Made by a program: the position numbers and the translations under genes
Part shown: one piece after another, positions 1-46,378 of the stretch
How the letters are laid out: every line of letters begins with the position of its first letter
Position numbering within the stretch: the first letter of the stretch is position 1
Notes under the pieces: generated by a model
Seen by the model: the letters and a program-made list of their open reading frames with translations, nothing else
Told to the model about the DNA's origin: nothing
Databases searched by the model: none
Assembly (NCBI GenBank): GCA_020060235.1
Contig: JAGVAO010000195.1
Location: 1-46,378 of the forward strand
Direction of reading: 5' to 3'
Length of the DNA stretch: 46,378 nt
Origin: Anaerolineales bacterium
GTDB lineage: Bacteria; Chloroflexota; Anaerolineae; Anaerolineales; Villigracilaceae

Positions 1-209
1 AGTTGGGCGTCGATGGCGTCTTCGTCGGCTCCGGCATCTTCAAGAGCGGCGACCCGGCCAAACGCGCCGCCGCCATTGTCAAGGCCACCACCCACTTCCG
101 CGACGCCGGCATCCTGGCCGAGGTCAGCAAGAACCTGGGCGAGCCGATGGTCGGGCGCAACATCTCGCAAATGCCCGAAGGCGAAAAAATCGCCGGGCGG
201 GGCTGGTAA
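1..209 (+). CDS. pdxS: PdxS, pyridoxal 5'-phosphate synthase lyase subunit (C-terminal end only)
   Basis: The reading frame is open at the left edge and ends at TAA 207-209, so only about the last 69 residues are present. They read [17 protein letters not shown], then [14 protein letters not shown] and [18 protein letters not shown], the conserved C-terminal end of PdxS (SNZ family) with the phosphate-binding GSGIFKS loop. PdxS builds pyridoxal 5'-phosphate from ribose 5-phosphate, glyceraldehyde 3-phosphate and ammonia supplied by PdxT. The glutaminase partner pdxT follows 50 bp downstream on the same strand. The first two bases finish a codon that starts before the window. Confidence 0.97.
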
Positions 210-219
210 TCGATTATTG

Positions 220-248
220 GTAGGGGCGCAGCAATGCTGCGCCCCTAC
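220..248. repeat. 29-bp palindromic dispersed repeat, copy 1
   Basis: This is a perfect inverted repeat with arms GTAGGGGCGCAGCA and TGCTGCGCCCCTAC around a single A. It starts 11 bp after the pdxS stop and ends 12 bp before pdxT. An identical 29-bp copy lies at 4270-4298. Identity in two unrelated gaps marks it as a dispersed element (REP-like) rather than a gene-specific terminator. There is no following T-run. Its transcript would fold into a strong hairpin and might tune the pdxS/pdxT ratio. Confidence 0.9.
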
Positions 249-259
249 GGGAACATAAC

Positions 260-841
260 ATGAACATCGGAGTCCTCGCCCTGCAAGGCGATTTTGCTGA
301 ACACATCGCCACCCTCAGACGCCTCGGCGCGCAAACCGCCGAAGTGCGCCTGCCCAAAGACCTCGACGGCCTCGACGGCCTCATCATCCCCGGCGGCGAA
401 TCGACCACCATCGGCAAACTGGCCGTCGCCTACGACCTGATGGAACCCCTGCGCCAGTTCGGACGCGAAAAAGCCATCTGGGGAACCTGCGCCGGGGCCA
501 TTTTCCTCTCCAAAGACGCCCGCCGCGACCAGCCCCTGCTCGGGCTGATGGACATCACCGTCCTGCGCAACGCCTTCGGCGCCCAGGTTGATTCCTTCGA
601 GGCCGACCTGCACATCGAGGCGCTCAAACAGGCCACCCAAACCGAAGCCCCCTACCACGCCGTCTTCATCCGCGCCCCCATCATCGAAAGCGTCAGCGGC
701 AGCGCCGAAATCCTCTCCGCCCTGCCCGACGGCCGCATCGTCGCCGCCCAACAGGGCAAACTGCTCGCCACCTCCTTCCACCCCGAACTGACCGACGACA
801 CTCGCTTTCACCAATACTTCCTTTCACTCGCAAACGCCTGA
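260..841 (+). CDS. pdxT: PdxT, glutaminase subunit of pyridoxal 5'-phosphate synthase
   Basis: The 193-residue protein is the usual length for PdxT (SNO family), a class I glutamine amidotransferase that hydrolyses glutamine and channels ammonia to PdxS. It opens with MNIGVLALQGDFAEH and carries the PGGEST oxyanion-hole motif near residues 44-49. The catalytic triad is visible: Cys77 in GTCAG, and His174 and Glu176 in SFHPEL. It follows pdxS on the same strand, separated only by the palindromic repeat at 220-248. The ATG at 260 gives the conserved N-terminus. Confidence 0.97.
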   Translation: MNIGVLALQGDFAEHIATLRRLGAQTAEVRLPKDLDGLDGLIIPGGESTTIGKLAVAYDLMEPLRQFGREKAIWGTCAGAIFLSKDARRDQPLLGLMDITVLRNAFGAQVDSFEADLHIEALKQATQTEAPYHAVFIRAPIIESVSGSAEILSALPDGRIVAAQQGKLLATSFHPELTDDTRFHQYFLSLANA

Positions 842-847
842 CACCTC

Positions 848-1777
848 ATGCCCCCCCGCCCGTTCGACCTGCTCGACCTGCCCACCCTGTACCGCTATCG
901 CGGCGAAGCCCTCAGCCTCGATTCGGCCCGCCTGCTCACGCGCGGCAACCCTCTGGGCGCCGCCGGGTTGCTGGCCTACTTCAACCCGTCCCGGCACATT
1001 TACTCGGCGGTCAATGCGGTCAATGGGGATGTCCTGCTCGGAGGCGTGATTCACAGCCAGGGCGATTCCTTTGCCCGGCTGCTCTACCTGGCCCCCATCG
1101 GGGAACTTTCACACCCCAGCCTGCCGCCGTTGATTGAGCATCTCGCCAGCGAAGCCGGAAACTGGGGCGCCTTCCACATCCTCGCCGAAACAGACGAAGA
1201 CTCAGCCGCCTTCCCCGCCCTGCGCGCGGCGGGCTTCTCCGTTTACGCCTGGCAGCGCATCTGGGACATCAGCGGCATCGACAGCGGTCCGCCCGCCTCG
1301 ATTTGCTGGCAAAAGGCCCAATCGGTCAACCTGCACACCATCCAAAATCTCTTTCACCAGATTGTCCCGCCCCTGTTGCAGCCCGTCGAACCGACCCCCA
1401 AACGCGCCAGCGGGCTGGTTTGCAACGAGGGCGGCATGTGTTACGTCAATCTTGCGCAGGGCGTAGCCGGAACGCTGGTCAGCCCATTAATTCACCCTGA
1501 AGCCACCGGCGTCACCGAAAAGATTCAGGTCCTCATCAGCCAAATCCCCAACCGGGGTGGCAAGCCGGTTTACCTGTGCGTACGTTCCTACCAGGCCTGG
1601 CTCGAACCGGTGCTCGAAGACCTGGGCGCAAAAGCCAGCCAGCGCCAGGCGGTGATGGTCAAACACCTGACGCGGCTGGTCAAGGACGAGCAGCCTGTCC
1701 GCGCCACCCAACCTGCCGGCGCAGTCCCCGCATCACATATCCGCCATGCGCAAATGAAGGGTAAGGAACACAATTAA
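848..1777 (+). CDS. GNAT-like protein of unknown function
   Basis: This 309-residue protein begins 6 bp after the pdxT stop, so it is probably cotranscribed. I do not recognise a named family. Two segments look like acetyltransferase (GNAT) halves. Residues about 75-145 include LIEHLASEAG, then HILAETDED and ALRAAGFSVYAWQRIW. Residues about 205-275 include GTLVSPLIHPEA, VYLCVRSYQAWL and LEDLGA. This suggests a duplicated GNAT fold, but the acetyl-CoA loop (Q/RxxGxG/A) is not clearly preserved, so activity is uncertain. The C-terminus is basic (HIRHAQMKGKEHN). No signal peptide or membrane segment is seen. A link to vitamin B6 rests only on position. Confidence 0.75.
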   Translation: MPPRPFDLLDLPTLYRYRGEALSLDSARLLTRGNPLGAAGLLAYFNPSRHIYSAVNAVNGDVLLGGVIHSQGDSFARLLYLAPIGELSHPSLPPLIEHLASEAGNWGAFHILAETDEDSAAFPALRAAGFSVYAWQRIWDISGIDSGPPASICWQKAQSVNLHTIQNLFHQIVPPLLQPVEPTPKRASGLVCNEGGMCYVNLAQGVAGTLVSPLIHPEATGVTEKIQVLISQIPNRGGKPVYLCVRSYQAWLEPVLEDLGAKASQRQAVMVKHLTRLVKDEQPVRATQPAGAVPASHIRHAQMKGKEHN

Positions 1778-1790
1778 GTTTTGCCAAAAG

Positions 1791-3344
1791 TCAGGGGGTG
1801 AGTGCTTCTTTGCTTTTGTCTTCCCATAAAACCGCGCGGTTACGCCCCGCGCGTTTTGCTTCGTACAAGGCCTGGTCTGCCCGCTGAAACATGGCTTCAA
1901 GCGAGTCATCAGTCGTATTGCTCGAGGTTACCCCCAGGCTGCAAGTAATATTGACAAGAGAGTCATTTCCTTTAATCGGCGTCTCGGAAATTAATTTCCC
2001 CAACCGCCTGGCAAACAGGAAGGCTTGCATCCCCTCCGTCTCTGGCAGCAGGAAAATAAATTCTTCGCCGCCCCAGCGCGCGAATATATCCTCGTCACGC
2101 TTGGCCTGTTCGCATAATTTGGCAAATTCTGCCAGGACAAGGTCTCCGGTTTGATGACCTTGACTATCGTTGACTTCCTTGAAATGGTCGATATCCAGCA
2201 AAACCAGCGACATCGAGTGTGAAAAACGAACACTGCGCGCCCACTCGACCCTGGACAATTCTTCAAAATGGCGGCGGTTATAGGCGTGGGTCAGCATGTC
2301 GCGGGTGGCAAGTTCGTTCAATTCCAATTGCAGCAACTTAAGTTGGGTAATATCGCGCCAGACGATTAATCTCCCCAGGGCTTGCTGCCGCGAATCAACA
2401 ACCGGCGAAATGCGCAAATCTAGGTAACGCGTCGGGTTTTCAAGCATAATCTCCGCGCTTAAATTATCCTTATCATGAAACTGTCTGACGATTTCGGGCA
2501 AGACCTCTTCAATCTTTTCAAGCGGGTCGCCGATTTGCGCCTGCGCAAGCAGTTCACTGGCAACCGGGTTCATATCGACCAGACGGTTGCGCGAATCGAG
2601 GACAACAATCCCATCGCTCATGCTGTCCACCAACATGCTGCGCGCAATAGGCACAACATCCAACAGCCGGTAGCGAAAGAGCGCATGGGCAAAAAATAAC
2701 CCAGTCAAGGTGAAGGAAAAAGGCGTGTTATCTGCCCCGGGAAGCGGGTTTTTCCCCAGGACAAAAATAATGCTGTTTAACCAGGTAATGCCAAGCCCGA
2801 GCAAAATCATGCCTGCTTGTTTTCGATACAAGCCCGTAGCTTTAAAAAAACCGCGCAGAAAGAGAACAAAGGCCATCAATATCAGGGCATAAGAATAAAC
2901 CACATTGCCCCAGAACACCGCCCCGCCGTTCAAAATCATTCCAGCATTCATCTCGCGCTGGCCTCCAAAAAACAGGTTGTGCCAGGGGTCGCTCCAAAGC
3001 GCGAGGGTAACCAGCAGCGGTTCAAGACACAAGACAACGATTACAGGCGGTTTAAGCCAGTTTTCGCCGCCATTGAGTTGCAGCGCAAAAACAAGCAAAC
3101 TGGTTGGAACAATCACAGCGCCCACATAAGTGATATCCAACCAAAAATAGGGGGTCAGGCCTGGCAGGTCAGCCCAAAAGATGGCATAGGTAATATCCCA
3201 CCAGCCGAGCGCAAGCAACAAGACCACCAGCGATACACTTCCCCTGGCCGGACGCCGCAATTGCCAGGTTAACAAACTGACAACCAGGCAAATCAGCCCT
3301 GCCGCAAAAAGCAGTCCGCTGTAAAGATAATTTGGTGGGTTCAT
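1791..3344 (-). CDS. Membrane 7TM-PAS-GGDEF diguanylate cyclase
   Basis: About 517 residues. The N-terminal 220 residues contain roughly seven hydrophobic segments resembling the 7TM input module of some sensor kinases (HisKA_7TM type). A PAS-like domain follows (MSDGIVVLDSRNRLVDMNPVA), then a GGDEF domain. The active site is WGGEEF (GGEEF at 425-429), and the inhibitory RxxD site is intact as RDED exactly five residues upstream, so a feedback-regulated c-di-GMP synthase is predicted. In-frame ATGs further upstream (3383, 3377) overlap or crowd a TATAAT at 3382-3387, so I chose the ATG at 3344; the longer form cannot be excluded. The sensed signal is unknown. Confidence 0.92.
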   Translation of the reverse strand: MNPPNYLYSGLLFAAGLICLVVSLLTWQLRRPARGSVSLVVLLLALGWWDITYAIFWADLPGLTPYFWLDITYVGAVIVPTSLLVFALQLNGGENWLKPPVIVVLCLEPLLVTLALWSDPWHNLFFGGQREMNAGMILNGGAVFWGNVVYSYALILMAFVLFLRGFFKATGLYRKQAGMILLGLGITWLNSIIFVLGKNPLPGADNTPFSFTLTGLFFAHALFRYRLLDVVPIARSMLVDSMSDGIVVLDSRNRLVDMNPVASELLAQAQIGDPLEKIEEVLPEIVRQFHDKDNLSAEIMLENPTRYLDLRISPVVDSRQQALGRLIVWRDITQLKLLQLELNELATRDMLTHAYNRRHFEELSRVEWARSVRFSHSMSLVLLDIDHFKEVNDSQGHQTGDLVLAEFAKLCEQAKRDEDIFARWGGEEFIFLLPETEGMQAFLFARRLGKLISETPIKGNDSLVNITCSLGVTSSNTTDDSLEAMFQRADQALYEAKRAGRNRAVLWEDKSKEALTP

Positions 3345-3381
3345 TGTGCCGCTATATCCTATAAAAAATCCGTTCATAGTC

Positions 3382-3387
3382 ATTATA
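3382..3387 (-). promoter_or_regulatory. Likely -10 element of the 7TM-PAS-GGDEF gene
   Basis: The minus strand reads TATAAT here, about 38 nt before the chosen start at 3344. The last bases overlap an in-frame ATG (TATAATG), which argues against that upstream start. No good -35 was found, so confidence is moderate. Confidence 0.45.
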
Positions 3388-3424
3388 AGGAAAATAACCC
3401 CTTTTTTGCTTGTAATATCAAATT

Positions 3425-3456
3425 AAAACAACCTCATCGTCTGATGAGGCTGTTTT
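3425..3456. terminator. Bidirectional-looking hairpin between bioY and the GGDEF gene
   Basis: Arms AAAACAACCTCATC (3425-3438) and GATGAGGCTGTTTT (3443-3456) pair with one mismatch around GTCT. Flanking A and T tracts make it terminator-like on both strands. On the minus strand it is a second stop signal behind bioY, before the cyclase promoter. Confidence 0.7.
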
Positions 3457-3467
3457 AAACCGATGAT

Positions 3468-3554
3468 TTACCTGTTTGGACGGGGATGGTCAGTCCACAA
3501 CCGATACAGTCACCGTGTGGATACTTGTAAGTATTGCTGCGCCAGCAAGGATAA
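3468..3554 (-). pseudogene. Possible relic of an excisionase/AlpA-type helix-turn-helix domain
   Basis: One minus-strand frame reads LSLLAQQYLQVSTR, then a TGA stop (3510-3512), then LYRLWTDHPRPNR and TAA (3468-3470). QYLQVSTRxLYRL resembles the DNA-recognition core of MerR/excisionase-like HTH domains (typically AAxYLxVSxxTLYRL). Only about 29 codons are recognisable, with a stop in the turn, so it would be a decayed fragment. It lies between two terminator-like hairpins behind bioY. Chance similarity is possible because the match is short. Confidence 0.35.
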
Positions 3555-3562
3555 CGAGCCGC

Positions 3563-3592
3563 GATAAAAACGACCCGCGCAAGGCGGGCCGT
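3563..3592 (-). terminator. Intrinsic terminator of bioY
   Basis: On the minus strand ACGGCCCGC pairs with GCGGGTCGT (one G-U type mismatch) around CTTGC and is followed by TTTT. It starts 23 bp after the bioY stop codon, as expected for a Rho-independent terminator. Confidence 0.75.
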
Positions 3593-3614
3593 CCAATTAA
3601 TCCGGCAGGCTGGT

Positions 3615-4184
3615 TTATTTAGCCAGTTTCCAGGCGGCGGGCAGGGCCAGGGCGGCCAGGGCCAATTTGATGGCATCGCCAAGCAGGAAGGGTGTCACGC
3701 CCAATTCAAGGGCTTTTTCGAAGCCAAACAGCACAGCCAGCCAGCCAGCACCGAACAGGTAAATCACCAGCGTACCAACCAGGAAAGGAAGGATGGAGGT
3801 GCGGATGCTGCGCTCGAGGCCGCGCTCGGCCAGCAGGCCAACGACAAAGGCTGCAACGATAAAGCCAGCCAGGTATCCGCCGGTGGGTCCGGAAGCGTAA
3901 GCCAGCCCGGCAGCGCCGCCCGCGAAAACGGGCAGGCCGAGCGCACCAATGAGGGTGTACAGCGAGAGCGAGGCAAATCCGCGCCGGGAGCCGAGCGCCG
4001 CGCCGACCAGCAGGACGGCGAAAGTCTGCCCGGTCAGCGGGACGGGGGTAAAGGGCAGCGGAATGCGCACCTGGGCAAGCAGGGCTACCAGCAACGCGCC
4101 AGCGGTAACAAGTAAAAGGTCGCGCACTCTCTGGTCAACGGCGGGCAGGAAACGGGTGGTAAGGGTCGGGGCAAGGGTGGTCAT
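3615..4184 (-). CDS. bioY: BioY, substrate-binding (S) subunit of a biotin ECF transporter
   Basis: This 189-residue protein of about six hydrophobic segments matches BioY, which captures biotin in the membrane and works alone or with the shared EcfAAT energising module. The signature IPLPFTPVPLTGQTFAVL spans residues 41-58, followed by GAALG, and GPTGGYLAGF is at 99-108. A good Shine-Dalgarno (AAGGAG) precedes the ATG at 4184. No ecfA, ecfT or biotin synthesis gene is nearby, so the energising module is presumably elsewhere. The next gene upstream on this strand is the GTPase at 4301-5620, separated by a hairpin and the palindromic repeat, so separate transcription is possible. Confidence 0.95.
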   Translation of the reverse strand: MTTLAPTLTTRFLPAVDQRVRDLLLVTAGALLVALLAQVRIPLPFTPVPLTGQTFAVLLVGAALGSRRGFASLSLYTLIGALGLPVFAGGAAGLAYASGPTGGYLAGFIVAAFVVGLLAERGLERSIRTSILPFLVGTLVIYLFGAGWLAVLFGFEKALELGVTPFLLGDAIKLALAALALPAAWKLAK

Positions 4185-4216
4185 AGCGGAAAAATCTCCT
4201 TGTTCAGATAAGAATC

Positions 4217-4236
4217 GGGGACGGCAACCCGTCCCC
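4217..4236. other. Hairpin GGGGACGG-CAAC-CCGTCCCC upstream of bioY
   Basis: Perfect 8-bp arms around a four-base loop lie 33 bp before the bioY start. No T-run follows on either strand, so it is not a standard terminator. It could be part of the bioY leader or help end the upstream GTPase transcript. Confidence 0.5.
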
Positions 4237-4269
4237 AGTCCTTATTAACACAGAATTTTATATTTCGGT

Positions 4270-4298
4270 GTAGGGGCGCAGCAATGCTGCGCCCCTAC
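4270..4298. repeat. 29-bp palindromic dispersed repeat, copy 2
   Basis: Identical to 220-248, with 14-bp perfect arms around one A. It begins 2 bp after the stop codon of the 4301-5620 gene (minus strand), so that mRNA would carry a strong 3' hairpin. In both copies the element sits just behind a stop codon (11 bp and 2 bp), a placement typical of REP-like elements. Confidence 0.9.
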
Positions 4299-4300
4299 AT

Positions 4301-5620
4301 TTATTTTCCAAACCTTGCCCGCAGGATGCCTTCCAAGGTCGGCTGGCCGATTTCTTGCAATTCGTAACGAACGCGCTGGTAGGGCTTGTTGATTTTGATG
4401 ACACGGGTCAGGTCGATAGGCGTACCGATGATGACCATGTCGACATCGGCGGCGTCGATGGTGGCTTCAAGGTCGCGCATCTGCGCGTCGCCGTAGCCCA
4501 TGGCCGGCAGAATCGGACCGGTCTTGGGATATTTCTCGAATGTGGCGGCAATCGATTTGACCGCGAAGGGGCGCGGGTCGACGATTTCAGCTGCGCCAAA
4601 GCGGCGGGCAGCGACATAACCGGCTCCGTAGGCCATTTCGCCGTGGGTCAGGGTCGGGCCGTCTTCGACAACCAGCACGCGCTTGCCCTGGATGGATTCG
4701 GGATGGTCGACAAACAGCGGGGACGCGCCCTCGACGACGATGGCGGTTGGGTTCATGGCGCGCAGACTCTCGCGCACTTTGATGACATTTTCGGCTTCAG
4801 CGGTATCGACCTTGTTGATGACGAACACATCGGCGGCGCGGACGTTGGTCTCGCCGGGGTGGTAGGTGGCCTCGTGGCCGGGACGGTGCGGGTCGGCAAC
4901 GACGATTTGCAGGTCAGAGACATAGAAGGGGAAGTCGTTGTTGCCGCCGTCCCACAGGATGATGTCGACTTCCTTTTCAGCGGCGCGCAGGATTTTCTCG
5001 TAATCGACGCCGGCATAGACGATGACGCCGTTATCGAGGTGCGGCTCGTATTCTTCGCGCTCTTCGATGGTGCATTCGTATTCGTCCAGGTCGTCGTAAT
5101 CGGCAAAGCGCTGCACTTCCTGGGCAACCAGGTTGCCATAGGGCATCGGGTGGCGGATGGCGGCGACTTTGTAACCCATCTCGCGCAGGATGAGCGAAAC
5201 GCGGCGGGTGGTCTGGCTTTTGCCGCTGCCCGTGCGCACGGCGCAGACCGAGACAACCGGCTTGGTCGATTTGACCTGGGTGTATTTCGTGCCCATCAGG
5301 CGGAAGTCCGCGCCCAGGGCGTTGACAATCGAGGCCTTGTGCATTACATATTCATGCGGCACATCTGAATACGCAAAGACAACCTGTTCAACTTTGTGCT
5401 TCTGAACCAGCTCTGCCAGTTCTTCTTCGGCGTGAATCGGGATACCCGCCGGGTACAGTTCACCGGCAAGTTCTTTCGGATACTGGCGGCCTTCGATGTC
5501 GGGAATTTGGGTGGCAGTAAAAGCAACGACCTCGTAATCCTTGTTGCCGCGGAAGAAGGTGTTGAAGTTGTGGAAGTCGCGCCCGGCGGCTCCCATGATG
5601 AGAACTTTGGTGGGGGTCAT
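4301..5620 (-). CDS. Cyclic 2,3-diphosphoglycerate synthetase-like GTPase
   Basis: The 439-residue protein matches the bacterial family annotated as predicted GTPase / cyclic 2,3-diphosphoglycerate synthetase. The N-terminal 115 residues form a Rossmann-like domain (KVLIMGAAGRDFHNFN). A P-loop domain follows, with Walker A in AVRTGSGKSQTTR (about 127-139). Later segments include IILWDGGNNDFPF, ADPHRPGHE and the base-recognition-like VINKVD (NKVD type, suggesting GTP). Biochemical work on this family comes from methanogens, where cDPG is a thermoprotectant; whether this bacterial homologue makes cDPG is unknown. It has its own promoter and an unusually long structured leader (5621-5860). Confidence 0.88.
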   Translation of the reverse strand: MTPTKVLIMGAAGRDFHNFNTFFRGNKDYEVVAFTATQIPDIEGRQYPKELAGELYPAGIPIHAEEELAELVQKHKVEQVVFAYSDVPHEYVMHKASIVNALGADFRLMGTKYTQVKSTKPVVSVCAVRTGSGKSQTTRRVSLILREMGYKVAAIRHPMPYGNLVAQEVQRFADYDDLDEYECTIEEREEYEPHLDNGVIVYAGVDYEKILRAAEKEVDIILWDGGNNDFPFYVSDLQIVVADPHRPGHEATYHPGETNVRAADVFVINKVDTAEAENVIKVRESLRAMNPTAIVVEGASPLFVDHPESIQGKRVLVVEDGPTLTHGEMAYGAGYVAARRFGAAEIVDPRPFAVKSIAATFEKYPKTGPILPAMGYGDAQMRDLEATIDAADVDMVIIGTPIDLTRVIKINKPYQRVRYELQEIGQPTLEGILRARFGK

Positions 5621-5862
5621 GCAATTTCTCCTTTACAGAAAGATGAATTTCAGCACAGGTTTGCGGGTTTGCAAGGCCAACCCGTGCCAAAACCGGAGAG
5701 TTTTGGACTCAGGAAGAACCTCCTGCGCTTCAAGGAGATTTCGCCAGGCCTGCAACTGTTACAAACTTTGCTGGTTTTCGTCCCCGGCACACTACCGGGG
5801 CCGTCACATCACTTCTGGGGCTGTGATGCCCATAAGCGCCGTCAATAAGGCTGAATTGCATT
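5621..5862 (-). ncRNA. Candidate structured 5' leader of the GTPase gene (class unknown)
   Basis: About 240 nt separate a TATAAT box (5867-5872) from the ATG at 5620. The leader folds into a chain of hairpins. CATCAC/GTGATG pairs 5807-5812 with 5823-5828. CCCCGG/CCGGGG pairs 5782-5787 with 5795-5800. CAGGA/TCCTG pairs 5710-5714 with 5721-5725. CCAAAAC/GTTTTGG pairs 5687-5693 with 5700-5706. GCACAGGTT/AACCCGTGC pairs 5653-5661 with 5679-5687 through wobble. An alternative GGGTT/AACCC pairing competes with the last. A Shine-Dalgarno (AAAGGAG) follows. I compared it from memory with common riboswitches and T-boxes and recognised none. Confidence 0.5.
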
Positions 5863-5866
5863 TGAG

Positions 5867-5875
5867 ATTATAGCA
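5867..5875 (-). promoter_or_regulatory. Extended -10 promoter of the GTPase gene
   Basis: The minus strand reads TGCTATAAT: a perfect -10 hexamer (5867-5872) with the TGn extension. No convincing -35 is present, which fits extended -10 promoters. The transcript would start near 5860 and give the structured leader. The same ATGCTATAAT string occurs upstream of dnaE. Confidence 0.6.
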
Positions 5876-5920
5876 TTGCCACGCAAGACTTAACGTCACG
5901 TTTTGCGGGTAACATTTTTC

Positions 5921-5958
5921 ACTCGCTCCGGAATTTTAGGGAAAATTCCGGAGCGAGT
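5921..5958. repeat. Perfect 17-bp inverted repeat (strong hairpin)
   Basis: ACTCGCTCCGGAATTTT (5921-5937) and its exact reverse complement (5942-5958) flank AGGG. It lies 31 bp behind the stop of the minus-strand gene 5990-6394 and upstream of the GTPase promoter. On the minus strand it is followed by an A-run, not a T-run, so it is not a textbook terminator for that gene, though so stable a hairpin could still end or protect the transcript. Confidence 0.8.
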
Positions 5959-5989
5959 AATATGATTTTGCAAATCAGGCAAGATGCCC

Positions 5990-6394
5990 CTAACGCACCA
6001 GCAGGTAGGTAACCGTCAGGCGGTAGGGGCCGGGTGGCAGGTCGCGGGGTTCACAGAGAAGGCGCAACTGCTCCCCAATAACCGGCTGAATGGTGTATCC
6101 GTCGATGTACGAGGTCACATCGGTGCTGAAGGCATCCTTCTCATAATCGAATTCGCCGCCGGTAAACTTGTGCATAAAGCGCAGGTTCAATTGGGCGTCG
6201 TCGGTATTGATTGGGGTGGTTTCGTAGTTATCGACAAAGACATGCACCCAGACGCAAATCTCCTTCCAGCCTTTGACCGGGATGGTGCGGTCAAACAGCA
6301 CCTGGTAACCGGGGCCAAAAGGCTCGCTGGGCGCGGCCAGGGGCTCATTGGCAATCAATTCGACATACTTGGTTTTCGGGCATAAAAAACACAT
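5990..6394 (-). CDS. Small protein of unknown function
   Basis: The 134-residue protein starts MCFLCPKTKYVELI. The ATG at 6394 is favoured over a longer frame because GAGAGGAG lies just upstream as a Shine-Dalgarno. The sequence is rich in alternating hydrophobic and polar stretches (EICVWVHVFVDNYET, QLRLLCEPRDLPPGPYRLTVTYLLV), which suggests a beta-sandwich, but I recognise no family. There is no signal peptide or membrane segment. A Cys pair near the start (C2, C5) might bind metal. It is a single-gene unit, divergent from fmt and followed by the strong hairpin at 5921-5958. Confidence 0.7.
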   Translation of the reverse strand: MCFLCPKTKYVELIANEPLAAPSEPFGPGYQVLFDRTIPVKGWKEICVWVHVFVDNYETTPINTDDAQLNLRFMHKFTGGEFDYEKDAFSTDVTSYIDGYTIQPVIGEQLRLLCEPRDLPPGPYRLTVTYLLVR

Positions 6395-6512
6395 GGCTTG
6401 CTCCTCTCTTGCTTGGCGAATAAAAGCGGGCGATTTAAATATTATCCAACTTTCACAGGCCAAAAACAATCCTACTTATGAACCAATGGCGCGAGAATAG
6501 TGCAAGAAGAAG

Positions 6513-6518
6513 TAAAAT
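6513..6518 (+). promoter_or_regulatory. -10-like hexamer directly before fmt
   Basis: TAAAAT lies 6 nt before the fmt ATG, so transcription would start at or next to the start codon. No Shine-Dalgarno is placed correctly. This fits a leaderless mRNA, a pattern repeated at several genes here. Confidence 0.4.
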
Positions 6519-6524
6519 TCAGGT

Positions 6525-7448
6525 ATGACCAAAATTCGCACCGTTTTCATGGGTTCACCCGATTTTGCCGTGCCAACCCTGCGCGCGCTGGCCGCCGATG
6601 GCCGCTACGACCTGCTGGGCGTTGTCACCCAGCCCGACCGTCCCGCCGGACGCGGCAACAAACTGACCCCGCCCCCCGTCAAAACAGCGGCGGATGAACT
6701 GGGGATAGCGGCCATCCAGCCCGAAAGGCTGCGCCAGCCCGAAGCGATGGCGCAGTTAAAAGCCTGGGCACCGGATTTGATTGTGGTCGCCGCTTTCGGG
6801 CAAATCCTGCGCCCCGAAGTGCTGGACATGCCCAAGTATGGCTGTATCAACGTCCACGCCTCGTTGCTGCCCAGGTGGCGGGGCGCGGCCCCCATCCAGG
6901 CCGCCATCCTGGCCGGGGACGTGGAGACCGGCATCACCATCATGCAAATGGACCCCGGCATCGACACCGGGCCGATGCTCTCGCAGCGCGGCATCCCCAT
7001 CCTGCCCGACGACACCGGCGGCTCGCTCTTCGGGAAACTGTCCGCGCTGGGCGGCGAACTGCTGCTCGAAACCCTGCCGCCTTTTATCGCTGGCGAACTG
7101 CATCCGCAGCCCCAACCCGCCGAGGGTGCAACTTACGCCCCGATGTTGAAAAAAGAAGACGGCCTGCTCGATTTCACCCGTCCCGCCGTCGAGTTGGAAC
7201 GCCGGGTGCGCGCCATGAGTCCCTGGCCGGGCGCGTTCATGGCCTGGCAGGGCGAAACGCTCAAAATTCACAAGGCGCATGTCGCCGAAGGAAAAGCCAA
7301 GGCGGCAGAACAGGTGATTGTGGATGGCTGTCCCGCCATTGGCACAGCAGACAGCATCCTCGTGTTTGACGAACTCCAACCGCCCGGCAAAAAGCCGATG
7401 CCTGGAAAGGACTTCCTCTCCGGGGGGCGGGTATGGTCAGTAGGATGA
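6525..7448 (+). CDS. fmt: Methionyl-tRNA formyltransferase
   Basis: The 307-residue enzyme transfers a formyl group from 10-formyltetrahydrofolate to Met-tRNAfMet for translation initiation. The N-terminal formyltransferase domain opens RTVFMGSPDFAVPTL and contains INVHASLLPRWRGAAPI, with catalytic Asn109 and His111, and Asp147 in the MDPGIDTG segment. The C-terminal tRNA-binding domain follows from about residue 205. Length is slightly below the usual 310-320. The usual partner def is absent here. The gene stands alone and its start is preceded by TAAAAT rather than a Shine-Dalgarno. Confidence 0.97.
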   Translation: MTKIRTVFMGSPDFAVPTLRALAADGRYDLLGVVTQPDRPAGRGNKLTPPPVKTAADELGIAAIQPERLRQPEAMAQLKAWAPDLIVVAAFGQILRPEVLDMPKYGCINVHASLLPRWRGAAPIQAAILAGDVETGITIMQMDPGIDTGPMLSQRGIPILPDDTGGSLFGKLSALGGELLLETLPPFIAGELHPQPQPAEGATYAPMLKKEDGLLDFTRPAVELERRVRAMSPWPGAFMAWQGETLKIHKAHVAEGKAKAAEQVIVDGCPAIGTADSILVFDELQPPGKKPMPGKDFLSGGRVWSVG

Positions 7449-7452
7449 GCGT

Positions 7453-7543
7453 TTGTCATTTCGAGCCGCTCAGCGGCGAGAAATCTTCACCTACGCGTGA
7501 AAGATTTCTCAGTCGCTACTGCGCTGCTTCCTCGAAATGACAA
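7453..7543. repeat. MITE-like inverted repeat element, copy 1
   Basis: A 91-bp element bounded by perfect 13-bp terminal inverted repeats TTGTCATTTCGAG and CTCGAAATGACAA. An inner pair GAGAAATCTTCAC (7478-7490) and GTGAAAGATTTCTC (7497-7510) also matches, apart from one extra base. It fills the gap between fmt and glpK. A related copy with the same ends lies at 35936-36039. It has no coding capacity, so it would be non-autonomous. Confidence 0.85.
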
Positions 7544-7579
7544 TAATCAACAGTGAACAAGTTTTACAAGGAGACTTCT

Positions 7580-9085
7580 ATGCCCCAATACATTGCCTCC
7601 ATCGACCAGGGAACCACCAGCACGCGCTTCATTCTCTTCGACCACAGCGGCAGCATCGTCGCCGTCGAACAGCGTGAGCATACCCAGATTTACCCCAAGC
7701 CGGGCTGGGTCGAGCATGACCCGCTCGAAATCTGGCGGCGCGCGCAGGAAGTCATCAGCGATGGGCTGGCCAAAGCCGGGGTCAGCGCAGCAGACATTGC
7801 TGCGCTCGGCATCACCAACCAGCGCGAGACCACCATCGTCTGGGACAAAGCCAGCGGCCAGCCGGTCTACAACGCCATCGTCTGGCAGGACACCCGCACC
7901 GATGAGATTTGCAACGCGCTGGCCCGCGCTTCGACTACGCCTACGGCTACGCTCAGCACCGGCCAAAACCTCCTGCGCCCCAAAACCGGCCTGCCGCTGG
8001 CAACCTACTTCTCCGGCCCGAAAATCAAGTGGATTCTGGACAACGTCCCCGGCGCGCGCGCGCGGGCTGAAAACGGCGAACTGCTCTTTGGCAACATCGA
8101 CACCTGGCTCATCTGGAACCTGACCGGCGCGCACGTCACCGATGTGACCAACGCCGGGCGCACCTTGCTAATGAACCTGGAAAGCCTCGACTGGGACGAG
8201 GAAATCCTGGCCCTGTTGGGAATCCCACGCGCCATGCTGCCCGCAATTCGCTCCTCGTCGGAGGTATATGGCACAGCCCGCGCCCCGCTCGGCGGCGTCC
8301 CGGTCTCCGGCGACCTGGGCGACCAGCATGCGGCCCTCTTTGGGCAGACCTGCTTCCAGACCGGCGAGGCCAAAAACACCTACGGCACGGGCTGCTTCAT
8401 GCTGCTCAACACCGGCGAAAAACCGGTCGAGTCAAAGAACGGACTGCTGACGACGATGGGCTACAAAATTGGTGACCAACCGGCCGTTTACGCCCTCGAA
8501 GGCTCGATTGCCATCACCGGCGCACTGGTGCAGTGGCTGCGTGACAACCTGGGCATCATCGAAAAATCGGCGGATGTGGAGACGCTCTCCCAGACTGTCG
8601 AGGACAACGGCGGCATTTACTTTGTCCCGGCTTTTAGCGGACTGTTCGCCCCCTACTGGCGCTCCGATGCGCGCGGCGTCATCGTTGGGATGACCCGTTT
8701 CGTCAACAAGGGTCACATTGCCCGCGCCGCCCTCGAAGCGACCGCCTACCAGACCCGCGAAGTGCTGGATGCCATGGAAAAGGACTCGGGCGTCAAACTG
8801 ACTTCGCTCAAAGTGGATGGCGGCATGGTCTTCAACGAGACCCTGATGCAGTTCCAGTCCGACCTGCTGGGGGTGCCGGTCATCCGCCCCAGGGTGGCTG
8901 AGACAACCGCCCTGGGTGCGGCCTATGCCGCCGGGCTGGCTGTTGGCTTCTGGAAGGATTTCGACGAACTGCGCGCCAACTGGGGCCTCGACAAAGCCTG
9001 GTCGCCGCAAATGGGCGGTGAAGAACGCGCCAAATTGTATGCGGGTTGGAAGAAGGCCGTTACTCGCACGTTTGATTGGGTGTAG
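7580..9085 (+). CDS. glpK: Glycerol kinase
   Basis: The 501-residue protein phosphorylates glycerol to sn-glycerol 3-phosphate with ATP. It belongs to the FGGY family. The N-terminal ATP motif DQGTTSTR is at 9-16. Glycerol-binding residues are in place: Arg82-Glu83 (NQRE), Tyr143 (ATYFSG) and Asp248 ([10 protein letters not shown]). The ATG at 7580 is chosen over an upstream GTG at 7553 because AAGGAG lies 5 nt before it and the conserved N-terminus starts there. There is no glpF or glpD nearby. A strong terminator follows at 9100-9138. Confidence 0.97.
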
Positions 9086-9099
9086 GCACAGCGTTTTTG

Positions 9100-9138
9100 C
9101 AATCAAAAAAGACCAGCCTCGCTGGTCTTTTTTGATTG
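9100..9138. terminator. Bidirectional terminator between glpK and the DinB-like gene
   Basis: An 18-bp perfect stem, CAATCAAAAAAGACCAGC with its reverse complement around CTC. The embedded T6 tracts on both strands let it end both converging transcripts, 15 bp behind glpK and 28 bp behind the minus-strand gene. Confidence 0.92.
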
Positions 9139-9166
9139 TGAGATAGTGAAAGGTAGCAGGGGCGGT

Positions 9167-9991
9167 TTAGTACAAAATCAACAAACCTTTGAAGTTCGTT
9201 TCCACCAATTCGCGGTTGCCGGAAATGCGGGCGCGCTTCATGCCTTCCTCGTATGAAAAACGTCCGGAAACGAAGATGTTGAAATCCAACACATCCATCT
9301 CAAGTTCGGCTTCAGGTTCACCGCTTCCTAAAACCCACTCGCCGCCCGCGATTCCGGTCAGGACAAGGTGGATGGCGCGATTGCCGAGTCTTCCGTCCAA
9401 CTTTCGAGCGACATCAAGCACAACCAGTTCGTTGATACGTCCGTCATGTTCGCGGGTTTGCTCGAAATCGCGGCCTGTCGCGCGGCAAATATCGAGGCGG
9501 TGCATCCAGGTATCGCGGCTGTGCGTCACCCACATCAACTGGCGCAGCGACATAAATCCGCCCACTTGATGGGGAATGGCAATCCATTTGATTGCGCGAA
9601 ACCCATGGGCCCAGTTATGAATGGCCTTGGGGCCAACCTGTCTCAGTTCGGCAATCAGTTCTGCCGGGGTCATCCCGGCGCGTTCACCTACCTGGAGGTC
9701 ATTAATCGCATCTTCGGGCAACTGCCCATTTTTAGGAATGCGGGTATATTGGCGAAACATCTCCCCGTAGCCGCTTCCGCTGGCGTACCCGCCGGCCTGG
9801 TGGGCCACCATGTCGTGCACATTCCAGGCGGTGCAGGCCGTCGGCTTTGACCAGTCTTCGGGGTCAAGCAATTCAATCAGGCGCATGAAACGCTCAAAAG
9901 CGGTCTCAAGCAATTGATGAGCTTCGTCCGCATGGGTATCAGGGATTGCGCGGGCAAAAGAAAAGCTTGAATGGGAAATTGCGACAGTCAT
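9167..9991 (-). CDS. DinB/MDMPI-type metal-dependent enzyme (maleylpyruvate isomerase family)
   Basis: The 274-residue protein has the N-terminal four-helix DinB-like domain of the maleylpyruvate isomerase family (segment DWSKPTACTAWNVHDMVAH) and a C-terminal SCP2-like half from about residue 185. The probable metal ligands are His64, Asp159 and His163 (VTHSRDTWMHRLD). The family is usually named mycothiol-dependent, but mycothiol is an actinobacterial thiol, so that cofactor should not be assumed here. Its ATG overlaps the TGA of the upstream TetR gene by 4 bp (ATGA), so the two are translationally coupled. Substrate unknown; detoxification or thiol transfer is a guess. Confidence 0.85.
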   Translation of the reverse strand: MTVAISHSSFSFARAIPDTHADEAHQLLETAFERFMRLIELLDPEDWSKPTACTAWNVHDMVAHQAGGYASGSGYGEMFRQYTRIPKNGQLPEDAINDLQVGERAGMTPAELIAELRQVGPKAIHNWAHGFRAIKWIAIPHQVGGFMSLRQLMWVTHSRDTWMHRLDICRATGRDFEQTREHDGRINELVVLDVARKLDGRLGNRAIHLVLTGIAGGEWVLGSGEPEAELEMDVLDFNIFVSGRFSYEEGMKRARISGNRELVETNFKGLLILY

Positions 9992-10620
9992 TGGTTCTCT
10001 CCTTTTTCTAAAATGGTCTTTTCAAGCATCGATAAAGCAATCGGAATCAGCGAGCCAAAACGTCCCTGCCCGATAGGTAAATGCGGTTCATTGGCAAGGT
10101 GCATGGCGGTCAAACCATGCGAGACGGCTATCACCAGGTTGACAACCTGTTCATTGGTAAGACTTGTATCCAATTCAGGCCTGTAAGATTCAACCCGCTG
10201 ATAGGCGCGGTTAAGAATATCAAAACTCAAATCCAGGCTTTGCTGCGAAGGAACAAAACCGGGAACGGGCCGCTCAAAGCAAAGTTGGTAAAGTTCAGGG
10301 TTCTCCAGTGCAAAAGACATGTAGCCTTCAACCAAAATTCGGATTTCTTCCTGAAAACTTTCCGACTCGGTTGCCGCTTTTGTAAAGATTGCATCGCTCA
10401 AGCTAAAACCCAGCCGAAACAGCGCATCATAAATATCCATTTTGCCAGCAAAATAGTTATAGAGTGATGGCGCGCGCATATCCATGCGGCGGGCAAGTTC
10501 CTGCATCGAAAGTGCGGCAACACCTTCTTCGCGCATAATCGCGCGGGCGGTATCGAGTATGTCTTGGATGGTGGCTTTGCGGACGCGCTGTCGCCGGGTT
10601 AGGGTGTCGGGAGCTGTCAT
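9988..10620 (-). CDS. TetR-family transcriptional regulator
   Basis: The 210-residue protein has a TetR N-terminal helix-turn-helix at about residues 16-62 (ILDTARAIMREEGVAALSMQELARRMDMRAPSLYNYF, split here across helices) and a WHG-type ligand-binding C-terminus (MSFALENPELYQLCFERPVPG). It is the first gene of a two-gene operon and overlaps the DinB-like gene by 4 bp. Two palindromic 13-mers in its own promoter (10627-10658) point to autorepression lifted by an unknown ligand, probably related to the substrate of the partner enzyme. Confidence 0.95.
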   Translation of the reverse strand: MTAPDTLTRRQRVRKATIQDILDTARAIMREEGVAALSMQELARRMDMRAPSLYNYFAGKMDIYDALFRLGFSLSDAIFTKAATESESFQEEIRILVEGYMSFALENPELYQLCFERPVPGFVPSQQSLDLSFDILNRAYQRVESYRPELDTSLTNEQVVNLVIAVSHGLTAMHLANEPHLPIGQGRFGSLIPIALSMLEKTILEKGENQ

Positions 10621-10626
10621 ATTTTC

Positions 10627-10658
10627 CTAATATTATTAGTTTTGTCTAATTATATTAG
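10627..10658. promoter_or_regulatory. Paired palindromic operator of the TetR operon
   Basis: CTAATATTATTAG (10627-10639) and CTAATTATATTAG (10646-10658) are near-identical palindromes with centres 19 bp apart, close to two helical turns. The second covers the -10 hexamer and the first covers the transcript start and the region just before the Shine-Dalgarno. This is the layout expected of a TetR autoregulatory operator. Confidence 0.8.
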
Positions 10659-10676
10659 TTTTTCTGTATCTGTCAA
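10649..10676 (-). promoter_or_regulatory. Sigma-70-type promoter of the TetR operon
   Basis: On the minus strand a consensus -35 TTGACA (10671-10676) and a consensus -10 TATAAT (10649-10654) are separated by 16 bp. Transcription would start near 10642. The start codon at 10620 has AGGA as a short Shine-Dalgarno. Confidence 0.85.
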
Positions 10677-10697
10677 GCAGTAATTTGAACCGGCAAT

Positions 10698-10729
10698 AAA
10701 AAACCGGACGGCCTGTGTTACCGTCCGGT
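10698..10729 (-). terminator. Intrinsic terminator of the lectin-like lipoprotein gene
   Basis: On the minus strand ACCGGACGG pairs with CCGTCCGGT around a nine-base loop and is followed by a T-run (A-run at 10698-10703 on the plus strand). It starts 25 bp behind the stop of 10754-11416. Confidence 0.85.
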
Positions 10730-10753
10730 CGGTTTTCTGAGTTTTGGGATATT

Positions 10754-11416
10754 TTATGGTGATGGTAGCCTGGTGATAACAAAATCATCGAAAGTTACGT
10801 CGGCGGCATTTTCCTGCTTGTCACTCCAGGTAAACAAACCAACATAACCGCCTGAGTAAGTCGAATCCTGGACGCTGTCGATTTGCTTTCCATCGACATA
10901 CAGCGTCAGGACACCGTTGCCACAATCCGCTCCGATGCGATAGGAGGCAGCGTCCTGTACAATCAGTTCTGAATCGCCCCATTCGTTATCATTGGTCAGG
11001 AAGAAATCATCTTTCCCATCCTCGCCTCGGGCAATCACATACTGACCGTAAGAGGTTATTGCAAAATAATACAGGTTGGTATCAGGCTCTCCCTGGTAAC
11101 AAATAATACCAAAAGCCGTATTTGAATCCGAACTATTGTCCCTGGCTGTCACTTCGATGTGCGTATTGCTATATTCACTGTCTCCGGGGTTGCTCCAGAC
11201 ATAGAAACGCGGAACAAAAACGCGGAAACGCAAACCGCCATTTTCGTACTCAACCGAACTGTTCGAGTCGGACCCAGTACCCCAATTCTGGCGAAGCCCA
11301 TCGAAGTTATCTTCCATCAGGGGGCCATTCATTCCGGGCAAAGATACAGCATTGCAAGCCAGGGCGGCAACAGCCAAAACGAGAACAACCAGCGTAATTT
11401 CAAATCGTTTTTTCAT
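10754..11416 (-). CDS. Lipoprotein with a concanavalin/LamG-like domain
   Basis: The 220-residue protein has a lipoprotein signal: MKKRFEITLVVLVLAVAALAC, written here as K/R-rich start, hydrophobic core and the lipobox ALA-C at Cys21. The mature part resembles a jelly-roll carbohydrate-binding or LamG-like fold. Clues are DNFDGLRQNWGTG, the run YYFAITSYGQYVIAR, YRIGADCGNGVLTLYVDG and the end DVTFDDFVI, typical of 3-keto-disaccharide-hydrolase/LamG-like domains. No catalytic motif is visible, so binding rather than catalysis is likely. A Shine-Dalgarno (AGGAGA) precedes the ATG. It is divergent from the FAS1 lipoprotein gene. Confidence 0.82.
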   Translation of the reverse strand: MKKRFEITLVVLVLAVAALACNAVSLPGMNGPLMEDNFDGLRQNWGTGSDSNSSVEYENGGLRFRVFVPRFYVWSNPGDSEYSNTHIEVTARDNSSDSNTAFGIICYQGEPDTNLYYFAITSYGQYVIARGEDGKDDFFLTNDNEWGDSELIVQDAASYRIGADCGNGVLTLYVDGKQIDSVQDSTYSGGYVGLFTWSDKQENAADVTFDDFVITRLPSP

Positions 11417-11500
11417 CAGTTTCTCCTGTTTGAATAAAAGTATGTTCTTTATACAGCAGTATTGCCAGAAAATAAATAGACAATTTGTGCCATTTTAGGT

Positions 11501-11549
11501 CGAAAATTGGTCAAAAGATTAAATTCGGATAAATTTTGTCCAATTTTCG
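11501..11549. other. Inverted repeat in the divergent lipoprotein intergenic region
   Basis: CGAAAATTGGTCAAAA (11501-11516) and TTTTGTCCAATTTTCG (11534-11549) are reverse complements with one mismatch over 16 bp and a 17-bp spacer. It lies between the two divergent starts, upstream of the FAS1 promoter. It could be an operator for a regulator controlling one or both genes. Confidence 0.55.
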
Positions 11550-11581
11550 TATGAGATGCGTATGAGTTGCTATCAGGGAGA

Positions 11582-11609
11582 TTGACCAACCGGAACTCGC
11601 GTATATAAT
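11582..11609 (+). promoter_or_regulatory. Sigma-70-type promoter of the FAS1 lipoprotein gene
   Basis: TTGACC (11582-11587) and TATAAT (11604-11609) are spaced 16 bp. Transcription would start near 11616, giving a leader of about 56 nt with a strong AAGGAGAG ribosome-binding site before the ATG at 11672. Confidence 0.8.
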
Positions 11610-11671
11610 TTGCACAGATTTTCCGGAAAAAATCTAAACAAAACCTTTGCAAATTATATAAGGAGAGAAAA

Positions 11672-12661
11672 ATGAACCGCTTGACCGCTGTTGTATCCCT
11701 GTTACTGGTTGCTGTCTTTGTCCTGGCCGCCTGCGCTCCCGCCCCGGCACCCGAACCCACCCCCATGCCTGAGCCGACCGCCATCCCCGAACCCACCCCC
11801 GAACCGGCTCCCGAAGTTCTCGATATTGTTGATACCGCCGTTGCCGATGGCCGCTTCACCACCCTGGTAGCCGCCGTCCAGGCTGCCGAACTGGTCGATA
11901 CCCTCAAAGGTGAAGGCCCCTTCACTGTCTTTGCCCCAACCGATGACGCTTTCGCCGCCCTGCCTGAAGGCACACTCGAAAGTCTGCTGCTGCCCGAAAA
12001 CAAGCAAACCCTGACCGACATCCTGCTCTACCATGTGGTCGCCGGGAAAGTCATGGCAGCTGACGTGGTCGGACTCGATAGCGCCACCACCGCCCTGGGC
12101 GCGGATGTCAACATCAAGGTGGATATGGGCAATGTTTATATCAACGACGCCCAGGTGATTATCACCGACATCGAAACCAGCAATGGCATCATCCATGTCA
12201 TCGACACGGTCATCCTGCCGCCCACTGAAGAAGCCGTCGAGGCTCCTGGCAACATTGTCGAAATTGCCGTCGCCGATGAGCGATTCAGCACCCTGGTTGC
12301 CGCCGTTGTCGCTGCTGACCTGGCTGAAACCCTGAGCGGGGAAGGCCCCTTCACCGTCTTCGCCCCGACCAACGATGCCTTCGCCGCCCTGCCTGCCGGT
12401 ACGCTTGACAGCCTGCTGCTGCCGGAAAACAAACAGGCCCTGACCAACATCCTGCTCTATCATGTCGTCTCCGGGAACGTGCTGGCTGCCGATGTGGTCG
12501 GCCTGGACAGCGCCACAACCGCCCTTGGGCAGGATTTCACCATCAGCATTCGTGACGGCAAGGTCTTCCTGAATGACACCATCGAAGTCATCATCACCGA
12601 TATCGAAGCCGCCAACGGCGTCATCCATGTCATCGATGCAGTGTTGCTGCCCGCGAATTAG
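11672..12661 (+). CDS. Lipoprotein with two fasciclin (FAS1) domains
   Basis: The 329-residue protein has a lipoprotein signal peptide ending in the lipobox LAAC (Cys21), a Pro/Glu/Thr linker ([15 protein letters not shown]), and two FAS1 domains at about 48-182 and 190-329. Each contains the H1-like box [11 protein letters not shown](D/N)DAFAALP and the H2-like box NGIIHVID or NGVIHVID. The two repeats are nearly identical in long stretches (for example ILLYHVV and [11 protein letters not shown]), which indicates a recent tandem duplication. FAS1 domains mediate cell adhesion and matrix binding; an outer-surface anchor role is likely. Its own promoter and terminator make it monocistronic. 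Confidence 0.95.
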
Positions 12662-12698
12662 ATTGACCTCTTCTCCTCCAGAAGTGGTGGGATAAAGG

Positions 12699-12728
12699 AA
12701 CTGCCCCGGGTTTCCGGGGCAGTTCTGC
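12699..12728 (+). terminator. Intrinsic terminator of the FAS1 gene
   Basis: AACTGCCCCGG (12699-12709) and CCGGGGCAGTT (12714-12724) pair perfectly around GTTT, followed by CTGCTTTT. It lies between two converging genes and could serve both. Confidence 0.82.
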
Positions 12729-12748
12729 TTTTCATGTGGAGGTGAAAA

Positions 12749-13090
12749 TTAACGGTAATCGCCCTCGCCCTTGATGGCGTTGCGCTCGAGGCGCGAGAAC
12801 AGTTTTTCGAGGTTGGATTCGGCCACTTCCTGCAGGGGGATGTCCAATTCAGTGGCGATTTGGGCCAGGTACCAGAGCACATCGCCGAGTTCGTATTTGA
12901 GCGCTTCGCGGTCGGCGTCACTCACCCGACCGCCATGGTCTCGGAAGATTTTCTTAACTTTACCGGCCAGTTCACCGGCTTCGTTGACCAGGCCCAGGGT
13001 GGGGTAAACAATCGGGTGGTCGGTATGCACCAGGTTCCAAGTTTTGCGCGATTCGCGCTGGTAATCGTTCAGGTCTTTGACGATAGGCAT
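12749..13090 (-). CDS. MazG-like nucleotide pyrophosphohydrolase
   Basis: The 113-residue protein is a single MazG-type all-alpha NTP pyrophosphatase domain. The metal-binding motifs are present: E37-x-x-E40 in VNEAGEL and E67-x-x-D70 in YELGDVLWYL. Such small enzymes hydrolyse (d)NTPs, often non-canonical ones, to monophosphates. The start at 13090 (MPIVKDLNDYQ) is chosen because the family N-terminus begins there and AAGGAT lies upstream; a longer open frame reads into the previous gene. It starts 7 bp after the lipid-kinase-like gene, so the two are cotranscribed. Confidence 0.92.
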   Translation of the reverse strand: MPIVKDLNDYQRESRKTWNLVHTDHPIVYPTLGLVNEAGELAGKVKKIFRDHGGRVSDADREALKYELGDVLWYLAQIATELDIPLQEVAESNLEKLFSRLERNAIKGEGDYR

Positions 13091-13097
13091 GTTGTTT

Positions 13098-14012
13098 TTA
13101 TCCTTTGATGACTTGCAGGGCGTTGGGAAGAATCTCAAAACTGACCTGGCGCAGGTTGCTGCCGAAACTGGTATAAACCTCGCCATCAGCGTGGATGTAG
13201 AGCGGTTTGTCTGAAACCAGGCTCAGGCGGCGCATGGTTCCCATCGTCACCTGCGGGAACTTCTCGTGCGTGCCCTTCATCACCTCGGGCAAAAGCCGCA
13301 GCATCGTCAGGCGCGAACATTCGCCAATCATGACATAATGCAGGATGCCGTCATCGTTGCGAGCTTCGGGAGCGACGATAAAACCGCCGCCCTCGCGCCG
13401 CCCGTTGCAAACAGCCAGCATCAGGTTGGACTGCTCGACAACCTGACCATCGAAGTCCATCTTCATCAAGGCCGGGGTGTGGTTGACGGCAATGGTCTGC
13501 AAAACCGCAGCCAGGTACATCATAAAGCCGCGCAGGAGCGGCAATTTGTGCGAACGGATGGTAACGACCGCATCAAAACCAATCCCGAGGGTGTTGTCGA
13601 AATATTCCTTACGGCCGTGCTCGTCGGTCATCAGTCCCAGGTCGACCGGGGAAGCCTCGCCAGACAGGGCGTGCGCCAGGGCACGGTCGGGGGCCATGGG
13701 CACGCCGATGGCGTGGGCAAAGTCGTTTCCCGAACCAATCGGAACCACACCCATCGCCGGGCGGCGTTCCGCCGGGACCTGCATCAGCCCGTTGACCACC
13801 TCGTGAGCCGTACCGTCGCCGCCGAGGGCAATGACACGCTCATATCCCTGCTCGGCAGCCTGGAGGGCCAACTCGACAGCATGGGTCGGATAGACCGTCC
13901 CGCTCCATTCAGCGCCATATTGGCTGGCAATCGGGCGCAGGTCGTTGGCAACCGTCCAGGCGCGCCCCATATCGGCTGACGAGTTAAAGATGAGTTTGGC
14001 TTTTTTGGGCAT
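13098..14012 (-). CDS. Diacylglycerol/sphingosine kinase-family lipid kinase
   Basis: The 304-residue protein has the DAGK catalytic domain: ALGGDGTAHEVVNGL (GGDGT at 64-68) and PIGSGNDFA (93-99). The second beta-sandwich domain ends near IHADGE, as in DgkB/YegS/BmrU proteins. It probably phosphorylates a membrane lipid such as diacylglycerol for recycling to phosphatidic acid. The exact lipid is not set by the sequence. The start at 14012 follows a strong GGAGGAG; an in-frame ATG 15 nt upstream lies before that site and is less likely. It heads a pair with the MazG-like gene. Confidence 0.92.
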   Translation of the reverse strand: MPKKAKLIFNSSADMGRAWTVANDLRPIASQYGAEWSGTVYPTHAVELALQAAEQGYERVIALGGDGTAHEVVNGLMQVPAERRPAMGVVPIGSGNDFAHAIGVPMAPDRALAHALSGEASPVDLGLMTDEHGRKEYFDNTLGIGFDAVVTIRSHKLPLLRGFMMYLAAVLQTIAVNHTPALMKMDFDGQVVEQSNLMLAVCNGRREGGGFIVAPEARNDDGILHYVMIGECSRLTMLRLLPEVMKGTHEKFPQVTMGTMRRLSLVSDKPLYIHADGEVYTSFGSNLRQVSFEILPNALQVIKG

Positions 14013-14077
14013 ATCTCCTCCACACATAAAAAACGGATTGTTGGCATTAACAACCCGTAAAGCGCAAAAAAGTTGGC

Positions 14078-15322
14078 TTAACCTTTTATATTGGGGACCT
14101 GCATTTCGCCGGTAAACCCGCGCGCTATCAGGAATGAGCCGCGGGCGTGTTTTTTGGCGCGGTAGAGGGCCTCGTCGGCAGCGCGGAGCAGGTCGGCGGC
14201 AGAGCGGGCGTGGGTGGGGTAAATGGCAATCCCGCCCGAAATGCCCAGGCGCGCAACCGAGCCGTCTGGCAGGAAGCAGGAATAGGAAGCGAATCGCTGC
14301 TGGATATTGTCAGCCACCCGCGCGGCGGCTTGCGCATCGGCATCTGGAAGTACCATGCTCAACTCATCGCCGCCATAACGCGCCAGGAAGTCACTGGCCC
14401 GCGAGGTGGAGGCCATAAAGACGGCAATATCGTGCAAGACCCGGTCGCCAATGGCGTGCCCCCAGGTATCGTTAATCTTCTTGAAACCGTCCAAATCCAT
14501 CATCAGCACCCCGAACGGGCGTCCGGTGCGCATCGAGCGGGCTACCTGGTGGTCGAGATAGCGGTCAAGCGCGCGACGGTTGGGCAGACCGGTCAGGGTG
14601 TCGCTCAGGGCCTGGCGCGAGACGGCCTCGTGCAAGCGGGCATTGATGATGGCAATCGCGGCCTGGTCGGCCAGCAATTGCAACAGGCGCAATTCGGCTG
14701 ATGAAAAACTCCCGACCAGCCAGCGAGAGAGATTCATGACGCCGATAACGCTGCCCGCCATCATGAGCGGAATGCTTATCATCGAACCGTGCCAGTCTTG
14801 CGGCATTCCCTTGAACAACGGGTCGGCGAGCAGGTTCTCGATAACTCGCGTTTCTTTTGAACGCGCAACGGTATAGGTCAGGCCATCCTTGCGTGGCGGC
14901 CAGGATTCCTCATTGCGCTTGCCATGTCCGTCCAGAGAAGCCCCAAAGCGCAAGACGTCATTCTGGTAGAGGTAAATATGGGCGTTGCGGGCATTTTTGA
15001 CCAACTGCATGGCCTCGGCAACAACATTATCCAAAACCGATTGCAGTTCGAGGTTGGTGGTCAGGCTGTAGGTCAGGCGTTTAACCGCATCCAGTTCGGA
15101 TGCCTGCTGACGGATAACCCCCAGAAGATTTTGATGTGAAAACAGGCGCGCAGACAAGACCTCGGCGGCCTGGTCGTAGTGGCCTTGCAAGTCGGTGTCA
15201 GCCAGTCCATCGAGCAACGAGGACAACAATTCGACATGAGATTGTTGTTCTTCAAGCGAAAAACCGGTGTTTTGCAGCCTTTCGCGGAAATTGCTAATCC
15301 ACTTGTCCCTAAAATCATTCAT
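14078..15322 (-). CDS. Cytosolic GAF-GGDEF diguanylate cyclase
   Basis: About 414 residues with no membrane segment. An N-terminal helical region (1-75) is followed by a GAF domain (about 90-235; LTTNLELQSVLDNVVAEA, later ISIPLMMAGSVIGVMNLSR), then GGDEF. The active site is YGGDEL (317-321), with Leu in place of the usual Phe, which is tolerated in some cyclases. The inhibitory RxxD is intact as RASD (308-311). The start is uncertain: an in-frame GTG at 15370 lies before a TATAAT at 15372-15377 and would precede the transcript. The ATG at 15322 lacks a well-spaced Shine-Dalgarno (AGGAGG is about 25 nt away). Confidence 0.92.
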   Translation of the reverse strand: MNDFRDKWISNFRERLQNTGFSLEEQQSHVELLSSLLDGLADTDLQGHYDQAAEVLSARLFSHQNLLGVIRQQASELDAVKRLTYSLTTNLELQSVLDNVVAEAMQLVKNARNAHIYLYQNDVLRFGASLDGHGKRNEESWPPRKDGLTYTVARSKETRVIENLLADPLFKGMPQDWHGSMISIPLMMAGSVIGVMNLSRWLVGSFSSAELRLLQLLADQAAIAIINARLHEAVSRQALSDTLTGLPNRRALDRYLDHQVARSMRTGRPFGVLMMDLDGFKKINDTWGHAIGDRVLHDIAVFMASTSRASDFLARYGGDELSMVLPDADAQAAARVADNIQQRFASYSCFLPDGSVARLGISGGIAIYPTHARSAADLLRAADEALYRAKKHARGSFLIARGFTGEMQVPNIKG

Positions 15323-15371
15323 AATACTGACAAATCGGCCCGCGCAATCCTCCTTTGGGATGGATGTCACG

Positions 15372-15377
15372 ATTATA
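15372..15377 (-). promoter_or_regulatory. Likely -10 element of the GAF-GGDEF gene
   Basis: The minus strand reads TATAAT, about 50 nt before the ATG at 15322. No clear -35 is seen. It sits in the 129-bp divergent gap shared with the SDR gene. Confidence 0.45.
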
Positions 15378-15404
15378 AGTGACGGGTGGCACTTTGGAAT
15401 ATGC

Positions 15405-15410
15405 TAAAAT
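15405..15410 (+). promoter_or_regulatory. Extended -10-like element of the SDR/FAD-oxidase operon
   Basis: The plus strand reads ATGCTAAAAT here, a TGn-extended -10 variant (TAAAAT), about 42 nt before the ATG at 15452. CGGAG lies 5 nt before that ATG as the ribosome-binding site. Confidence 0.4.
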
Positions 15411-15451
15411 CATTGTGATTACAAGATTGTTAAGAATTTCACGGAGAAAAC

Positions 15452-16234
15452 ATGGCAGACCCTCGCCCAGCCCACCAGACCCCTTTAAAAACCCACCCGC
15501 GCGCCATTTTAATTGGCGCATCAAGCGGCATTGGCGCCGCCCTGGCGCGCAAACTCACAAACGAAGGCTGGATTGTGGCCCTGGTTGGCCGCCGCGCCGA
15601 CCTGCTCGACTCGCTGTGCGCCGAAATCAACACCCGGCATGGCGAAACCCGCGCCCTGGCCTTCACCCACGACGTCACGGACCATGCTTCCGCGCCGGCC
15701 CTGTTCACCCAAATGGTCAAATCCCTGGGCGGTTTGGACGCGCTCATTTACAACGCCGGAGTTCTGCTCAAGGTCAAACTGGATGAATTCGACGCACAAA
15801 AAGACCTTGAGATGACCAACATCAACTACCTGGGCGCGCTGGCCTGGCTCAACCCGGCGGCGGCCTACTTCCAGGGGCTAAAGAGCGGACAAATCGTGGG
15901 GATTGGTTCGGTAGCGGGAGACAGGGGACGGGTCGCAGCCCCGGCTTATAACGCCTCGAAGGCCGCCCTGCACACCTATCTCGAAGCCCTGCGGAACAGA
16001 CTCACCCGGCACAGAATCAGCGTCCTGACGGTAAAGCCCGGCTTTGTCGCCACCGACATGATTAAGGACAATCCGCGCACCCCGATGGTTATCAGCGCCG
16101 AGCAGGCCGCCGAGGGCATCTACAAAGCCATGCGCGCGCGCAAGCAGGTCGCTTACGTCCCGGCGCAGTGGGCATTGATTATGCAAGTCATCCGCCATAT
16201 TCCGTCGGTCATCTTCCGGCGGTTAACCTTCTAA
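15452..16234 (+). CDS. Short-chain dehydrogenase/reductase, DprE2-like
   Basis: The 260-residue SDR has the NAD(P) motif GASSGIG (22-28), NAG (101-103) and the catalytic Ser153, Tyr166, Lys170 (YNASK). A final hydrophobic helix (WALIMQVIRHIPSVIF) suggests membrane association. The FAD-linked oxidase downstream (18-bp gap) resembles DprE1, and this order matches the two-step epimerisation of decaprenylphosphoryl-ribose to the arabinose form, where DprE2 is the SDR that reduces the 2'-keto intermediate. Whether the substrate here is a polyprenyl sugar is inferred only. An alternative is a general keto-sugar or lipid reductase. Confidence 0.85.
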   Translation: MADPRPAHQTPLKTHPRAILIGASSGIGAALARKLTNEGWIVALVGRRADLLDSLCAEINTRHGETRALAFTHDVTDHASAPALFTQMVKSLGGLDALIYNAGVLLKVKLDEFDAQKDLEMTNINYLGALAWLNPAAAYFQGLKSGQIVGIGSVAGDRGRVAAPAYNASKAALHTYLEALRNRLTRHRISVLTVKPGFVATDMIKDNPRTPMVISAEQAAEGIYKAMRARKQVAYVPAQWALIMQVIRHIPSVIFRRLTF

Positions 16235-16252
16235 ACCAGAAAGCAAGCAAAC

Positions 16253-17671
16253 ATGACCACCCTATCACTGCCTTTTGAGCATCTCACAACGCTTGAAAAC
16301 TTCGGGCACTCGCTCAAAGCCCAATCCTATTTGTACAAGCCGACCAATGTCGCGCAAATGATGGAGGTTTTCAAGACCGCCAAGCAAAACGGCCTGACCG
16401 TCACCCTGCGCGGCGCGGGCCGCAGTTACAACGACGCCGCCCTGAACGGCGGCGGAATCGTGATGGACATCCAGGATATGAACCGCATCGTCTCCTGGAA
16501 CCCGGAAAGCGGGCTGGTTACCTGCGAACCGGGCGTAACCCTGCAAAAACTGTGGCAGCACATCCTGCCTGATGGCTGGTGGCCGCCGGTCGTCTCGGGG
16601 ACGATGATGACCACCCTGGGCGGATGCCTGGGCATGAACATTCACGGCAAGAACAATTTCAAACTCGGCACAATCGGCGAGCATGTGGTTGAGTTCAAGG
16701 CCCTGCTGCCCACCGGCGCGGAAGTAACCTGCTCACCCAACCTGAACGGCGACCTGTTCCACGCCATGATTTCGGGCATGGGCATGTTGGGGGTCTTTAC
16801 CTCCATCACCCTGCAAATGAAACGCATCCATTCAGGGCTGCTCAACGTGCGCGCCTGGAACGTGCCCAACCTTGAAACCCACGTTCAGGAATTATTCGAC
16901 AATGCCCCGGTAAACGATTACACCGTCGGCTGGCTCGACTCGACCGCCGGTGGAAAAGGCCTGGGGCGCGGACAACTCCACACCGCCAAATACATCCACG
17001 AAGGCGAAGACCCCGAACCGAAGAAAACCATGCAGGTCGCCTACCAGACCCTGCCTTCCACAATGTTTGGTTTCTTCCCAAAATCCGTCATCCACTACTT
17101 CATGGCGCCGTTTATGATTAATCCCGGCGTGTGGCTGGTCAATACCGCCAAATACTTCGCCGGGATGAAGGACAAGACCTATCCGCAGTCGCACGCCGCC
17201 TTCCACTTCCTGCTCGATTACGTCCCGAACTGGGAACTGGCCTACGGGCGCGGCGGATTGATTCAGTACCAGTCTTTCATCCCCAAAGAAACGGTGGTCG
17301 AGGCCTGGCGCGAAATCCTGACCCTGACCCAGAAGCGCGGACTGCCCTCCTACCTGGGCGTGACCAAGCGCCACCGACCCGATAAATTCCTGCTCAGCCA
17401 CGCGGTGGACGGTTTCTCGCTGGCCCTCGATTTCAAAGTCACCCGCGGCAACCGCGCCCGGCTGGCATCCATGCTGCAGGAACTCGACCAAATTGTGCTC
17501 GAAGCCGGCGGACGCTTCTACTTTGCCAAAAACAGCGAAACCACGCCCGAAACGGCCAAACGCTACCTGGGCAAAGAAACGGTCGAGCGATTCAAGACGC
17601 TCAAAAAGCGCACCGACCCCAACAACCTGCTGGAGTCGGATTTATACCGGCGCGTGTTTGGCAGTTTGTAA
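16253..17671 (+). CDS. FAD-binding oxidase, DprE1-like
   Basis: The 472-residue protein is a PCMH-type (vanillyl-alcohol oxidase superfamily) FAD oxidoreductase. The FAD-binding segment LRGAGRSYNDAAL (52-64) lacks the His used for covalent FAD. The stretch PPVVSGTMMTTLGGCLGMNI then HGKNN (111-135) closely resembles the PGTRxVTxGGAIxxDxHGKNH region of mycobacterial DprE1. The C-terminus has RTDPNNLLESDLYRR, common in this family. It is paired with the SDR at 15452, supporting an oxidation-then-reduction (epimerisation) couple. The DprE1 assignment is by local motif and neighbour, not by full alignment. Confidence 0.85.
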   Translation: MTTLSLPFEHLTTLENFGHSLKAQSYLYKPTNVAQMMEVFKTAKQNGLTVTLRGAGRSYNDAALNGGGIVMDIQDMNRIVSWNPESGLVTCEPGVTLQKLWQHILPDGWWPPVVSGTMMTTLGGCLGMNIHGKNNFKLGTIGEHVVEFKALLPTGAEVTCSPNLNGDLFHAMISGMGMLGVFTSITLQMKRIHSGLLNVRAWNVPNLETHVQELFDNAPVNDYTVGWLDSTAGGKGLGRGQLHTAKYIHEGEDPEPKKTMQVAYQTLPSTMFGFFPKSVIHYFMAPFMINPGVWLVNTAKYFAGMKDKTYPQSHAAFHFLLDYVPNWELAYGRGGLIQYQSFIPKETVVEAWREILTLTQKRGLPSYLGVTKRHRPDKFLLSHAVDGFSLALDFKVTRGNRARLASMLQELDQIVLEAGGRFYFAKNSETTPETAKRYLGKETVERFKTLKKRTDPNNLLESDLYRRVFGSL

Positions 17672-17690
17672 ACAACAGGATTAAAAGACG

Positions 17691-17724
17691 AGAGCCTGCC
17701 CATTGCGGCAGGCTCTTTGATATT
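17691..17724. terminator. Terminator between the FAD oxidase and a convergent membrane-protein gene
   Basis: AGAGCCTGCC (17691-17700) and GGCAGGCTCT (17707-17716) pair perfectly around CATTGC, followed on the plus strand by TTTGATATTTC and TTTTT. It can serve both converging transcripts. Confidence 0.85.
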
Positions 17725-17736
17725 TCTTTTTGCAAA

Positions 17737-18150
17737 TTACAATCCAAAAATCACCAGCCAGCGGTTGGGCTGCAACATGCTGACGCCGATAATCACCAGC
17801 ACCAGCGACCCGGCCACCGCTACGAGGGTGTTGCGCAGCCGGGTTTGCGGTTCGGCCTTCTTCCACATCGAGGGCAGGTGGGCGACGACAACCGCCACCG
17901 TCATAAGAACCAGGTGCTCCCAGCGATGACGCGGGAAGCCCGCCCCGGCCATGCCGCTCCAGACGAAGAACAACAGGCCGAGCAGCAGTTGGGTATCCAT
18001 CAGCCCGGCGAAGGCCGAAACCAGGCCGCGAGTCATCTTGTCGTAATCCGATTTTTGGATGAGGCCGATGACCAGTTTGACAATCGCCGCGACAGCCGCA
18101 AGGATGACCAGCCAGCGCACAATTGAATGAAGGGTAAGCAGGAAGAGCAT
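17737..18150 (-). CDS. Small four-helix membrane protein of unknown function
   Basis: The 137-residue protein has four predicted membrane segments. Conserved-looking polar residues near the helix ends (LHSIVRWL at the N-terminus, then RHRWEHL and VAHLP) could bind heme or metal, as in cytochrome b561-like bundles, but I cannot assign a family. It begins 15 bp after the steroid-reductase-like gene on the same strand, so the two are probably cotranscribed. AAAGGA is a possible Shine-Dalgarno. Confidence 0.75.
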   Translation of the reverse strand: MLFLLTLHSIVRWLVILAAVAAIVKLVIGLIQKSDYDKMTRGLVSAFAGLMDTQLLLGLLFFVWSGMAGAGFPRHRWEHLVLMTVAVVVAHLPSMWKKAEPQTRLRNTLVAVAGSLVLVIIGVSMLQPNRWLVIFGL

Positions 18151-18165
18151 GTGAGAATCCTTTCT

Positions 18166-18915
18166 TTATATCAAACCCGGAATAAGCGCTTTGCGCCCTT
18201 TCGGGAAATCGGGAAATTTGGCGCGATACCAGGCCAGGGTTTTCAGGCTGCGCGCCAGCAGGTAGCCAAACATGCCCAGGAAGGCCAGGTAAACAAACAG
18301 GTGGCGCGATAACAGCGCAATTCCCAGCCAGGCGAGCAGTTCGAACAGGTAATGCGGACAGGCCACCCGCTCGAATAATCCGCCGCGTGGGATGACGTAT
18401 TCGCGGCTCTCGCCGCGCAGCCCGACCAGGATTTTATGATGCCAAAAGTTGAAAAACTCGCCAACCGCAAAAAAGGCCAGCCCCAGCCAGAACAAACCGT
18501 CGGCGCGCGCCAGCGGGGCAGCGTTCAGGGCCGAAGTCCCCGCCGCGATGAACGAATAAAAGCTCGCAATCAACAGGGTGGTCGGCAAGTCCATCGGGCC
18601 GGAGTATTTGTGCAGGAACAAGGCCTCGATGCAGCGCTTGGCAAAATGCCCCAGCAGGGCCAAAAGCAGGATGGCCTGGACCAGGCTGAGGTGAGAAAGA
18701 TACGGCAGGGAAAAGCCCAGGGCCGCCAAAAAAGGCGCGAAGTAGACGAAAAACATCCCGGCGCGGGATGAAATCCCCCCTTCCCCCCTAAATTTGCTGT
18801 AGCGCATTGTCAGCAGGCCAAAATAATCGAGCGGCCCCATACCGACAGCCAGCAGCGCAAACGCGGCATACAGGACGAGGTTCAGGGGGGTGGGGTCGGG
18901 AAGAAGAATGAACAT
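18166..18915 (-). CDS. Steroid 5-alpha-reductase/isoprenylcysteine methyltransferase-fold membrane enzyme
   Basis: About 249 residues with six or seven hydrophobic segments. The C-terminal part has the signature of the 3-oxo-5-alpha-steroid 4-dehydrogenase family: FFNFWHHKILVGLR, YVIPRGGLFERVACPHYLFEL and the end AWYRAKFPDFPKGRKALIPGL. Members reduce double bonds in steroid-like or isoprenoid lipids with NADPH. The true substrate is unknown. The ATG at 18915 lies 7 nt after a TATAAT (18923-18928) with no Shine-Dalgarno, consistent with a leaderless mRNA; a longer frame to 18972 would begin upstream of that promoter. Confidence 0.83.
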   Translation of the reverse strand: MFILLPDPTPLNLVLYAAFALLAVGMGPLDYFGLLTMRYSKFRGEGGISSRAGMFFVYFAPFLAALGFSLPYLSHLSLVQAILLLALLGHFAKRCIEALFLHKYSGPMDLPTTLLIASFYSFIAAGTSALNAAPLARADGLFWLGLAFFAVGEFFNFWHHKILVGLRGESREYVIPRGGLFERVACPHYLFELLAWLGIALLSRHLFVYLAFLGMFGYLLARSLKTLAWYRAKFPDFPKGRKALIPGLI

Positions 18916-18920
18916 AAGCA

Positions 18921-18950
18921 AAATTATATACTGCTTTGGGCGTATAATTT
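18921..18950. promoter_or_regulatory. Mirror-image divergent -10 elements
   Basis: AAATTATA (18921-18928) and TATAATTT (18943-18950) are exact reverse complements separated by 14 bp. The first is the -10 (TATAAT) of the minus-strand reductase gene and the second the -10 of the plus-strand enoyl-CoA hydratase gene. The two promoters face away from each other and overlap, so RNA polymerase would probably occupy one at a time. Confidence 0.6.
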
Positions 18951-18974
18951 CCATATTCGCCAAGGAGGCCATCG

Positions 18975-19748
18975 ATGACCTATACCCACATCCTGACCGA
19001 AACGCGCGGGCGCGTGGCGCTCGTCACCCTTAACCGTCCGCAGGCGCTGAACGCGCTCAACCGCGCCCTGCTGCTCGAACTGGGCCAGGCGCTTTCGGCC
19101 CTCGACGCCGACCCGGCGGTTGGCGCAATCGTCATCACCGGCAATGAGCGCGCTTTCGCCGCCGGGGCCGACATCAAGGAAATGGCCGCCATGAGCGCGG
19201 ACGAAATGGAAGCCGACAGCGTCAGCGACCTGTTTGCCCGTCTCGAGCAGGTCAGCAAGCCAGTGATTGCGGCGGTGGCGGGCTTTGCCCTGGGCGGCGG
19301 CTGCGAACTGGCCCTGCTGTGCGACATCATCCTGGCTGCCGAAAACGCCCGCTTTGGCCTGCCCGAAGTGACCATCGGCGTCATCCCCGGCGGGGGCGGC
19401 ACCCAGCGCCTGACCCGCGCAGTGGGCAAATCGCTGGCCATGGAAATGATTTTGAACAACCGCCAGTTAAACGCGGCAGAAGCCGAAAAGGTCGGGCTGG
19501 CAAGCCGGGTCGTACCCGTCGAGCGGATTCTGGATGAGGCCCTTTCCCTTGCCGGGGAACTTGCGGAACGTTCTCCCCTGACCCTGCGGATTGCCAAACA
19601 GGCCGTCAGGGCCGCCTTTGAGGGGCCGCTGTCCGAGGGGTTGGACGAGGAGCGCCGCCTGTTTCACCAGGCCTTTGCCAGCCAGGACAGGGACGAGGGG
19701 ATGAGCGCCTTCATCGAAAAACGCAAGCCCGAATGGAAAGGCCGCTAA
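18975..19748 (+). CDS. Enoyl-CoA hydratase/isomerase family protein
   Basis: The 257-residue crotonase-fold enzyme hydrates trans-2-enoyl-CoA in beta-oxidation-type pathways. The oxyanion-hole segments FAAGADIKEM and GFALGGGCELAL are present, with catalytic Glu111 and Glu131 (GLPEVTIGVIPGGGGTQRL). Both glutamates argue for a true hydratase. AAGGAGG lies before the ATG at 18975. It is followed after 3 bp by the AAC(3)-fold gene. No other beta-oxidation gene is nearby. Confidence 0.93.
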   Translation: MTYTHILTETRGRVALVTLNRPQALNALNRALLLELGQALSALDADPAVGAIVITGNERAFAAGADIKEMAAMSADEMEADSVSDLFARLEQVSKPVIAAVAGFALGGGCELALLCDIILAAENARFGLPEVTIGVIPGGGGTQRLTRAVGKSLAMEMILNNRQLNAAEAEKVGLASRVVPVERILDEALSLAGELAERSPLTLRIAKQAVRAAFEGPLSEGLDEERRLFHQAFASQDRDEGMSAFIEKRKPEWKGR

Positions 19749-19751
19749 AAC

Positions 19752-20540
19752 GTGCCAGACTATAACGACTTAATCCTGATTTTGCAGGAACTCGACCTGG
19801 GCGACAAACCCGTTGTGGCCCACGCTTCGCTGCGCGCTTTCGGCCAGGTGTCGGGCGGGGCCGACGCCGTGGTGACGGCGCTCTTGTATGTTGCCCGCGT
19901 GCTGGTCATGCCGGTTCACACCTACAAAACGATGGTAACGCCCGCATCCGGCCCGGCCAACAACGCGGTCAATTATGCCCGCGCCCAGCAATGGAATCGC
20001 CTGGCCGAGCCGTTCGACCCGAACATGCCCGCCGATGTGATGATGGGCGTCATCCCTGAAAACCTGCGCCAGCGGCCACAGTCGAGGCGCTCGACGCACC
20101 CCATCCTGTCTTTTGCCGGGGTCAACGCCGACAAAATCCTGGCCGCCCAGACGCTCGAAAATCCGCTCGGCCCGCTGATGGAAGTTGCCAACGCCGACGG
20201 CTGGGCCTTGCTGCTGGGGGTCGACCATACCGCCAATACCGCCATCCACCTGGGCGAGAAACTCGCCAAGCGCAAGCAATTCACCCGCTGGGCGCTGACC
20301 GAGGCCGGAACAGTGGCCTGCCCCGGCTTCCCCGGCTGCTCGGCGGGGTTCGAGGCCCTCGAACCGGCGCTGCGTCCGCACACCCGCAGCGCCCAGGCCG
20401 GGGAGGCCCTCATCCGCGCTGTGCCAGTGCGCCAGGTGGTCGTCAAAACCATCGAAGCGATTAAACAAAATCCGCTCGCCCTGTTGTGCGAGCGGACGGA
20501 TTGTGAACGGTGTTCGGCGGTACGAGAGGGGTTGAGATAG
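19752..20540 (+). CDS. AAC(3)-fold acetyltransferase family protein
   Basis: The 262-residue protein belongs to the aminoglycoside 3-N-acetyltransferase (Antibiotic_NAT) family. Features are VVAHASLRAFGQVSGGADAV (21-40), LVMPVHTY (51-58), STHPILSFAG (114-123) and LLLGVDHTANTAIHLGE (153-169), containing conserved His residues. It ends with a Cys cluster (CERTDCERC). Many family members act on other amines, so aminoglycoside resistance should not be inferred. It starts with GTG 3 bp after the enoyl-CoA hydratase stop and has no clear Shine-Dalgarno, so translation is probably coupled. Confidence 0.88.
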   Translation: MPDYNDLILILQELDLGDKPVVAHASLRAFGQVSGGADAVVTALLYVARVLVMPVHTYKTMVTPASGPANNAVNYARAQQWNRLAEPFDPNMPADVMMGVIPENLRQRPQSRRSTHPILSFAGVNADKILAAQTLENPLGPLMEVANADGWALLLGVDHTANTAIHLGEKLAKRKQFTRWALTEAGTVACPGFPGCSAGFEALEPALRPHTRSAQAGEALIRAVPVRQVVVKTIEAIKQNPLALLCERTDCERCSAVREGLR

Positions 20541-20546
20541 GAAAAT

Positions 20547-20587
20547 GGCGACAGTCAGTTTCAAAAGGGCTGTCGCCTTAAAATTTT
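20547..20587. terminator. Terminator between the AAC(3)-fold gene and the convergent NYN gene
   Basis: GGCGACAG (20547-20554) and CTGTCGCC (20570-20577) pair perfectly around a 15-base loop, followed by TTAAAATTTT. A-rich sequence on the other side allows use on the minus strand as well. Confidence 0.75.
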
Positions 20588-20588
20588 C

Positions 20589-21206
20589 TCACCAATTATC
20601 AGGTCTCCTGAAACTACCTTGTGCATCATTCAATACAATCGGAAACTGACTGGCAGCCAAAACATTGGGGCGAATATGTTTAATGAATGTTGAATTTTCT
20701 GTCAGGGAACGGCTGGGGCGTTTGTTATGCGTAGGAGCAAGAACTCCAACCTTTTTGTTCAGATCGCGAATCACCATTTGGATAGGGCGCACAAGGTCTG
20801 AGTCATTGGAAATAACCACCGCACACTCATAAAGATTTCTGAATCCATCCATTAGCATTTGAGCCGCCAGATTGACATCAGAGCCTTTTTCTTGGGTATA
20901 AATCACGTCCGCATACCCTTTCCCATTTGCGAGCGGCATTTTTTTAACGTGGGACAGGAAACTACCTCTAATAATCGTTAGGTTGGGCAAAGTTTGCAAA
21001 GCACGCAAGTACGTTTGCTGGCGATTTTTTTTATTCAAGTCGTTTGGGCGCGCCTCTACCAATGCCGTGAAATAGTAAATATGCTGAATCCTATGCGCAG
21101 GCAGTAGTATTCGACAAAGTGCCGCAAAATCGAGCCACTTATGCGGCGTACCTTTGACCGCACCATAATAAAAATTAAAGCCGTCAATGTAAACGTTGGT
21201 GAGCAT
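20589..21206 (-). CDS. NYN-domain protein (PIN-like nuclease, LabA/DUF88 type)
   Basis: The 205-residue protein is a stand-alone NYN domain. Acidic residues expected at a PIN-like metal site are present: Asp8 in YIDGFNFYYGA, Asp110 in EKGSDVNLAAQML, and Asp135 and Asp137 in VISNDSDL. Such proteins are thought to cut RNA. The C-terminal 40 residues (NKRPSRSLTENSTFIKHI) match the usual DUF88 tail. The gene is more AT-rich than the surrounding core genes. It has its own promoter and a short structured leader that contains a terminator-like hairpin. Its neighbour at 21406 is a Schlafen/AlbA_2 protein. Confidence 0.92.
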   Translation of the reverse strand: MLTNVYIDGFNFYYGAVKGTPHKWLDFAALCRILLPAHRIQHIYYFTALVEARPNDLNKKNRQQTYLRALQTLPNLTIIRGSFLSHVKKMPLANGKGYADVIYTQEKGSDVNLAAQMLMDGFRNLYECAVVISNDSDLVRPIQMVIRDLNKKVGVLAPTHNKRPSRSLTENSTFIKHIRPNVLAASQFPIVLNDAQGSFRRPDNW

Positions 21207-21281
21207 TTCACTATCCTTATAAAAACAGAGACCGCCAAGAGGCGGTCTCGCGCCGGGTTCGCGAACTACTACCGGGGGGTT
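21207..21281 (-). ncRNA. Candidate structured leader RNA of the NYN gene with a terminator-like hairpin
   Basis: The leader runs about 75 nt from a strong promoter to the NYN start. It opens with a C-run and contains the palindrome GTTCGCGAAC, then a possible hairpin TCGCG-AACCCGG-CGCGA (plus strand 21248-21264). Next is a perfect 9-bp stem GAGACCGCC/GGCGGTCTC (21228-21249) with a four-base loop, followed by TGTTTTTA. The two stems share bases at 21248-21249, so they may be mutually exclusive. The last stem ends about 21 nt before the ATG. This layout resembles an attenuator or a cis-acting RNA target. Confidence 0.5.
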
Positions 21282-21287
21282 ACCTCT

Positions 21288-21316
21288 ATTATCGTCAATT
21301 TGAGTGCTGCTGTCAA
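21288..21316 (-). promoter_or_regulatory. Sigma-70-type promoter of the NYN gene
   Basis: On the minus strand TTGACA (21311-21316) and GATAAT (21288-21293) are spaced exactly 17 bp. Transcription would start near 21281. It lies behind the stop of the Schlafen-like gene, so the NYN gene can be expressed independently of dnaE and the Schlafen-like gene. Confidence 0.8.
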
Positions 21317-21405
21317 GAAAACATTTTTTCTATTTTGTAAGGTTTGTGGCAGACTTCCAACACTGAGGATATTGCGCCCCTCCGGAAGGACTTGTTTTTG
21401 ATTTT

Positions 21406-22584
21406 TCACTGAAACGGCCTATACCACTTGCCAGATTTGTCAAAACTCTCAGAGCCGGGAAACCCACCCGCATTCCACATTGCATCGAGCGCAGGCTTCA
21501 TAAGGTACGTCGGGTTATTATCATCTGGATAATTATCCAACATCACTTCTGGTATCAAGATAGTATCTCGGTCAAAGCAAGATGACGAGATGTTCCAATG
21601 AGATTGAGGAAGACCAAAAATCATACCCTTAACACCCAGCAGAGAAACAAAAATAATGGTTGGCGGTTGAATAACATTTACCTTTTGAAATATTAAGGAT
21701 GAAGCAACTGACTTAATGATTTCTTCCTCTGCCTTAAGACTTCTCAATGCTAACCCCCCAATGTCCGTGTATGACAATCTTGTGTACACAAATTCAATGC
21801 ACCCATTACGAAATATTTGATAGTATGTTTTTACTTGCTTCTCATCAGAAGATTCATAAAGCACAATTCCATCAATATTAAAACGACAATCAAATCTCTG
21901 CCCAAAGTATTGATTGTATGTTTTGCTGATTCCCGCAACATCGAACAAAAAAGAGGTCGAAAAAGAAACTACAGGAATAGCATGGACTACTAATTTTGCC
22001 TTCCCTTGCCCTAATGGCACAGGCGTTTCATCAGAACCTATACGAGCAATTCTCTCTAAACGAAAATCTCGAATTCTTTCCGCGACTGTCGCAGAAAATG
22101 AAAAAGCCTGGCGCAATTGTTGAACATCTAGCTGGTATTTGCCATTCGATTGCCTGGCATAAAACCTTGAAGCCCCTTGATATGTGACCATATGAGGAGA
22201 GTTGTAACTTTGTGGGATATGAATAATAAGAGCGAAATTACCATTTTGCAGTTGAAGTGGTTTTGTAGAACTTGTTAGTCGCGGCGCAATGCCTTCGCGA
22301 ATCATTTGCTCAAGGCGCAATATCTCACCATCCGGATCTATTCCATCCAATCCGGGCAGTTGAGTAGCAGTACCATTTTTTTCAACCATTCCATAAATCA
22401 GATAGCCTCCCCCTGTATTTGCAAAAGATGATACATCTGCAAGAAAATCTTTTTTGTCTTTATCCGAGTTCGTCGGCAATTTCAACTTGTAATCCAGCGT
22501 TTTTCGTTCTTCTGTTTTGTTGCTAATCAAAGCCAGAAGGTCATCTTCATCTATATCAGGGAGAGATTTGCCAAAGATTGTCAT
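21406..22584 (-). CDS. Schlafen-like AlbA_2-domain protein
   Basis: The 392-residue protein has an N-terminal AlbA_2 (Schlafen-type) domain at about 15-150: EERKTLDYKLKL, then KKDFLADVSSFANTGGGYLI and FYARQSNGKYQLD. Residues Glu25/Glu26, Asp31, Lys33 and Asp46/Asp50 lie where acidic and basic active-site residues of Schlafen RNases occur, but correspondence needs an alignment. The C-terminal 230 residues are unassigned. The gene is clearly AT-richer than dnaE, which ends only 11 bp upstream, so it was probably inserted behind dnaE and may rely on dnaE transcription. Known family members act in nucleic-acid processing and defence; the role here is open. Confidence 0.85.
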   Translation of the reverse strand: MTIFGKSLPDIDEDDLLALISNKTEERKTLDYKLKLPTNSDKDKKDFLADVSSFANTGGGYLIYGMVEKNGTATQLPGLDGIDPDGEILRLEQMIREGIAPRLTSSTKPLQLQNGNFALIIHIPQSYNSPHMVTYQGASRFYARQSNGKYQLDVQQLRQAFSFSATVAERIRDFRLERIARIGSDETPVPLGQGKAKLVVHAIPVVSFSTSFLFDVAGISKTYNQYFGQRFDCRFNIDGIVLYESSDEKQVKTYYQIFRNGCIEFVYTRLSYTDIGGLALRSLKAEEEIIKSVASSLIFQKVNVIQPPTIIFVSLLGVKGMIFGLPQSHWNISSSCFDRDTILIPEVMLDNYPDDNNPTYLMKPALDAMWNAGGFPGSESFDKSGKWYRPFQ

Positions 22585-22595
22585 CGTGAACCAAC

Positions 22596-25500
22596 CTATT
22601 GAAACTGTATCTCCTCGATGCGCCAGTCTTCGCTGCCGAGCAGTTTTTTCAGGCGGTCGAGCATTTCGACGCAGATGCGGGTGGTGTCGTTGGGGAAGTC
22701 TATCAGGTGCCCGCGGCCCTCTTCGGTCACATAGAAAGAAAAGCGGTCTTTGCCGGGATGCGAAATCAGGATGCCGTAGACGTTTTTGATGCGCCGGCGG
22801 TCGCGCGTCTGGTCGCCGCTGGGGCGCAGGTAAACGGTGATGATGCGCGGCGGCAGGCCGTCATCTTGCGTCTCGACCACGGTCGGCGGGACGATGGGAC
22901 GCTGTGAAACCGGCGGCATCGGGACCGGCGGGATGACAACCGGCGGGGCTGTTTTGGCCTTCGCACGCGGCGCATCGCCGTACTGTTCGAGGGTCAGCAG
23001 GTCGTCGAGCGGAGCAGCAGGCGGAGGCGGCAGGGGCGCAGCCTGGGCGGCTTCGGGGACAAGAAAATCGTCCCATTCAGGCGGGGCATCGGGCGGCGGG
23101 GGCATGTCGTCGAAAAAGCCGTTATCTTCTTCGGGGTCGGCAACATAATCAGAGGCCGGTTCGGCAACCATGGCGGGAACCGGACGCGGGGCAGGGGCGG
23201 CCCTGGGCGTGGAATCGGGTCGTTTAACGAGGGCAGGCCTGGGGGAGTCCGCTGTGCTGGCGCCGGGCGCGGGGGGCAGGTATTCGTCGCCCGAGGCAAC
23301 GCTTTCGTAGAAGGTCACGTCCGTCCTGATTTCATCCACCAGCACTTTGGGCGGGGTGGTGCCGTCGGCTTTGCCATCGACGATGACAACTTTGCCTTCT
23401 TCGCACAGGTGGCGCGATTTGTCCCAGGTTTTGGGGAAGATGACGAGTTCGATGTTGCCCTGCATGTCTTCGAGGGTGACAAAGCCCATCATTTTGTCGG
23501 TTTTGGTTCTGAAAGCGCGGGTCGAGACGACCAGCCCGGCAACGCGCACGCGCTCCTGGTTGCCAGCGTCGTTAAGGCTGACCGAGTTGTGGCTGACGGC
23601 GCGGGTGAGCAGTTCGGCATGGGCCGAGAGCGGGTGGTCGGACAGGTACAGGCCGAGCAGTTCGCGCTCCCAGGCCAGGCTGTCTTTGCGGTCGGTAGGC
23701 AGGTTGGCCAGGCGGATGCTTTCGGCCTGGATGCCGGTTGCGCCGCCAAACATGGACATTTGCCCGCTTTCGGCGGCCTTGAAGTGGCTGGCGCTGGCGG
23801 CGGTCATTTGCTCGAGACTGGCGAGCAGCCCGGCGCGGGTTCCGAAAGAGTCGAGCGCGCCAACTTTGATGAGACACTCGAGCGCGCGTTTGCCGACGGA
23901 ACGCAGGTCGACGCGCTGGGCGAAGTCGTTGATGTCAGTGAAGGATTTTTCGATGCCGTTTTCGCGCCGGGCAGCGAGGATGGCATCGACCGGGCCTTGC
24001 CCGACGTTCTTGACCGCACCCATGCCAAAGCGGATGGCAGGCTTGCCGGTTTCGGGACAATCTTCAATACTGAAAAAGTAGCGCGAGTGGTTGACATCCG
24101 GCGGCAGCACTTCGATGCCCATGTTGCGCGCTTCGGAGATGTAGAGGGCAACTTTGTCGCTGGAGTCCTTGAAGACAGTCATCAGCGCCGACATGTATTC
24201 GGCGGGGTAATGGGCTTTCAGATAGGCGGTCTGGACGGCAACCAGGCCGTAGTCGGCGGCGTGGCTTTTGTTGAAGCCATACCTGGCAAACTGCTCCCAA
24301 TCTTCAAAAATAGCGGTGGCAGTGAGCTTGTCCATGACGCCTTTTTCGACCGCGCCCTTGATGAATTTTTGCTTGTTCTCGGCAATTTTGTCGGCCATCT
24401 TTTTGGAAATGGCCTTGCGCAGGTCGTCCGATTCGGAGCGGGTGAATCCGCCGATTTCGACGGCGGCGCGCATGATTTGTTCCTGGTAAACCGGGATGCC
24501 GTAGGTGTCGCGGAAGATGGGTTCGAGAGCCGGATGACGGTAATCAATCGGGGCTTCGCCGTGCATACGCTTGATGTAATCGGGAATGAAGTCCATCGGG
24601 CCGGGACGATACAGGGCGACCATGGCAATGATGTTGTCGAGGTTGCGCGGCTTCATCTCGATGACCCAGCGAGTCATCCCCGTTCCTTCAAGTTGGAAGA
24701 TGCCAGCGGTTTTTCCTTCCCCCAACAGTTCAAACGTCTTTGGGTCGTCGGTAGGGATGTTGCTTAAGTCGTATTCCTTGCCGGTGCGCTCACGGATTAA
24801 GTCGCAGGCACGCGCCATGACGGTCAGCGTGGACAGGCCCAGGAAATCGACCTTGAGCATGCCCATGCTGTCGAGGATACCCATTTCGAACTGGGTGACG
24901 GTTTTGATGGGCGTCTCTTCCGAGTTGGAGGTCGGGCGGTGAATCGGCAGGTATTCGGTCAGCGGCTTGTCGGCGATGACCACCCCGGCGGCGTGCGTAC
25001 CGGCATTGCGGACAACGCCCTCCATGTGGATGGCCGTGTCGATGACGTTGCGCATGACCGGGTCGCCGTCATAGATTTTCTTCAGGTCGGGAACCTGCTC
25101 GAGGGCTTCTTTCAGCGTAACCGGCTTGCCCGGCACATTCGGCACCAGTTTGGCGACCTTGTCCACATCCGGGATGGGGATTTCCATCACCCGCGCCACA
25201 TCGCGCAGGGAGCCGCGCGCAGCCATGGTGCCGAAGGTGATAATTTGGGCAACCTTGTCGTCGCCGTATTTGCGGGCGCAATATTCGAGCATTTCGGCGC
25301 GACGGTCGTCACGGAAGTCGAGGTCGATGTCGGGCATCGAGATACGCCCCGGATTAAGAAAACGCTCGAAGAGCAGTTGGTGTTCGATGGGGTCGACCAG
25401 GGTGATGAACAGGCTGTAGGCCACAATCGAACCAGCCGCCGAGCCGCGCGTGTTATACCAGATATTATTTTCAGCGGCGTGGCGGCACAAATCCCACACA

Positions 25501-26519
25501 ATCAGGAAGTAGGCATCGAATCCCATCTGGTGGATGACGCCCAACTCAAAATCGAGGCGTTCGCGAATTTCCGGTGCATCCTTGCGCGAACCGTAACGCT
25601 TTTCCAGCCCGAGTTCGCACAGGTGGCGCAGGTAGGTTTCGGCGGTAAAGCCCTCGGGCACATCGAACTCGGGCAGGTGGTAGCCCTTGAAGCCCAAATC
25701 GACTTCGCAGCGTTCGGCGATTTCGACGGTATTGCTCAAGGCTTCGGGGATTTCGGCAAACAGGGTGCTCATCTCCTGCGGCGAGCGCAGGTAGAAGGTC
25801 TGGCTATCATAGCGCATCCGGTCGGGGTCTTTGAGCGATTTGCCGGTCTGGATGGCAAGCAGAACATCCTGATATTCGGCGTCTTCCGGCTCGATATAGT
25901 GGACATCGTTGGTGGCGACGAATTTGGCCGAATACTTCGCGCCTAACTCGACCAGTTTGCGATTCAGGTCGGTGATTTCGGCGATGTTGTGGTGCTGAAG
26001 TTCGACATAGAAGCGGTCTGGCCCGAAGACATCATAGTACCAGTTCATGCGCCGCACGGCTTCTTCGGGACGTTCTTCAATCAGGTCGCGCGGAATTTCG
26101 GCGGACATACAGCCCGAGGTGCAAATCAGCCCTTCGGCGTGTTCGGCGAGCAGTTCATGGTCGATGCGCGGATAGTAGTAAAAGCCCTCCATCTGGGCTT
26201 TGGATGTCAGTTTGAGCAGGTTTTTGTAGCCGGTTTCGTTTTCGGCCAGCAGCAGCAGGTGCGATGATTTCTTGTCCAGTTTGCTGTCGCGGTCACTCAT
26301 ACGGCGGGCGGCCATATAGGTTTCGACGCCGATAATCGGCTTGATTTCGGCGGCTTTGGCGGCATTGTAGAATTCGATTGCGCCAAACATGGTGCCATGG
26401 TCGGTAATCGCCAGGGCGGGCATGCCCATCTCTTTGGCGCGTTTGACCAGCTTCTTGATGTTCGAGAAACCATCGAGAAGCGAATAAACGGTGTGGGTGT
26501 GCAGGTGGACGAAAGACAT
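22596..26519 (-). CDS. dnaE: DNA polymerase III alpha subunit
   Basis: The 1307-residue replicative polymerase begins MSFVHLHTHTVYSLLDG. The PHP domain (1-210) keeps its metal-binding His and Asp residues (HLHTHT, TDHGTM, NDVHY), so an active proofreading exonuclease is possible. The catalytic PDIDLDF is at 396-402 (Asp397, Asp399). Later parts include KVDFLGL and an OB-type region near 990-1070 (RVRVAGLVVSTRAFRT). Unusually, a Pro/Ala-rich linker of about 147 residues (1076-1222) leads to an extra C-terminal domain (1223-1307, starting RIITVYLRPSGDQ). The usual length is about 1160. The leader is about 105 nt behind an extended -10 promoter. Confidence 0.97.
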   Translation of the reverse strand: MSFVHLHTHTVYSLLDGFSNIKKLVKRAKEMGMPALAITDHGTMFGAIEFYNAAKAAEIKPIIGVETYMAARRMSDRDSKLDKKSSHLLLLAENETGYKNLLKLTSKAQMEGFYYYPRIDHELLAEHAEGLICTSGCMSAEIPRDLIEERPEEAVRRMNWYYDVFGPDRFYVELQHHNIAEITDLNRKLVELGAKYSAKFVATNDVHYIEPEDAEYQDVLLAIQTGKSLKDPDRMRYDSQTFYLRSPQEMSTLFAEIPEALSNTVEIAERCEVDLGFKGYHLPEFDVPEGFTAETYLRHLCELGLEKRYGSRKDAPEIRERLDFELGVIHQMGFDAYFLIVWDLCRHAAENNIWYNTRGSAAGSIVAYSLFITLVDPIEHQLLFERFLNPGRISMPDIDLDFRDDRRAEMLEYCARKYGDDKVAQIITFGTMAARGSLRDVARVMEIPIPDVDKVAKLVPNVPGKPVTLKEALEQVPDLKKIYDGDPVMRNVIDTAIHMEGVVRNAGTHAAGVVIADKPLTEYLPIHRPTSNSEETPIKTVTQFEMGILDSMGMLKVDFLGLSTLTVMARACDLIRERTGKEYDLSNIPTDDPKTFELLGEGKTAGIFQLEGTGMTRWVIEMKPRNLDNIIAMVALYRPGPMDFIPDYIKRMHGEAPIDYRHPALEPIFRDTYGIPVYQEQIMRAAVEIGGFTRSESDDLRKAISKKMADKIAENKQKFIKGAVEKGVMDKLTATAIFEDWEQFARYGFNKSHAADYGLVAVQTAYLKAHYPAEYMSALMTVFKDSSDKVALYISEARNMGIEVLPPDVNHSRYFFSIEDCPETGKPAIRFGMGAVKNVGQGPVDAILAARRENGIEKSFTDINDFAQRVDLRSVGKRALECLIKVGALDSFGTRAGLLASLEQMTAASASHFKAAESGQMSMFGGATGIQAESIRLANLPTDRKDSLAWERELLGLYLSDHPLSAHAELLTRAVSHNSVSLNDAGNQERVRVAGLVVSTRAFRTKTDKMMGFVTLEDMQGNIELVIFPKTWDKSRHLCEEGKVVIVDGKADGTTPPKVLVDEIRTDVTFYESVASGDEYLPPAPGASTADSPRPALVKRPDSTPRAAPAPRPVPAMVAEPASDYVADPEEDNGFFDDMPPPPDAPPEWDDFLVPEAAQAAPLPPPPAAPLDDLLTLEQYGDAPRAKAKTAPPVVIPPVPMPPVSQRPIVPPTVVETQDDGLPPRIITVYLRPSGDQTRDRRRIKNVYGILISHPGKDRFSFYVTEEGRGHLIDFPNDTTRICVEMLDRLKKLLGSEDWRIEEIQFQ

Positions 26520-26550
26520 TTTAGTGTTCAGTATTCGGCTTCCGGTAACC

Positions 26551-26567
26551 CGTCCTCCCGAAGGACG
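26551..26567. other. Hairpin in the dnaE leader
   Basis: CGTCC (26551-26555) and GGACG (26563-26567) pair around TCCCGAA. The surrounding 26530-26610 stretch, on the minus strand, contains CCCTTCGACTGCGC and resembles repeat sequences I know from many GC-rich genomes, but there is no second copy in this window. Confidence 0.35.
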
Positions 26568-26630
26568 CCGGGACGGTGTGAGCGGAGCAAAGCGCAGTCG
26601 AAGGGCTTTTTAGATGTCGGACGCAAAATC

Positions 26631-26639
26631 ATTATAGCA
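26631..26639 (-). promoter_or_regulatory. Extended -10 promoter of dnaE
   Basis: The minus strand reads TGCTATAAT with a perfect hexamer at 26631-26636. No consensus -35 is placed 16-18 bp away. Transcription would start near 26624, about 105 nt before the dnaE ATG. Confidence 0.55.
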
Positions 26640-26756
26640 TCTTGGGGCGCTGCCCAACCTGACGATTGGCTTAAAATATTAGTGGAACGGGTGTTCTTGT
26701 TAAGATGAATAGGAATTGTCATCCCCAACCGTCAGCAGCAATAACAACGCAAGTGT

Positions 26757-26762
26757 TACAAT
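26757..26762 (+). promoter_or_regulatory. -10-like hexamer directly before the AT-rich membrane-protein gene
   Basis: TACAAT preceded by TGT (extended -10 form) lies 7 nt before the ATG at 26770, with no Shine-Dalgarno. This fits a leaderless mRNA. Confidence 0.4.
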
Positions 26763-26769
26763 AACATTG

Positions 26770-27354
26770 ATGAAAGATAATAACAAAACGAAGAAATGGT
26801 CATTGGTTGTCTTGCTTATAGGCCCAATTATTGGTGTTTTACTTGGGCTTTTAATAATTTTTAACGCTCTACAATACTGGAATCGAATAGAACTCCCCAT
26901 CGTCGTTTCCAAAATCGTCCACATTGGTTTTGAGGGCAATATTGTGTGGGTAGAATCCGACCACGGTGAATTATATAGCGTAGATGTTAGGTGTACGACG
27001 AGTCCATGTTGGGAAAAAACAACAGTTTCCCCCAACTTGTCCGAAAGAGCGGCTTGGGCGGAAAGATTCCAAGTTTTTATTGGGCAGAATTGTTCTTTTG
27101 AACATTTTACCTACCCATTCTTCAGAAATGTAAAAATGTGCGCCAAAGCTAACACTCCATTTCCAGAAGGTGTTAGCTGGCTTTACTTGATTCTTGATGA
27201 TACCGGAACATTGTGGAGTTGGAGCGGAGGCAGTTCATCGCTGATGTATATTACTTGTTTGGTTTTCCCCGCTATATTTACAATCATTGGAATCGTATTG
27301 AGTATTTTTGTTTTTAAAATCAACCATTTCACAGAAAGAAAAAGGGATTATTAA
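26770..27354 (+). CDS. AT-rich two-helix membrane protein of unknown function
   Basis: The 194-residue protein has a hydrophobic segment near residues 11-33 (LVVLLIGPIIGVLLGLLII), a middle domain of about 120 residues, and a second hydrophobic segment near 160-182 (ITCLVFPAIFTIIGIVLSI). The middle domain contains four Cys (VRCTTSPCW, QNCSFEH, KMCAKAN) that could form two disulfides outside the cell. I do not recognise a family. Base composition is much lower in GC than dnaE or the aldolase, suggesting transfer. The ATG at 26770 is preferred over an upstream TTG because of the promoter spacing. A terminator follows at 27457. Confidence 0.7.
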   Translation: MKDNNKTKKWSLVVLLIGPIIGVLLGLLIIFNALQYWNRIELPIVVSKIVHIGFEGNIVWVESDHGELYSVDVRCTTSPCWEKTTVSPNLSERAAWAERFQVFIGQNCSFEHFTYPFFRNVKMCAKANTPFPEGVSWLYLILDDTGTLWSWSGGSSSLMYITCLVFPAIFTIIGIVLSIFVFKINHFTERKRDY

Positions 27355-27456
27355 GAAGGCAAACGATGTAGCTGTTACAGGTTTTTATACTTTACTTAAC
27401 CTTCCCTTTGTAACACAATCATTACAGGCTTTGTTTGAAACACAGTAATAAATCGT

Positions 27457-27488
27457 AAAGCGCTTGTTTATGGAGCACGCGCTTTTTT
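27457..27488 (+). terminator. Intrinsic terminator behind the AT-rich membrane-protein gene
   Basis: AAAGCGC (27457-27463) and GCGCTTT (27479-27485) pair around a 15-base loop and run into T6. It lies about 100 bp behind the stop; the sequence between (27355-27456) holds no recognisable gene. Confidence 0.7.
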
Positions 27489-27547
27489 CTTGCTTTATAT
27501 TGGCTCAAGACCTCCTGCAACTCGCAGCGGATTATCCTATCGCCAGT

Positions 27548-27553
27548 TATAAT
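27548..27553 (+). promoter_or_regulatory. -10 element directly before the small membrane-protein gene
   Basis: TATAAT lies 8 nt before the ATG at 27562 and no Shine-Dalgarno fits between, consistent with a leaderless mRNA that may continue into the threonine aldolase gene. Confidence 0.45.
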
Positions 27554-27561
27554 CCGACTCG

Positions 27562-27888
27562 ATGAACACGCATCCAAACAACGCCGCCCGCCTGAGCCTG
27601 GCAGCCGCCATCCTGACCGTCTCGTTTTTCTGCGTCGGATTCGCGCCCTTCCTGCCGATGACCGCCCTGGTCTGCTACCCGGCAGCCTTTGCCAGCGGAA
27701 TATTCTCGCTCGTCAGCGGCCTTCTTGGCCTGCGTAAACCTTCGGCGCGCTGGATGTCCTGGACAGGCATCCTCACCGGGTCGGCAATCATCCTGGCGGT
27801 CATCGCATTCACCACCCTGACCGCCCTCCTGGCCCCCGTCCTGTTCGAGGGCCTGTTCGAACTCTGGCAAACCGCCCAACCCCAATAA
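27562..27888 (+). CDS. Small membrane protein (DUF4190-like)
   Basis: The 108-residue protein has two to three hydrophobic segments: an N-terminal one (LSLAAAILTVSFFCVGF), a middle one around ASGIFSLVSGLLGL and a last one (SAIILAVIAFTTLTALLA). The arrangement resembles small DUF4190-type membrane proteins. No function is known. It lies 9 bp upstream of the threonine aldolase gene and is probably cotranscribed with it. Confidence 0.75.
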   Translation: MNTHPNNAARLSLAAAILTVSFFCVGFAPFLPMTALVCYPAAFASGIFSLVSGLLGLRKPSARWMSWTGILTGSAIILAVIAFTTLTALLAPVLFEGLFELWQTAQPQ

Positions 27889-27897
27889 GGAACTCCC

Positions 27898-28938
27898 ATG
27901 AACAACGACATCGACCTGCGTTCAGATACCGTCACCCTGCCCACGCCCGCCATGCGCGAGGCAATGGCAAAAGCCCCGCTTGGCGACGATGTGTACGGCG
28001 AAGACCCCAGCATTAACGCCCTCGAAGAGTTGGCCGCCAAAAAAGTCGGCAAGCAAGCCGGGCTGTTCGTCCCCTCCGGAACGATGGGCAACCTGGTCGC
28101 CATGCTGAGTCACTGCCAGCGCGGTGACGAAATCATCCTTGGCAAACGCGCTCACACCTTTTTATATGAAGGCGGCGGGATTTCGACGCTGGGAAGCGTC
28201 CACTCCGCGCAGGTTTGGGAGCAGCCTGACGGCTCTCTCGCGCTGGACGACATCCAGGCGGCCATCCGCCCCGACGACGTTCACGCGCCGCGAACCAGGC
28301 TGGTTGCGCTGGAAAATACCCACAACCGCTGCGGCGGAACCTTCCAGACCCCGGCCTATGTGGCGTCTGTCGGCGAGTTCGCTCACGCGCGCGGATTAAA
28401 AGTCCACATCGACGGGGCGCGGATTTTCAACGCAGCCGTCGCACAGGGGGTAGACGTAAAAGAGTTGACCGGGCCGGTCGATTCGGTCACCTTCTGCCTG
28501 AGCAAGGGGCTGTGTGCCCCGGTCGGGTCGGTTTTGTGCGGCTCGCGGGAATTTATCGCCGAGGCGCGGCGCTGGAGAAAGCACCTCGGCGGAGGCATGC
28601 GTCAGGCCGGGGTCCTGGCTGCGGCGGGAATCGTCGCGCTCAACGAAATGGTCGAACGCCTGGCCGAAGACCACGCCAGGGCGCGGCGTTTGGCCGGGGC
28701 GTTAGCCATCCACCCGCAACTGGTTCTTGACCCCGGTTCGCCGGCCACAAATATGCTGTTTATAAACCTGGCGGAAGACGTAAAAATGGACGCCGCGCAG
28801 GTTGCCGAAAAATTGAGCGCGCGCGGGGTGCTGGTCGGGGTGACAGGCAAGCGGCGATTCAGGCTGGTGCTGCACTATTGGATTTCGGATGCCGATGTGG
28901 AGAAGACTGCCGCCGTTTTTGGCGAAGTCCTGGCCTGA
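27898..28938 (+). CDS. ltaE: Low-specificity L-threonine aldolase
   Basis: The 346-residue PLP enzyme splits L-threonine or L-allo-threonine into glycine and acetaldehyde. It begins IDLRSDTVTLPTPAMREAM, the family signature. The PLP-stacking His86 (KRAHTFLYEGG), Asp172 (HIDGARI) and the Schiff-base Lys203 (CLSKGLCAPVGS) are all present. Length is typical. AAGGA precedes the ATG. It follows the small membrane protein by 9 bp and converges with the GGDEF gene, leaving only 3 bp between the stop codons. Confidence 0.95.
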   Translation: MNNDIDLRSDTVTLPTPAMREAMAKAPLGDDVYGEDPSINALEELAAKKVGKQAGLFVPSGTMGNLVAMLSHCQRGDEIILGKRAHTFLYEGGGISTLGSVHSAQVWEQPDGSLALDDIQAAIRPDDVHAPRTRLVALENTHNRCGGTFQTPAYVASVGEFAHARGLKVHIDGARIFNAAVAQGVDVKELTGPVDSVTFCLSKGLCAPVGSVLCGSREFIAEARRWRKHLGGGMRQAGVLAAAGIVALNEMVERLAEDHARARRLAGALAIHPQLVLDPGSPATNMLFINLAEDVKMDAAQVAEKLSARGVLVGVTGKRRFRLVLHYWISDADVEKTAAVFGEVLA

Positions 28939-28941
28939 TAC

Positions 28942-30510
28942 TTACCCTGCCGCCGGTTTTTCCCAATATTCGGGGGAGGGTTCAATCTGGTTACGCCCGC
29001 GCTCTTTGGCAACGTACAGGCGCTGGTCGGCCAGGTCTACCAGTTCGATGATGTGGTCGGTTTCGTCGGGATAAACGGCAATTCCCTGGCTGAGGGTGGG
29101 CATATGCAGGTTCAGGCCTTCGCTGCTTTTCAGGGTCATCTGGTTGATTTTCTGCTGGATGCGATAAGCAATCTGGTAGGCCTGCGCGCCTGTGGTGTCA
29201 GGCAATAGCACGCAAAACTCCTCGCCGCCCCAGCGCCCAACATGGTCAGTCGGGTGGATATGGTCCTGTATCACCCTGGTAATTTTTACCAGCACCTTGT
29301 CGCCCGCCAGGTGACCATAACTGTCGTTATATTGCTTGAAGTGGTCGATGTCGAGCATTATCAGGCTCATGCCCGTGCCGCTGGCTTTACAGATTTCGGC
29401 TTCCTGTTCCAGAAGTTGCAGGAAGTAGCCATGATTGTAAACCTGGGTCAGGCTGTCGAGGCGGGCCTGCTTCTCGACCTGGTCATGATGATAGGCGTTA
29501 TCCAGGGCCAGGGCAGCCTGCTGGCCGAGGTTTTCGAGCAATTCCATATCTGTGTGGCTGAAAGCATTCGGGCGGTAAGAAGCCACCGCCAGGATTCCTT
29601 TCATGTGGGCGGTAATCATCGGAACGCCCATCCACGACAGGCTGGTGCGCTCGCGCCCGACGATGACCAGTTTCACGCCTTCCAGGTCGGCTTCCTGGCG
29701 CAAATCGGGCATCAACAGGGGCTGCTGGTGTTCGATAACCCAGCCTGAGAGTGTTCCGTCTACGGGTAATTTCATGTTGCTGAAATATTCGCCGTCATCA
29801 TAAAACAGCGGCAGCGACAACTGCCCCTCCTCAAAAATCCCCAGGTAGTAACTATCAGCAGTGATTGCTTTTTGCAGGGCAGCATTGACAATATTTACCA
29901 CTTGCTCGGCTTCGAGCGAAGTACCTATTTTGCGCGCAAATTCATTGATGGTTTCCAGTCGTTTGATGCGCGCGCGCATGGTGCGCATCAGCAGCGACAC
30001 GGTTTCGACCAGCACCAAAGCCATGATGACAAAATTCACCCGGCCCCAAAGGATTCGCAAGGCAAACTCCTGCTCGACCAGCATGACCAAGATAGACAGC
30101 CCGACAGCAACCAGAATGAAGACAAAAGCCGCCAATCGCTCCCATAGAATGACAAAGATGAGGGCTATCAACAGCAAGACCACATAGACAACCAGGTCGT
30201 TTTTCTCTGGCACCAGCCACAGCCCAACCCCCAAAATGCTGCCATCCAAAACCGCAAACAGGTTTTGAAATTTATTAAAAGCCGGCGGATTTCTCAAAAT
30301 AATAAAGTAGAAAACAACGTTCATCACGAAAATGATGACCCCGTACAGGGTCGAATTTTGGCCCGATAGGTTGCCAAGCATGTTCTGGTAAATGCCATCG
30401 CCTATCAGGAAGAGCGCAAGCAGGAAAATCGAAATCCCGGCGGGCTGTACCAACCTTCGGGCTTCGATTTCGGTCAGGTGTGCTGGCAATGGCTGGAAAT
30501 TTAGTCTCAT
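28942..30510 (-). CDS. Membrane GAF-GGDEF diguanylate cyclase
   Basis: The 522-residue protein has five or six membrane segments in residues 20-180, a GAF domain (about 195-340) and a C-terminal GGDEF domain. The active site WGGEEF (GGEEF at 428-432) is intact. The inhibitory site reads HPTD (419-422) instead of RxxD, so product inhibition through that site is probably lost. Its ATG overlaps the TAA of the HD-GYP gene by one base (TAATG), so the synthase is translationally coupled to the phosphodiesterase and made from the same mRNA. Confidence 0.94.
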   Translation of the reverse strand: MRLNFQPLPAHLTEIEARRLVQPAGISIFLLALFLIGDGIYQNMLGNLSGQNSTLYGVIIFVMNVVFYFIILRNPPAFNKFQNLFAVLDGSILGVGLWLVPEKNDLVVYVVLLLIALIFVILWERLAAFVFILVAVGLSILVMLVEQEFALRILWGRVNFVIMALVLVETVSLLMRTMRARIKRLETINEFARKIGTSLEAEQVVNIVNAALQKAITADSYYLGIFEEGQLSLPLFYDDGEYFSNMKLPVDGTLSGWVIEHQQPLLMPDLRQEADLEGVKLVIVGRERTSLSWMGVPMITAHMKGILAVASYRPNAFSHTDMELLENLGQQAALALDNAYHHDQVEKQARLDSLTQVYNHGYFLQLLEQEAEICKASGTGMSLIMLDIDHFKQYNDSYGHLAGDKVLVKITRVIQDHIHPTDHVGRWGGEEFCVLLPDTTGAQAYQIAYRIQQKINQMTLKSSEGLNLHMPTLSQGIAVYPDETDHIIELVDLADQRLYVAKERGRNQIEPSPEYWEKPAAG

Positions 30511-33500
30511 TAACCTTTTTCTCCCCCACTTTTGAGCAATTGTTCAAGGGCCTCGACGATATCCGGGTCAAAAAGCCGGCCTGCTTCTTGATGAAGATAC
30601 TCGATGGCTTCTTTGGACGAAACCTTGTTGCGATAAGGCCGGTCGGTGGTCAGCGCGTCGTAGGCATCCACTACTGCAAAAATCCGCGCCATAAGTGGGA
30701 TTTCCGGGCCGAGCAAGCCCATCGGGTAGCCGCTGCCGTTCCAGCGTTCCTGGTGGTAGCGGATGATGGGCAGCGTATCCTGCAAAAAGGGAATCCCCTC
30801 GATGATTCTTGCGCCAATATCCGGGTGCTGGCGCATGGTTGTCCATTCCTCATCCGACAGCGGGCCGGGCTTGAGCAGGATTGAATCACTAATACCAATT
30901 TTACCAATATCGTGCAAGATGGCGCCGCGCTCCAAAATCTTGAGTTGTTCGGCATCCAGCCCGATAAACTCGCCCAGCATAATGTTCAGCCGCGCCACGC
31001 GGATGCTGTGCCCCTCGGTTTCGTGGTCGCGGGCATCCAGGGCCGAGGAGAGCGCGGCCAGGGTCTGGTCGTAAGTATTCTCCAATTGATGGTAAGCCGA
31101 TTCGAGCTGCTCGGCTTGCTGGCGTGTTTCTGAAAGCAGGATGTTCCGCTCCAGGGCTATTGCGGCCTGGTTGGCCAGGGTTTGCAGGTTGCTCGAATAA
31201 CGGGCATTGCTCCAACTTCTTTCAGAAACTTCAACCCACAACGCGCCATACTGGTGGCGAGGCGTTTGCAGCGGCACGCAAACCCGGGTCATCTCATTCT
31301 CAGCTGAGACAATAATGTTCTGCCCACGCTGGATGGTTTGCTTAATCAGGCTCATGGGATGTCGCGCCCCGGGATGCAGCCCGCTATTATCAATTTGTAC
31401 GCGGGCCTCGACCTCCCCTTGCAAATTGAGCAGGGCCACGCCCGCCGCCTGGGCCTGAATCAACTGGTAGGAGGTTTCGGCAATCGCTGCGGCGGCATCC
31501 GTTAACTGCTCCGACTGGATGATGCGCGTGCTCAACTGGTAAAGCAAGGTGGTGGTATTGAGCATCGAACGCAGTTCCTGGTAAAGCCAGGTAGTTTCGA
31601 CCGCCGCCGCCGCCTGGCTGGCAAGCAGGTTGCCCAGGGCCTCGTCACTCTCATTAAAAGCGTTTGTGCCAAACTTGCCAAATGCCAGCAACACCCCAAT
31701 GTTAGACTGCCGCAGCCGAATCGGAAGGGCCAGCATCGAACGCAGGCTGCTGTGCCCGGTCGGGATGGCGCTAAAGCGTTTGCGCACATCGCGCAAGCGA
31801 ATCGGCTTGGACTGGTTAAGGATGTTTTGAATCAGGGAATTTCCCTCCGGGTCACTGTTCAGCATACTGCTCAACGTGGGCGCATACCCGGCCTGGGCCA
31901 CCCGTGTAAAACCGCCCCCCTTATCGACCAGGGCCACAAACACAAAGCGCGCATCCAGCGTTTGCTGGGCAATTTCTGCGACCTGGGCAATCACCGCCTC
32001 CACCTCCAGCGTTGTCGAAAGGCTGACGCCGGCCTGAATCAGGCGCGTCAGGCGCTGGTCGTGGTCGCTTCGCTGCCAGGAGGAAACCAATCGCTGGGCA
32101 ACCGCCTCGAGGGTGCGAATGTCGCTATCGTCGAAAGCGTGCAGGCTGTCATGGGCTATCGCAAGACAGCCCTTTAACTGGTTGTAAAAAAGTATCGGCA
32201 CAATCAGTTCAGAAAGCGTGGTGACATTTTCCAACGCAATATAATCCGGGTCGAGGCGGGTATCCGTCACCAGTTGGGTGCGGCGCAGCCGCGCAGCGCG
32301 GCCAATCAAACCTGCGTGGATACTTTGCCGATATCCCGGAGGAATGTAATGCGCATTTGGCCCGCTGGCAGCCAAAACGCCCAGGTCGTTCCGCTCCGGG
32401 TCGAATTCCAGGACGGCGCAAATTGTCCCACCCAAAATCGATTGCACCGCGTTGGTCGTCAACTGGGCTGAAACGGGCGGGTCGAGCACGGTCTCCAATT
32501 CCAGGTTGATTTGGTGCAAAAGGTTCAACTGCGCCATGCGCCTTTTTTCGCTGGCCGCCAGTTTCGAGAGTAATTTCTCATGTTCCTTCTGCTGGATGGC
32601 TGTTTTGCTCAACAAATCCTGCGAATGGCGGAAAGGCTCAATCACAAACTGCCTTAGCGAGGCAAACATTCCGCCCGTGTCTTCGCCGGTTTTTGGAAAA
32701 CCGTTCTCCCCACTCAAACCCGAAAAAAGCCCGTTGATGGAAAGATTGACAACTATCACCAAGAACAGGCCAAAAACCGCCACGACAAAGAAACTGACCA
32801 GGCCGACTTCACGCAGGCCCTCGATTTCCTGCCGGGCTGTAGGGAAAAATCTCTGGGCACTTAAAAGCAAGCCCAGTATCAAGAACAGCGAAATAGCCTG
32901 CCCACCGCTGATAATGTAGAAAAATCGCCGCCCAATCCCCCTGCCCTCCTGTAGAATCACCCTGTGCCAGGGCACAACTTCGCTCGACAACAACCCGATA
33001 ATAATACTGGCTGAAAAAATCACCTGGAACAAGTGTCCCGCCAGCCCTGCCAGGAAGGCCCACAGCATCCAGGGAATACTGAGCAAATGCCATTGCTCTT
33101 TGCGGTTATATTCAGCATACAACCCGGCAACGACCGCAACCAACGCACTGACGAGGAAACCCATCGCCAGCGAAAGGCGCATCGGCTCATAAGACAGGGC
33201 GGGCAAATTGGCAACCGCCCAATCGGGGCGGATGAGCAGCCCGGCCCCAATCATCACATTGGCAAGCAGGGTGGCCGTTTGCAGCCAATCGAAAACATTA
33301 ATTTTGAAGCGGCTCGCCAGGGCAATTGCCACAAACACGCAGGCCAGCCAGGCGGTCTCGGCGTATAACTGTCCCTGCCATGCCCTGTACCCGACCACAG
33401 ACAGGATAATCATTGCTCCCGCGGTTATCAGGGTCTGCCAGTTTTTTTTGTATTTCAAAACAATCGAGGCCAGGTAGAACTGCGCAAAGGCATATAAAAA

Positions 33501-33644
33501 AACTGCCAGCGCGACAGCATACCAGTCGGCCAGCAGCAGGGAAATTCTCGCAAATAAGTGTGGGGCAAGCAGCAAGGCCGTTCCCACTGAAATGAGCAAC
33601 AAGATAACACTCAAGGAAAGCGAATAAGTTGTCGATTTATTCAT
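30510..33644 (-). CDS. Large membrane multi-GAF HD-GYP phosphodiesterase
   Basis: The 1044-residue protein has about nine membrane segments in residues 1-310, three GAF-like domains at roughly 385-525, 545-690 and 705-840, and a C-terminal HD-GYP domain. The HD pair is His911-Asp912 (LHDIGKIGISD) and the GYP motif is 972-974 (NGSGYPMGL), both expected in an active c-di-GMP (or cGAMP) phosphodiesterase. The stacked GAF domains suggest several small-molecule inputs. It is the first gene of the pair with the GGDEF protein. A TATAAT lies at 33658-33663, leaving a leader of only about 7 nt and no Shine-Dalgarno. Confidence 0.94.
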   Translation of the reverse strand: MNKSTTYSLSLSVILLLISVGTALLLAPHLFARISLLLADWYAVALAVFLYAFAQFYLASIVLKYKKNWQTLITAGAMIILSVVGYRAWQGQLYAETAWLACVFVAIALASRFKINVFDWLQTATLLANVMIGAGLLIRPDWAVANLPALSYEPMRLSLAMGFLVSALVAVVAGLYAEYNRKEQWHLLSIPWMLWAFLAGLAGHLFQVIFSASIIIGLLSSEVVPWHRVILQEGRGIGRRFFYIISGGQAISLFLILGLLLSAQRFFPTARQEIEGLREVGLVSFFVVAVFGLFLVIVVNLSINGLFSGLSGENGFPKTGEDTGGMFASLRQFVIEPFRHSQDLLSKTAIQQKEHEKLLSKLAASEKRRMAQLNLLHQINLELETVLDPPVSAQLTTNAVQSILGGTICAVLEFDPERNDLGVLAASGPNAHYIPPGYRQSIHAGLIGRAARLRRTQLVTDTRLDPDYIALENVTTLSELIVPILFYNQLKGCLAIAHDSLHAFDDSDIRTLEAVAQRLVSSWQRSDHDQRLTRLIQAGVSLSTTLEVEAVIAQVAEIAQQTLDARFVFVALVDKGGGFTRVAQAGYAPTLSSMLNSDPEGNSLIQNILNQSKPIRLRDVRKRFSAIPTGHSSLRSMLALPIRLRQSNIGVLLAFGKFGTNAFNESDEALGNLLASQAAAAVETTWLYQELRSMLNTTTLLYQLSTRIIQSEQLTDAAAAIAETSYQLIQAQAAGVALLNLQGEVEARVQIDNSGLHPGARHPMSLIKQTIQRGQNIIVSAENEMTRVCVPLQTPRHQYGALWVEVSERSWSNARYSSNLQTLANQAAIALERNILLSETRQQAEQLESAYHQLENTYDQTLAALSSALDARDHETEGHSIRVARLNIMLGEFIGLDAEQLKILERGAILHDIGKIGISDSILLKPGPLSDEEWTTMRQHPDIGARIIEGIPFLQDTLPIIRYHQERWNGSGYPMGLLGPEIPLMARIFAVVDAYDALTTDRPYRNKVSSKEAIEYLHQEAGRLFDPDIVEALEQLLKSGGEKG

Positions 33645-33657
33645 ATGGTTTTCTTGA

Positions 33658-33663
33658 ATTATA
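33658..33663 (-). promoter_or_regulatory. -10 element of the HD-GYP/GGDEF operon
   Basis: The minus strand reads TATAAT 13 nt before the ATG at 33644. The transcript would start about 7 nt before the ATG, too short for a normal ribosome-binding site. Confidence 0.45.
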
Positions 33664-33718
33664 GTGCCAATTTACCCCAAAATACGCCTATTTCCCAAAC
33701 AACCACCCCATCACAATG

Positions 33719-33724
33719 TAAAAT
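33719..33724 (+). promoter_or_regulatory. -10-like hexamer directly before the spermidine-synthase-like gene
   Basis: TAAAAT preceded by TG lies 7 nt before the ATG at 33732. There is no Shine-Dalgarno, again consistent with a leaderless mRNA. It also supports 33732 over an upstream in-frame start at 33645. Confidence 0.4.
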
Positions 33725-33731
33725 ATACCTT

Positions 33732-35282
33732 ATGCGAAAATTACTCTACCTCACCGTCTTCCTTTCGGGCATGAGTGCCCTGGCTGCCGAGTTTGGCGCA
33801 TTCCGTCTGTTGCAAATGCGCTTCAGCAGCATCACCCTTGTCTGGGCAGTCATTATCGGCCTGATACTGGTCTACTTTGCCATCGGGTATGCCCTCGGTG
33901 GGCGGCTGGCGGACCGGTCACCGCAGTACACGACCTTTTTCAGCGTCATCGCCTGGGGCGGACTAACCCTCAGCATCGTGCCTCTGGTTTCCCAGCCCAT
34001 CCTGCGCTACGCCAGCATCGCCTCAGACGCGCTGCAATTCGAGGTCATGGGCGCGGCCTTCCTGGCAACCTTAATCCTTTTTAGTGTTCCCGTCACCCTG
34101 CTGGCAATGACCTCGCCCTTCGCCCTGCGCATGTTACTGCAAGACCCGCAGCGCGCGGGCAACGTCGCAGGGAACGTCTCGGCCCTCTCGACCTTTGGCT
34201 CGGTGCTGGGTGCCTTCCTGCCCACCCTGCTGCTCTTCGACCTGGTCGGCGCAACCCGCAGCATCCTCATCTTCGGCCTGCTCATGCTGGCCCTGGGCGC
34301 GCTCGGACTCTTCCGCAGCGGGGCCCGCATCCGCGCCGCTGTGTTTGGGGTATTCCTGCTCGTCTTTGCTGGCATCTATATTTGGGGAGATTTCCACATC
34401 AAAGACACCCCCGGCCAGGTCTACGAAGCCGAATCGGCCTACAACTACATCGAAGTGCTCGAAATCGGCCAAACCCGCTACCTGCGCCTGAACGACGGGC
34501 AGGGCGTCCACTCGCAGTACCACCCCACCGAATTGTTCTATGGCGGCCCATGGGAACAGTTCCTGGTCGGCCCGTTCTTCAACCCCGCCCCGCACACCAC
34601 TGACCACGTCGAGCGCATCGCCGTTGTCGGCCTGGCCGCCGGCACATCGACCCGCCAGGCAACTGAAATTTTCGGCCCCATCCCCATCGACGGCTACGAA
34701 ATCGACCCAAAAATCGTGCAGGTCGGGCGCGACTACTTTGAAATGACCCAGCCCAACCTGACCGTCCACGTCACCGACGGGCGCTGGGGGCTGGAACGCT
34801 CCCCCCACCAGTACAGCCTGATTATCGTCGACGCCTACCGCCCGCCTTACATCCCGCCCAACCTGACCACCCGCGAATTCTTCGGCATCGTGCATGACCG
34901 ACTGGCCCCCAACGGCGTTCTAACCATCAACATTGGCCGCACCGCCGACGACCGCCGCCTGATTAACGACCTGGCAGCCACCATCGCCGAACACTTTCCG
35001 TCCATCTATGTCATGGACATTCCCAACACGTTTAATTCGATTTTATACGCCACCAAAGCCGAGACCAGCCTCGAAAACCTGTTCGCCAACCACCGACTGC
35101 TCCAATCGGATGCGGCTTCGCACCCGCTGCTTTTAACCGCGGTTTCTGTGACCGTTTCCAACCTGCGCGAAACCCCCTCCGGCGGACGGGTCTACACCGA
35201 CGATTGGGCGCCCATCGAAGCCGTCACCAACGATATGATAATCCGCTTCATCCTCGGCGGCGGCGCGGAGATTTTGCAATGA
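33732..35282 (+). CDS. Membrane-fused spermidine-synthase-like protein
   Basis: About 516 residues. The first 220 hold about seven membrane segments (starting LLYLTVFLSGMSALAAE, a motif common to this fused family). The C-terminal 290 residues form a SpeE-like methyltransferase fold: YLRLNDGQGVHSQYHP, VVGLAAGTSTRQATE (nucleotide/SAM-type loop), IDGYEIDPKIV and LIIVDAYRPPYIPPNL then TTREFF. The catalytic DxSDP-type motif of true aminopropyltransferases is replaced by VDAYRPP, so polyamine synthesis is doubtful. It overlaps the DUF1461 gene by 4 bp. Confidence 0.87.
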   Translation: MRKLLYLTVFLSGMSALAAEFGAFRLLQMRFSSITLVWAVIIGLILVYFAIGYALGGRLADRSPQYTTFFSVIAWGGLTLSIVPLVSQPILRYASIASDALQFEVMGAAFLATLILFSVPVTLLAMTSPFALRMLLQDPQRAGNVAGNVSALSTFGSVLGAFLPTLLLFDLVGATRSILIFGLLMLALGALGLFRSGARIRAAVFGVFLLVFAGIYIWGDFHIKDTPGQVYEAESAYNYIEVLEIGQTRYLRLNDGQGVHSQYHPTELFYGGPWEQFLVGPFFNPAPHTTDHVERIAVVGLAAGTSTRQATEIFGPIPIDGYEIDPKIVQVGRDYFEMTQPNLTVHVTDGRWGLERSPHQYSLIIVDAYRPPYIPPNLTTREFFGIVHDRLAPNGVLTINIGRTADDRRLINDLAATIAEHFPSIYVMDIPNTFNSILYATKAETSLENLFANHRLLQSDAASHPLLLTAVSVTVSNLRETPSGGRVYTDDWAPIEAVTNDMIIRFILGGGAEILQ

Positions 35283-35923
35283 AATCCTACCTCTCTGGCA
35301 TCACCTCTGTCCTGACCATTCTCGTCATCCCGCTCTTTTTCATCCGCCTGCTCCTCATTCCGGTTTTCCCGGCCATCGAATACCGCATGCCCGGCTTCCC
35401 CGAAGACAGTTACGGATTCACCTACGAAGAGCGCGTCAAATGGGCCACCTACGGCATGGAATACCTGCTCAACAACGCCGGGCCTGAATACCTCGGCGAC
35501 CTGCGCTTCGATGACGGCTCGCCTGTTTTCAACGAGCGTGAAGTCCAACACATGCTGGATGTCAAAATTGTCGTCGGCCAGGCGCTGACGGTTTTTCGCA
35601 TCTCCCTGGCTTTGCTGGTCGCCCTGGGTTTGTTCGCCTGGCGGCGCGGCTGGGTCGACTCATACAGCCAGGGCATTTCGCGCGGCGGATGGATTTTGCT
35701 CGTTGTCCTGCTCACGCTGGGGGGCGTAGCGCTCACCTCCTTCTGGCAATTTTTTGCCGGTTTTCACGCCATCTTCTTCGAAGGCGATTCGTGGCTGTTC
35801 GCCTATTCCGACACCCTCATCCGCCTTTACCCCATCCGCTTCTGGCAGGATGTCATCATCTACATCATGGGCGGCTCGGCTCTGGCAAGCGGGCTGCTGG
35901 GCTGGTTTTTGGGGAGGAAATAA
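35279..35923 (+). CDS. DUF1461/TIGR01906 integral membrane protein
   Basis: The 214-residue protein has four membrane segments: near the N-terminus (ITSVLTILVIPLFFIRLLL), two in the middle and one at the C-terminus. The conserved loop FHAIFFEGDSWLFAYSDTLI followed by RLYPIRFW is the signature of this family of unknown function. Its ATG overlaps the TGA of the spermidine-synthase-like gene (ATGA), indicating translational coupling. An earlier in-frame start inside the upstream gene is unlikely. Confidence 0.9.
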   Translation: MKSYLSGITSVLTILVIPLFFIRLLLIPVFPAIEYRMPGFPEDSYGFTYEERVKWATYGMEYLLNNAGPEYLGDLRFDDGSPVFNEREVQHMLDVKIVVGQALTVFRISLALLVALGLFAWRRGWVDSYSQGISRGGWILLVVLLTLGGVALTSFWQFFAGFHAIFFEGDSWLFAYSDTLIRLYPIRFWQDVIIYIMGGSALASGLLGWFLGRK

Positions 35924-35935
35924 CAGAGTCCAAGT

Positions 35936-36039
35936 TTGTCATTTCGAGGGTGCGTAGCGCCCGAGAAATCTTTGCCTGGTGCGTGAAGGATTTTTACCCT
36001 ACAGGCACGATGTCGCAGCCGGGCGGCTCGAAATGACAA
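35936..36039. repeat. MITE-like inverted repeat element, copy 2
   Basis: A 104-bp element with the same perfect 13-bp ends (TTGTCATTTCGAG and CTCGAAATGACAA) as 7453-7543, but a diverged middle. It starts 12 bp behind the DUF1461 stop. It still has GAGAAATCTTTGCC and GCGTGAAGGATTTTT as a decayed inner pair. Confidence 0.85.
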
Positions 36040-36098
36040 GCTCCCGCAACATCCCACCCAAAGTTGGGTTAATAAGCGTATATAGGCCCGAAGCGGTT

Positions 36099-36104
36099 AT
36101 AATT
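36099..36104 (+). promoter_or_regulatory. -10 element of the fabG-asp23-nusB operon
   Basis: TATAAT lies 20 bp before the ATG at 36124, followed by AAGGAG as the ribosome-binding site. No consensus -35 is seen at 16-18 bp. Confidence 0.5.
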
Positions 36105-36123
36105 TAACTTAAGGAGTATCATC

Positions 36124-36882
36124 ATGCCCGAATTTTTATCGTTGGAAAATCGTGTCGCCCTTGTCACCGGCGGTTCGCGCGGAATTGGCCGCGCCATCGC
36201 CCTCGAACTTGCCAAACGCGGCGCGGCGGTTGTCGTCAATTATCACAAATCGCCCGAGGCGGCTGAAAACGTCGTAAACGAGATTCAGGCAGAGGGTGGG
36301 CGCGCAGCCGCCTTCCAGGCCGATGTCGCCAACTTCGAGCAGGCGGCGGCCCTCGTCAAATTTGCCATCGATACCTTCGGCGACCTGCACATCCTGGTCA
36401 ACAACGCCGGCATCACCCGCGACGGCCTGATTATGATGATGCCCGAAGAAGATTGGGACGCGGTGATTGACACCAACCTGAAAAGCACCTTCAACTGCTC
36501 CAAAGCCGCTGTGCGCCACATGATGCGCAAACGCTACGGACGGGTTATCAACATCTCGTCGGTGTCGGGCCAAATGGGCAACGGCGGCCAGACCAACTAC
36601 TCGGCATCCAAGGCCGGGCAAATTGGCTTCACCAAATCGCTGGCCCGCGAAGTCGCCGCTCGCAACCTGACCGTCAACGCCGTCGCCCCAGGTTTTGTCG
36701 ATACCGAAATCCTCGACGCCATGCCGCCCGAAATGCTCGAAGCCGCGCTGAAATTTGTCCCGCTCGGTCGAAAAGCCGAACCCGAAGAAGTCGCTTACGC
36801 TGTCGCCTTCCTGGCTTCAGACCAGGCCGCATTTATCACCGGCCAGGTGCTGGCAGTCGATGGCGGCATGGCCATGATGTAG
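36124..36882 (+). CDS. fabG: 3-oxoacyl-[acyl-carrier-protein] reductase (FabG-type SDR)
   Basis: The 252-residue SDR has the NADPH motif TGGSRGIG (15-22), NNAG (93-96), and the catalytic Asn118, Ser146, Tyr159, Lys163 (YSASKAG). The sequence closely follows FabG, including the [16 protein letters not shown] segment, which reduces 3-oxoacyl-ACP in fatty acid synthesis. Other SDR activities are possible because no other fab gene is nearby. It is followed after 15 bp by the Asp23 gene, so it leads a three-gene operon. Confidence 0.9.
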
Positions 36883-36897
36883 CCCAAGGAGGCAAAA

Positions 36898-37245
36898 ATG
36901 AGCGAATACCAACCCGCCGGAAAAACCACCCTCTCGCCCGAAGTGCTGGTGACCATCACCCGCATGTCAGCCCTGAGCGTGCCCGGCGTCAGCCGCCTGA
37001 CCCCCATTCCGGCCCGCGTCGACCGGCTCTTTAAACGCGGCGCAGCCGATGGGGTCGAACTCAAGGTCGAAGACGACCTGGTTTACCTCGACCTGTTTCT
37101 GGCCCTCAAGCCGGATGTCAACGTGCGCGAAGTCAGCCGCAACGTGCAGCACCAGGTCGCCCGCGCCATCGAGGAAATGGTCGGCATGGACATCGGCCAT
37201 GTCAACATTCATATCGAAGATATTGATTACGAAGAAGAGGCCTGA
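36898..37245 (+). CDS. Asp23/Gls24 family protein
   Basis: The 115-residue protein matches the Asp23/Gls24 (YloU-like) family: GKTTLSPEVLVTITRMSAL, PGV and the end MDIGHVNIHIEDID. Homologues are linked to the cell envelope and alkaline stress in Firmicutes, but their molecular role is unclear. AAGGAGG precedes the ATG. It sits directly before nusB (6 bp), a pairing also seen in other Gram-positive-type genomes. Confidence 0.92.
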   Translation: MSEYQPAGKTTLSPEVLVTITRMSALSVPGVSRLTPIPARVDRLFKRGAADGVELKVEDDLVYLDLFLALKPDVNVREVSRNVQHQVARAIEEMVGMDIGHVNIHIEDIDYEEEA

Positions 37246-37251
37246 GCCTTC

Positions 37252-37707
37252 ATGAAACCCCGCACCAGGGCCAGAGCCTTTGCCCTGCAAGTACTTTACG
37301 AAGTTGATATGGTAGCCCATCTTCCAGGCGTTGTTTTTCAGCAACGGCTGGAAGATGCCCGCACCGAAGGCCAGAACCCGCTCGATGACGAACTGGTAGA
37401 GTTTGCCCGCCAGATTGTGGCGGGCGTTTCTGTGATGACCGAAAAACTCGACCACGCCATCGAACGTTACGCCCCCGAATGGCCCTTCGACCAGATAGCC
37501 GCCATCGACCGCAACATCCTGCGCATGGCCGCCTGGGAGTTTGCCGCCTCGCGCCAGACCCCGCTCAAAGTCGCCATCAACGAAGCGGTCGAACTCGCCA
37601 AAGAATACGGCTCCGACAGCGCCCCGCGCTTCATCAACGGCGTGCTCGGCAGCCTGGCCGACCACGAAAACGAAATCCGCCAGGCGCTGGCCATCCCGGC
37701 TGAATAA
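37252..37707 (+). CDS. nusB: Transcription antitermination factor NusB
   Basis: The 151-residue all-helical protein binds boxA RNA with S10 (NusE) and prevents premature termination in rRNA operons. Family features are the start [17 protein letters not shown] and the C-terminal block [33 protein letters not shown], ending [10 protein letters not shown]. It is the last gene of the fabG-asp23-nusB unit and is followed by a terminator at 37725-37762. Confidence 0.96.
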
Positions 37708-37724
37708 ACCGGCCCCGCCATACT

Positions 37725-37762
37725 GCCCCAGGCCGCCCGAAACCGGCGTTGGGGCTTTTTTT
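37725..37762 (+). terminator. Intrinsic terminator of the nusB operon
   Basis: GCCCCA (37725-37730) pairs with TGGGGC (37750-37755), with an inner GCCG/CGGC pair, followed by T7. It starts 18 bp behind the nusB stop. Confidence 0.85.
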
Positions 37763-37791
37763 ATGCAACCGTAAAAATTCTGGAGAAATAA

Positions 37792-39114
37792 ATGGACTCT
37801 CCCGCCACCCTGACCATTCACCGCGCCCGCGAACTGCTCCAGGCCGGAGAAATTACCCCGGACGAACTCACCTCAGCCTGCCTCGCCGTTATCGAGGCCA
37901 AAAACCCCACGCTGAATGTTTTTGCCGCCCCACCGGCAAACCCCGAAAAGACGTCAAACCCGCAGGGCGAACTGGGTGGCATTCCCCTTGTCATCAAAGA
38001 CATCATCGATGTAGCCGGGCAGCCCACAGCCGCCGGGTCGCCCAACTTCTTCGGGCAGCAACCGGCGCTGAAAGACGCCCTGGTGGTCGATAAGCTCAAA
38101 TACGCCGGAGCAGCCATTCTCGGCAAAGTCAACACCCACGAAATCGCCCTGGGAATCACTGGCATCAACCCACACACCGGGCCGGTTCGCAACCCGCACA
38201 ACCCCGAGCGGATAACCGGCGGCTCGTCCAGCGGCAGCGCGGCGGCGGTTGCCAGTGGCATGGCCCTCGGCGCGCTCGGCACAGACACGGGCGGCTCGGT
38301 GCGCATCCCGGCGGCCTTGTGCGGCGTGGTCGGCTTCAAACCGACCTTTGGGCGTGTCAGCACCCGCGGGGTATTGCCGCTTTCGTGGAATCTCGACCAT
38401 GTGGGCGTGCTTGCCAAAACCGTCGCCGATGCCGCCCTGCTGTATTCCGTCATTGCCGGGTACGACCCGCAAGACCCCAACTGCGTCCTCGTCCAGCCCG
38501 GCTTCCAGATGCAAAAAGAGATGTCCGACTTTCGCGTGGCCCTGGCGGTTGGGGACTACATCTCCACGGCCGACCCTGAAATCCTGCAAGCGCTTGCCCG
38601 TGCCGCCGAAGCCTTCGCCAGCCTGGGCGCGGAAATTGTCGAGGTCGAAATCCCGCGCCTCGAGGAAGCCGCTCACGCCAACGGGACGATGGTCATCGCC
38701 GACGCGGCAGCCTTCCACCGTGAGCGCCTGGCCGCGCATCCCGACTGGTTCGGCGAGGACGTGCGTGCCCGCCTCGAAAAAGGCCGCTCGGTTTCATCCA
38801 CCGATTATGCCCTGGCGCGGCGCGTGCAAAGCGAAATGAAACGCTACTTTGGCCTGTTCTTCGACCCCTTCGACGTGCTGCTACTGCCCACCACCGCCAG
38901 CGTCGCCGCCCCGATAGAGGGACTCGACTCTGCCGCCTATGCCCCACGCCTGACGCGCTTCACCGCGCCCTTCAACCTGACCGGCATGCCGGCCCTGAGC
39001 GTCCCGTGCGGGTTTTCGCCCGACGGCCTGCCGATTGGCGTCCAGCTGGTCGCCCCGGCCTGGAGCGAGCAGGTCGTCCTGCAAGCCGGGCAGGCGCTTG
39101 AAGCAGCCCTTTAA
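37792..39114 (+). CDS. Amidase-signature family hydrolase (GatA-like)
   Basis: The 440-residue protein has the amidase-signature core. The Ser-cisSer-Lys triad can be placed at Lys69 (PLVIKD), Ser145 (GGSSSGSAA) and Ser169 (GTDTGGSVRIPAALCG). It could be the GatA subunit of the tRNA-dependent amidotransferase, but it is short (GatA is usually about 480 residues), and gatB and gatC are not nearby. A general amidase is therefore equally likely. It is followed after 6 bp by a hotdog thioesterase gene. Confidence 0.88.
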   Translation: MDSPATLTIHRARELLQAGEITPDELTSACLAVIEAKNPTLNVFAAPPANPEKTSNPQGELGGIPLVIKDIIDVAGQPTAAGSPNFFGQQPALKDALVVDKLKYAGAAILGKVNTHEIALGITGINPHTGPVRNPHNPERITGGSSSGSAAAVASGMALGALGTDTGGSVRIPAALCGVVGFKPTFGRVSTRGVLPLSWNLDHVGVLAKTVADAALLYSVIAGYDPQDPNCVLVQPGFQMQKEMSDFRVALAVGDYISTADPEILQALARAAEAFASLGAEIVEVEIPRLEEAAHANGTMVIADAAAFHRERLAAHPDWFGEDVRARLEKGRSVSSTDYALARRVQSEMKRYFGLFFDPFDVLLLPTTASVAAPIEGLDSAAYAPRLTRFTAPFNLTGMPALSVPCGFSPDGLPIGVQLVAPAWSEQVVLQAGQALEAAL

Positions 39115-39120
39115 TAACCC

Positions 39121-39537
39121 ATGCAAACCAATAACATCTTCACCAAAACCATCACCATCCCTGCCAGCGCCATCGACGAAAACGGGCATGTCAACAACGT
39201 CGTTTACGTCCAATGGATGCAGGATATTGCCGTCCAGCATTACGCCACGGCAGGCGGCGTGGCGGCGCAGGGGCAAAACGCCACCTGGGTCGTGCGCGAA
39301 CACAAAATCGAATACCTGCAACCGGCCTTTGCCGGGCAGGAAATTGAAATCCGCACCTGGGTCGAGGATGCCCGCCGGGTGCGTTCGCTGAGAAAATACG
39401 AATTTACGCGAAAATCGGACAGCAGCCTGCTGGTGCGCGGCGAAACCGACTGGGTATTTGTCGATTCCAGCACAGGCAGGCCGCTGCCCATTCCAGAAGC
39501 GGTTATTTCACTGCTATCCCCACGCAAGCGGGTATGA
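39121..39537 (+). CDS. Acyl-CoA thioesterase, 4HBT hotdog family
   Basis: The 138-residue protein is a single hotdog domain of the 4-hydroxybenzoyl-CoA thioesterase type. The active-site helix region reads AIDENGHVNNVVYVQWMQDIA, split here as DENGHVNNVVY, with Asp19 and His23 positions typical of YbgC-like enzymes. It hydrolyses acyl-CoA or acyl-ACP thioesters; the chain specificity is unknown. It follows the amidase gene by 6 bp and converges with the FGE-fold gene, with a 3-bp gap between stops. Confidence 0.9.
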   Translation: MQTNNIFTKTITIPASAIDENGHVNNVVYVQWMQDIAVQHYATAGGVAAQGQNATWVVREHKIEYLQPAFAGQEIEIRTWVEDARRVRSLRKYEFTRKSDSSLLVRGETDWVFVDSSTGRPLPIPEAVISLLSPRKRV

Positions 39538-39540
39538 ATC

Positions 39541-41343
39541 TCACGGCCCTGAACAGTAAGCGGTGCTGCCCAAAATAACCCACCAACAGCCATTATTGGA
39601 CTGCGCGTTGCATGTGGACTGGCTGGTGAACTGACAGCAGAAACACTGGTCAGGGGGCGGCGGCGGGGTCGGCGTCGGACAGGACGGAACATAGACCGTC
39701 TTTGTCTTACACTCATGCATCAAGAATGACTGCGGGCGGCAATACCTGGGGCCTACATAGGCAAAACCGGGCGGACAAAACGGCAGTGGGGAATCGGTTT
39801 CGCAGCAGTCATCATCCGGGTTATAAGTAAAACCATCCCAACACTCGCGCGGACATTCGGGGTCATCCGCCAGGGCGGGAATCATACAGCGAGAGGTCGG
39901 CCAGCACAGGTCGTAAGAAGGCACATACATTAATCCTGCCGGGCAGTCTGTTCCAGTTGCCGGGGGAACACAGCCAACTTCCGTAAATACATATCCGTGC
40001 GGGCAGTCGCCGCCTTCGCCTGGCGCGGGCAGGGTATGGTCGCAGGTCTCAGTATCGGGGTTATAGAAATAGCCGTCCGGGCAGGTTGGGCTGGGTGCCA
40101 ATAGCAGGCCGGTAAAATTCCGGCAAACTTCAATTTCAACATTGGTATTCTGGGATAGCGGCGACCCGTAACAGCCAATCCGGTCTGGCGCATAGGGAGC
40201 GCAGGTCAGGGGTGTGCCTGCGGCGCTGACCGTGAAGGAGTAATCGTCCAGTTCGTCGGCGGGCATATTGAGGTGGATGTTGACTCCCGTGCGCTGGTCC
40301 TTGCCGCGGTCTTCGCAGTAGGCAGTGACGTCGAATCCCCAATTCGGGTCTGACGGATTGGGCGTGTCATCAAAAACAGGCACTTCGCACATTGGCGGCG
40401 GGGCCTGGCCGGTCAGCACACAGCGAAAGCCCAGGTTGGGGGCATGTTTTTCGGGTTCGAGCGCAAAGCGCGCATCGGGGCGCACTTCCAAGGGGGTGCT
40501 GTCATAGCCGCCGCCACGATAAACATGCTGCGCACCGGTTGCCGGGCCTTGCGGGTTAGCGGGCGGCGAAACCGGGTAATAATCCTTGTCGTACCAGTCC
40601 CCAACCCACTCAAAAGCATTGCCCGACATATCGAGCAAGTTGAAGGGGCTGATGCCAAGCGGGTAGGTACGCACCAGCGCAGGCTCGACCGGGTCGAGGC
40701 AATTGTTGAAGTTGAGCAAATCGCAGGTCGGGTCTTCGTCGCCCCAGGGGAAGATTTTCTGTGTATCGGTTGCAAGTGCCGGACCATGGGCGGCTTTTTC
40801 CCACTCGGCTTCGGTTGGCAGGCGGGCGTCAATCCAGTTGCAGTAGACCGCCGCCTGCTCCCAATTGACCCCCGTGACAGGCGCATTGGCAAAAGCCTGA
40901 TTTTCGTACCAGTAGGGAATTTTGTCGTAGCGGGCGGGCAGCACGCATTCCCCGGCGGCAACACAGGCGGCATATTGCTGGTTGGTGACTTCGGCCTGGT
41001 GAATCCAGAACCCGTCCAGGGAAACAACGTGGGCAGGGGTGTCGTCGCCGCCCTCCGGGCGGTCGCGTCCCATCACAAATTCCCCGGCAGGGACGTAGAC
41101 AAATTCGCTGAAATCGAACCATTTGATGGTCGAGCCGGTGACCGGCTGCACGTCTGTCAACCCCGCCGGGGTATCCCCGACAGGCTGTGATTCAGCAGTC
41201 TGTGGAATTTCAGCCTCGGTCGGCAGGGATTCCGGCTCCACCGGGCTGGGCGGTTCGACGCCTGGCAGGGCACAGGCCAGCATGACCAGAAATAGTACCA
41301 CTCCCACAAAGAGCGGGAGTGTCATAGCGGGACTTTTTCTCAT
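39541..41343 (-). CDS. Cys-rich FGE-fold (SUMF1-like) lipoprotein
   Basis: The 600-residue protein has a lipoprotein signal with lipobox VMLAC (Cys24), a Pro/Glu-rich linker, an FGE-sulfatase-type domain (about 81-311) and a Cys-rich tail. The FGE-type domain shows FVYVPAGEFVMG, ARLPTEAEWEKAA, LLDMSGNAFEWVGDWYD, VYRGGGYDS and NLGFRC. The catalytic Cys pair of true formylglycine-generating enzymes is missing, so a binding or structural role is likely. The tail (320-600) contains at least five modules like CPDGYFYNPDTETC and CPPGFAYVGPRYC. The start at 41343 follows a strong AAGGAGG. Confidence 0.88.
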   Translation of the reverse strand: MRKSPAMTLPLFVGVVLFLVMLACALPGVEPPSPVEPESLPTEAEIPQTAESQPVGDTPAGLTDVQPVTGSTIKWFDFSEFVYVPAGEFVMGRDRPEGGDDTPAHVVSLDGFWIHQAEVTNQQYAACVAAGECVLPARYDKIPYWYENQAFANAPVTGVNWEQAAVYCNWIDARLPTEAEWEKAAHGPALATDTQKIFPWGDEDPTCDLLNFNNCLDPVEPALVRTYPLGISPFNLLDMSGNAFEWVGDWYDKDYYPVSPPANPQGPATGAQHVYRGGGYDSTPLEVRPDARFALEPEKHAPNLGFRCVLTGQAPPPMCEVPVFDDTPNPSDPNWGFDVTAYCEDRGKDQRTGVNIHLNMPADELDDYSFTVSAAGTPLTCAPYAPDRIGCYGSPLSQNTNVEIEVCRNFTGLLLAPSPTCPDGYFYNPDTETCDHTLPAPGEGGDCPHGYVFTEVGCVPPATGTDCPAGLMYVPSYDLCWPTSRCMIPALADDPECPRECWDGFTYNPDDDCCETDSPLPFCPPGFAYVGPRYCRPQSFLMHECKTKTVYVPSCPTPTPPPPPDQCFCCQFTSQSTCNAQSNNGCWWVILGSTAYCSGP

Positions 41344-41381
41344 GGCTTCCTCCTTGTGCGTTCGTCGCCAGGAGGGCGTAA

Positions 41382-41408
41382 AAAAAGCCCTGCGCAACAG
41401 GGCTTTTT
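41382..41408 (-). terminator. Intrinsic terminator between rimO and the FGE-fold gene
   Basis: AAAAAGCCCTG and CAGGGCTTTTT pair perfectly around five bases; on the minus strand the stem runs into a T-rich tail. It ends the rodZ-rimO transcript, but also lies only about 38 nt before the FGE-fold start codon, inside the leader if the promoter at 41462-41470 is used. Confidence 0.85.
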
Positions 41409-41461
41409 CGTTGATGTTATCAAGTTGATGCGCCCGGCTTGCGGCGTCAGGTTACATCACC

Positions 41462-41470
41462 ATTATAGCA
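41462..41470 (-). promoter_or_regulatory. Extended -10 promoter at the end of rimO
   Basis: The minus strand reads TGCTATAAT across the rimO stop region (hexamer 41462-41467). It would give the FGE-fold gene a leader of about 110 nt that contains the terminator at 41382-41408 and the small palindrome TTGATGTTATCAA (41411-41423). Confidence 0.4.
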
Positions 41471-42872
41471 ATTCCCGATTTGGATTTCCATCCCCAAAAT
41501 TCATTACAGCAGGCAGGGGCAGGATGTTAAGCCCGACAGGCACGCCGGTCAGGTCATAGGCAAATCCTCCGGTGATGCGGATGGGGACAATTTCACCGAG
41601 CGACAATTCGCCGTCGACCACCACCAGGCCGTCCACTTCGGGCGCGTCGCGGTACGAACGGCCAACCGTAATTCCGTTATCGTAGGCATCCATAAGGACA
41701 TCCAAGGTTTGGCCGACATAGGACTGGTTAATTTCGAGCGAAATCGCCTGTTGGAGTTCCATCAGGCGGTTATAGCGCTCTTCCTTGACCTCGGCGGGAA
41801 CCGGGTCGCCAAGCGCCTCGGAACTCGTACCCGGCTCAAAGGAAAACTGGAAGGCCCCGGCGCGGTCAAAGCGGGTTTGTTCAACAAAATCGTACAGGGC
41901 CTGGAACTCTTCCTCCGTCTCGCCGGGGTAACCGACAATAAAGGTTGTCCGAATTGCCAGGCGTTGCGGCTTGTCGTTGAACGCAGCGCGCATCTTGTCG
42001 AGGGTCTTATGCACCCATTCGATATTGGACGGGCGCTTCATGCGGTACAGCGTCTTGGGGTGGGCGTGCTGGAGCGGCATATCGAGATAAGGCAAGATTT
42101 GCTTGCGGCTGGCCATGACTTCAATCAGGCGGTCGGTCACATAGCCGGGATATGCGTACATGATGCGAATCCAGTCCATATCCGGCACCGAATCGGTCAA
42201 CTGCTCGAGCAGGACGGCCAGGCCGTCTTTCAGCCCCAGGTCGTGACCGTAATCGGTGGTGTCCTGCGCAATCAGGATGAGTTCGCGCACGCCGCTGTCG
42301 CGCAAGACGCGCGCCTCGTGGATAATATTTTCCACCGGGCGGCTGACCGCCGTGCCCTTGATGAGCGGAATGGCACAGAAGGCACACGGGCGGCGGCAGC
42401 CATCGGCCACTTTCAGGTAGGCGCTTGGCCCTTCCACCGCCACGCGCAGGGTATTGCCTTCGTCGCGGCCAACGGTTGGCGCTTCTGGCAAGTGATACAG
42501 CGTGCCGGGATGGTTGCCCTTGCGCAACTTCTTAACCACATCCACAATATCCATCCAGCGGCGGGTGCCAATCACCCCGTCGATGCCGCGAACCTTCTGG
42601 GCTACTTCCACCCCGTAGCGCTGGGTCAGGCATCCGGCGGCAATCAGCAACTGGTCGCGGCGTTTTTCGCGCGCCAGGTCGCGCAAAGCCTTGAAAGATT
42701 CTTCCTTGGCTGGGCCAATAAACCCGCAGGTGTTGACAATCAGGACGCTGGCCTGCGAAGCCTTCGGGACACTGCGATACCCTTCATTGGAGAGCAATTG
42801 CGCCATCGAGTCTGAGTCAACGGTATTTTTGGCGCATCCGAGTGAGACGAGATAAAAGGTTTTGCGATTCAT
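41463..42872 (-). CDS. rimO: Ribosomal protein S12 methylthiotransferase RimO
   Basis: The 469-residue radical-SAM enzyme adds a methylthio group to an Asp of ribosomal protein S12. The N-terminal UPF0004 domain has Cys13 (SLGCAKN), Cys49 (VNTCGFI) and Cys81 (AAGCLTQRY). The radical-SAM cluster motif is Cys159-x3-Cys163-x2-Cys166 (DGCRRPCAFCAIP). The TRAM domain is C-terminal. SLGCAKN and the DGCxxxCxFC context favour RimO over MiaB. It starts one base after the rodZ-like stop, so translation is coupled. Confidence 0.95.
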   Translation of the reverse strand: MNRKTFYLVSLGCAKNTVDSDSMAQLLSNEGYRSVPKASQASVLIVNTCGFIGPAKEESFKALRDLAREKRRDQLLIAAGCLTQRYGVEVAQKVRGIDGVIGTRRWMDIVDVVKKLRKGNHPGTLYHLPEAPTVGRDEGNTLRVAVEGPSAYLKVADGCRRPCAFCAIPLIKGTAVSRPVENIIHEARVLRDSGVRELILIAQDTTDYGHDLGLKDGLAVLLEQLTDSVPDMDWIRIMYAYPGYVTDRLIEVMASRKQILPYLDMPLQHAHPKTLYRMKRPSNIEWVHKTLDKMRAAFNDKPQRLAIRTTFIVGYPGETEEEFQALYDFVEQTRFDRAGAFQFSFEPGTSSEALGDPVPAEVKEERYNRLMELQQAISLEINQSYVGQTLDVLMDAYDNGITVGRSYRDAPEVDGLVVVDGELSLGEIVPIRITGGFAYDLTGVPVGLNILPLPAVMNFGDGNPNRELL

Positions 42873-42873
42873 T

Positions 42874-44226
42874 TTATGGGATTTCCGTTAAAGTTGGGGT
42901 AAGGGTTATCGTCGGCGTGGCCGTCGCCTGGAAGCGCGGCGTTTCGGTCGGTGTGGGAGTCACCGTCGCCGTCGGGGTCTGGATTCCGTCGAAGGTGTAA
43001 ATGCGGTTGACCACCTGGCCGGGGTCGCCCATCAGGCCGAAATCGAACTGGTTATAGATGACCTGCACCGCCCCACCGTTGGCGACCAGCACCTCGATAC
43101 GCTCACGGGCGTCGAAGGTCAGGGCCGCGCCGGGAGCAAAGCGTCCTTCCCGAACCACCTCCCCATCGACAAGGACGCGCAGGAAAACGCGCTCGCGCAA
43201 AATCAGGGTCACTTGCAGCAACGACCCCGGACTAAATTCCGTCACCTCGACCTCAGCAGTCGGCTCGTCATCCAGGCCGGGCAACGGTATGCCTATCTCC
43301 TCGATGCTGGTCGGGATTGCCTCCAGCGTGGGCGTCTCGACGCCTTCGGGGGTGGCCAGCAAAACGTCCGAAATAGAGGGCGCCTGGCTGTCGTCTTCCA
43401 ATGCTTCTTCCTGCGTCTGGATGATGCGGGTTGCTCCCCACAGCACCAGCAGTGTGATGCTGACGACCATGACCACGCCAAAAAACAGGTCGGGGCTAAA
43501 CAGGTTGCGCAGCCAGAGCGGCAGCGCCCAGCGGCGGCGCGCGGCAGGACGGACAACCTCGGGCTGGCGCTCTGCGCGGCGGGCTTGCAGGCCCTCGGCA
43601 AAACGCAGCAACATCGCTTCGCCGTTCAAATCGAGAAAGTTGGCGTAGGTGTTCAACATCCCACGCGCCTGGACGGGCGAGGCCAGGCTGTCGAAATCAC
43701 CCTGCTCGATGCGCTGTAAGTTGGCCTTACGGACGCGGGTATGACGCTCGATTTCTTCCAGCGTCAGGCCGAGCAGTTCGCGCCGCTGGCCCAGCGAAAA
43801 ACCAATCTGGCGAAATATCAAATCGGAAGGCTGGAGGTCGACCGTCTCGAGCGGCTGTTCGGGCATTCCCTGCGCTTCGTCGAGCGGAAACTCGTCCGCT
43901 GCGGGCAGGATTTCCGGTTGCGGTTCCGGCTCAGGTTCTGGAACAGGCTCAGGGGCGGGTTCGGATTCAGGCTCGGGCTGCGGAATCGGCTCGGGGTCGG
44001 CAACCGCCGGGGCGGGGTTTGACAGGCTGGCAAAATCCAACCCCAAAAACTCGGCATAAGAACGCAAAAATCCGCGCGCCTGCACCGCAGACGGCATCAT
44101 CGACAGGTCGTCGGCCTCCATCGCTTCGACGTAATAACTGCGAATGCGGGTGGCCTGCACGACCTGGGCAATGCTCAGTTTGCGGGCTTCTCGCGCCGCG
44201 CGGAGTTGTTCACCAGGAGTAGGCAT
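42874..44226 (-). CDS. RodZ-like membrane protein with two helix-turn-helix domains
   Basis: The 450-residue protein has two HTH_25-type domains: residues 5-66 (GEQLRAAREARKLSIAQVV) and 141-205 (GFSLGQRRELLGLTLEEIE). A Pro/Glu repeat linker (about 70-130) separates them. One membrane helix follows (about 246-265), then a DUF4115-like C-terminal domain (about 325-420; FLRVLVDGEVVREGRFAPG) and a Thr/Pro-rich tail. RodZ normally has a single HTH and anchors MreB for rod shape. The duplicated HTH could bridge two filaments or bind DNA. It is cotranscribed with rimO. Confidence 0.9.
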   Translation of the reverse strand: MPTPGEQLRAAREARKLSIAQVVQATRIRSYYVEAMEADDLSMMPSAVQARGFLRSYAEFLGLDFASLSNPAPAVADPEPIPQPEPESEPAPEPVPEPEPEPQPEILPAADEFPLDEAQGMPEQPLETVDLQPSDLIFRQIGFSLGQRRELLGLTLEEIERHTRVRKANLQRIEQGDFDSLASPVQARGMLNTYANFLDLNGEAMLLRFAEGLQARRAERQPEVVRPAARRRWALPLWLRNLFSPDLFFGVVMVVSITLLVLWGATRIIQTQEEALEDDSQAPSISDVLLATPEGVETPTLEAIPTSIEEIGIPLPGLDDEPTAEVEVTEFSPGSLLQVTLILRERVFLRVLVDGEVVREGRFAPGAALTFDARERIEVLVANGGAVQVIYNQFDFGLMGDPGQVVNRIYTFDGIQTPTATVTPTPTETPRFQATATPTITLTPTLTEIP

Positions 44227-44244
44227 AAAGGGTGTTTAAAGAAA

Positions 44245-44285
44245 CATCACCGATGCCCCCATTGTACCGGGTTTAATCGGTGATG
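44245..44285. promoter_or_regulatory. Inverted repeat around the rodZ-rimO promoter
   Basis: CATCACCGAT (44245-44254) and ATCGGTGATG (44276-44285) are exact reverse complements with a 21-bp spacer. The spacer holds a minus-strand TACAAT (44261-44266) about 35 nt before the rodZ-like ATG. The palindrome therefore brackets the likely -10 element. It may be an operator, or a weak terminator of rplI, though a clear T-run is lacking. Confidence 0.5.
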
Positions 44286-44305
44286 CGTTCGGTCTTGCAG
44301 AAAAG

Positions 44306-44893
44306 TTAGGCTTCGGCAGGCGGTTCTTCGACAGGGGCCTCGTCCGCTGCTTCGGCGGCGGGGGCTTCCTCGACCGGCGCAGGCTGCTCGGCTTCAACAG
44401 CAACCGGGGCGGCCTCGACGTCGGCTTCCTGTTCGAGCGGGTTGGCTTCGCCTTCGCGATAGACCACTACCTGAACTTCGGGAACCAGGTCGAGCGTCAG
44501 GCGGATGTAGGCGGTGTATTCGCCCAGTTCGCGCACCGATTGCAGGTCGACCTGCTGGCGCTTGACTTCGACGCCGGTCTTTTCTTTCAGCGCATCGGCA
44601 ACGTCCTGGCTGGTGACCGAGCCGTACAACTTGCCAGTCTCACCGGCTTTGACAGCAAAGGCCAGCGCAACGTCCTTCAACACTTCGGCCACTGCACTCA
44701 TTTCCTTGTTCAGCGCAGCGCGGCGTTTGGTGGCTTCATCGCGGATTTTATCAGCCTGGCGCAAGGCGCCGGGGGTGGCCAGCACCGCCAGGCCCTGCGG
44801 GAGCAGGAAGTTGCGGCCATAGCCGTCAGCAACCTTTTTGATGTCGCCGGCCCGGCCCAGTTTGTAAACGTCCTTAATCAGCATTACTTTCAT
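44306..44893 (-). CDS. rplI: Ribosomal protein bL9 with an acidic C-terminal tail
   Basis: The 195-residue protein begins [30 protein letters not shown], given here as the L9 N-domain signature VxLGxxGDxxxVxxGYxRNxLxP. It is longer than the usual 148 residues because of a tail of about 45 residues rich in Glu, Ala and Pro (for example [18 protein letters not shown]). The start at 44893 is set by the conserved N-terminus. It has no rpsF/ssb/rpsR neighbours, which usually accompany rplI. It is transcribed from a strong promoter through a leader that contains a terminator-like hairpin. Confidence 0.96.
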
Positions 44894-44916
44894 GTTTTTT
44901 CTAAGCCCTTTCGTGG

Positions 44917-44948
44917 CAAAAAAATTAGAGCGAAGGGTACAACGCTCT
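44917..44948 (-). terminator. Terminator-like hairpin in the rplI leader (possible attenuator)
   Basis: On the minus strand AGAGCG (44943-44948) pairs with CGCTCT (44927-44932) around TTGTACCCTT and is followed by AATTTTTTT. It lies between the promoter at 44958-44986 and the rplI ATG, so unless prevented from forming it would end the transcript early. This is the geometry of an attenuator. Confidence 0.6.
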
Positions 44949-44957
44949 TGGGCTGTG

Positions 44958-44986
44958 ATTTTACCAAAGGCAGGGCAGGGAGTCAA
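44958..44986 (-). promoter_or_regulatory. Sigma-70-type promoter of rplI
   Basis: On the minus strand TTGACT (44981-44986) and TAAAAT (44958-44963) are spaced exactly 17 bp. Transcription would start near 44951, giving a leader of about 58 nt. Confidence 0.8.
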
Positions 44987-45060
44987 TCTTGGGTTTTCAC
45001 CCACGTTTTTGCAATTAAAAAACCTCCCGGTTTTTGGTACACTATAAAAAAGGAGGCAGA

Positions 45061-45456
45061 ATGGATGACCGTAGGAAAATCCCCCGCAAGTACCTGATGG
45101 TGTACTCACGTGTCTTTGACCGCGAAACCGGCAAAATCCTCGGCTACCTCTCCGACATGAACCAGATGGGCGCAATGATTATCAGCGACGACCCGCTGCC
45201 CGAAGGCAATGTACTCGCCCTGCGATTCGACCTGCCCGACCCGCTGCACTTCGCCACCGACCACCTGAACATGAAAGCCCGTGTCGCCTGGTGCCAGCCC
45301 GACATCGACCCCGCCTTTTACAACATCGGCTTCCAGTTTGGCACGGTCACCGCCGAACAATTAAAAATCATCGAAGCCATGGTCGATTTGTACGAATTCC
45401 GGCGCGACATCCCGCAATACCCGCCCTCGCCCAACTCGCTGCTCGACGAAATGTAA
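45061..45456 (+). CDS. PilZ-domain protein (c-di-GMP receptor candidate)
   Basis: The 131-residue protein is a single PilZ domain. The RxxxR motif is present (Arg5 to Arg9 in [11 protein letters not shown]), and the second motif reads DMNQMG, where Asn replaces the usual Ser of (D/N)xSxxG. Binding of c-di-GMP is likely but not certain. The start at 45061 is fixed by a strong AAGGAGG; an upstream in-frame ATG lies before this site. Given three GGDEF proteins and one HD-GYP protein in this window, it is a natural read-out of c-di-GMP. Confidence 0.88.
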
Positions 45457-45477
45457 ACCCATCCCAGCCGAAAATCC

Positions 45478-46005
45478 ATGCGCCCCATCCCAGAATCGTA
45501 CTGGGTCTTGCCCGGCCAATTGCTGGCCGGGGAATACCCGTCCACATTGCACAGCCCGCAGCGCGCCCGCGCCCGAATTGCCGCATTCCTGCAAGCCGGG
45601 TTCGATAACTTTATCGACCTGACCAGCCCCGGCGAACTGCCTCCCTACGAAGCCCTGCTCAGGCAAGAAGCCGCTGAGTTTGGCAAAACTGTCCAGTACC
45701 GGCGCTTCCCGATTGGCGATTACGGCCTGCCCACGCCCGAACAAATGCAAACCATCCTCGACCACATCGCCCAGTCGCTGGCCCAAAACCACAAAATCTA
45801 CCTGCATTGCCAGGGCGGAATCGGCCGTACCGGAACCGTCGTCGGCTGCTGGCTCGTTGGCCAGGGGCTGGACGGTCAACAGGCGCTGGCCCAACTGTCC
45901 GCTTGGTGGCGCGGCGTACCCAAATCAGCGTTCCACCCCCACTCCCCCGAAACCCGACAACAGGAAGACTTCGTGCGCAACTGGCGCGCAGGCCGGCAGC
46001 CATGA
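45478..46005 (+). CDS. Dual-specificity/tyrosine-phosphatase-family protein
   Basis: The 175-residue protein has the CX5R phosphatase loop LHCQGGIGRTG, with nucleophile Cys111 and Arg117, and a probable general acid Asp81 (FPIGDYGLP). The fold matches small dual-specificity or atypical protein-tyrosine phosphatases. The substrate is unknown. It starts 21 bp after the PilZ gene and its TGA overlaps the ATG of the next methyltransferase gene (ATGA), so the three are likely one operon. Confidence 0.93.
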   Translation: MRPIPESYWVLPGQLLAGEYPSTLHSPQRARARIAAFLQAGFDNFIDLTSPGELPPYEALLRQEAAEFGKTVQYRRFPIGDYGLPTPEQMQTILDHIAQSLAQNHKIYLHCQGGIGRTGTVVGCWLVGQGLDGQQALAQLSAWWRGVPKSAFHPHSPETRQQEDFVRNWRAGRQP

Positions 46006-46378
46006 ACTGGCACGCCCGCTACCAACAGCAAGCCCGCTGGACAAAGAACACCCGCGATTACCTGTTTAAACGCGCCGGGGTCGATTCGGCCAAACGGGTT
46101 TTGGAAGTCGGCTGCGGCACGGGCGCGTTATGGGAGCATTTGCCCCTCCCGCCCGGCGCATCGGCGCACGGCCTGGACCTGAACCTGGATTCCGCCAAAC
46201 TGGCCGCCGCCAACGCCCCCGGCTTGCTGGCTGTCAACGCCGCCGGGGAATTTTTGCCTTACCCCTCGACCAGTTTCGACCTGGTGTTTTGCCACTACCT
46301 TTTGCTATGGGTTAAAAATCCCGCGCACATCCTGCGCGAAATGGCGCGGGTTGCGCGCCCCGGCGGTGCCGTGCTGGC
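46002..46378 (+). CDS. Class I SAM-dependent methyltransferase (N-terminal part)
   Basis: The frame is open to the right edge, so about 125 residues are visible. It reads MNWHARYQQQARWTK, then motif I VLEVGCGTG (about 37-45), a later GLDLNLDSAKLAAAN (motif II region), and FDLVFCHYLLLWV with AHILREMARVARPGG. This is the Methyltransf_11 type, which acts on small molecules or lipids. It overlaps the phosphatase gene by 4 bp. The substrate is unknown. Confidence 0.93.
   Translation, partial: MNWHARYQQQARWTKNTRDYLFKRAGVDSAKRVLEVGCGTGALWEHLPLPPGASAHGLDLNLDSAKLAAANAPGLLAVNAAGEFLPYPSTSFDLVFCHYLLLWVKNPAHILREMARVARPGGAVL

Follow-up and report, generated by a model that had tools for sequence, protein, structure and literature searches.

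A covarying two-hairpin RNA accompanies an NYN-domain nuclease gene in records of many bacterial phyla and is a candidate RNA antitoxin

In the type III layout described in PMC5086642, a promoter is followed by tandem RNA repeats, a terminator, and the toxin gene. In the AbiF/RCd22 system, as presented in PMC12373285, a conserved upstream RNA motif neutralises the toxin both in cis and in trans. Autoregulation is also reported there for RCd22, so it could coexist with an antitoxin role. DUF3800 has been found associated with putative non-coding RNAs (PMC10910872). In the part of the open literature that was covered, no report of an RNA antitoxin for an NYN protein was found. Here we describe a small structured RNA next to an NYN-domain nuclease gene in a 46,378-nucleotide stretch of DNA from an Anaerolineales bacterium (the window), together with its homologues in other genomes, plasmids and viruses.

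The preliminary description of the window placed a promoter, two stems and a U-rich tail closely in front of the NYN gene, and all of these, including the 21-nt gap between the P2 hairpin and the NYN ATG (21206), were present on the minus strand where it had put them (Table 1). Because the end of the promoter -10 element sits 5 nt before the start of the covariance model of the RNA (R1), the RNA would start at or near the foot of the first hairpin. P1 was weak in the window copy, with a foot of only 4 bp, which counts against an antitoxin reading. Statistics on the single sequence were modest. Fold z-scores were -1.6 (82-nt leader) and -2.6 (63-nt RNA). A 22-nt palindrome of the P2 pattern with at most 3 mismatches occurred in 3 of 100 shuffled windows, an expectation of 0.03 per window. 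Five terminator-like sites were seen in 2.4 kb where 2.3 were expected, so that chance was only moderately excluded at this level. It is conservation and covariation in homologues, rather than single-sequence statistics, that exclude a chance origin of the leader structure.

Table 1. Positions of the RNA, its neighbouring signals and the nuclease gene in the window
Feature	Position	Strand	Basis
Promoter-like TTGACA-17-GATAAT	21316-21288	-	11/12 consensus matches
Two-hairpin RNA, conserved, ~62 nt	21219..21282	-	full-length match to covariance model R1
Hairpin P1 (CCGG/CCGG foot, inner GUUCGCGAAC)	21253..21275	-	fold; covariation
GTTCGCGAAC	21266-21257	-	read from sequence
TCGCG/CGCGA stem	21264-21260 + 21252-21248	-	read from sequence
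Hairpin P2, terminator-like, perfect 9-bp stem GAGACCGCC-TCTT-GGCGGTCTC	21249-21228	-	sequence, fold
UG then U-tract 3' of P2, tail TGTTTTTATA	21221..21227	-	sequence
AAGGA, possible ribosome-binding site of NYN gene	21214..21218	-	read from sequence
NYN-domain nuclease gene, 205 aa, proposed RNase partner	20589..21206	-	Pfam, PADLOC, predicted fold

NYN (PF01936) was the sole Pfam family matched by the protein (E 4.8e-9, 37.3 bits against a cut-off of 24.2), and residues 5-205 matched the PADLOC model HEC-09 (PDLC04163; E 2.1e-39). HEC presumably stands for 'Hma-embedded candidate'. Alignment of 61 homologues (alignment A4, from which five of 80 loci with a stop or frameshift in NYN were left out) showed that D8, N11, E106, D110, D135 and D137 were invariant, and the catalytic acids were intact. 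The AlphaFold2 model of the window protein had a pLDDT of 96.2. A fold search of the PDB with this model returned 2qip (Z 17.7, rmsd 2.7, 156 aligned) and the NYN domains of MARF1 (Z 16.0-16.9), which clearly outranked the next rows. Judged by the profile match, the PIN-like predicted fold and the conserved acids, the protein is an NYN-domain nuclease and is predicted to be a ribonuclease. The A4 profile matched no PDB chain at E ≤ 0.01, though the literature describes ToxN structures, and ToxN and other toxins of RNA antitoxins were absent among the fold-search matches listed, which is not proof of absence. HEC-09 is reported in PMC12447246 to correlate with phage susceptibility rather than resistance, which counts against an antitoxin reading.

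A scan of genome contigs gave 280 NYN relatives, of which the best 80 were used. Comparison of the 110 nt 5' of NYN showed that most loci shared a frame, CCC-hairpin-GGG-NGC-GC-rich hairpin-UGC-U-tract, in which P1 had the CCC...GGG form with, often, a UUCG-type loop, and the second hairpin was GC-rich and variable in sequence. Conserved structure and compensatory changes had been named beforehand as the thing to look for in homologous leaders, and both were found. A MAFFT alignment of 31 leaders, not fitted to any structure, contained two helices with two-sided changes in 15 of 19 pairs. In this alignment 90.9% of cells were paired (98.7% in P2 and 81.9% in P1) compared with 75.0% after shuffling, and neither the pairing percentage nor the covariation score was reached by any of 500 shuffles; when partners were slid by 1-3 columns, pairing fell to 36-51%. 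Among 105 rows fitted to R1, an alignment that by its making leans towards the structure, double changes were found in 18 of 19 pairs, including 9 of 9 in P1, with 391 double-change cells against 115 in shuffles. In 96 of the 105 homologous RNAs the final 8 nt included at least four T. In one set of 56 loci, the records with a match to the module carried the names of 13 phyla, some of which may reflect binning errors. Three solitary RNAs from one genus (L159, L164 and L165) shared a variant that lacked the junction GC (GGGAAGAGGCC).

The TCGCG/CGCGA stem overlaps P2, and the preliminary description had suggested that the two stems might switch. This did not hold up across the family. The 5-nt pairing between P1 and the junction was possible in 18 of 91 homologues, a slight excess over the 9.2 expected from shuffles, yet 73 of the 91 were unable to form it. 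Nor was a known RNA family recognised. At the gathering threshold, Rfam 15 gave no match in the window, and in 20 related loci gave only tRNA, tmRNA and one SAM_alpha, none overlapping the RNA. The best sub-threshold match of the window leader was Hrs13, with 20.1 bits against a gathering threshold of 52, and nothing above threshold was obtained on the RNA in E-value scans of L035 and of the leaders of the window and L209. On present sequence comparisons the two-hairpin RNA appears to be a new RNA family.

The RNA and the nuclease gene were closely linked. At E ≤ 1e-3, R1 matched 96 of 100 sources (the window and 99 NYN loci, 30 of the 100 containing a seed) and 66 of the 70 sources without a seed; those unmatched were L048, L065, L073 (no match) and L092 (E 0.0021). 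The window RNA, itself a seed row of R1, scored 48.3 bits (genome-wide E 1.0e-12) and was the only strong R1 copy in its genome, and the NYN module was likewise present in one copy. The next best match in that genome (C63, 23.6 bits) was considered as a second copy and proved to be an ordinary terminator-like palindrome beside other genes. NYN was present in 69 of 400 Chloroflexota genomes searched, and R1 was found at 118 places in 66 of the 400. Before the linkage count for these places, 17 NYN places were left out, each being either the second part of a split match or a match that was weak and distant. The RNA adjoined 64 of the 70 NYN genes that we labelled full-length and open (for 52 an RNA within 700 nt was in the genome listing, and switching the filters off added 12 at E ≤ 1e-4). 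With filters off, L183, L189 and L229-L231 had no detectable RNA, and L178 had only a weak match (14 bits, E 0.0045); together with the four unmatched sources, these copies count against an antitoxin reading. Since the RNA-less copies were mostly those with 34-38% identity (L183, at 46%, was an exception), the pairing holds in the close NYN family and fades in distant NYN proteins. Distances between RNAs were correlated with distances between NYN proteins across 56 loci (r 0.56), and also when only cross-phylum pairs were compared (r 0.42); in neither case was the value reached in 2000 permutations. No third recurrent gene partner was found among 465 open reading frames of 80 loci, in which the NYN cluster occurred in 75 loci and the next cluster in 4. 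In 3 of 20 loci (L041, L031 and L064) a tmRNA or tRNA gene lay about 600 nt or less upstream of NYN, as at integration sites.

In the window, about 2 kb (20541-22595) between an AAC-family gene and dnaE were taken up by the RNA-NYN module together with an SLFN/AlbA_2 gene. The AAC-family gene and dnaE were about 20 nt apart in a genome of the same genus (G439) and 93 nt apart in G430, while G425 had another insert of about 5.4 kb there, and on account of these differences the interval is a variable site. The SLFN/AlbA_2 gene was considered as a partner and rejected, as it was single in the genome and not recurrent beside NYN. The aminoglycoside 3-N-acetyltransferase-family gene at 19752-20540 had a match (E ≤ 1e-40) in 48 of the family's 61 genomes, and looks like a lineage core gene rather than an acquired resistance gene.

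Two orientations of the RNA relative to NYN were found. Fourteen of the 96 R1-matched sources, belonging to Actinomycetota, Dehalococcoidia and related bins, had the RNA on the opposite strand just past the end of NYN, with its own 3' end facing the NYN stop codon, and the same order was found in the Mycobacterium prophage prophiGD43A-1 (L123) and in a Paenarthrobacter plasmid (L124). In the prophage, NYN and the convergent RNA (L123 3279-3899) were located between the integrase end and the immunity repressor. The RNA-NYN pairings in the 400 genomes comprised 74 with the RNA upstream on the same strand and two with it downstream on the opposite strand. A single copy had the RNA upstream and on the opposite strand (L188), and five loci had two tandem RNAs (L086, L104, L105, L106 and L107). 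A quick tree placed the downstream-opposite type at two positions, requiring three changes; the strongly supported branches are compatible with a single origin of this type, and more than one is not forced.

Promoter-like sites (9 or more of 12 matches) were sought no more than 10 nt from where the RNA begins, with shuffles for comparison. They were found for 39 of 89 RNAs of the upstream type (2.0 on average in shuffles, at most 6) and for 8 of 25 RNAs without NYN (mean 0.2, largest 2; the 25 were taken from 41 fetched places). For the downstream-opposite type only 2 of 15 had such a site (mean 0.06, largest 1), and this small number of full promoters is a point against an RNA antitoxin with its own promoter. 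Of the 12 -10-like hexamers in this group, 11 were located 2-9 nt before the RNA.

At 42 of the 118 places in the 400 genomes there was no listed NYN within 700 nt of the RNA. Forty-one of these places were fetched, one partial match being left out. Pieces of NYN remained at 10 of the 41, L162 and L216 being situated at contig ends, and in three more (L156, L168 and L149) a decayed NYN start could be read by eye. Both ends of NYN were kept and the middle was gone in L170, and in L163 and L166, where the start was read by eye. Orthologous sites showed that the RNA persisted after NYN had been lost. At one site in genus g55, RNA and NYN were both present in L087 and L089, and the RNA and flanks without NYN were present in L146, L158 and L161; at a second site NYN was found in L098 and L101 and the RNA only in L173, L217 and L221. 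Identity of the RNA at the first site was 90-92%, compared with 50-57% and 30-58% in the 100-nt upstream and downstream flanks. The contrast was weaker in a second genus (RNA 89-92%, flanks 66-82% and 33-84%) and in a third (RNA 98%, flanks 73% and 92%). Such outlasting of NYN would also be expected if the RNA had some other use or decayed more slowly. Sixteen of the 66 RNA-bearing genomes had a solitary RNA and no listed NYN. By eye, no other shared protein was seen beside strong NYN-less RNAs, save for synteny within genera. One strong NYN-less RNA (67 bits; L138 1501-1561) adjoined an open reading frame that appeared MazF-like by eye.

Relatives of NYN were found by tblastn in 440 of 72,556 plasmid records and in 3 of 50,697 phage records. 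Fourteen loci from plasmids or phages were examined with R1 under default filters, and 5 of them gave a match at E ≤ 1e-3. Seven plasmid loci from E. coli and Klebsiella contained four or five P1-like hairpins with a period of 29-33 nt (identified by TRF), followed by a terminator and NYN. With filters off, the last array copy and the terminator were matched in all seven (E 1.5e-8 to 2.5e-6), and this last copy contained a compensatory change, CCTGTGG/CCGCAGG to CCTACGG/CCGTAGG. The number of hairpin copies differed (four or five) between nearly identical E. coli and Klebsiella plasmids (L209-L213, L121 and L125). In a search of 5,426 E. coli genomes, 4 had one variant and 10 had another, in all cases plasmid-borne; the enterobacterial carrier plasmids were 3.4-4.6 kb in size. 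Viral contigs with NYN had the RNA at E ≤ 1e-6 in 8 of 14 cases. An IMG/VR viral contig (L195) encoded an NYN identical to that of a Nitrosospira bin (L008), with an RNA of 69 bits. Plasmids with distant NYN genes (L126, L131 and L133) had different hairpin-plus-terminator leaders, scoring 10-14 bits with R1, which perhaps represent further RNA families of the same layout. Four plasmid relatives (H44, H62, H76 and H81) were annotated as 6-hydroxy-3-succinoylpyridine hydroxylase (HspA/NicB) despite matching the NYN family, and this label may be misleading. Most RNA copies had a single P1, whereas type III antitoxins are defined by repeats, and this counts against an antitoxin reading.

Several explanations for these data were weighed. 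An autoregulatory leader, acting as an attenuator or RNase site in the NYN mRNA, which the enzyme would bind or cut to set its own level, was the reading of the preliminary description. It would account for the RNA being mostly directly upstream on the same strand, where its last hairpin, of terminator type, lies 2-281 nt ahead of NYN, and it could coexist with an antitoxin role, as for RCd22 (PMC12373285). A cis-regulatory leader would, however, always lie 5' of its gene on the same strand. In 14 of 96 sources, the prophage (L123) and the actinobacterial plasmid (L124) the RNA instead followed NYN on the other strand; it had no adjacent NYN at 42 of 118 places, and it was retained at orthologous sites without NYN. 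Because of these copies the RNA is not simply a cis leader, and we judge the autoregulatory reading unlikely. What survives of the earlier proposals is that the RNA is a partner of the enzyme, as this best fits a conserved, covarying RNA that accompanies NYN; the purely cis role does not survive. The partner RNA could also, instead of inhibiting a defence nuclease, be required by it as a cofactor, sensor or guide. Such an effector ribonucleoprotein would fit the tight linkage, the correlated divergence of RNA and NYN, the match to the defence candidate HEC-09 and the occurrence on plasmids and prophages. There was no variable guide-like stretch outside the stems, though, and a solitary RNA (16 of the 66 RNA-bearing genomes having no listed NYN) would have nothing to assist, so this too seems improbable.

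The hairpins could also be the recognition ends of a mobile element in whose movement NYN acts, with NYN-less RNAs as remnants of deletion; loci with both NYN ends and no middle (L170, L163 and L166), and the 2-kb segment carrying the window module that is missing from a genome of the same genus, are what would then be found. NYN belongs to a PIN-like class of nucleases and is not a known transposase, however, and there was no conserved second end, no recurrent neighbour, no fixed orientation of RNA to gene and only one copy in the window's own genome, all of which make this explanation very unlikely. The modest single-sequence statistics are what an ordinary intrinsic terminator and chance hairpins before a horizontally acquired gene would give. 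Covariation in both hairpins refutes this unless the alignments are wrong, and neither the P1 and GC-P2-UGC frame shared by 13 named phyla nor the complete two-hairpin copies on the opposite strand would be expected from it, so we give it hardly any weight.

The best explanation, which we consider probable, is that the NYN endoribonuclease is held in check by an RNA antitoxin. This is the simplest account because the RNA runs from promoter to terminator and could act in trans, has an RNase as companion, is repeated on plasmids, and outlives the RNase gene. The module would then have two parts, one a gene for a small structured RNA and the other an NYN-domain endoribonuclease. The RNA would be transcribed from its own promoter, beginning with P1 and finishing at the terminator-like P2, so that mostly the short RNA alone would be made, with occasional read-through giving the NYN mRNA. 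We infer these transcript ends, as well as binding of the RNA to the NYN protein and blocking of its activity, as proposed by analogy with the antitoxin RNAs of type III and AbiF/RCd22. P1 would be the binding unit, multiplied four to five times on the enterobacterial plasmids. If the RNA were exhausted, either because the element was lost or because a phage shut down transcription, NYN would be freed to cut RNA. It would thereby be toxic, and the module may serve in phage defence or in maintenance of the element that carries it.

More speculatively, RNA-controlled nuclease modules of the NYN/PIN-like class may be widespread and parallel to the HEPN-based AbiF modules, the presumed ancestors of Cas13. 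P1 might then be the handle by which the RNA docks in the enzyme, arrays might have arisen by multiplication of P1, and solitary P1-P2 RNAs might provide immunity against incoming NYN elements or be used by rival elements for silencing. We regard this wider picture as possible but doubtful. If the antitoxin reading is true, RNA antitoxins arose on a further, unrelated nuclease fold, one that is also found in animals (MARF1); HEC-09, an unexplained defence candidate, gains its missing RNA half; and solitary RNAs make it possible to ask whether hosts retain antidotes to elements they have lost. The module can be tested quickly, as it is small (about 0.8 kb), occurs in records of 13 phyla and is present on enterobacterial plasmids of 3.4-4.6 kb.

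Comparison with the described systems showed both likenesses and differences. The preliminary description had pointed to RNA motifs upstream of DUF3800 genes, and this is fair as an analogy, as structured RNAs there also lie beside a predicted nuclease gene. The two differ in protein fold, that of DUF3800 being described as RNase H-like (PMC10910872), and no Rfam match to such families was found in the window, the scanned loci or the leaders. The protein of the window matched the PADLOC model HEC-09 nearly end to end, but that model consists of a protein only, with no RNA. AbiF/RCd22 (RF03085) resembles the module in having a short structured RNA and terminator directly 5' of an RNase-type toxin gene, in hairpin units of 33-35 nt and in its occurrence in a prophage, in the account given in PMC12373285. 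It differs in that the AbiF protein belongs to the Abi_2/AbiD/F family (HEPN), linked to Cas13, whereas the protein here has an NYN/PIN-like fold and Pfam NYN as its only family, and here most copies have one P1 and some are arranged downstream on the opposite strand. The abiF RNA (RF03085) was not among the Rfam matches of the window, the scanned loci and the leaders. The ToxIN, CptIN and TenpIN systems are resembled by the seven enterobacterial plasmid loci, which have a promoter, four to five repeats of 29-33 nt in variable copy number, an intrinsic terminator and a nuclease gene, while the window has a single P1. As far as can be read from the sequence, a single promoter-like site and a terminator (P2, with T-tracts in 96 of 105 RNAs) appear to be present as in type III. 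The NYN protein has no sequence similarity to ToxN, and the A4 profile recovered no PDB chain at E ≤ 0.01; most copies are not arrays and some are convergent. A type III toxin is an endoribonuclease that processes its RNA and is blocked by binding it; of this, what is seen in the NYN protein is a nuclease fold with invariant acids. Because its protein differs, the module is not a member of ToxIN, CptIN, TenpIN or AbiF. It would instead put a known working principle on a new nuclease fold, with an RNA family that appears to be new and an alternative order of RNA and gene.
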